Below, in pieces: positions 1 to 34,598 of a stretch of DNA of 34,598 bases (position 1 is the stretch's first letter; the number at the start of each line of letters is the position of its first letter). The notes below the pieces were generated by a model. The model ran no database searches. It saw nothing but the letters and a program-made list of their open reading frames with translations, and was not told the DNA's origin. Location: positions 1 to 34,598 of the forward strand of contig JAJCXO010000243.1 of NCBI GenBank assembly GCA_029263395.1, given 5' to 3'. The stretch comes from Acidobacteriota bacterium (GTDB lineage Bacteria; Acidobacteriota; Thermoanaerobaculia; Multivoradales; J023). A program made the translations under genes and the position numbers.

Positions 1-72
1 CGGGCCAGCTTCCGGCAGTGGGCCAAGGAGCTCGAGGTCGCACTCGAAACGAACCCGGAGCCCCGTGGCTGA
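1..72 (+). CDS. C-terminal end of an unknown protein (partial)
   Basis: Frame 1 is open from the first base to a TGA at 70-72 and encodes the last 23 residues of a protein, ending in VALETNPEPRG. The tail is charged and helical-looking, with a Pro/Gly end, as is common at the end of soluble proteins. There is too little to name a family. The stop lies 13 bp before the proposed ATG of the nitroreductase gene, so the two may be co-transcribed. Confidence 0.5.
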   Translation, partial: RASFRQWAKELEVALETNPEPRG

Positions 73-85
73 AGGGCTGAGTTTG

Positions 86-1208
86 ATGGCCATCCACCAA
101 GCAATGACTCGTCGGGCATTCAGCCGAACCGCGGCGGCCGCGGTACTGGAGGCGCCCTACCGTTGGCGTGCTCGGGCCCGGACACGGAGGGCACGTACGA
201 GGGGCTCGTCGCAAAGACATGGCGACATTCTACGGGCTCGATTGATTCAGGACCGACTTTACTCCGGGAGTTCGTCCGGTATGCGACGCTGGCCCCCAAC
301 AGCCACAACACCCAGCCGTGGCGCTTCCGGATCGAGCCCAACCGGATCACGGTGATGCCGGATTTCAGTAGACGTTGTCCGGCCGTCGATCCCGACGACC
401 ATCACCTCTTCGTCAGCCTCGGCTGCGCGTCCGAGAACCTGATACGCGCGGCCAAGGCGCATGGACTACGGGCGCATGTATCGATGGAAGGTATGAAGGA
501 GGAGGGTGAGATCCAGATCGATTTCGAGCCGGTCTCGCCTTCAGAATCGCCGCTGTTCCGAGCCATACCTCGACGCCAGTGCACACGAGCCGAGTATGAC
601 GGCAGAGCCGTGCCGTCCGAGCAGCTAGCCTTGCTTGAAGCGACAGGACAGAGCGAGAGTGTGGCTGTCCAGGTGTTCACTGACAAACGCGACCTGGATA
701 GGATCCTCGAGTACGTTGTGGCAGGCAACAGCGCGCAGATGAACGATGAGGCCTTCATCACCGAGCTCAAGGACTGGGTACGCTTCAGTGAGTCGACTGT
801 CGTCCGGCATCGTGATGGGCTCTTCTCTGCCTCATCAGGCAACCCCACACTACCGAACTGGCTCGGCAAGTTCTTATTCGACTTCGCGTTTACGGAAGAC
901 GCTGAGAACGACAAGTACGGACGTCAAATTCGGAGCTCCGCAGGCGTGATCGCATTCGTCTCCGAGCGAGACGATAGAGAGAGGTGGGTCGAAGTCGGGC
1001 GGTGCTATCAGCGCTTTGCCTTGCAGGCCACTGCATTTGGGCTGTGCCATGCCCACATCAACCAGGCTGTTGAGGTGCCAGAGGTACGAGCGCAGCTCTC
1101 GGACTACCTGGGTATCGGACACCGACGACCAGACCTGCTCGTTCGCTTCGCTACGGTCCCGAGCTGCCCAAATCGCTGCGCCGCCCGGTCGATCAGGTGC
1201 TTGCCTGA
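86..1208 (+). pseudogene. Acg-family nitroreductase, Tat lipoprotein, two apparent frameshifts
   Basis: The central frame encodes a nitroreductase-fold protein of the Acg (Rv2032-like) type. The motif LAPNSHNTQPW near its start is the usual flavin-side signature of that family. The gene is not open end to end. An ATG at 86 (SD-like GAAGGG at 71-76) opens a Tat leader with MTRRAFSRTAAAAVL, but the body is in another frame. One extra G near 147-150 would join them as VLGGALPLACSG, a lipoprotein-like cleavage site. At the 3' end the family-typical tail LPKSLRRPVDQVLA followed by TGA at 1206-1208 also lies out of frame. One extra G near 1149-1151 would restore RFGYGPEL. Read without repair, the body runs from a TTG at 163 to a stop at 1242. 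Either the gene is decaying, or two G bases were lost in sequencing. The family is fairly sure; the substrate is unknown. Confidence 0.75.
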
Positions 1209-1412
1209 TTGTGCTCTCGTTAGAGATACCAGCGCCTGCTGAGCGGCCCGCCAGGACTTACCTTACCCCCATCACGGCCGCTACCCACGATACGGTGTAG
1301 CGGCAGCCGCTGAGCAAGCAAAGGCGGCTGAGGCTTCGTCGAACGACGAGACAGCGAGTGACAGCGAATCGGCGGAGTCGCCTAGCAGCTAGTTGAGTCG
1401 AGCTTGTCCTAA

Positions 1413-1601
1413 TGTGGCGGAGCGGCGGCCGCCTGGATCAAAGGGAAGGCCGTAAACATCGCAGCAACGCTCGCATTTGCAGCCGGATATTGGATTGGCG
1501 AGAACGTGGCGGACCCCGATGGTGACCTCTCCGGCGGCGCGGCCGGCTTGCTCCATGACACTTTCGGAGATGCGCCGGGTTGGCTACAAGATCTCTTCTA
1601 G
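1413..1601 (+). pseudogene. possible 3' remnant of a small membrane or secreted protein gene
   Basis: Following an in-frame TAA at 1410-1412, this frame is open for 62 codons without an ATG and ends in TAG. It reads with a natural-looking composition: a small-residue start (CGGAAAAW), then WIKGKAVNIAATLAFAAGYW and an acidic tail ending in GDAPGWLQDLF. The first half could be a short hydrophobic helix, and the GG before AAAAW recalls a double-glycine leader. No start codon or ribosome site was found, so it is probably the tail of a degraded gene. The rest of 1209-1776 shows no gene. An open stretch at 1243-1392 reads as a charged Ala/Glu/Ser-rich tail with no start codon. Confidence 0.25.
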
Positions 1602-1616
1602 GGGTCCGACGCGGCA

Positions 1617-1658
1617 GAAGTGGTGCCTCGCACCGCTGAAGTAGTGCCTGGCACCGCT
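1617..1658 (+). repeat. REP-like tandem pair of 21-bp palindromic units
   Basis: Two adjacent 21-bp copies differ at two positions. Each contains a palindrome around GTGCC/GGCAC: GGTGC-CTC-GCACC in the first and GTGCC-T-GGCAC in the second. A shorter 13-bp duplication (CACCGCTCGGCAG, twice) follows directly to about 1677. This looks like a small intergenic REP-type repeat; no transposase is nearby. Confidence 0.55.
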
Positions 1659-1776
1659 CGGCAGCACCGCTCGGCAGAAGTAGCCGTGGCCGGCATCCGC
1701 CCAGATGATTTGGGCTGTCCAACAGTCCTGTTTTCTACCGTGGGCCCTACCCCACTTCAGCCTGCTGTGAACGCGT

Positions 1777-1827
1777 GTGAACCGAATGGTTCACCCGAAT
1801 CTCGAAGAACTTGAACCGATCGGTGCA
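1777..1827 (+). promoter_or_regulatory. two matched dyads, candidate upstream activator sites
   Basis: Site 1 (1777-1794) is GTGAACC-GAAT-GGTTCAC, a perfect 7-bp inverted repeat with a 4-bp spacer. Site 2 (1812-1827) is TGAACC-GATC-GGTGCA, the same layout with one mismatch. Their centres are 34 bp apart. They lie about 154 and 120 bp upstream of the start point predicted from the sigma-54 element at 1914-1929. That is the usual place for enhancer sites of a sigma-54 activator. The cognate regulator is not in this window. Confidence 0.6.
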
Positions 1828-1913
1828 CCTGAACTTAAAACTCGATCGACCCTCACCGCACTAACCGACGTGCGACTCGCCCTCGGCCGTGAATCCGACC
1901 CGCTGCCCAAGGC

Positions 1914-1929
1914 TGGCACGGCTCTTGCG
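1914..1929 (+). promoter_or_regulatory. sigma-54 (RpoN) -24/-12 promoter
   Basis: The sequence TGGCACG-GCTC-TTGC matches the RpoN consensus TGGCACG-N4-TTGC at every fixed base. The GG and GC doublets have the required spacing (12 bp from the second G to the C). The predicted start point is near 1940, giving a leader of about 74 nt before the ATG at 2014. Because RpoN promoters need an ATP-driven activator, the gene downstream is expected to respond to a specific signal. Confidence 0.75.
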
Positions 1930-2013
1930 ATTTCTTGGTGACAGGTCGTCACCCTAGAACAGCCATAAACTTAGCGCGCCCCGAAGACATCCCCACAACT
2001 AAGGAGGTTCGAG

Positions 2014-3522
2014 ATGCCCCACCCAGCCAGTCTGATGACGAGTTCCAAGGCCCTGACGAAAACATCAAGCAGCCAGTTCACGATCGTCGTCCTGCTACTT
2101 TCCTTGATCGCAACCCCATCTTGGGCCGAGCCGGCCGAATCGCCCTGCCAGGGCTCGCTCGACTTCCTGCAGGAGGCCTATGCCAAGGACAAGGCGACCC
2201 AGAACGCATTCAAGCTCACCTTCGAACATCTGAAGCCCTTGCCCAAGGGCTATTACTACAACGAATCGCAAGAGAACCCGTGGAAGACAGGCAACTCGGG
2301 CGGTGAAGATCTCATGCACGCCGTCGTAGAGTTCTACCAGCAGGTCTGCACCCTGGTGCCCGAGATCATCGGCACCAACGACAACGCCCTCGATTCGATT
2401 CAATACTTCGCCTGGCTCTACTACCACAACAACCCGGGACGCATGATGGTGGAAGGAATCGATCCCGCAGATTCCAGCAAGCCGCTCCCCACCGTTCAGG
2501 AGTTCTTGATCCGGTTCAACAACGAATACAAAACCTACATGGACAGCAGTTCCTCCCAGTTTGCCGTGCAGGAATGGGTCGACGACCCGCGTCTCGAGAT
2601 CGACGACTACATCCTCACCGAGGCCTCCGACTATCCCAGCTGGAATGCGTTTTTCGCCCGCGACATCAAGATCTCGACCCGCCCCGTCACCATGCCAGAC
2701 CGCGACTACGTGGTCGTCTCCCCCACCGACTGCATCATGAACCCCTTGGTGCAGGTGCTCGAGTTGGACACCGGGGACGTACACCGCAGGCTGCTCGAAA
2801 ACCCCCTGCAGCATGACACGGTGCTCGATGTCAAAGGCATCCCGATTTCGGTCTCGAGCCTTCTGGCCAACGCCCCGGAGGACGTCAAGAGGAGATTTGA
2901 TGGCGGGACCGGCCTGTCCTGCGTCTTGATGCCCAACACCTATCACCACTTCCACAGTCCGGTGGACGGCATCATCAGGTATGCCGAGATCGTCGAGGCC
3001 GGCGTTGAAAACAAGGATGCCTGGGGCACCTTCGGCTACAGCGATTGGCCCAACTGGGTGCCACTCGACGGCAACGTGGGCCGCCCAGGCACTGACTTCA
3101 GTCAGTTCGAGGGCTTCCAACGCGGCGTCGTCATCATCGAGGTCAGCTACGAGAACCTGCCGAACAAGAAGCCGGAAATGCTCAAGGGACTCGTGGCCTC
3201 CATCCCGGTGGGGCTCGACACGGTCGGCTCAGTGGTCTTTGCCGACGGCGTCGAGGAGGGGGCGCGGGTGGTGAAAGGCATCACCGAGTTCGGCAATTTC
3301 TTCTTCGGCGGCTCGTTGAACATCCTGCTCTTCTCTCCGATCGAGTGCGAAGGCCATCCGGCCGAATGCCACGACGTACAGATGCTCACTCCGGCGGTAC
3401 AGACCCGCATGGGCAACCAGATCGGCATCCTGAACACCCCCTACCCTGCTCCCTCCACGCCGTGGACTCCCGACTCGGGCCGCACGAGGGACCGCAAGGT
3501 CTTGCGGCATCTGCACCAGTGA
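2014..3522 (+). CDS. secreted phosphatidylserine decarboxylase-family protein
   Basis: A 502-aa protein of the PS decarboxylase family, pyruvoyl enzymes that self-cleave at a serine to make their cofactor. Visible landmarks are SPTDC with Asp239 (usual SPADG), YHHFHSPVDG at 310-319, and FFFGGSLNILLF with the cleavage serine at Ser434 (usual GGST). The start ATG follows a strong AAGGAGG at 2000-2006. Residues 1-38 form a signal peptide (basic n-region, hydrophobic VVLLLSLIATPSWA, then E), so the enzyme is exported rather than the usual inner-membrane cytoplasmic-facing form. A region of about 200 residues precedes the catalytic part. The family also includes enzymes that decarboxylate free amino acids such as tryptophan, so phosphatidylserine is not assured as substrate. 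The Thr after GGS is Leu, which may affect processing. The gene is preceded by a sigma-54 promoter. Confidence 0.8.
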   Translation: MPHPASLMTSSKALTKTSSSQFTIVVLLLSLIATPSWAEPAESPCQGSLDFLQEAYAKDKATQNAFKLTFEHLKPLPKGYYYNESQENPWKTGNSGGEDLMHAVVEFYQQVCTLVPEIIGTNDNALDSIQYFAWLYYHNNPGRMMVEGIDPADSSKPLPTVQEFLIRFNNEYKTYMDSSSSQFAVQEWVDDPRLEIDDYILTEASDYPSWNAFFARDIKISTRPVTMPDRDYVVVSPTDCIMNPLVQVLELDTGDVHRRLLENPLQHDTVLDVKGIPISVSSLLANAPEDVKRRFDGGTGLSCVLMPNTYHHFHSPVDGIIRYAEIVEAGVENKDAWGTFGYSDWPNWVPLDGNVGRPGTDFSQFEGFQRGVVIIEVSYENLPNKKPEMLKGLVASIPVGLDTVGSVVFADGVEEGARVVKGITEFGNFFFGGSLNILLFSPIECEGHPAECHDVQMLTPAVQTRMGNQIGILNTPYPAPSTPWTPDSGRTRDRKVLRHLHQ

Positions 3523-3558
3523 GGGCGACGACGGCCTCCAACTAAGGGGAGTACGGTC

Positions 3559-3780
3559 GTGACCCCGCTACAACAACCGACGATCGAGCCATTGGATCCG
3601 ACCGAGGAGCCCGATCATCCGTTGATCAACCACCGTGTCCAAGATGAGGCGCCCGATCACCAGCGGATCCGGCGCCTCCACCGCAACAAGCCGCAGGATC
3701 AACCGACGATCGGGCGTCGGATCCGTTCCACGACGGTGGATCAAGCGATGATCCAGCAAATGTCGGTCGACATTTCGTGA
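3559..3780 (+). CDS. possible small repeat-containing protein (73 aa)
   Basis: A GTG at 3559 sits 7 bp after a good AAGGGGAG ribosome site (3544-3551) just downstream of the decarboxylase gene, so translation is plausible. The product is polar and basic, with no hydrophobic core. It carries a recurring D-[HQ]-x-x-I pattern (DHPLI, DHQRI, DQPTI, DQAMI) that mirrors the GATC-rich DNA repeats beneath it. The pattern may be a by-product of the DNA repeat rather than selected protein. No family recognised. Confidence 0.3.
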   Translation: MTPLQQPTIEPLDPTEEPDHPLINHRVQDEAPDHQRIRRLHRNKPQDQPTIGRRIRSTTVDQAMIQQMSVDIS

Positions 3781-3945
3781 ATCAGCCGATGATCCGGCCA
3801 ATGTCGGTCGACATTTCGCGAATCAAGCGATGATCCGGCCAATGTCGGTCGACATCTCGCGAATCAAGCGATGATCCAGCGTCTTGTCGTCGACCAAATT
3901 GCCGATCATCGGCTGTTGGAACGGCGATTTTCCTCCGGGTGATCC
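3581..3945. other. GATC-dense repeat tract
   Basis: About sixteen GATC sites fall in roughly 365 bp, where one or two are expected by chance. Most sit in variants of a degenerate unit resembling GATCAAGCGATGATCC, and a palindromic variant (CCGATCATCGG) lies at 3902-3912. The tract fills the convergent gap between the decarboxylase gene and meaB. GATC clusters are known at replication origins and in methylation-controlled switches, but no dnaA, parB or dam gene is visible here. Confidence 0.6.
3739..3881 (+). repeat. 41-bp tandem repeat, 3.5 copies
   Basis: Units at 3739-3779, 3780-3820 and 3821-3861 and a half unit at 3862-3881 keep an exact 41-bp period with a few substitutions. Each full unit contains the dyad ATGTCG-GT-CGACAT (8+8 bp in the first copy) and the GATGATCC motif. 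There are no variable spacers, so this is not a CRISPR array. Confidence 0.85.
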
Positions 3946-3966
3946 AATATCCGGAGCGTTGCGGGT

Positions 3967-3990
3967 CACGGCGGGATTCATTCCCGCGTG
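3967..3990 (-). terminator. hairpin over the meaB stop codon
   Basis: GCGGGA-TTCAT-TCCCGC pairs over 6 bp with CAC/GTG extending the stem past a bulge. The meaB TGA lies at the loop. No run of U follows in either direction, so it could be a transcript-end stabiliser rather than a full intrinsic terminator for the convergent genes. Confidence 0.4.
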
Positions 3991-4964
3991 ACAGAGCGCG
4001 TCAACTCGAGCAACCGGGTTGCGGCAAGAGTTGGCGTGATCTGCCCCGAAGCGACTTGTTGTTCGATCTCAGGCAGCGCGGCAACAATCCTGGGATGGCT
4101 GCGAAAACTCCCCAACACCGACTCCTCCACCAACGACCACATCCATTGCAACTGCTGCTGGCGACGTTTCGCTGCCAGCTCGTCGTGTTCCAGCAGAGTT
4201 TGACGGTGCTCCTGGAGCTTCTCCCACAACGCCTCGAGTCCGGTCTCTTCGAGCGAGCTGACGGTGAGTACTGGCGGCTTCCAATTGGGACTCGATGGTC
4301 GGACAAACTTCAGGGCCGCGAGATATTGCTGGCAGGCTTGCCGTGCCGCCGCCACTCGATCCCCATCCGCCTTGTTGACCGTGACCAGGTCGACAAGCTC
4401 GAGAATGCCTCGTTTGATGCCCTGCAACTCGTCGCCGGCATTGGGCAACAGCAACAGCAACACGCTGTCGACCATGCCAGCAACCATGATCTCGGACTGC
4501 CCGACTCCAACCGTTTCGACAAAAACCACATCGTAACCGGCAGCCTCACACAACAAGATCGTCTCGCGAGTTTTGCGCGCTACTCCACCGAGCGAGCCGC
4601 CGCTCGGCGACGGCCGGATGAAGGCGCGAGGATCCTTCGCCAACCGTTCCATGCGGGTTTTGTCGCCGAGAATGCTGCCGCCGGACACCGAGCTCGAAGG
4701 GTCGATCGCGAGCACCGCCAAGCGGTGCTCGCGGGCGGTCAGAAACGTCCCCATGGCATCGAGAAACGTGCTCTTGCCGACGCCGGGCACGCCGGTGACG
4801 CCCACTCGGGCGGCCCGTCCAGTGCGCGGCAGAAGCCGACTCAACAACTCCTGAGCGAGTTGCTGGTGATCCCGACGATTGCTTTCGACCAGGGTGATGG
4901 CGCGACCCAAGATCGCACGATCACCGGCGATGATGCCTTCGGTGTAGGCGTCGATGTCGAGCAT
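3978..4964 (-). CDS. meaB: methylmalonyl-CoA mutase-associated GTPase MeaB (ArgK family)
   Basis: A 328-aa G3E-family P-loop GTPase that acts as chaperone for adenosylcobalamin-dependent methylmalonyl-CoA mutase. It gates cofactor loading and helps remove inactivated B12. The Walker A motif GVPGVGKS is at 58-65. The family blocks LAIDPSSSVSGGSILGDKTR, RPSPSGGSLGGVA, VETVGVGQSE and the NKAD base-recognition motif are all present. Length is normal for the family. It is the last gene of a minus-strand operon, starting 16 bp after mutB, and its partner mutase genes are directly upstream. The older name ArgK (LAO/AO transport kinase) is a misassignment. Confidence 0.95.
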   Translation of the reverse strand: MLDIDAYTEGIIAGDRAILGRAITLVESNRRDHQQLAQELLSRLLPRTGRAARVGVTGVPGVGKSTFLDAMGTFLTAREHRLAVLAIDPSSSVSGGSILGDKTRMERLAKDPRAFIRPSPSGGSLGGVARKTRETILLCEAAGYDVVFVETVGVGQSEIMVAGMVDSVLLLLLPNAGDELQGIKRGILELVDLVTVNKADGDRVAAARQACQQYLAALKFVRPSSPNWKPPVLTVSSLEETGLEALWEKLQEHRQTLLEHDELAAKRRQQQLQWMWSLVEESVLGSFRSHPRIVAALPEIEQQVASGQITPTLAATRLLELTRSVTRE

Positions 4965-4980
4965 AAACGGCCGGCCCGGA

Positions 4981-7170
4981 CTATTGAGCGTGCCCCAGTC
5001 CCTGGGCCAGCTGATCCAGCAGTTTAGCCGCCGCTTCGGTGATCACCGTGCCGGGGCCAAAAATTGCCGCCGCCCCGGCGCCATAAAGCGCCTGGTAATC
5101 CCCTGGCGGCACGACGCCACCGACCACGATCATGATGTCGTTGCGGCCGTGATGATCCAACGCTTTGCGCAGTTGTGGCACCAGCGTGAGGTGACCTGCC
5201 GCTAGTGAACTGGCGCCGACGATGTGCACGTCGTTCTCGACCGCTTGCAGAGCGGTTTCTTCAGGGGTTTGGAACAACGGTCCAACATCGACGTCGAACC
5301 CTAGATCGACAAAGGCGGTAGCGATCACTTTTTGACCACGGTCGTGACCATCCTGCCCCATCTTGGCGACCAGGATGCGGGGGCGCCGGCCCTCCAACTC
5401 GGCAAATTGATCCACCCGCCTTCGAATACCCTCAACTTTATCCATGGCACTGCCCATCTCCGCGCTGTAGACCCCAGAAATTGTCTGGACAGTGGCCTGG
5501 TGGCGTCCCCAGACATCGGTGAGTGCCTCGGAAATTTCACCCACTGTGGCGCGGGCGCGGGCCGCATCCACCGCTAGCTCCAATAGGTTGCCGTCCCCCT
5601 GTTCGGCACTCGACCTGAGGGCGTTCAGGGTTTCCGATACCGCTTTATCGTCACGCAACCGCCGCAGCTCTGCTAGCCGGGCAACTTGGGCTTCTCGCAC
5701 CGCGGTGTTGTCCACTTTGAGGACGTCGATCTGCTCGTCGATCTCAGAACGATATTTGTTGACGCCAACAATGCCGCGTGTGCCAGAGTCGATTAACGCC
5801 TGGGTGCGGGCGGCGGCCTCTTCGATGCGCAGTTTCGGTAGGCCGGACTCGAGCGCTTTGGCCATGCCACCAAGGTCTTCTATTTCCTGAATATGCTGCC
5901 GAGCCCGATCCGCTAGCTGATGCGTCAGACGCTCGACGAAGTAGCTCCCACCCCAGGGATCGATCACCCGGCAGCTGCCGGTTTCGTGCTGGATGAACAG
6001 CTGAGTATTGCGGGCCAGCCGCGCACTCTCCTGGGACGGCAAGGCCAAGGCCTCATCATAAGAATTTGTGTGCAGGGATTGGGTATGGCCGTGGACCGCC
6101 GCCATCGCTTCAATGGAAGTGCGGGTGACGTTGTTCATCACATCTTGCGCCGTCAAACTCCACCCCGAGGTCTGGCAGTGGGTGCGCAGCATCATGGACT
6201 TGGGATTCTTCGGCCCAAAACGAACCATCATTTCCGCCCACAACAGGCGGGCGGCGCGCAGTTTGGCAACTTCCATGAAGTAGTCCATGCCGACGGCCCA
6301 GAAGAACGACAGGCGCGGTGCAAAACTGTCGATGTCGAGGCCGCTAGCCAGACCGGTGCGCACATACTCGAGACCATCCGCCAAGGTGTAACCGAGCTCT
6401 AGATCGGCGGTGGCTCCCGCCTCTTGCATGTGGTACCCAGAAATCGAGATCGAATTGAAACGCGGCATGTGGCTCGACGTGTACTTGAAGATGTCGGCGA
6501 TAATGCGCATCGAAGGCTGGGGTGGGTAAATGTAGGTGTTGCGGACCATGAACTCTTTGAGCACGTCGTTCTGAATCGTGCCGGTGAGTTGGTTGGTCGT
6601 AACCCCCTGTTCTTCAGCAGCCACGATATACAGCGCCATGATCGGCAACACGGCGCCGTTCATGGTCATCGAGACACTCATCCGGTCGAGGGGAATGCCG
6701 TCGAACAAGAGTCGCATGTCGAGCAAGGAGTCGATGGCCACCCCGGCCATGCCAACGTCACCAGTGACTCTGGGATGGTCCGAATCGTAACCGCGATGGG
6801 TTGGCAGATCGAAGGCGATCGACAGCCCGCGCTGGCCGGCGGCGAGATTCTTGCGATAAAACGCGTTCGAAGCCTCGGCGGTCGAAAAGCCGGCATATTG
6901 CCGTATGGTCCACGGTCGACGCACGTACATGGTGGTGTAAGGCCCACGGATGAAAGGCGCAAACCCGGGCTTGGAATCCAAGTACTTCAAGCCCGCCAAG
7001 TCACCCGCGGTGTAATGCGACTGGACGTCAATCCCTTCGGGAGTCGACGTTGTCCCCACCGTGGTCGTCAACACCGTGGAGGGATCTTTGGGGGGCACGT
7101 CGGCCGTGGGTGCCTCAAAGCTCCCAGCGTCGTCGAAGTTGAGGTTTGCAAAATCCGGAATGGTGCTCAT
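4981..7170 (-). CDS. mutB: methylmalonyl-CoA mutase large (catalytic) subunit
   Basis: A 729-aa adenosylcobalamin-dependent mutase that interconverts succinyl-CoA and (R)-methylmalonyl-CoA in propionate, odd-chain and branched-chain metabolism. The N-terminal TIM barrel has [20 protein letters not shown] and the substrate-channel segment [18 protein letters not shown]. The C-terminal B12 domain has [11 protein letters not shown], where His609 of the D-x-H-x-x-G motif is the lower axial cobalt ligand. Its ATG overlaps the TGA of mutA (ATGA), which implies translational coupling and a 1:1 heterodimer. It ends in TAG, evidence that TAG is an ordinary stop here. No epimerase or propionyl-CoA carboxylase gene lies in this window. 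Confidence 0.97.
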
Positions 7171-9293
7171 GCAAATGCCCCCAGCCCTTCGAGGATCGTC
7201 CGCAGCAAGGCCAGAACGTCACACCCTTCAAAAATGAAACCATCCACGCCAGCCGCTTCCAGCGCTGCTTTCTGATCACCTCCGGAATGATCCACCAACA
7301 CCCAGCGAGTCCCTTGGCGGCGAAACTGCTCCACCGCATCGCGAATCTGAGTCAGATCTCTGGCCCCGTGACCGCAGAGGACAGCAAGGTTCCAAGTCGA
7401 ATCTTGCAGCGCGTGCTCCAACCCGGGCATCTCGATGCCTTCGATCCCGGCGACGGCTAGCAGGCGGCGAACAAAGCCAGTGTGGTGATCTACGCCGAGG
7501 TCGACTAGTGCAGCCCGCGGGCGTGTATCGAGCTCGGCCAGCCAACGATCACTGGCTTGCCTCAAGTCCTCGAAGGCTTGGCTGAGTCGGAGCCTGGTCA
7601 ACGGTGGGCAACTCGCAGCGGTGCTTTCGCCGGCCAGTCGTTTGGCAAGTTCGTGCGGTTGAGCCCCGGCGTCGGCGGCGGCAATCGACAGCTCCATCAG
7701 CTCCCCCAACTCGCCCGGTGCCGCCACCGAAAGCTCGAGGACTGTCAACGATGCCGCTGCAAATTCGAATTCGTCGAGTTCGAAGTCCGAGTCATCCAAG
7801 GCCTCGGCAACGCTGTCGAGGATAGAGGCCGCTAATGGATCTTCGATGGCGGCCTTGCTGCCGACGTCGTTGGTCTCAACCTTCGAAGGTTCTGATAGCT
7901 CAACAAACAGACTACTGCCAATCAGCGGCTGCCGGCGTGTTGCAACGTCTTCCCGGAGCGCCGCTGCTGAGTCCGTCACCAACTCGGCAACATAACCGTC
8001 GAGCAGACACGCCGTCATGCCGCCACGATGTTCCACCTCGCGAAAAAGCTCCCAGGCGGCTCGCGCCAAAGCGTCGGTTAGGTGTTCGACATACCAGCTG
8101 CCCGCCGCCGGATCCGAGACACGGCCAAGTCTCGTCTCTTGTTCTAGGATGTGCTGGATGTTCAACGCGGAACGCCGGCTGTCGGTGGAAGCGGGTCCAG
8201 AAACGGCGTCGTAGGGCGCGATCACGAGGCTGTAGGCGCCGCCAAGACCAGCCGCAAAAGCCTGAGCTCCTTGCCGCAGGAGGTTCACCCGCGGTGCGGT
8301 CAGCGACATCTCCCGGTGGGAGGTGTGGGCATGGATCCGGACCCGGTGTCCAACGGGACTGCCACCCCAGGTGGCGAGAGCTTTGCTCCACAGCATTTTA
8401 GCTGCCCGTAGTTTGGCAACTTCAGTAAAAAGATCACGGCCGATGCTGAAGCTGAAATCGACCCGCCGGCTAACCGCCTCGACCTCCAGGCCAGCTTGGC
8501 TCAAGTGTCGAAGGTATTCGACGCCGGTCGCCAGCGCAAACGCCAGTTCCTGAACGGTAGAGCCTCCAGCCTCATGGTAAGGCTGTGCCGAGACGAAAAC
8601 CGTATGCATCTCCGGAGCGTTGAGTAAGCCCCACGCCGTAAGATCAGCCATCTGCCGGAAGACACTCTCCGTCGATTCACTCAACTGGCCCTGAGACGCA
8701 AGTTGAGCCAGCGGGTCGCAGGCGAAGTGCCATACCCCGGCTTTTTCGTCGCCTAGGCGTGATGCTTGTAAAGCAGCAAAGGTCAAGGCACCTTCGCCAA
8801 CATCCACCACCACTTCGTTCCCCGGGTCGATAACCTCCAAAAGAGGCTCCAGGTCGGTACCGCCGGTAATTTGGATGGCTTGCGGCTCGCTCGCGAGACT
8901 TGCCGTCGCCGCGGACGCCGGTTTTGCGACATCCATCCAAAGTAGCGTGGCGCCGTGAGCTTGGGCTTCCTCGGCCTGCGTTGCCGCGTCCTCAACCTCC
9001 GGCTGCGAGATCTTCTGAGCAACTCGCCAACCGAGATTATCGGGACTTGCAGCGGCTCCCTGACCACCCGCAAGGCCATTCGTAGACGGGCCCGAAGCGG
9101 CGGTATACAGCGGCTCGACGTTTAGGCCATCGCGGGTGCGATGAGTTAAAGCGGCCGGCTCGACGGTGTCGCCGAGCTCACGGGTAACACGCTGACGCCA
9201 AGCAACCTCATCAACGGTGGCAAAGTCGGCTGTCGCCTCGGTATGGGGCGTCTCGTCTAAGCCGCGAGACGGCGGCTGGTCCAGCAATGACAT
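7167..9293 (-). CDS. mutA: methylmalonyl-CoA mutase small (non-catalytic) subunit
   Basis: A 708-aa paralogue of MutB that forms the heterodimer but binds no cofactor. It keeps the barrel region (for example [20 protein letters not shown], and [14 protein letters not shown] shared with MutB) and a degenerate B12-like C-terminus. Where MutB has D-x-H-x-x-G, this subunit has a non-canonical [20 protein letters not shown], as is usual for small subunits. It is somewhat longer than typical (about 620-640 aa), with extra length in the linker before the C-terminal domain. It is the first gene of mutA-mutB-meaB. The ATG at 9293 has no strong ribosome site, so control through the leader structures at 9323-9358 is possible. 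Confidence 0.93.
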
Positions 9294-9322
9294 CGAGCCC
9301 GGACACTAGCACAGGGCCACTA

Positions 9323-9358
9323 CCCTCGTGGATACCCGAGGGGTTCGAAAGAACCCTC
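9323..9358 (-). promoter_or_regulatory. mutually exclusive hairpins in the mutA leader
   Basis: On the minus-strand transcript one stem pairs GAGGGTTC (9351-9358) with GAACCCCTC (9338-9346) across the tetraloop TTTC (9347-9350). The other pairs CCCTCG (9337-9342) with CGAGGG (9323-9328). Bases 9338-9342 take part in both, so only one can form. The site is 30-65 nt upstream of the mutA ATG. This layout is typical of attenuation or a small switch, but no known riboswitch consensus was recognised. Confidence 0.4.
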
Positions 9359-9427
9359 CGGTCTTGCCGAGGCGAGTTACGCAGCCAGGTGGCCCCCAAG
9401 CCGCGCAGCCTACAGCGGGATAACCGG

Positions 9428-9476
9428 ACAACCCACGTTGTTTTCAAGAGACAATATTGCGACCAACCGCTGTTGT
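9428..9476. promoter_or_regulatory. paired ACAAC-N4-GTTGT dyads upstream of mutA
   Basis: ACAAC-CCAC-GTTGT at 9428-9441 and CCAAC-CGCT-GTTGT at 9463-9476 share one layout with centres 35 bp apart. The palindrome CAATATTG lies between them (9452-9459). They sit 135-185 bp upstream of the mutA start, where an operator of a propionate- or acyl-CoA-responsive regulator could lie. No regulator gene is adjacent. Confidence 0.4.
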
Positions 9477-9548
9477 CTTCGTCCCTCCAGGCGCAGGCGC
9501 AGCCGGAGGTACATCATGACTCTCGTGGTGGGTTCGGCTTCGGCAACA

Positions 9549-9568
9549 GGGCGCACAGCCGTGCGCCC
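9549..9568 (-). terminator. strong GC hairpin downstream of the DUF937 gene
   Basis: GGGCGCAC-AGCC-GTGCGCCC is a perfect 8-bp stem with a 4-nt loop, about 80 bp past the DUF937 stop. There is no U-run, so intrinsic termination is uncertain. The rest of 9294-9647 holds no convincing gene. Confidence 0.4.
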
Positions 9569-9647
9569 CTAAACAGAATCTTGCTGGTCCGGCTGTTGCT
9601 TCGCGAGGAAGCACCAATTGGAGCCCACTGCGCTTCAGGTCTAGCAG

Positions 9648-10256
9648 CTAGCGTCGGCCACCCAGGAGCCCGCCGAGCAGGCTACCACCAATTTTGGTGA
9701 TGTCGTCGACGACGGAGCCGTCACCATCGGCATCCAACAGCCGTCCCAGCATTCCACCGAGGGCTGGCTCGCGGCTTTCGATCTTCTGCTGTTCCTGGCC
9801 GAGCATGGCGCCCAATCCGCCGGCATCCAAACCCCGGCCGCGTTGCGCTTTGGCTAGGGCACCCATCACAATCGGAGCCAACATCGCCATCAATTGGCCA
9901 GCTTGACCCGAGTTCAAGCCACTCGCTTGGCCGAGGCCGTTCTGCACCTGGCTTTGGCGACCGCCAAGGACATGTTTCAAGATGCCTTCGCCAGCGCTGG
10001 AGGCTCCGCCACCGCCAAGGAAGCCGCCAATATCATCGAGAATCGAACCGTCGTGGTCGCGATCGAGGGCACCGGCGAGGGCACCCGCGCCATTGGATGA
10101 CGCAGAGTTACGGGCCAGGGCACCGAGAATGACCGGCAACGCACCGGACACGGCCTTGGCTGCCGAGTTTTCGTCCACACCGAGCTGTTGTCCGATCTGA
10201 CGGGTGCCTTGGTTACCAAGAGCTTGCGTCACGAGATCAAGGATGGAGTCAGACAT
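9648..10256 (-). CDS. DUF937 (YidB-like) protein with two Asp-rich loops
   Basis: A 202-aa Gly/Ala-rich protein of the DUF937 family, whose molecular role is unknown. The N-terminus (SILDLVTQALGNQGTRQIGQ) and the block AVSGALPVILGALARN fit the family. Two calcium-loop-like segments, DRDHDGSILDDI (about residue 65) and DADGDGSVVDDI (about residue 175), follow the D-x-D-x-D-G-S-x-x-D-D pattern of EF-hand or dockerin loops. Each is followed by a poly-Gly stretch. The ATG follows AGGAGA at good spacing. No signal peptide is visible. It stands alone, so function cannot be inferred from neighbours. It ends in TAG. Confidence 0.85.
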   Translation of the reverse strand: MSDSILDLVTQALGNQGTRQIGQQLGVDENSAAKAVSGALPVILGALARNSASSNGAGALAGALDRDHDGSILDDIGGFLGGGGASSAGEGILKHVLGGRQSQVQNGLGQASGLNSGQAGQLMAMLAPIVMGALAKAQRGRGLDAGGLGAMLGQEQQKIESREPALGGMLGRLLDADGDGSVVDDITKIGGSLLGGLLGGRR

Positions 10257-11059
10257 AAATTATTTCTCCTGATTTATCTGATCAATTTCGTGTCGACTCC
10301 TCGCGTCAACGCTCCCAAAGCCAGGAACCGCTGGCGCTGTGCTCTATCGCCCATCGCGCTTTGCGTCCGACGCCCTTACCGTTCGACACGTAGTGGCAGT
10401 TCCTCCCAGGGGTAACACGGCGTACCGAAACGCGACTTGCCTCGACCGGCTCTGCCGACCTCCGTCCTATCACCAGGATGAATGCCAACAGTATACCGAC
10501 GATCCCATCTGTACCCAAGCAATCGAGGGGGCCGCAATGCTGCGGATTATCCGATGCGTATTGATTAATTCTTGATCCAAGATAGTCACCACTGAATACG
10601 TTGTATCACCTCACCTCCGAGTCTCCCTTTGTCAAAGCTCCGGATGAGGAAAAATTCTCGAGAAATATTTTGCCTCGAGGTCACTTCGACCCTGCCGCCG
10701 GCTGTCCGTCGTAAGCCATCCCTCGCTTGAAAGGCAGCACCGGAAGATGTACAATCGACAGGCAGCTGACACTGCTGACTTCTCGGCTCACTGAGGACGC
10801 TCTCGTTTCTCTGGAGTCTACTGAGGTCCCACCAACTTGGTCGGTAAGCCGCTGGCAGATCCCCTTGTAGGTGATCGCCGGCCTTACGGGTCATCCTTTA
10901 CACAATATCTCGTTCGCAAATCAGCGGTCGACTCGCGGAGTGTGCATTTGCACTCACTGCGCAGCCTCTTGGTCTTGATCAGATCGGTTCGTTCAGACCA
11001 AGCGAGAGCACATCCGCTGACCACGCAACGAAGTCATAACAAGGGTAGGAGGTCGTCAA
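10257..11059. other. about 800 bp without a convincing gene
   Basis: Only short open frames of biased composition occur, on both strands, none with both a good ribosome site and family-like sequence. The left part holds the DUF937 promoter side; the right part is the leader of the cupin gene at 11060. A stem CTTGGTCT/AGACCAAG (10968-10975 with 10995-11002) and a smaller one at 10938-10955 (GAGTG/CACTC) lie in that leader. No tRNA or known riboswitch was recognised. Confidence 0.5.
10968..11002 (+). promoter_or_regulatory. 8-bp stem-loop in the leader of the cupin gene
   Basis: CTTGGTCT and AGACCAAG pair perfectly around a 19-nt loop about 58 nt before the start codon. It could be an RNA leader element or a DNA operator dyad; nothing in the sequence decides between them. 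Confidence 0.35.
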
Positions 11060-12079
11060 ATGCGCGCAGGAGGACAACCCAGATGTAGCAGCTGGCCGGT
11101 TCGGGTAAGGCGCTTGGTGGAATCGGTTCAGGCGCAAGAGCGGCTGACCCCGGCGTCATGCAAGAAGCTGCTGGTCGATTCCGGTGTGACTTCAGAAGAT
11201 CTTGCCCAATGGGCGCGATTTGATCACCCTAAAGAAGATTCTTATGGTCGCGAGATGGTTTTTGACGGCGGCTACTTCGAACTCATGGTGATGTCTTGGG
11301 TTGACGGCGATACGGCTGCGATCCATGACCACGGTTATACCCAGTGGGGTGCGGTCAAGGTCTTGGGACCAACCGAGCACGCGATCTTCAAGCTCGAGAA
11401 TGGCCATCTGACCACCGCCGAGCGCCGCAAGTTCGCGCCGGACAGTGTCGTTTCGGTCAGTCATGATCTGATCCACCAAATGGGTAACGTCGGTCAAGCC
11501 CCCTACCTGACACTTCACCTCTACGGCTGCTACGAACGGGAGAGCTGTGTCACCGGCGATGCGCGTCTCTACGAGATCGACGAGGACGCCATTCAGATTA
11601 CCAACGGCGGAGTCTTCTACGCGCTCCCCGATGACGCCATCGATGAACGGCGGCCCGCTCCGAAGGCCGATTTCCCCACCACTTTGCGATGCAAAGTTGA
11701 GCTCCTCCGCCGCCTGATGAGGGCCAACAACAGCCTGGATCACGGTAGCTTCCAGACTCCGCGGGAACGACGTCTCGCCAAGGAGTTGGTGCACCCCGTC
11801 ACCTGGCAGCGTGCCCAGTCAGAGCTCGAAGCGATGGACGAGGCCTCTGGGCTGCGTTTCGATCGTTACGTCGGAATCCTTCACCAGGAACTCTACGCCG
11901 CGGCGCGCTTGCAACTCGAGCTTCTACAAGCAGGCATGCTCGATGGCGAACTTGCAGAGAGCCAGCAACGTTTGGCCGAGCTTCTTTCCAACCCAGATTT
12001 GGCAACCTTCGCTGACGGTTACCTCGAGCTGATCGGAGAAGCGTTCGCGATTGACTTCTTAGTTGCTGTCGCGGCTTGA
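11060..12079 (+). CDS. cysteine dioxygenase-like cupin protein
   Basis: A 339-aa protein. Residues of about 60-190 resemble type I cysteine dioxygenase, a mononuclear iron cupin that oxidises a thiol to a sulfinate. His89 and His91 in IHDHGYTQWGAVKVLGP and His139 in DLIHQMGN fit the three-His iron site. The Cys that forms the Cys-Tyr crosslink in mammalian enzymes is not at the expected place, as in many bacterial homologues. About 140 extra helical residues follow the cupin (200-339), which is unusual for plain Cdo. The ATG at 11060 follows AGGAGG with 8-bp spacing. The gene overlaps the next one by 17 bp, so the products probably work together. The thiol substrate may be something other than free cysteine. 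Confidence 0.7.
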   Translation: MRAGGQPRCSSWPVRVRRLVESVQAQERLTPASCKKLLVDSGVTSEDLAQWARFDHPKEDSYGREMVFDGGYFELMVMSWVDGDTAAIHDHGYTQWGAVKVLGPTEHAIFKLENGHLTTAERRKFAPDSVVSVSHDLIHQMGNVGQAPYLTLHLYGCYERESCVTGDARLYEIDEDAIQITNGGVFYALPDDAIDERRPAPKADFPTTLRCKVELLRRLMRANNSLDHGSFQTPRERRLAKELVHPVTWQRAQSELEAMDEASGLRFDRYVGILHQELYAAARLQLELLQAGMLDGELAESQQRLAELLSNPDLATFADGYLELIGEAFAIDFLVAVAA

Positions 12080-12980
12080 GCCAACGGCGCCGGTACCTTT
12101 GAGCGATACCGTGCCTTCGAGCAATACCGTGCCTTTGAGCAATACCGTTCTCGCGCGGCTCGCCCAACTGCCGACCACTCCAGGCGAAGCCTGGGAAGCT
12201 TTCGACCGCCAAGACTGGCCCCATCTTTTTGCCTTGTTGGCGGTCGCTGCCGATCTACCCAGGCTGGCAGATCATCGATCTCTCGAAGGTCTGCCGACCG
12301 GAGCCTGGCCCCGGCTGACCGAGGTTGCGGCGGATATCTGCTCCTTACAGCGGATGATCGACAACCCCTGGATTCCTCAACACCATCAGGTTGCGTCTTG
12401 TCGGCCTCTCACCGAGCTCCCTTTGGCGACCGAAGAGTTGCAGGAGTCTCATTGCGTCACCATCGACTTCCTGCTCGAGCCGAGTCAACGGCCGGTTCTC
12501 GACGCGCTGATCGAGCAACTCGCAGTGGAACGCTCGGGACAGTGGGGGCAGCTCGAGCGCAAAGACGCAGCAGACTTGTTCGACGTCTTCGACGCCGGCC
12601 TGGCGAGTGATCGGTTTCGGGACCTGACCGGCTTTGCGTTCGAACAGGATGAGTACTCCCTCACGCTCTCACTGCAAGATCTCGACCCCACTGGCATCGG
12701 TTGGCATCGGGACCTCTATTGGCCCCGAGAATGGGTTGGCCAAGACGTTTTTGCCGTCCTGTATGGCCTGGGGGACGATAGCCCTGAAAAAGGTGGCGCC
12801 TTTCTGTACTACGATCCCAAGGGGAATCACATTCACGCTTGTTACCGTCAGCGGCACCAAGCGACAGTGTTGTGGAATAGCAAACAAGATAGTGGCCGGA
12901 TTTTGCATGCTGTATCGCGCTATCTAACCGCCGACACGTCTCGGCACTTGGTTATTCTTCAGTGCCTACGTAAGGGCTGA
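12063..12980 (+). CDS. 2-oxoglutarate/Fe(II) oxygenase-like protein
   Basis: A protein of up to 305 aa whose C-terminal 100 residues show the iron-binding triad of the double-stranded beta-helix oxygenases: His215 and Asp217 in IGWHRDLYWP, His282 in RILHAVS, then an Arg in SRHLVILQC that could hold 2-oxoglutarate. KGGAFLYYDPKG between them is typical of the same fold (prolyl-hydroxylase/PhyH-like). The N-terminal 120 residues match no family I know. The start is uncertain. TTG at 12063 overlaps the upstream gene, while in-frame TTG/GTG codons at 12099, 12111, 12129 and 12135 lie within an 18-bp tandem repeat. Overlap with the Cdo-like gene suggests a two-oxygenase pathway. Confidence 0.65.
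   Translation: MLSRLEPTAPVPLSDTVPSSNTVPLSNTVLARLAQLPTTPGEAWEAFDRQDWPHLFALLAVAADLPRLADHRSLEGLPTGAWPRLTEVAADICSLQRMIDNPWIPQHHQVASCRPLTELPLATEELQESHCVTIDFLLEPSQRPVLDALIEQLAVERSGQWGQLERKDAADLFDVFDAGLASDRFRDLTGFAFEQDEYSLTLSLQDLDPTGIGWHRDLYWPREWVGQDVFAVLYGLGDDSPEKGGAFLYYDPKGNHIHACYRQRHQATVLWNSKQDSGRILHAVSRYLTADTSRHLVILQCLRKG
12096..12149 (+). repeat. 18-bp tandem repeat, 3 copies, in coding sequence
   Basis: Units at 12096-12113, 12114-12131 and 12132-12149 differ by one or two bases each and encode P-[LS]-S-[DN]-T-V three times. The period is a multiple of three, so gain or loss of units keeps the frame. The repeat also supplies alternative GTG/TTG start codons for the oxygenase-like gene. Confidence 0.85.
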
Positions 12981-12997
12981 ATTGCGACCCTGAGGCG

Positions 12998-13375
12998 TCA
13001 AGTAGCTGACAACCGGTAGGGGCCAGGGCTAGCGCAGTCCAATTCCCGGTCGGGAAGCCAAGAGATCGGGAACTCCTCCTCTTCCACTCCAAGAGTGGCT
13101 ATGAGCTGTCTCGAATCCAGTCGATGCCAGCGATTTTCGAAGAAGAACAGCACCGACTCGCGGTCGATAAGCCGTAGGGTTCGAGTGTCCAGGGTGAAGC
13201 GAGCCCGCAATTGTGTGACATCGCCAATCAAGATCCGGCCATCACAACGGTAGCGGCGTCCGTCGACCGGGATGGTGCGGCCCTCGAACCTGCTGATGTC
13301 GCCGTGCTTGGCCCAAACCCAGACTTCCCCAGGGCGTGGGGCCGATGATGATTCTTCGAGATATTCTTCCAACAT
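12998..13375 (-). CDS. small conserved-looking protein of unknown function
   Basis: About 125 aa from the ATG at 13375, chosen because AGGGAG precedes it by 8 bp; the frame stays open upstream to a TTG at 13489. The sequence has many aromatic and charged residues (GEVWVWAKHGDISRFEG, RESVLFFFENRWHRLDS), with alternating patterns that suggest a small beta-rich domain. There is no signal peptide or membrane segment. It faces the oxygenase gene tail to tail with 17 bp between stops. No family recognised. Confidence 0.5.
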   Translation of the reverse strand: MLEEYLEESSSAPRPGEVWVWAKHGDISRFEGRTIPVDGRRYRCDGRILIGDVTQLRARFTLDTRTLRLIDRESVLFFFENRWHRLDSRQLIATLGVEEEEFPISWLPDRELDCASPGPYRLSAT

Positions 13376-13894
13376 TCGCGTATCTCCCTGCTGCCATGCC
13401 ATTGAATTGAGAGGCTGCCTTCTGGCGATGAGATACGGATGGGTCGCGCCGTGATGTTCCAAGCTCTGCTGCCCCATCGTTGAGACCAAAACGTTGATAC
13501 CCCATCCCCCGCCATCGAAGGCCCTATCTAAATGGGCGGGAACAGGCGCCGAAAATGATCATCCAATTGTCTTGAGAGGGCTAGATGTAGCGGCTAGAGG
13601 CTTGCAATCCCACAATCTGCGGTATAGCCTGCTGGCGAATTGTGATGACACTGAATCGGTGAGATCTGACTTGTTGAGATCCTGAAATGAAGGCCTGCCC
13701 CTTACCTCCAAGCTTTGCAGTCATGCGAATGCCCTTGGCCCTGCTCTAAGGGCCGCCTCCAGTTCCCCTCGACAACCGCGTGCCCCCAACCTCCGGGACA
13801 CCATCGAAGCCCTGAACCAGCAGCTGCTTCGCTCGAGACACAAGATTCAGATATTCCGCGCTCCATCATCGGAGCTTGATTGAGGGCAACAGCC
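13376..13894. other. metH upstream region, no gene seen
   Basis: No supported coding frame. I looked for SAM-I, SAH and cobalamin riboswitch cores before metH and saw none. GAGGG at 13883-13887 serves as ribosome site for the ATG at 13895. Confidence 0.4.
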
Positions 13895-16159
13895 ATGGCC
13901 AAATCGACTCAAGAGATCCTAACCAGCCTACTGAAGGACCGTATCCTGATCATGGATGGTGCCATGGGCACGATGATCCAAGGCTACAAACTCACCGAAG
14001 ATGACTATCGAGGCCGTCGATTCCAGGATCACCCGCAAGACCTGAAAGGCAACAACGATCTATTGTCGCTCACCCGCCCGGATGTGATCGAGGAGATTCA
14101 CCGTGAGTTCCTGGCGGCAGGTGCAGACTTGATCGAAACCAATACGTTCAACGCCCAGGCGATTTCGCAGGCTGACTATGCCACCGGTTCTCTGGTCTAC
14201 GAGTTGAACGTCGAATCGGCAAAAATTGCGCGACAGGCTGCCGCAGAAGCAACCTCTCTCAACCCGAACAAGCCGCGTTTTGTTCTGGGCTCGATCGGCC
14301 CGATGAATCGCACCCTCTCCCTGTCACCGGACGTCAACAACCCGGCCTTCAGAGCCGTGACCTTCGATGAGGTCAAGGATGCCTACAAGGAACAGGCGCG
14401 CGGTTTGGTGGATGGCGGCGTGGATGCCCTACTGCCGGAGACGACCTTCGATACCCTCAATTTGAAGGCTGCCATCGTTGCGATCGAAGAGCTTTTCGCT
14501 GAGCGAGGCCAGAGACTACCGGTGATGTTGTCACTGACCATCACGGACAAGAGTGGCCGCACGCTGTCGGGTCAAACTCTTGACGCCGCCTGGATTTCGA
14601 TCGCTCACGCTCGGCCGATCTCGGTGGGGCTCAACTGTGCCCTTGGGGCCAATGAGATGCGCCCCTACGTTGAAGAGTTGTCGCAGATCGCGCCCGTGTT
14701 CGTCAGCTGTTATCCCAATGCCGGATTGCCGAATGCCTTTGGCGAATACGACGAATTGCCGCAAGACACCGCTCGTATCTTGGACGAGTTTGCAGCCGAA
14801 GGTTGGTTGAATATTGCTGGCGGTTGTTGCGGTACGCGACCGGAGCATGTGCAGGCGATAGCTGAAGCCATGGCCAAGCGGTCTCCCCGTCAAGTTCCCG
14901 CGCCACGCCCATACCCTCGGTACAGTGGCCTAGAGCCCCTTGTGCTGCGTCCCGAGTCCAACTTCATCATGATTGGCGAACGCACCAACGTGACCGGCTC
15001 CAAACGTTTCGCGCGGTTGATCAAACGGGAAAAGTACGAGACTGCCCTCGAGGTGGCTCTCGACCAAGTCCGAGGCGGCGCCAACATCCTCGACGTCAAC
15101 ATGGACGAAGGGCTGCTGGATTCCGAAGAGGTGATGGCCAAATTCCTGAAGCTCATTGCTTCAGAACCTGAGATCTCTCGCCTACCGATCATGGTGGACA
15201 GTTCAAAGTTTTCGGTCATCGAAAATGGGCTCAAGTGGATCCAGGGCAAAGCGATTGCCAACTCGATCAGCCTCAAAGAAGGCGAGGACGCGTTTCGGGA
15301 CAAGGCTCGGATCCTTCAGCGTTATGGCGCTGGCGTTGTCGTCATGGCTTTTGATGAATCTGGTCAGGCAGTAGATGCCGACGAGAAAGTCGCGATTTGT
15401 GAGCGTGCTTATCGCATTCTCACTCAGGAGATCGGATTTGCCCCCGAAGAGATCATCTTCGATCCCAATATTCTGGCGATTGCAACTGGCATGGAAGAGC
15501 ACAACTCCTATGCCAAGGCTTTCTTCGAAGCGACCCGGCGCATCAAGGAGGTCTGCCCTGGCGCCCAAGTCTCGGGCGGAGTTTCGAATCTCTCCTTCTC
15601 GTTCCGGGGCAACAATACCGTGCGAGAGGCCATGAACGCTGCCTTCCTCTACCATGCGATCAACGCAGGGATGGACATGGGGATCGTCAATGCTGGGCAG
15701 CTCGAGGTTTATGCGGAGATTCCCAAGGATCTGCTCGAGCTGACCGAGGACGTACTCTTCGATCGGCGGGCCGATGCAACCGAACGGCTAGTCGACTTTG
15801 CTGCGACGGTCACGAGTAAAAGCAAGAACCGCCAAGAAGATCTAGCCTGGCGGGACGCATCCGTCGAATCCCGACTCTCTCATGCTCTGATCAAAGGCAT
15901 CGTCGATCACATTGAGAGTGATGTCGAAGAAGCACGCCTCAAGTATTCGCGTCCGATCCGGATTATCGAGGGGCCGCTGATGGACGGCATGAACATCGTC
16001 GGCGATCTTTTCGGTTCCGGCAAAATGTTTCTGCCTCAAGTCGTCAAGAGCGCACGCGTCATGAAACGTGCGGTGGCTTACCTCGAACCCTTCATGGAGG
16101 ACGAAAAGGAGGGGCTTGAAGACTCTGGCCGTCCGAAGGTGTTACTCGCAACTGTCTAG
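13895..16159 (+). CDS. metH: methionine synthase MetH, N-terminal part, ends at an internal amber codon
   Basis: The first 754 residues of cobalamin-dependent methionine synthase, which moves a methyl group from methyltetrahydrofolate to homocysteine. Homocysteine domain: DGAMGTMIQ near the start, then GLNCALG and [10 protein letters not shown], whose Cys residues bind zinc. Folate domain: [16 protein letters not shown] and [16 protein letters not shown]12 cap region: ending at KVLLATV. It stops at TAG 16157-16159 where the family has Lys in VKGDVHDIGKN. The same frame continues directly as the second half, so this is one gene with a nonsense codon. The ATG at 13895 is preferred over TTG 13880 because GAGGG precedes it by about 8 bp. 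Without B12 binding this fragment should not complete the reaction. Confidence 0.9.
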
Positions 16160-16165
16160 GGTGAC

Positions 16166-17578
16166 GTGCCCGATATCGGCAAGAACATCGTTGGGGTGGT
16201 TCTAGGCTGCAACAACTACGAGATCGTTGACCTTGGAGTGATGGTACCCGCGGCGAAAATTCTGCAAACTGCCGTCGAGCAACGGGTGGATGCTATCGGT
16301 CTATCTGGCCTCATTACTCCGTCGCTCGAAGAGATGGAACACGTGGCCAAAGAAATGGAGCGATTGAAGCTAGACCTACCCCTACTGATCGGTGGAGCGA
16401 CAACCTCACGCCAACACACAGCGATCAAAATTGCTCCGCATTACAGCCAAACCACGGTCCATGTGTTGGATGCGTCGCGGGCGGTCGGCGTTGTGGCCAA
16501 GCTGCTGGACTCGGATCAAAAATCAGACTTTGACACCGAGAACCGAGAGTTGCAGGCAGAACTGAGAGAGGTCTACGGACGCCGAACTCGCAAGCCACTG
16601 GTGTCCTATGAGGAGGCTCGTTCCAATCGCCTGAAGATCGATTGGGATGCTGAGACTTTACCTCGTCCTTCTATCCTCGGCCGCCAGGTGGATACAGATC
16701 AGTCGCTGGAAGAGCTAGTGCCCTACATCGATTGGACCTTCTTCTTTACTGCCTGGGAGCTCAAGGGCCGTTTTCCGAAGGTGCTAGATCATCCGCGGTA
16801 CGGGCAGGCTGCGCGGGAGCTCTACGCCAATGCTCAGGCCCTGCTGGAACGCATCGTCAAGGATGGGCTGCTCAGCGCCAAGGCGGCTTGGGGCTTGTGG
16901 CCGGCCCATTCAGAGGACGACGATATTGTGCTGTTCAACGACGAAGCTCGGCAGGACGAGCTCGTCCGGTTCCCAATGCTCAGGCAACAGGAAGCGAAAC
17001 CAGACGATTCGATGCCGCACCGCTCCCTGGCCGACTTTGTGGCTCCGGCCGAGTCAGGGCAGACCGACTTCGTCGGTGCCTTTGCGGTCAACGCCGGCAT
17101 TGGGGTTGATGCGATGGTAGCGCGTTATGAAGCTGACCATGATGACTACAATGCCATCATGACCAAAGCCTTGGCGGATCGCCTAGCTGAGGCTTATGCC
17201 GAGCTGCTACACGAAAGAGTCCGTCGTATCTGGGGATTTGGTCATGACGAGCGGCTCACCAAAGACGATTTGGTTGCAGAACGGTATCGCGGAATCCGAC
17301 CTGCCTTCGGCTATCCAGCATGTCCTGATCACACCCTCAGAGGTGTTCAATGGGACCTGCTCCAGGCTGAAACCCAAGCCGGGCTGCGCTTGACCGAAAC
17401 CTACGCCGCAGTGCCAACTGCTGCCGCCAGCGGGATTTACCTGGCACACCCCCAGGCTCGCTACTTCGCCGTTGGGCGCTTGGGGCGGGATCAAGTTGTA
17501 TCCTACGCCGAGCGCACTGGCATGAGCCTCCAAGAGGCCGAACGCTGGCTCAAGCCCAACTTGGGGTATGAGCCTTAG
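16166..17578 (+). CDS. metH: methionine synthase MetH, C-terminal part (B12-binding and reactivation domains)
   Basis: In the same frame as the N-terminal part, two codons after the amber stop. A GTG at 16166 offers a restart but has no clear ribosome site. It opens with VPDIGKNIVGVVLGCNNYEI, where normal MetH has VHDIGKN: the His that ligates cobalt is Pro (CCC). The rest of the B12 domain is intact (LSGLITPSLEEM, LLIGGATTSRQHTA). The AdoMet-dependent reactivation domain follows, with RGIRPAFGYPACPDHT near the end (RPAPGYPA in E. coli MetH). Joined, the two parts give a normal MetH of about 1,230 residues. Preservation of everything else points to a very recent lesion or a sequence error. 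It ends in TAG. Confidence 0.85.
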   Translation: MPDIGKNIVGVVLGCNNYEIVDLGVMVPAAKILQTAVEQRVDAIGLSGLITPSLEEMEHVAKEMERLKLDLPLLIGGATTSRQHTAIKIAPHYSQTTVHVLDASRAVGVVAKLLDSDQKSDFDTENRELQAELREVYGRRTRKPLVSYEEARSNRLKIDWDAETLPRPSILGRQVDTDQSLEELVPYIDWTFFFTAWELKGRFPKVLDHPRYGQAARELYANAQALLERIVKDGLLSAKAAWGLWPAHSEDDDIVLFNDEARQDELVRFPMLRQQEAKPDDSMPHRSLADFVAPAESGQTDFVGAFAVNAGIGVDAMVARYEADHDDYNAIMTKALADRLAEAYAELLHERVRRIWGFGHDERLTKDDLVAERYRGIRPAFGYPACPDHTLRGVQWDLLQAETQAGLRLTETYAAVPTAAASGIYLAHPQARYFAVGRLGRDQVVSYAERTGMSLQEAERWLKPNLGYEP

Positions 17579-17586
17579 GTTCGACG

Positions 17587-17615
17587 CTGGACGGCTTATA
17601 GACTGGACGGCTTAT
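17587..17615 (+). repeat. 13-bp direct duplication after metH
   Basis: CTGGACGGCTTAT occurs at 17587-17599 and 17603-17615 (period 16) in the short gap between the convergent metH and STAS genes. Confidence 0.7.
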
Positions 17616-17647
17616 TGATGTGATCGAGTCGAGGTTGCAGCGAAGGC

Positions 17648-17995
17648 TCAGCCTCGGAAGCTCGCCACCGCGTCGATCGGGTCATCGAAGGTCTCGAAGA
17701 CGCCGATGAGACGTGTCATCTCAAGAACTTCTTGAACCTTGTCCTCCACGTGCAGTAGCTTGACCGTGGCTCCCGCGCTCAACGCACTAGCCCGCACTCG
17801 AACCAACTCACCAAGGCCAGATGAATCCATCATCTTGACCCCCTGTAGGTTGATCAAGATCTTCTTGTCTCCACCTTCCAGGAGATCGCTGATCTCTTCT
17901 CTTAGCTGGACATCTCCTTCGCCGATCGTCAGCTTTCCTACGAGTTCGACGGTGGTGACTCCCTCTTCGGAGTCACGATGGGTGGTGATCTTCAT
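17648..17995 (-). CDS. STAS-domain anti-sigma factor antagonist
   Basis: A 115-aa single STAS domain of the SpoIIAA/RsbV type. Such proteins bind an anti-sigma kinase when unphosphorylated and so free a sigma factor or other partner. The motif MMDSSGLGELV carries Ser58, the expected phosphorylation site. Length is normal. The ATG follows AGGGAG about 10 bp upstream. A TACAAT that could be a -10 box lies in the 154-bp gap upstream. No anti-sigma kinase or PP2C phosphatase is adjacent, though a GAF protein and a histidine-kinase hybrid lie nearby. Confidence 0.9.
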   Translation of the reverse strand: MKITTHRDSEEGVTTVELVGKLTIGEGDVQLREEISDLLEGGDKKILINLQGVKMMDSSGLGELVRVRASALSAGATVKLLHVEDKVQEVLEMTRLIGVFETFDDPIDAVASFRG

Positions 17996-18149
17996 GCTCG
18001 ACGTTCTCCCTAGGTTGTTCGGTTGATCGCTGGCTCACGACCCGACCTGGGTTCAAGACTCTTGATTTCTGACTATTGTAGCCGGTTTCGGAATCCGGAT
18101 GTTTCGATAGCTTGGCTTCTGCCCTTCTGCTCAGCCGATTCTACCAACC

Positions 18150-18713
18150 TCAATGCCCTCGTTCGCGGATCCACGTTCGTTCGATAAACGGTGCGAACAC
18201 GCGACAGCACTTCTCGAGATTCGCGACATCTCTAGCCTGAAAGTTAGCAGACGGCCCCTGGCTCTCCTGGCCAGCACGACTGACCTCAATGACTCCGATC
18301 ACTTCACCGGTTGCACCCATCAGGGGCGAGGCGATCATCTTCTCGATCGACCGCACGGTGCCGGACGGATCCGGAATACGCTCAAAAAAGTCCTTATGAG
18401 GCTCCTGAGGTACGCTGTTTTCGAGCAGTGCTTGCTTCTTCGTGACAACTTGGCCGGCAAAACTTTTTCCGTCGACCGGCAGGACGTTACCCAGTGCAAG
18501 ATGTTCCGGGTAAGCGAAGATCAACTGTCCGAGGTCTCCATCGACCATCAGGATTGCTGTTTGACCATTCCGGTCCACCCCTCCAAGAGCGGCTGAGAGA
18601 AATTCTCCTGCCAACCGCAACACACGCCGCGACTTCTCGTGTGCAGGGTAGCGCTCACCAGCAGCAACAACTGCTTTCATCTCCTCTATGACGTCTTTAA
18701 GCTTGACAGCCAT
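18150..18713 (-). CDS. GAF-domain protein
   Basis: A 187-aa soluble protein made almost wholly of one GAF domain (about residues 25-180), a small-molecule or redox sensing fold. Typical late features are SIEKMIASPLMGATGEVIGVIEVSR, cited here as the block around residues 123-147, and the central segment GKSFAGQVVTKKQALL. A Cys pair (EKCCRVF) lies near the C-terminus. There is no output domain, so it must act through a partner; the adjacent STAS and GGDEF genes are candidates. The ATG has GAGGA about 8 bp upstream. It is transcribed away from the GGDEF gene across a region with a perfect inverted repeat. Confidence 0.85.
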   Translation of the reverse strand: MAVKLKDVIEEMKAVVAAGERYPAHEKSRRVLRLAGEFLSAALGGVDRNGQTAILMVDGDLGQLIFAYPEHLALGNVLPVDGKSFAGQVVTKKQALLENSVPQEPHKDFFERIPDPSGTVRSIEKMIASPLMGATGEVIGVIEVSRAGQESQGPSANFQARDVANLEKCCRVFAPFIERTWIRERGH

Positions 18714-18755
18714 CCAGTGTCCTCATTGCCTGGAATCTGGCGCCCAGGCCCTCGC

Positions 18756-18794
18756 ATTGTTCGAAAGGCATCACTATTCTACCTTTCGAACAAT
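18756..18794. promoter_or_regulatory. perfect 13-bp inverted repeat between divergent signalling genes
   Basis: ATTGTTCGAAAGG (18756-18768) and CCTTTCGAACAAT (18782-18794) pair perfectly across a 13-bp spacer. The element lies between the starts of the GAF gene (18713, minus) and the GGDEF gene (18880, plus), where a shared operator is expected. As RNA it would be a strong hairpin in the leader of either gene. Confidence 0.6.
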
Positions 18795-18879
18795 TCAGAT
18801 TCCATAGCCGAAAGTCTCCCTCCAAAGGAGAGATGGTCCAAGCATCTGCTACCATCCGTTGATCTCAGAGACCTGATCC

Positions 18880-19905
18880 ATGAGTTCAAGCGAGTCTTCT
18901 TACGAAGCGATCCCTTTCAACGGCTTTACAGCTGAGGAAGTGGCGGCGATTTGTACAGCCGGCAAACTTCGACAGTGCGAAGCCGGTGATGTGCTCTTCC
19001 GTCGCGATGAGTATGGCGACAGCATGTTCGTCTTGGAGGAAGGTGAGGTTGAGTTGAACTTCGCCAACGAGGTCTCCAGCAAATCGCTGTGCTCGAATGC
19101 AGTGTTCGGCGAGCTCGCATTTGTTACTGGCCGGCATCTCAGAACAGCAACTGCCCGCGCCAAAACACACTGCACTTTGCGAGTGATCGACGAAACGGCG
19201 TTCGAGCGGCTGTACCAATCTCAACCTCGTCTATTGGTTCGCCTTCTTCGCCATACGTGCGGTTATCTTCTGGCCTCTGAGCATCGGTTGATCGGCAGTT
19301 TGAGGCGAAAGAATCGTGAGCTCCAAAGCACCTTGGACTACCTTAGAAGAACTCGCGAGGAGGTTGACTACCAGGAACTGCTGGCAAACACGGACGAGCT
19401 GACTGGCCTCTACAATCGTCGGTGCCTCAATCAACAGCTGGACAAGTTCATCGATCGAGCTCACGCAACCGGCACTGGTTTGGCTCTCATCCTGGTAGAT
19501 GTAGACAAGTTCAAAGACGTCAACGATACGTTTGGGCACGCTGCCGGTGACGAGGTGTTGCAGGGACTCGCTGCGATCATTACCGAATGTGTCCGGACCA
19601 GCGATCTTCCGTGTCGTTTCGGTGGTGACGAGTTCGCAATTGTCCTAACAGAGATAGAGCCCGATCGCGCAGTCGCTCGGGCCGAGAGCATCCGTCGAAA
19701 TGCGCAGGCGGCACGCCTCGTACCGGACCACGTCAAGATCGAAGTCTGTACCAGTATTGGAGGAGCTATGTTACGCCCGAGGGAGAATGCCTCCGAGTTG
19801 TTCGAGCGCGCTGATCAAGAGCTCTACCGGTCTAAGAAACTGGGGCGTAACCGGGTTTGCTGGCAAGGGCAGGAGATCCAACACCTGTCGAAGACTGGCC
19901 TATGA
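18880..19905 (+). CDS. cyclic-nucleotide-binding-domain diguanylate cyclase
   Basis: A 341-aa cytoplasmic protein. Residues of about 12-125 form a cNMP-binding (Crp-like) beta barrel (GDVLFRRDEYGDSMFVLEEG, FGELAFVTGRHLRTATARA). A helical linker at about 130-165 leads to a GGDEF domain (170-330) that makes c-di-GMP from GTP. The active-site motif GGDEF is at 248-252. RTSD five residues before it forms a product-inhibition I-site, so the enzyme should be active and feedback-controlled. In the barrel the phosphate-binding Arg pattern is R-T-A-T-A after GRHL, compatible with nucleotide binding but not proof of it. The FHA kinase gene starts 13 bp downstream, so the two are likely one operon. Confidence 0.93.
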   Translation: MSSSESSYEAIPFNGFTAEEVAAICTAGKLRQCEAGDVLFRRDEYGDSMFVLEEGEVELNFANEVSSKSLCSNAVFGELAFVTGRHLRTATARAKTHCTLRVIDETAFERLYQSQPRLLVRLLRHTCGYLLASEHRLIGSLRRKNRELQSTLDYLRRTREEVDYQELLANTDELTGLYNRRCLNQQLDKFIDRAHATGTGLALILVDVDKFKDVNDTFGHAAGDEVLQGLAAIITECVRTSDLPCRFGGDEFAIVLTEIEPDRAVARAESIRRNAQAARLVPDHVKIEVCTSIGGAMLRPRENASELFERADQELYRSKKLGRNRVCWQGQEIQHLSKTGL

Positions 19906-19918
19906 GTACATCCTCGAG

Positions 19919-21676
19919 ATGAAATTCATCGCATACGAGAAGTCACGCGAGTGTTCTCGCGTCTCCTGGGCTGGCAAGCAGTTGATCATCGGCCGCCGCG
20001 AAGATGCCGACATCCAGCTCAACGAGCCCACCATGTCGGGGATTCATGCAAAAATTTTTGCAGGCACAGACGGTATCAGGATCCGAGACCTGAACAGTTT
20101 GAATGGTACACAAGTCAACGGAACGCGGATTATCGAGTCACTCCTGCGAGATGGCGACCGGGTAAAAATTGGCCGTGCGACAATCTTGGTGTCAGGGCCT
20201 GCCGCTGCCGGATTCGGAGACGATTCGACTCAGGAGGTCGCGGCGCCGCACGATGTGAGCTCGGTTGTAAACATCGCTCAGGACAATTCTCTGCAGAGTG
20301 CACAAACCCTCACCATCAACCTCGACGAGCTTCGGCAGGACCCTGGCCTGCAGCTCGCTGAAGATCATTACATCTTACTTCTTCGTAATCTCTTCGAAGC
20401 ACTGCAACAAGCCTCGGATCGAGATCAAGTCCTGCTCAAGGTTCGCGATGTCTTGAATCGCGCTTTTCAGCGCGCTCGCATCTTTATTCTTCGCCAGACG
20501 GCTGACGGTTGGCAGGATGCCGATGCGATCTCGACTCCCCTACCGAGTTTGACCTTTGCGGCCGAGGCCGCCCACAGCAACAGCGCAATTCTTGCCAGCT
20601 CATTGTCGGAAGACCAGCGTTTCTCGAGTTCTGTAAGTGCACGAATCTCAGGTATCGAAACTGCTATCGCTGCGCCAGTTAGTTGTGAAGGCGCGCCCGT
20701 CGCCGTGTTGTACGTTGATCGTCTAGGCTTACCGCCATTCACTCGCAGAGACCTCAACATTCTAGGCATCGCCGCCAATCACATCTCCGCTGTGCTCGAA
20801 AACGTCTCGCGGTTTGACGCCCTCAGGAGAACGAACAGAGAGCTTCTAGAGGCGCGAGAAGGGCTTGCCGAACTCAATCGGAACCTCGAGCAGCTGGTGC
20901 AAGATCGAACTGCCGAGATTCGGCGCCAAGCCGAACAGATCGGTAACTTGGCAGAAGCCAAAGACGAGCTGCTCGGAATTGCAGCACATGACATCAGAGG
21001 CCCCCTTACCGTCATTCAAGGTACAAGCGAACTTCTCAGATTGCGGTCCGGCAACATCGACCCTGAAACGCTGACTCGAAGTCTCGATCTGATGTATGAC
21101 GCCTGCCGCGGTCTAGGCCAACTCCTCAGCGAGCTGCTCGATGCCAAAGCCATTGAAACCGGACGGATCACCCTTCGAAAGATGCGTACCAAGGTCAAAA
21201 GTCTCTTGGAGGAAGCGCTGCCAGTAGCCCGCCTCGCAGCGGAAGACAAGCGAATATCTCTTGATGTCGAGGTTCCGGAGACACTAGAACTCGAAGCAGA
21301 CCCGCAACGCCTTGGACAGGCCCTTACAAATCTGGTGCTGAACGCTGTCAAATTTTCTGACAAGGGAACTCGCATTGTGCTGCGAGGTCTTGTCCACTCC
21401 GAAACTGAGACACGTATCGAGGTAGAAGACCAGGGGATCGGAATACCAGAAGAAGAACTGGTCGGTATCTTCGGTACTTTCGAGCAAGGCAAAGCGGGAC
21501 AGGAGGCCGGCGGTAGTGGCCTTGGCTTGATGATTGCTCGTCGCCTAGTCGAACTCCACGGAGGCTCGCTGGCAGTGGAAAGTCAGGTCGGAGTCGGCTC
21601 TCGGTTCATTCTGACGCTACCAGCGGTGTCTCCGGTCCAAACAGTTGCTCGAAGCCCGAGTTTGCGGAAAGACTAA
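19919..21676 (+). CDS. FHA-GAF hybrid sensor histidine kinase
   Basis: About 585 aa from the ATG at 19919 (the frame is open upstream inside the GGDEF gene). An N-terminal FHA domain (1-95; GRREDADIQL, SGIHAKI, LNSLNGTQVNG) should bind a phosphothreonine partner. A GAF domain follows (about 140-300), then a coiled coil. The HisKA H-box is GIAAHDIRGPL with His357. The ATPase domain has N-box NLVLNAVKFS, G1 DQGIGIPEEE and G2 GSGLGLMIARRLVELHGG. It has no membrane segment and no receiver domain, and no response regulator gene lies nearby. FHA on a histidine kinase suggests cross-talk with Ser/Thr kinase signalling. It lies 13 bp after the GGDEF gene and converges, 6 bp apart, with the next one. 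Confidence 0.92.
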   Translation: MKFIAYEKSRECSRVSWAGKQLIIGRREDADIQLNEPTMSGIHAKIFAGTDGIRIRDLNSLNGTQVNGTRIIESLLRDGDRVKIGRATILVSGPAAAGFGDDSTQEVAAPHDVSSVVNIAQDNSLQSAQTLTINLDELRQDPGLQLAEDHYILLLRNLFEALQQASDRDQVLLKVRDVLNRAFQRARIFILRQTADGWQDADAISTPLPSLTFAAEAAHSNSAILASSLSEDQRFSSSVSARISGIETAIAAPVSCEGAPVAVLYVDRLGLPPFTRRDLNILGIAANHISAVLENVSRFDALRRTNRELLEAREGLAELNRNLEQLVQDRTAEIRRQAEQIGNLAEAKDELLGIAAHDIRGPLTVIQGTSELLRLRSGNIDPETLTRSLDLMYDACRGLGQLLSELLDAKAIETGRITLRKMRTKVKSLLEEALPVARLAAEDKRISLDVEVPETLELEADPQRLGQALTNLVLNAVKFSDKGTRIVLRGLVHSETETRIEVEDQGIGIPEEELVGIFGTFEQGKAGQEAGGSGLGLMIARRLVELHGGSLAVESQVGVGSRFILTLPAVSPVQTVARSPSLRKD

Positions 21677-21682
21677 CCGTCC

Positions 21683-23209
21683 TCAGTTGCGGTGCACCAT
21701 CAGCCAAAGCCCTGAATAGCCGCGCATCATTCGCATCTTGAGAATCTGTAAGGCGCGGGCTTCAAGACCGTCGCTACTCAGAACGGCTTGCTCGATTCGA
21801 TGCTCGAAACGACGCAAGAATAGGTCTCCAAATCTAACCGTCTGTCGGGACTTGGCGTACACCGGCGCCTCGCGGGTTGCGGCAGTGTCGTCCAGAATGC
21901 TCTTGATCTCTTCTACTTGTTGCTCGATCAGTGCTCGCAAAGCTGCTGCACGGAGTACAAACTGTTCAAGGCTACGATCGCACGTCCCTCCGCCGTACAA
22001 TCGACGGTAAGCAACCACTTCGCGGGGGCCCAAACCGAGCGCAAAGATCTCCGGTTGCAGAGCAACTTTTTTAGGATCGATTGTAGGATTCGTGTCATCG
22101 AGAGCAGACACAATCGCTTGAAAATTCTCCTCGACGTACTCCTCTTCAATGCTGGAGTCGAATATGGGTACCGCGCCGGTCTCTGGATCCCGGATTTCGG
22201 GTGGCGGCACCAAGGTATCCGCCGTTGTAGAGGAATCCTGTTTGAGTTTAGGGACTAGCTCTCGAACCCTCTCCCGTAACTCTGCCAGCTCCGCCACTCG
22301 AATATTCTCTCCCTGCAGCTGGTCTTCAAAGCGCTCGACAGCAATACGGAACTCAGAAAGCTCTTCACCGAGCTGAATATCTACTGGCACTTCCCTCTCG
22401 AGTTCGAAGACTTGCTGGTACTCAGCGATGATTCTCTGTTCATCTCGTCTGTAGAGCTGCTGGATGTGGTTCTTCATCACTAGATTGGTCTCTAGGACCG
22501 AATACCAGATCCGAGGTTGAAAAAACAGATCACCAAGACTGTGCTTGAGTTCACGGTAACGCTGGATCAAACTGTGTTGATGGAGTTCATCAATCGAATC
22601 GATCGAACGGATCTCGAGCTCTAGCGACTTGATTTCCCGGCACCACGCATCGACATCTTGCTCATCCAGAGAACCAACTTTGAGTGCTGCCCAGAAGCCC
22701 TGAGCCATCTCGCGAAGCTGCGTTCGATCTCTGAGCATGAAGGCAACGCGACTATCGTTGTACTCCTCTGCAACTTTTGTCGACAAAAAATCTGCTTTAT
22801 CTAGATGGTCGGTACTCCAACCATCCGCTCGAGAGTAGATGTAGAACTTGACGAGCTGGGTTAGAATATTGTCATCAAAATTCTTGACCCTCTGGAAGAA
22901 TTGTCGCAGTTGTCCCGGCGATACCTGCTGATCGACTGCAAGCAGATCTTGAATTAGAGGTTGGAGTTGGCTGGCAACTCGGTCCAGTTGCACGCTTGCA
23001 GCTTCGGCCGATGTCTCGGATAGATTCTCCGAGACCTGTTTCAAGTCTCCGTAGACCGTTTGAAAGTCCGCTGGGTGGTCTATCGGTGGGATTTCGGCAA
23101 AGACTTTTCGCAATCCTTGGATAAACTGATGGAAGGTCCAAGCAGATTTGAACGTGTTGGAAACAGTGATGTAGCGTCGATGGACGCGATTCAGATCCTG
23201 AGCAGACAT
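21683..23209 (-). CDS. 508-aa helical protein of unknown function
   Basis: A long cytoplasmic protein, almost entirely helical in appearance, with heptad-like stretches (for example ELSEFRIAVERFEDQLQ and RVAELAELRERVRELVPKLK). An acidic, Pro-containing linker lies around residues 330-370 (PPPEIRDPETGAVP), and a conserved-looking C-terminal domain ends in MRGYSGLWLMVHRN. Tryptophans are frequent in the first half. No catalytic motif, signal peptide or membrane segment is seen. The ATG is at 23209. It is divergent from hpt and convergent with the FHA kinase gene. I do not recognise the family; the neighbourhood hints at a scaffold or partner role in signalling, but that is a guess. Confidence 0.75.
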   Translation of the reverse strand: MSAQDLNRVHRRYITVSNTFKSAWTFHQFIQGLRKVFAEIPPIDHPADFQTVYGDLKQVSENLSETSAEAASVQLDRVASQLQPLIQDLLAVDQQVSPGQLRQFFQRVKNFDDNILTQLVKFYIYSRADGWSTDHLDKADFLSTKVAEEYNDSRVAFMLRDRTQLREMAQGFWAALKVGSLDEQDVDAWCREIKSLELEIRSIDSIDELHQHSLIQRYRELKHSLGDLFFQPRIWYSVLETNLVMKNHIQQLYRRDEQRIIAEYQQVFELEREVPVDIQLGEELSEFRIAVERFEDQLQGENIRVAELAELRERVRELVPKLKQDSSTTADTLVPPPEIRDPETGAVPIFDSSIEEEYVEENFQAIVSALDDTNPTIDPKKVALQPEIFALGLGPREVVAYRRLYGGGTCDRSLEQFVLRAAALRALIEQQVEEIKSILDDTAATREAPVYAKSRQTVRFGDLFLRRFEHRIEQAVLSSDGLEARALQILKMRMMRGYSGLWLMVHRN

Positions 23210-23289
23210 CCTGACCTCGAGTCTGGGGTCACTAGACCCACTGAAGTTGGAAGCGCATCTGAAGAAGCCATGGAGAGCTATTCTAAGCT

Positions 23290-23832
23290 ATGAATATAAC
23301 AAAGCGAGTCTCAAAACCACGAGTGCTGATCAGCGAGCAAGATCTTCAACGTAGAGTCACAGAGCTGGCGAAGGAGATCGACAGCGACTATGCCGACACT
23401 ACCCGGTTGGTCGCGATCGGTGTCTTGAAGGGCTCAGTGTTCTTCATGGTCGATCTGTTGAAGCAAGTGCATGTACCTGTGCAGGTCGATTTCTTCCAGA
23501 CCTCTTCGTATGGTGAAGGGACTTCTCCAGGAGAGGTCCGCATCCGCAAAGACATCGACCTTTCGATACGCGGTGCTGATGTCCTTTTGATCGAAGATAT
23601 CGTAGATACCGGTTTCACTCTCCGCACGATACTTGATCTGCTTCGGTTTAGGGGCGCCCGCAGCGTGAAGCTCTGCGCCTTGCTCGACAAGGTTAGCCGC
23701 CGTCAAGTCGAAGTGCCCATCGACTATCGCGGATTCGAGATAGATGACCACTTCGTTATCGGCTACGGTCTCGATCTAGCCGACTACTACAGGAATTTGC
23801 CCTACATCGGAATCTACGAAGGTGATACATGA
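23290..23832 (+). CDS. hpt: hypoxanthine phosphoribosyltransferase
   Basis: A 180-aa purine-salvage enzyme that joins hypoxanthine or guanine to PRPP, giving IMP or GMP. The PRPP-binding loop is LLIEDIVDTGFTL (about residues 99-111). The flexible-loop region SSYGEGTSPGEVRI and the purine-recognition end DHFVIGYGLDLADYYRNLPYI, here about residues 154-174, are all typical. Length is normal. The last bases ATGA overlap the start of ridA, so the pair is translationally coupled. Confidence 0.95.
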   Translation: MNITKRVSKPRVLISEQDLQRRVTELAKEIDSDYADTTRLVAIGVLKGSVFFMVDLLKQVHVPVQVDFFQTSSYGEGTSPGEVRIRKDIDLSIRGADVLLIEDIVDTGFTLRTILDLLRFRGARSVKLCALLDKVSRRQVEVPIDYRGFEIDDHFVIGYGLDLADYYRNLPYIGIYEGDT

Positions 23833-24209
23833 AGACCTGCCATACCAACGATGCTCCTGAAGCCATCGGTCCCTACTCACAAGCAGTCGTCACCGGCCGC
23901 TGGGTCTACACCTCCGGTCAAATTGCACTCGATCCTGCAACGGGTGAGCTGGTCGAGGGAGGATTCGAAGCGCAGGCCCATCGCGTGATGGATAATCTAA
24001 GGGCCGTGCTGGCAAGTACAGGCTGTACCTTTCAGAACGTCATCAAGGCGAACATCTTCGTAGCAGATCTCGCTAATTTCCCGGTGCTGAACAAGATTTA
24101 CGGAGATGCCTTGGGAGATCATCGGCCCGCACGCTCTACAGTCGAAGTCGCAGCGTTGCCCAAGGGAGCTCTCGTCGAGATCGATCTGGTAGCGCGTATC
24201 GCGGAGTAA
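23829..24209 (+). CDS. ridA: RidA-family enamine/imine deaminase
   Basis: A 126-aa protein of the YjgF/YER057c/UK114 family that hydrolyses reactive enamines and imines (such as 2-aminoacrylate) released by PLP enzymes. Family marks are AIGPYSQAVVTG at the N-terminus, YTSGQIALDPATGELV, and the active-site Arg in RPARSTVEVAALPKGALVEID near the C-terminus. The Glu next to the terminal ARIAE is typical too. It overlaps hpt by 4 bp. Its 3' end runs into a short tandem repeat. Confidence 0.95.
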   Translation: MKTCHTNDAPEAIGPYSQAVVTGRWVYTSGQIALDPATGELVEGGFEAQAHRVMDNLRAVLASTGCTFQNVIKANIFVADLANFPVLNKIYGDALGDHRPARSTVEVAALPKGALVEIDLVARIAE

Positions 24210-24264
24210 CCGCGTATCGTGCCGAGTAACTGCGTGTCGCGTGTAACCGCGTATCGTCGGGTAC
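24193..24264 (+). repeat. four degenerate 17-20-bp repeats over the ridA 3' end
   Basis: Units of the form CGCGTATCG-(n)-GTAAC start at 24193, 24211, 24231 and 24248. The first contains the ridA stop codon (TAA at 24207-24209). The array fills the whole gap to the convergent gene. Confidence 0.65.
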
Positions 24265-24266
24265 AG

Positions 24267-25232
24267 TCAGCCGAACAAGTACTCGTTGAGGAGTACTTCT
24301 AGCAGTGAGGATTCCTCGTCGACGGCGGCTTCAGCGATCAGGCTGACACTTTCAGCATTAAGCCAACTCAACACTCCGAGGTTGCCATCAAAAGCCAACC
24401 CTCTGAGGTCATGGGTAGTGTTTTCGGCCTGTCGGGCAGCCTGAAGTAGACCCTGTCCGACGCTCACTGAACGCTCGAGGCGAAGCCAAAGCTCACCCGC
24501 TAGCGCAAGGTCGCTGGCGAAGCGCCGGTTGCGAAGTTCTCGTGGTGAGCGACCGCTGGCCGGCCGCGGCGTGAACGCTGCAAGGCCATGCTTGACGGCG
24601 TATTGACTGAATTTTCTCTCGGACGGTTGGGCGCCGTGAAACAATGCGTCGAATACCCCCTCACCACCCAACTCGGCGAGCACTCTCCGGTCCGAGGCCT
24701 CGAGTTCAACCGTCAGCGGTTGCACGCATGCAGCCCCTGCGTCGGCAAGGCTTTTGCAGCCTCGTTCCCACAGATCGACCGAGTCGGTTAGTCCAGGTAT
24801 GAGTGGCCAAACCGCCAGCGAGCTAGTAGGTAAAAAAGCCAATTCCTCGAGATTGCCAGAAAGCAATGGGCGCAGCAGATCATAGACCACAACGTCGGCG
24901 GGAGCGCTGAGAGTTTCGCCAGGCTGCAGCTGAACCAAGACTGAGGTTCCCCCCTCCAATTCTGACAACCAGTCATCACGTGTTGAGTCTTCATCTCCAT
25001 CAAGCGCGATCGGCGGCAAATAGAACAATCCGTCGAGCGTGGAGGTATCGCGGCTCGGAAAACCGGTCCTGGTGTCGTGTTGACCATCGAGGTTTCGCAA
25101 CTTGCTCGCCCCAAGATCTGTCCACGAGCCTCCCGCTTGGAGCCACTTTCGTGGAGCATGGGAAATCCAGAACCGGGCTGGCTCTGGCAAGTACTGAGAC
25201 AATCCCGTTCGCCGTTGACCGCGGGGGTTCAC
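24267..25232 (-). CDS. protein of unknown function, translationally coupled to ribE
   Basis: A 321-aa soluble protein starting with GTG at 25232, whose GTGA overlaps the ribE stop. No cofactor or metal motif is evident. The middle (LLSGNLEELAFLPTSSLAVW, PLIPGLTDSVDLWERGCKSL, DAGAACVQPLTVEL) alternates strands and helices in a way that resembles a TIM-barrel half with a conserved Cys pair region. The C-terminus is helical. It has no resemblance to ribBA or ribH, the usual next genes in a riboflavin operon. Position at the end of ftsY-ribD-ribE suggests a role linked to flavin synthesis or use, but that is inference. I do not recognise the family. Confidence 0.7.
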   Translation of the reverse strand: MNPRGQRRTGLSQYLPEPARFWISHAPRKWLQAGGSWTDLGASKLRNLDGQHDTRTGFPSRDTSTLDGLFYLPPIALDGDEDSTRDDWLSELEGGTSVLVQLQPGETLSAPADVVVYDLLRPLLSGNLEELAFLPTSSLAVWPLIPGLTDSVDLWERGCKSLADAGAACVQPLTVELEASDRRVLAELGGEGVFDALFHGAQPSERKFSQYAVKHGLAAFTPRPASGRSPRELRNRRFASDLALAGELWLRLERSVSVGQGLLQAARQAENTTHDLRGLAFDGNLGVLSWLNAESVSLIAEAAVDEESSLLEVLLNEYLFG

Positions 25233-25843
25233 GATGGAGCAGACCCTGTAGTCAGCAGCGCTCTCTGGACGTACTTGGCCAAGACGTCAGCTTCGTAATT
25301 GACCTGATCGCCATCGACCAGATCCCCTAAAGTAGTCGCGGCAAGGGTATGGGGAATCAGCGCCACCTCGAAGTGGCTCGCGTCTAACTTCGAAACCGTG
25401 AGGCTTGTCCCGTCGATAGTGACCGATCCCTTCTCCACCACAAAACTCTGATACTCATCAGGTAGAGAGAACCCGAGTTCTCGATGCCCCAACTGGTCTC
25501 GGCGATGAACGACTTCTAGAACACCATCGACATGTCCTTGGACCCAGTGCCCTCCAAGTGGATCTCCCATCCTCAGGGCTGGTTCAAGATTAACGGGAGA
25601 GCCCAACAAAAGTTTGCCCAGGGTCGTGCGCCTTAGAGTCTCGGGGCCGGCCTCGACCACACAATGCTCAGACCCACTCTCCGTGAGAGTCAGACACACT
25701 CCAGCAATCGCCAAACTATCACCGATTTTCAGCCGCTCGGTTAATGCTGGACTAAGACCGACTACGAACCTTCGGCCGCCATCCGACGAGGGCCGCGGCT
25801 CTTCGATCAGCCTGCCAATTTCGCTGACAAGTCCTGTAAACAT
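25229..25843 (-). CDS. ribE: riboflavin synthase alpha chain
   Basis: A 204-aa enzyme that dismutates two 6,7-dimethyl-8-ribityllumazines into riboflavin and a pyrimidine. It shows the two-fold internal repeat of lumazine-binding barrels. The first begins MFTGLVSEIGRL with GDSLAIAGVCLTLTE. The second has GHWVQGHVDGVLEV and KGSVTIDGTSLTVSKL. The N-terminal MFTG is needed for trimer formation. Length is normal. Its start overlaps the end of ribD by 37 bp and its stop overlaps the next gene by 4 bp. Confidence 0.97.
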   Translation of the reverse strand: MFTGLVSEIGRLIEEPRPSSDGGRRFVVGLSPALTERLKIGDSLAIAGVCLTLTESGSEHCVVEAGPETLRRTTLGKLLLGSPVNLEPALRMGDPLGGHWVQGHVDGVLEVVHRRDQLGHRELGFSLPDEYQSFVVEKGSVTIDGTSLTVSKLDASHFEVALIPHTLAATTLGDLVDGDQVNYEADVLAKYVQRALLTTGSAPS

Positions 25844-26922
25844 CGCTTTCTAAATCCGCTGAGGATGACATCGTCACCACGGCGCTCGCAGCGTAGTCTG
25901 TCGAGTCGTGGCGCAGCTGACAACGGATCGAAGCCGGCCCCGCCCAGCGGGCCGAGAGCGCCCGAGCCGCCGATCAGAAGTGGAGCACAATCAACCGCCA
26001 CTCGATCGTATAAGCCTGCTTGAATAAAAGCTGCTGCTACCGTGCTACCACCTTCTATCAACAGACTCTGAACCCCCCTCCGATGCAAATCAATAAGCAC
26101 GTCCGATGGTGTGACTTGGTCTAGGTGAACAACTATGGCTCCGCGGTCTTGGAGGCGCTGAGCCGAGCCCGCAAGCTCTTCGGTGTAGATTAAGACTTCG
26201 CCAGGGATATCGAACATCTTGGAGTCTATGGGAGTTCTCAATCGACGATCGAGCACTACCCGAAGATTGGGGCGCTTGGCCCGACTCAGGCGGCGATCGA
26301 GGCTCGGGTCATCGTCCAAGACAGTTCCGATGCCAACGAGAATTGCATCGTTTCGTTCTCTCTGATCGAGGCCCCAATGCCGACCCGCAGGCGACGAAAT
26401 CCACTGGCTATCTCGTTTCGCGGTAGCGATCTTGCCGTCGAGACTCATCGCCCATTTCACCGTGACCGCAGGCCGATGTTCGGTCTTGGAGATCAGATAC
26501 CGCCAATTGAGCCGAACTGCTTCGTCCGAAAACATACCCGAAGTCACTTCGATTCCGGCGGTGCGCAGGCGCTCGAAGCCACAACCGTTGACTCCCGAGT
26601 TAGGGTCTCGATGGCAGGCGACCACCTGTTTCACACCTGCCTCAAGAATAGCTTCGGAGCAAGGAGGTGTCCGTCCATGATGATTACAGGGTTCAAGCGT
26701 GACAAAAAGTGTCGCACCCCGTGCCTTCTCCCCTGCCTCTAACAGAGCTTCTGCTTCGGCATGGGCTCCGCCTACTTGACGGTGATAGCCAGTACCGATG
26801 ACTTCCCGACCTCGCACTACAACTGCACCAACCATCGGATTCGGAGAAGTGCGGTACCGCCCCTTCTTAGCTAGCCGCAGTGCTTGGCGGAGGTAGGGTG
26901 CAAAACTTTCCGTCGTCGACAT
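25807..26922 (-). CDS. ribD: bifunctional riboflavin deaminase/reductase RibD
   Basis: A 371-aa two-domain enzyme for the second and third steps of riboflavin synthesis. The N-terminal cytidine-deaminase-like domain (1-145) has SPNPMVGAVVV, the zinc motif HAEAEAL and EPCNHHGRTPPCSEAI (usual PCSHHGRTPPC; the Asn for Ser is minor). The C-terminal NADPH reductase domain (about 148-360) has VKWAMSLDGKIA, DAILVGIGTVLDDDPSL and LLIEGGSTVAAAFI. Length is normal. The gene begins 12 bp after ftsY and overlaps ribE. Confidence 0.97.
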   Translation of the reverse strand: MSTTESFAPYLRQALRLAKKGRYRTSPNPMVGAVVVRGREVIGTGYHRQVGGAHAEAEALLEAGEKARGATLFVTLEPCNHHGRTPPCSEAILEAGVKQVVACHRDPNSGVNGCGFERLRTAGIEVTSGMFSDEAVRLNWRYLISKTEHRPAVTVKWAMSLDGKIATAKRDSQWISSPAGRHWGLDQRERNDAILVGIGTVLDDDPSLDRRLSRAKRPNLRVVLDRRLRTPIDSKMFDIPGEVLIYTEELAGSAQRLQDRGAIVVHLDQVTPSDVLIDLHRRGVQSLLIEGGSTVAAAFIQAGLYDRVAVDCAPLLIGGSGALGPLGGAGFDPLSAAPRLDRLRCERRGDDVILSGFRKRCLQDLSAKLAG

Positions 26923-26934
26923 GTCTACACTCGT

Positions 26935-27921
26935 TCAGTCGAACAGCGCCGCCGCAAATTCACGAGAATCGAATTCCACTAGGTCTTCGGGTAATTCGCC
27001 TACCCCCAGAAACAGTACTGGCAGGCCCAGGTCACGGGCTACGGCGACTGCCATCCCGCCCTTTGCAGTGCCATCGAGTTTGGTCAGCACAACTCCATCA
27101 AGCTCGACAGTCTTGGCGAACTCTTTAGCTTGTGCCAGGGCATTGTGACCAGTTGTCGCATCAAGAACTAAAAGAGTACGACGGCGCCAGCCTTCTGCCT
27201 CACGATCGATAACGCGACCGATTTTGGCTAGCTCCTCCATCAGGTGACTCTTGGTATGCAACCGCCCAGCCGTGTCCACAATCAAATGGTCTATCCTTCG
27301 AGCCTTCGCCGCCTGAACCGCATCGAAGACTACCGCAGCCGGATCGCCTCCGGCCTTCTGGCGAATGACCCCTACCCCGAGCCGTTCTCCCCATAATGCG
27401 ATCTGCTCGATTGCAGCAGCACGAAAAGTATCGCCGGCAGCAAGCAAAACGGCCTGCTTGCGATCGAGCAGCCAACGGGCGAGTTTGGCGATGGTCGTCG
27501 TCTTCCCCACTCCATTGACGCCTACCACCAACGTAATCATCGGACCCGTCGTCAAATCACCAGGCTTCGGTGTCTTGTCCAGTAGATCGGAAATCTCAAC
27601 CGCCAGAATACGGCGCAACTCGGCAGGATTCGCAATATCAGTATCGCGAGATCGCTCCTTCAGTCGCTCCACGAGTTCAAGCGAAGTTTCAACTCCTAGA
27701 TCCGCCGAAATCAGGCTTTCTTCAAGGTACTCTAGCGTCTCATCATCGAGTACGACCCGGCCCTTGAGCGCCGCATCCATTCGACCCAGGAGCTCAGTAT
27801 GGGTCATAAAAAGACCGCGTTTGAGCTTCTTCCAGAGCCCTCGCTTCTCCTCAGTGGAGGGAAGCGTCGCCTCGGAAGCAAGTTCGAGGCGTTCTAAACC
27901 GTCTGTACCTTGAGACTTCAT
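26935..27921 (-). CDS. ftsY: signal recognition particle receptor FtsY
   Basis: A 328-aa SRP-family GTPase that docks ribosome-SRP complexes at the inner membrane. The ATG at 27921 is preferred (GGAG about 9 bp upstream) over an in-frame TTG at 27945. A short acidic/basic A region (1-40) precedes the N domain, which has EYLEESLISADLGVE. The G domain follows with GVNGVGKT (134-141), AAGDTFRAAAIEQI, DTAGRLH and TKLDGTAKGG. The A domain is short, as in many non-enteric FtsY proteins. It is flanked by roadblock/HD-GYP genes upstream and ribD downstream. Confidence 0.97.
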   Translation of the reverse strand: MKSQGTDGLERLELASEATLPSTEEKRGLWKKLKRGLFMTHTELLGRMDAALKGRVVLDDETLEYLEESLISADLGVETSLELVERLKERSRDTDIANPAELRRILAVEISDLLDKTPKPGDLTTGPMITLVVGVNGVGKTTTIAKLARWLLDRKQAVLLAAGDTFRAAAIEQIALWGERLGVGVIRQKAGGDPAAVVFDAVQAAKARRIDHLIVDTAGRLHTKSHLMEELAKIGRVIDREAEGWRRRTLLVLDATTGHNALAQAKEFAKTVELDGVVLTKLDGTAKGGMAVAVARDLGLPVLFLGVGELPEDLVEFDSREFAAALFD

Positions 27922-28026
27922 TCTTGCGGGGGCTCCAAGAGGCAAAACGACCTCGCCTCATCTCATGCGGAGTGAAGCTTTACTTGGTCGTAGCGACCAC
28001 CTTCTGTGTTAGCTGAGAGATCTCGG

Positions 28027-28392
28027 TTAGCTAAAGATCTCGCGGGCGATCTCGTCTCGAGCAGTCAAGAGTGTGCTCCGCGCCCGAGCTACCAGAGCTG
28101 GCCGTCGCTGGACAAGCACGAGATAGTAACCGTCCGGTAACGGTGTAGCATAGAGGTGGATATCAGATTTTTCTATATGTAGGACTTCGGTCGTCCCAAG
28201 ATCGGCACGACTGAGTATCCCAGCCAATTGGCGCAGGTAGATACCGACATAGGCACCAGCAATCTTCATTTGAAAAGGCTGGAACTCGGTATTTGTCAGA
28301 TCGACAGTTTCGCCGGTCTCGTCGAGAAACAGAACGGCAATTGCACCTTCATTATGAGCCAGGAGGTTGGCGAGTGTGTATTGAAATGGCAT
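28027..28392 (-). CDS. roadblock/LC7-domain protein
   Basis: A 121-aa single-domain protein of the roadblock/LC7 (MglB-like) fold. The motifs AIAVLFLDETGETVDL, GAYVGIYLRQL and SDIHLYATPLPDGYYLVLVQ are typical. Such proteins usually regulate small Ras-like GTPases as dimers. No MglA-type GTPase is in this window. The gene starts 12 bp after the HD-GYP gene and precedes ftsY by about 105 bp, so it likely belongs to the same transcript. Confidence 0.85.
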   Translation of the reverse strand: MPFQYTLANLLAHNEGAIAVLFLDETGETVDLTNTEFQPFQMKIAGAYVGIYLRQLAGILSRADLGTTEVLHIEKSDIHLYATPLPDGYYLVLVQRRPALVARARSTLLTARDEIAREIFS

Positions 28393-28404
28393 GGGCTCAA
28401 CTCG

Positions 28405-30444
28405 TCACAGTTTTGGAAGCCTAAGGACGTCGGCTCTCGGACTCTCAGATTCTGCTGATGGAGTGGGTCTTGTCTGGCCCGCGGGAGAAGGCCACGGTGC
28501 TGATGGTCGCGGAGCAGACAGCCGTGATGCGGGCGGACGTGGCAAAGATGCCGATCGGACAGCGGAAGTCGATTCAATTGCAGCAGGACGAGGTGCGGTC
28601 GACGCTCTAGACTCCTGCGGCCCTGCGGTCTGCGTTTTCGCTGACCGCATCTCGGGGGCCCGCAAGACATCCGGCCTCGGAATTGTCGATGACGAACCTC
28701 CTGACTGTGGCTTCGAGAGATCCATCTTGATCTGACCAGCATCCCACGCAAGAAGAAATGCTGTCACGATCTTGGCGTCAAAGCGCTTTCCCGTCAACTT
28801 CTTGATGGTCTGCAAAGCGAATTCCGGAGAGGAAGCGGTCTGGTAAGGACGATTGGTGGTAATCGCGTCGAAGGTATCCGCGACTCCGATGATCCTCGCC
28901 ATCAGCGGTATCTGTTCGCCTTTCAAACCGTCAGGGTAACCCGAACCGTTCCACGCTTCATGGTGCCAGCGAATCCCGGGAAGATGATCCCGCAAGGCAG
29001 AGATTGGCTCGACGATATCAGCACCAATGACCGGATGTAGTTTCATCTGATCAAACTCTTCAGGCGTCAGCACACCATGCTTCTTCAAGACCTGATCCTC
29101 GACGCCGATTTTGCCGATATCGTGAAGCACTGCACTGATCCAGACCTTTTCTTGCATGTCCTTCGGCAAGCCAAGATATCGTGCGATCGCTCGACTGTAA
29201 GAGGCTACTCGCTCTGAATGACCACGAGTATAAGGGTCCTTGGCATCGATAGCGGCGGCAAAAGCCCGGATAGAGCTAATAAAGAGCTGGCGATTGACTT
29301 CTGCGGCTCGCTGCAGCCGAGCAATGTAGCTCTGGACAGTATCCGACATACGATTGAAGTCGGCAGCCAATTCTGCAACCTCGAAACTCAGCCCTTCGGT
29401 GGAGACCCTTCGATCAAAGTGTCCAGCCGCAATCTCGTGAGTTGCTTCGGCCAGACGCTGAATCGGCAGGCTGAAGCCTCGGGCAGCAAACAGCGCTAGA
29501 ACAAGAGCTAAGAGAACAGCCAACGCAGAGAACAGCAGGATTCTAACCACGAGCAACCGTACCTGTTGAAACGCGACTCGAGAAGTTCGATGAGCGACGA
29601 CCCCCCAGCCGGTAGCGTGCACGGGCACGACTTGCGCCAGCGTGGGTTCGTCCTTACCCCCAACCCGAAGTGACAGTTCGCGAGTGACATTGACCGGCTG
29701 GGCGGCGAATTGGTTCACCAATTCTGATTCTAGGAGTGCCTGTTCGATATCCGGCTTCAGCGAAGCTGACCATAGGCGCTTACCGCCAGCATCGATCAAC
29801 AAGAGCTCTTCTATGTTCAGCCCAGCTTGAGCGGCCGCTGCGGAGCGCAGGACCAACGGCACAAAAGCCTGTATAACCAGAGTTTCATCTTGGCCAGGGA
29901 CAGGTATGGGAACAGTGATGACCGCCGCAGGCATCTCGGCCCAGTCAACAAATCGGTAGTCGACTTCCCCGGAAGCTCGAGCTTCTTGAAACGTCTGTTG
30001 CATCAGCTCGATAACGGCTTCGTCGCCACTCTGCCTGGAAGTAAATCCCTTGCCTGTTGGCGGAATGACCATGAAAGCCTTCATGTCATGCGCTTGCTCG
30101 CGGGCGAAACGCTGCAGATAGGAACCGGCCCAGTCCTGACTCAGCCGTTGCCCAAGATCTCCGAAACCAGGAGCAGCGATCAATCCGCGCCCAATCTGTT
30201 CGAGTTGCAGGGCCTTCTGTTCCAACCCATCGCTCAACAGTTGAGCAAAACCCTGGGCGGAAAGCGTCAGCAGTTCCTTCTCTTTGACTTTCAGGGCGTC
30301 CCTATTCGCTCCAAGCAGGTAAAAACTGCTCAGCAGCAAAGGAACAATCCCAGTCAGTAACAGCATGAGAAACAGCAAATGCTGAAGCTTGACCCGCCTT
30401 GCGGCTACTGGATTCACTGGGAGTCGCGGATCGGCTTGACTCAA
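28405..30444 (-). CDS. membrane HD-GYP c-di-GMP phosphodiesterase with HAMP domain
   Basis: A 679-aa sensor enzyme. A first membrane helix (about 20-45), a periplasmic Cache-like sensor (50-290), a second helix (about 298-325) and a HAMP linker lead to an HD-GYP domain (about 395-575) that should hydrolyse c-di-GMP. Key residues are His441-Asp442 in LHDIGKIG, HHEAWNGSGYPDG with Gly502-Tyr503-Pro504, and ADTFDAITTNRPYQ. A Pro/Ser/Ala/Arg-rich tail of about 100 residues follows, bounded by RPDVLRAP and RADVLRLP. The start is a TTG at 30444 with no clear ribosome site; a GTG nine codons on is an alternative. It is the likely first gene of the operon running to ftsY and the rib genes, and a natural antagonist of the GGDEF enzyme at 18880. 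Confidence 0.93.
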   Translation of the reverse strand: MSQADPRLPVNPVAARRVKLQHLLFLMLLLTGIVPLLLSSFYLLGANRDALKVKEKELLTLSAQGFAQLLSDGLEQKALQLEQIGRGLIAAPGFGDLGQRLSQDWAGSYLQRFAREQAHDMKAFMVIPPTGKGFTSRQSGDEAVIELMQQTFQEARASGEVDYRFVDWAEMPAAVITVPIPVPGQDETLVIQAFVPLVLRSAAAAQAGLNIEELLLIDAGGKRLWSASLKPDIEQALLESELVNQFAAQPVNVTRELSLRVGGKDEPTLAQVVPVHATGWGVVAHRTSRVAFQQVRLLVVRILLFSALAVLLALVLALFAARGFSLPIQRLAEATHEIAAGHFDRRVSTEGLSFEVAELAADFNRMSDTVQSYIARLQRAAEVNRQLFISSIRAFAAAIDAKDPYTRGHSERVASYSRAIARYLGLPKDMQEKVWISAVLHDIGKIGVEDQVLKKHGVLTPEEFDQMKLHPVIGADIVEPISALRDHLPGIRWHHEAWNGSGYPDGLKGEQIPLMARIIGVADTFDAITTNRPYQTASSPEFALQTIKKLTGKRFDAKIVTAFLLAWDAGQIKMDLSKPQSGGSSSTIPRPDVLRAPEMRSAKTQTAGPQESRASTAPRPAAIESTSAVRSASLPRPPASRLSAPRPSAPWPSPAGQTRPTPSAESESPRADVLRLPKL

Positions 30445-30513
30445 TGCAACAGGCTCGTAAGAAGTCGTGAGGCGAAACGGAAGTCTCTATTAGGCACTTT
30501 GACGAAAGCAAAC

Positions 30514-30538
30514 TGTGGGATGGCGGTGACATCCCACA
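30514..30538 (-). terminator. probable terminator after aroB
   Basis: TGTGGGATG-(7 nt)-CATCCCACA is a perfect 9-bp stem about 60 bp past the aroB stop. On the minus strand it is followed by GTTTGCTTT, a partly T-rich tail. It would separate aroB from the HD-GYP operon. Confidence 0.6.
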
Positions 30539-30595
30539 AACCCCGGTCAAACCACCGAGGGTCTTCACACCTAGTATAGACCAAACGCTTGTATC

Positions 30596-31717
30596 TCAGG
30601 CGCTTAGCAGCTGGGCCAGAGGCTCGTGCAGGAAACTGGCCAACTCAGTGAGAACTTCCTGACGATCGATTCCCGCCACCATCTCTCCGCAGCCGAGCGC
30701 TCGCGGCAAGACCCAGGTCAGCCCACTCTCGCTGGCCTTCTTGTCGCGACTCATGAAATCCCACAACACGTTGGGATCAAGACGCGGCAGCAGAGGAAGC
30801 TCGAAACGCAAAAAAAGTCGTCGTAAGCGTTCGTGAAACTCTGAGTCGAGACCGCGGCGGCGAGCCAAACGATTGGCAAACAGAATGCCATACGCAACCG
30901 CTTCGCCGTGCCTTAAGCCTTGGTAGGACAGTACACCTTCGATCGCGTGGCCCAGGGTATGCCCGTAGTTGAGAATCCTCCGCCAATCACCTTCTTCGGG
31001 ATCAGCCTCGACAACGCCGCGCTTAGCCGCAACTGCTCCGGCTACGACTGGCGCCAGGGCGTGGGGATCCCCCGCGAGTAAATCGTCGAGCCTCGATTCA
31101 ACGAGTTCGAGTAACTCCGGAGCCAAAAGTGCCGCCATCTTGACGACTTCCACCAATCCCGATCGCAGTTCAGCCCGTGGCAAGGTTCTAAGCAACCGAG
31201 TATCTGAGATCACTCGCCGAGGATGATGGAATAAGCCGACAGTGTTCTTGCCACCCTTCAGGTCGATCGCTGTCTTGCCACCAACAGCTGCGTCAACCTG
31301 GGCGAGTAGCGTCGTCGGAACTTGGACATATTCGATACCACGCAAGAAACAGCCAGCGACAAAACCCCCAAGATCGCCGACCGTACCTCCCCCAAAAGTG
31401 ATGAGGCGGCTATCCCGTTTGCCGCCCGCAGCGAGCATTGTCTCCCACAGACTACCGGCATGTGCGAGGCTCTTTGCCTCTTCACCATCAGGAACCTCTA
31501 ACCGAACGTATCGCACTGCCCCCTTGCCCAGAACCTCGAAATAAGAGTTGTGCAACTCGAGCAATCGTGGCGAGGTCAAGACAAACACCGTACGGTCGGC
31601 TAGCCACTCACCTAGCGCGGGAGCGCTTCTCGTCAAGGCATCAACACCAATATCGACCACCGTCTGGCCTCCAGGGTGTTGAAGCCTCTGTCGATAGTCA
31701 ACCTCAGCGTCAGTCAT
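30596..31717 (-). CDS. aroB: 3-dehydroquinate synthase
   Basis: A 373-aa NAD- and metal-dependent enzyme for the second step of the shikimate pathway (DAHP to 3-dehydroquinate). Present are FGGGTVGDLGGFVAGCFLRG, VPTTLLAQVDAAVGGKTAID, LRSGLVEVVKMA, NYGHTLGHAIE (metal-binding His) and LRHGEAVAYGI. The ATG at 31717 is chosen; it overlaps the aspS stop as ATGACTGA. The frame also opens further upstream at 31744 inside aspS. Length is normal. It is last in a gamma-CA, aspS, aroB run. Confidence 0.96.
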   Translation of the reverse strand: MTDAEVDYRQRLQHPGGQTVVDIGVDALTRSAPALGEWLADRTVFVLTSPRLLELHNSYFEVLGKGAVRYVRLEVPDGEEAKSLAHAGSLWETMLAAGGKRDSRLITFGGGTVGDLGGFVAGCFLRGIEYVQVPTTLLAQVDAAVGGKTAIDLKGGKNTVGLFHHPRRVISDTRLLRTLPRAELRSGLVEVVKMAALLAPELLELVESRLDDLLAGDPHALAPVVAGAVAAKRGVVEADPEEGDWRRILNYGHTLGHAIEGVLSYQGLRHGEAVAYGILFANRLARRRGLDSEFHERLRRLFLRFELPLLPRLDPNVLWDFMSRDKKASESGLTWVLPRALGCGEMVAGIDRQEVLTELASFLHEPLAQLLSA

Positions 31718-33476
31718 CGGTCCCAACCTGAGGCCGGCACTCAATGCCTAGCTCTTCGAGTTGGCTGTCATCAACCACTGAGGGCGCCTCTGTCATCAGG
31801 CAAGAAGCTGATGTCGTCTTTGGAAACAAAATAACATCACGGATCGACGGTGCACCTGACATGAGCATGATCAGGCGGTCTAGTCCAAGAGCAATACCGC
31901 CATGCGGAGGTGGACCGTACTTCAACGCCTCCAGTAGAAAACCGAATCGAGCCTCGGCTTCTGCTGCACTGATTCCAAGTAAATCGAACACCCGGCGCTG
32001 CAAGTCACCGTCATGGATTCGGATCGACCCTCCTCCGAGCTCGATGCCATTCATCACTACATCGTATGCGCGAGAGCGAACGCGGCCAGGATCGGTCGCA
32101 ATAAGCTCCAAATCTCGTGGATCAGGGCTGGTAAAAGGATGATGCAGGGCATTCCAACCGTTCTCGGCGTCGCCATCGACAAGGGGAAACTCCTGTACCC
32201 ACAAGAAAGCATGCCTATTCGGTGGGATGAGGTCATAGGCCTTCGCCAGTTCCAGCCGCAGAGCCCCGAGCGCTCGAGCGACGGTCGCCTCCGGGCCTGC
32301 AATCAACAGAGCCAAGCCACCTTCAGCCAAGCCAAGCCTTTCGCTGACGCTCTCCAGCTCCGATTGGCTAAGGGCCTGTTTGACCTGAAACTGCAGCTCG
32401 CCATCGCGATGCCGAAGGGTCAGTGCCCCTTGGGCCCCGGCTCGGCGAGCGATCGAAACCCAGCCATCCACTTGTTTCCGGCTAGCATTGCTTGCCCCTG
32501 GAACGGCAAAACCCCGGATCACGCCACCACTCTCGATAGCCGCGCTGAAACCCCGAAAGCCACTCTCTCCGAGCAGGTCGGACAAGTCCGCGATCTCCAG
32601 GTCGAATCGCACATCCGGTCGATCGGAACCGTAGCGGGCCATCGCCTCTTGATAGGACAGCCGCGGAAACGGTGTTTCAATCTCGATTCCCGCCAATGGG
32701 AAAATCTCGGAGAACAGCCCCTCGATGAGAGTGATGACCTCGTCCTCGTCAGTGAACGAAATTTCGAGATCTACCTGAGTGAATTCAGGCTGTCGATCGG
32801 CTCGTAAGTCTTCATCTCGGAAGCATCGTGCGACTTGGTAATACCGTTCGAAACCACTCACCATCAAGAGTTGTTTGAAGAGTTGTGGCGATTGCGGCAG
32901 GGCATAAAACTGACAAGGAGCTTCTCGACTCGGCACCAGGTAGTCGCGAGCCCCCTCGGGCGTTGAGCGAGTCAAGATTGGGGTCTCTAGCTCTAGAAAA
33001 CCATGAGTCTCGAGAAACCGGCGCGTGGCACTCACAATCTGATGGCGGAGCAGAAAGTTGCGGGCCAACTCAGGGCGCCTGAGATCGAGGTAACGGTATC
33101 GCAAGCGCAATTCCTCGGAGGCCTCGGCATAGGATTCGAGGACAAACGGCGGAGTCTCCGCTCTCGAAATCACCGCCGCTCTGTCGACCCGAATCTCGAT
33201 CGCCCCAGTTGCTTTCTCGAGATTGATGTTGGCGTCATCGCGCGCCACAACCTCGCCCTCGATTTCGACTATCCATTCAGACCGGACCGGCTCAAGAACT
33301 GAATGTGCTTCAGAGGCGGTCTCGGGGTAGACGACCGCCTGGACTAATCCGCTGCGGTCGCGCAGGTCAAGGAACATCATCCCCCCAAGGTCGCGACGAC
33401 GATGAACCCAAGCCTTCAGTAGGACTCGTTGCCCCAAGTCTTCTGGCGTAAGCGTTCCAACATGCTGTCTCTTCAT
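31710..33476 (-). CDS. aspS: aspartyl-tRNA synthetase
   Basis: A 588-aa class II synthetase of the bacterial type. It has an N-terminal OB anticodon-binding domain (1-110), motif 2 RCFRDEDLRADRQPEFTQVD, a GAD insertion domain (about 290-410), and motif 3 GGIALGLDRLIMLMSG near the C-terminus. HHPFTSP before it is typical of bacterial AspS. Length is normal (590). The ATG follows AAGAGGTAG at good spacing. Whether it also charges tRNA-Asn (gatCAB-dependent) cannot be told here. It overlaps aroB by 8 bp. Confidence 0.97.
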   Translation of the reverse strand: MKRQHVGTLTPEDLGQRVLLKAWVHRRRDLGGMMFLDLRDRSGLVQAVVYPETASEAHSVLEPVRSEWIVEIEGEVVARDDANINLEKATGAIEIRVDRAAVISRAETPPFVLESYAEASEELRLRYRYLDLRRPELARNFLLRHQIVSATRRFLETHGFLELETPILTRSTPEGARDYLVPSREAPCQFYALPQSPQLFKQLLMVSGFERYYQVARCFRDEDLRADRQPEFTQVDLEISFTDEDEVITLIEGLFSEIFPLAGIEIETPFPRLSYQEAMARYGSDRPDVRFDLEIADLSDLLGESGFRGFSAAIESGGVIRGFAVPGASNASRKQVDGWVSIARRAGAQGALTLRHRDGELQFQVKQALSQSELESVSERLGLAEGGLALLIAGPEATVARALGALRLELAKAYDLIPPNRHAFLWVQEFPLVDGDAENGWNALHHPFTSPDPRDLELIATDPGRVRSRAYDVVMNGIELGGGSIRIHDGDLQRRVFDLLGISAAEAEARFGFLLEALKYGPPPHGGIALGLDRLIMLMSGAPSIRDVILFPKTTSASCLMTEAPSVVDDSQLEELGIECRPQVGTDD

Positions 33477-33501
33477 GAAATCTACCTCTTATAGCGAAAT
33501 C

Positions 33502-33522
33502 GCAGCCAAGCCTCGAGGCTGC
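33502..33522 (-). other. hairpin between gamma-CA and aspS
   Basis: GCAGCC-(9 nt)-GGCTGC lies immediately after the gamma carbonic anhydrase stop and about 25 bp before the aspS start. With no U-run, it may be a processing or attenuation element rather than a terminator. Confidence 0.35.
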
Positions 33523-34050
33523 TTAATAGCCGCGCCCCAGCTGCTCACAGTATTCGTTCTTGAGATTCAAGTAGCGATCGCGAATCAGGCCAATCTCTTT
33601 AGCCTCGCGAACGTCCAAAGGTCGAACGACGCGTGCCGGAATACCAAGAGCAAGGTGCCCTGCAGGAACTCTAGTGCCCGGGGTGACCACAGCTCCAGCT
33701 CCGACTTGAGCGCCATGCTCAATCACCGCACCGTCGAGGACCCTTGCTCCAATGCCGATTAGGGCCCCATCTTCGATAGTACAACCATGTACCATCGCAC
33801 TATGCCCGACGACAACACCAGCTCCTATAGACAACGGGTGTTTACGGTGAGTTACATGAAGAATGGTGCCATCTTGAATATTTGTCTCGGCGCCGATGCG
33901 AATCCAGTGTACATCCCCGCGGGCAGCCGTGTGAAACCAGAATGAGACATCATCGCCGACATCGATATCTCCTGTGATGACAGCAGATGGAGCGAGGAAA
34001 ACTCGTTGCCCGAGCTTGGGCTCTTTTCCTGAAAAAGGATGAATAGGCAA
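33523..34050 (-). CDS. gamma-class carbonic anhydrase family protein
   Basis: A 175-aa left-handed beta-helix protein built of hexapeptide repeats (for example GAGVVVGHSAMVHGCTIEDG and GALIGIGARVLDGAVI). The zinc-ligand positions of gamma carbonic anhydrases fit His in ILHVTHRKHPL and the two His of GHSAMVHG. Family members include active anhydrases, ferripyochelin-binding-like proteins and inactive scaffolds, so CO2 hydration is likely but not sure. The start is a TTG at 34050 (MPIHPFSGKEP); no better start is seen. It is first of the run with aspS and aroB. Confidence 0.88.
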   Translation of the reverse strand: MPIHPFSGKEPKLGQRVFLAPSAVITGDIDVGDDVSFWFHTAARGDVHWIRIGAETNIQDGTILHVTHRKHPLSIGAGVVVGHSAMVHGCTIEDGALIGIGARVLDGAVIEHGAQVGAGAVVTPGTRVPAGHLALGIPARVVRPLDVREAKEIGLIRDRYLNLKNEYCEQLGRGY

Positions 34051-34245
34051 TTGGACTAACTTTCGTTGGAGCCAGCTGAGAAGTCTAGCAGGCCGAGTAG
34101 TTTCTGGGCAGTCAACTACGCTTCGGGCACTCTATCTGGAGCGATGTACAAGAGGAGTCATACCCGCCTAAAACGACTGATTTCGCTCTTGACTCGCAGC
34201 GTCCTGCAAGTCTCCCCTACAATGCTCCCGACACGCAATCGAGTC

Positions 34246-34598
34246 ATGACTATGAGTCAACATCTTCAGGCCAGCGAGGCCCCCCCACTCCTCGTCTCTC
34301 CAACGGTCGATGTGGTCATTCCGGCTTTCAATGAAGAAGAGTCACTGCCGCTAGTGCTCGCCCATTTACCTCGCCCGCCGGTACGAAGAGTGGTTGTAGC
34401 GAACAACAACTCCACCGACGATACCGCCAAGGTGGCGATGGAAGGCGGTGCGGAAGTGATTATGGAGCGCAAGGCGGGCTACGGCAGCGCGTGCCTTGCC
34501 GGTTTGGCGTATCTACGAGATAACGACCCTCCCGATATCGTAGTGTTTATAGATGGCGATTTCTCGGATCACCCTGAAGAACTACCTCGGGTAGTCGA
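34246..34598 (+). CDS. family 2 glycosyltransferase (partial, runs off the end)
   Basis: A GT-A fold glycosyltransferase whose N-terminal part is seen: VDVVIPAFNEEESLPLVLAH, VVVANNNSTDDTA, KAGYGSACLAGLAYL and the acidic motif VVFIDGDFSDHPEEL, which places a nucleotide-sugar and metal ion. GT2 enzymes of this kind often use UDP- or dolichol-like donors; the acceptor is unknown. In-frame ATGs at 34222, 34246 and 34252 are possible starts, none with a strong ribosome site. It is divergent from the gamma-CA gene across about 195 bp. Confidence 0.85.
   Translation, partial: MTMSQHLQASEAPPLLVSPTVDVVIPAFNEEESLPLVLAHLPRPPVRRVVVANNNSTDDTAKVAMEGGAEVIMERKAGYGSACLAGLAYLRDNDPPDIVVFIDGDFSDHPEELPRVV

Follow-up and report, generated by a model that had tools for sequence, protein, structure and literature searches.

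The window, the whole 34,598-nucleotide stretch of DNA analyzed here, corresponds to contig C243 of an Acidobacteriota genome (G000; 10.68 Mb in 291 contigs). An ATG at position 2014 opens a 502-residue PS-decarboxylase-like (PSD-like) protein, and the DNA ahead of it holds two palindromic dyads and a sigma-54 core element, followed by a leader with a ribosome-binding site. A pattern search of the window bore out the layout described in an earlier sequence-only reading: TGGCACG-N4-TTGC is exact at 1914–1928, and two dyads of the TGAACC-N4-GGTTCA type begin at 1778 and 1812, 34 bp apart start to start, with centers at about −154 and −120 relative to the predicted transcript start near 1940. The features of the locus are the following.

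1776–1829, minus strand: enhancer block of 54 bp, 81% identical to a block on contig C260, inverted
1777–1794, no strand assigned: enhancer dyad 1, GTGAACC-GAAT-GGTTCAC, an 18-bp palindrome in which TGAACC-GAAT-GGTTCA occupies 1778–1793; its start (1778) lies 136 bp ahead of the −24 element
1812–1827, no strand assigned: enhancer dyad 2, TGAACC-GATC-GGTGCA, one mismatch; its start lies 102 bp ahead of the −24 element, and a distance of 101–103 bp is common to all paired sites
1914–1928, plus strand: sigma-54 −24/−12 core, TGGCACG-N4-TTGC, weak alone and strong with the dyads
1940, plus strand: predicted transcript start, placed some 12 nt past the −12 GC
1975–2013, plus strand: leader common to the sister genome's gene, with DNA homology from 1975
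2001–2007, plus strand: ribosome-binding site AAGGAGG, recognized by eye
2014–3522, plus strand: putative exported PSD-like protein of 502 residues, PF02666, with D239, H311/H314, and S434 kept

The core (TGGCACGGCTCTTGC) is the sole exact match in the window and contains the −24 GG and −12 GC with ten bases between them; at two or fewer mismatches, the window holds 16 core matches versus 11.84 expected. The two dyads are 82% identical to each other over 22 nt. A third, relaxed dyad at 2738–2753 falls within the PSD-like coding sequence and is one base off. Its counterpart in the sister genome G001 (C210:6585–6600) is exact, and the sequence at 2738–2753 is probably a chance match or a codon coincidence. 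Elsewhere in the window, a nitroreductase-like frame at 163–1242 (TTG start) may be frameshifted, with a signal-like start at 104 in another frame. A B12-dependent methionine synthase occupies two adjoining frames (13880–16159 and 16166–17578), split in the B12-binding part, and at 18880–21676 a cyclic-nucleotide-binding GGDEF protein overlaps an FHA-GAF-histidine kinase frame.

The product of the downstream gene matches the PSD domain PF02666 (6e-19) and has a signal-like N-terminus, judged by eye, as well as about 200 residues ahead of the domain, in keeping with its earlier description as a secreted PS-decarboxylase-like protein. Like PSD and PsiD-like decarboxylases (PF02666; 6l06, 7cnw, 9jer), it has retained the D, H, and S residues: in alignments with solved structures, D239 and the YHxxH stretch match PSD chains, and S434 falls on the GGS end of one PsiD-like chain. 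D239, H311, H314, and S434, which we take to be the catalytic D/H/S positions of PSD, are conserved in 33 or more of the 34 proteins aligned (the window's own and 33 relatives). The protein differs from PSD in its signal-like N-terminus, in the stretch ahead of the domain, and in its equivalog scores, which miss the cut-offs widely (best 64.2 bits versus 371; TIGR00163 49.5 versus 111.75). By eye, a signal-like first segment is also seen in many PSD-like relatives. A 41-bp tandem repeat of 3.4 copies (3740–3877) separates the PSD-like gene from a gene that we take to be MeaB-like.

In 200 first-order Markov resamplings of the window, counted on both strands, TGAACC-N4-GGTKCA occurred on average 0.005 times, the exact sigma-54 element 0.025 times, and the joint layout 0 times. 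Genome-wide searches used reversed patterns as controls. The exact core is not enriched in G000 (12 versus 9 for the control), nor are single dyads with at most one mismatch (18 counts versus 21), and both results count against the model; G001 shows no excess of dyads either (40 counts versus 56). The element called 'perfect' in the sequence-only reading is exact, but 12 occurrences against 9 make it weak evidence by itself. The dyad pair, searched in 98 genomes with an 18-bp gap and at most three mismatches over 24 fixed bases, is found three times in G000, once in G001, and not at all in the 96 other relatives, versus 0 for the control across the 98 genomes. One dyad followed 70–100 bp on by a sigma-54 core returns the same four places only, versus 2 control matches in total across the 98 genomes. 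It is the arrangement, not the single elements, that exceeds chance. In the proposed genome scan for the dyad and the −24/−12 element, the paired layout stands out (three places, control 0) and neither element alone does. As guides to further members of the regulon, we rejected both the core alone, on its 12 occurrences versus 9, and single dyads: none of the seven other dyad loci of G000 has a core (two or fewer mismatches) 40–200 bp away in either orientation.

All four paired sites carry a sigma-54 core on the expected strand and one dyad starting 101–103 bp before it; the dyad-start-to-core distances are 136/102 bp in the window, 135/101 on C260, 101/67 on C42, and 103/69 in G001. On C42, the stop codon of an enhancer-binding protein (EBP) gene marks the start of the first dyad, and downstream of the pair lie TGGCATACCTTTTGC and a 176-residue gene. 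The arrangement in G001 is the same, with the pair beginning at the stop codon of an FHA-EBP. On C260, the dyad pair, TGGCACGCCTCTTGC, and a 112-residue reading frame come after the decayed remains of an EBP gene of the same kind (82% identity to the C42 EBP across residues 383–410). An EBP gene or remnant thus precedes three of the four paired sites, and the AAA+ activator that the sequence-only reading had proposed to look for near other dyad copies is found intact at the C42 site and decayed at C260. C260 and C42 overlap at their ends by 28 identical nucleotides, and the C260 end resembles the start of the G001 EBP gene; the two sites are therefore likely neighbors, probably in the order decayed EBP, site, 112-residue gene, intact EBP, site, 176-residue gene. 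In G006, a genome of another genus in the same family, an EBP orthologue (75% identical) has dyads downstream of it, 101 and 47 bp ahead of TGGCACATCGATTGC; these dyads are 54 bp apart, not 34, which counts against the model. The recurrence of the layout ahead of other genes, together with a full-length rpoN in G000, supports the earlier proposal of an RpoN promoter with enhancer sites, and our favored interpretation of 1777–1928 is such a promoter with its enhancer sites paired.

The EBP encoded on C42 combines an FHA domain (PF00498, 2.6e-12), a sigma-54-interaction domain (PF00158, 3.1e-70), and a Fis-type HTH (PF02954, 7.8e-5). Its GAFTGA loop is intact, and both this loop and the recognition-helix region LHPNSFRRL are identical in all four aligned EBP relatives. 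A scan of EBP 3′ ends was given 50 loci of G000 and relatives, of which 41 ends were readable. Two dyads and a sigma-54 core follow three of these 41 ends, and all three belong to EBPs with LHPNSFRRL. The fourth EBP with this helix (G006, C50) lacks any dyad (two or fewer mismatches) within 400 bp downstream of its stop codon, and among the other 37 ends two have a single two-mismatch dyad with no core; both observations count against the model. Several of the 37 show a core without dyads. The dyad regulator is probably the FHA-AAA+-Fis activator encoded on C42, to judge from this linkage. A search of the window's own contig found no EBP gene or remnant, which counts against the model; the activator should therefore act there in trans. 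Next to the EBP-linked small gene, and convergent with it, lies a kinase gene of 1358–1377 residues across copies; a domain scan of the G000 copy (1373 residues) identifies TPR repeats along with two kinase domains. Four modules in three genomes, including the sister genome and one of another genus, have these genes in the order kinase, small gene, EBP, which makes the kinase the EBP's neighbor but one.

An alternative accepts the sigma-54 parts as real and assigns the dyads to one or more other EBPs, the C42 protein merely adjoining its target. G000 offers ample candidates, with 59 strong matches to the C42 EBP, and the G006 protein with the same helix has no dyad close by. However, the linkage of EBP and dyads recurs in three genomes and two genera, as well as in the decayed C260 copy; the next G000 EBP by score is 50% identical; and LHPNSFRRL is absent from the other G000 EBP ends that were readable in the scan. 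We regard assignment of the dyads to another EBP as improbable.

Other EBP genes are also followed by sigma-54 elements. At L085 (G000 C221, EBP 23431–24381), an exact core lies about 100 bp past the stop codon, ahead of a 215-residue gene with a signal-like start; since L085 shows the same order, EBP followed by promoter may be a common arrangement in G000. In relatives, the EBPs at L123, L126, L129, and L139, whose helix regions differ, have sigma-54-like cores downstream, and the frames after these cores encode 122–397 residues, three with a signal-like start.

G006 contains 19 dyads with at most one mismatch, that is 38 counts on two strands versus 52 for the control. The surroundings of all 19 were inspected for a core with two or fewer mismatches and with GG and GC kept. 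Four have such a core 40–200 bp downstream, where about 1.1 would be expected from a background of 29 in 161,004 positions (0.029 per 160-bp strand window, times 19 dyads in two orientations); the 15 without a core count against the model. The four comprise the EBP-linked dyad and three others, downstream of which lie a LamG-domain protein, an 87-residue frame that matches nothing in Pfam, and a metallophosphoesterase. The starts of the LamG and 87-residue frames were chosen by hand downstream of the predicted transcript start; the metallophosphoesterase is a 657-residue frame that has a signal-like N-terminus when read from its likely start past the core. The core-bearing dyads are exactly those with CGATCG, a grouping made post hoc.

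The EBP-linked small proteins align weakly (25–49% identity to the first) and share a C-terminal DPxIxL in all four aligned members, a DP reminiscent of D116-P117 in SO1698. The structural model of the small protein has a mean pLDDT of 61; compared with SO1698 (DP-EP), this weak model gives a Foldseek E of 5.4e-4 with probability 1.00 and a VIA-align Z of 7.6 (rmsd 3.4, 110 aligned). PixA inclusion-body proteins rank after SO1698 in the fold lists, and neither fold claim is firm, since Z is below 8. In sequence, Pfam DP-EP (PF08985) matches two of the four members, below its cut-off (best E 0.06, 14.2 bits versus 25). A CylK profile match of the family (E 0.0054) was set aside as probably compositional. 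Neither the 176-residue nor the 112-residue protein has a match in Pfam. The former has relatives in two of 98 genomes, its own and the sister, the G006 members having been identified by position and not by search with this protein; the latter was found only in its own genome among 59 searched. A comparison of the C260 product with the G006 C39 product showed no similarity.

The sister PSD-like protein in G001 is 91% identical, and DNA homology to its gene extends from 1975 to about 3512–3523, with neither flank common in the stretches compared; the upstream neighbors in G001 find their best match on G000 contig C51 (75–68% identity). Dyads with two or fewer mismatches precede none of 38 related PSD-like loci scanned (35 distinct, three in duplicate), which counts against the model. 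The scan took in the 500 bp preceding each match and its first 60 bp (for L079, 280 bases altogether), and several matches start inside the protein, so part of the true upstream region may fall outside the scan. L031, L067, and L083, which match without the N-terminus, and the distant L032–L041 and L043–L048 were left out. Sigma-54-like sites with two or fewer mismatches occur at three of the 38 loci (two distinct), 287–389 bp before the match. The proposed check for dyads upstream of orthologous genes thus went against conservation of the promoter, and a promoter conserved along with the gene is rejected. Because the same element precedes unrelated genes and has an activator beside it, we read its absence from the related loci as lineage-specific acquisition, not as a sign of a false promoter.

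The block at 1776–1829 is 81% identical to the C260 block over 54 bp when inverted and 71% identical over 52 bp in promoter orientation; the dyads being palindromic, orientation is told by the 18-bp spacer alone. As no related locus in the scan has dyads and sister homology starts only at 1975, the window promoter looks like a recent capture with its join near 1975. The simplest account would be that an enhancer block and core of the regulon came to lie before the PSD-like gene in the G000 lineage, although two genomes are too few to decide which lineage moved.

The same join could also mark a relic, or a chance juxtaposition after rearrangement, with an unrecognized housekeeping promoter driving the PSD-like gene. 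Absence of the element from the related loci scanned fits such an origin, as does the end of sister-gene homology at 1975, downstream of the core, and the C260 copy shows that this EBP family does leave relics. We nonetheless find a relic unlikely, as the window's core, both dyads, their spacing, the leader, and the ribosome-binding site are all intact. That the dyads are operators of another regulator class beside a coincidental sigma-54 element is very unlikely: perfect 16–18-bp palindromes are also typical of TetR-type operators, and the exact element is no commoner than its control, but four of four paired sites have the core on the expected strand with a dyad 101–103 bp before it, and three of the four come after an EBP gene or remnant.

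We consider it likely that 1777–1928 is a paired-enhancer sigma-54 promoter that makes transcription of the PSD-like gene depend on the C42 FHA-EBP, as part of a kinase-linked regulon of three promoters. In the circuit that we propose from the DNA and its comparisons, the double-kinase Ser/Thr kinase beside the EBP would phosphorylate either the EBP itself or a partner, and the phosphothreonine would be sensed by the EBP's FHA domain. EBP dimers would bind both dyads, assemble an AAA+ ring, and loop the DNA, and the GAFTGA loop, with ATP hydrolysis, would open the RNA polymerase-sigma-54 complex at 1914–1928. The predicted G000 regulon would comprise the PSD-like gene, the 112-residue orphan gene of C260, and the 176-residue DP-EP-like gene of C42. 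The PSD-like gene would then stay silent until the kinase signal and come on together with the two small genes.

A broader model, which we put forward tentatively and hold to be possible rather than probable, is that the module of double kinase, FHA activator, and DP-EP-like gene governs a small group of exported or surface-type genes that changes quickly, and gains targets when a ready-made paired enhancer and core land before a gene. In G000, a C260-related block, apparently inverted, would have landed before the PSD-like gene, and in the other genus a LamG-domain gene, a metallophosphoesterase, and a small orphan gene would have been taken on.

FHA-domain EBPs and their sigma-54 regulon were reportedly described in Myxococcus xanthus by Jelsbak, Givskov, and Kaiser in 2005, and to that extent the circuit is of a kind already known. 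The resemblance to that reported system lies in an FHA domain joined to a sigma-54 activator, an expected link to Ser/Thr kinases, and sigma-54 target genes; the organism here belongs to another phylum. To our knowledge, the site, its 34-bp paired layout, the double-kinase and DP-EP-like neighbors, and the PSD-like target are not known from M. xanthus. Among better-known activators, NtrC invites comparison. NtrC enhancers read TGCACC(A/T)4TGGTGCA and the usual enhancer distance is 80–150 bp (PMC4987338); the window dyad centered at −120 lies within this range, and the one at −154 just beyond it. The likeness extends to paired near-palindromes with TG-x-ACC half-sites, a Fis-type HTH, and a position upstream of a sigma-54 core, and the differences are a half-site of TGAACC instead of TGCACC and four instead of five bases between the arms. 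An assignment of the window dyads to NtrC was rejected on half-site and spacing; the C42 activator also differs in having an FHA domain and in scoring far below the ntrC model cut-offs.

Literature searches on sigma-54 or on FHA activators in Acidobacteriota returned no report of such a circuit, and as far as the literature was searched, the site, the paired layout, the association with a kinase and a DP-EP-like gene, and the PSD-like target are new. A comparative study has argued that sigma-54 governs the bacterial exterior (PMC3162934), which fits an exported PSD-like target. The analysis turns an orphan promoter into a defined candidate circuit of a kinase, an FHA activator, a 34-bp paired enhancer, and three target genes. 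If true, it would connect an exported enzyme resembling lipid decarboxylases with sigma-54 transcription under kinase control in uncultured Acidobacteriota. The locus may also show visibly how a gene comes under an enhancer that already exists, the point of joining being located to a few tens of bases.
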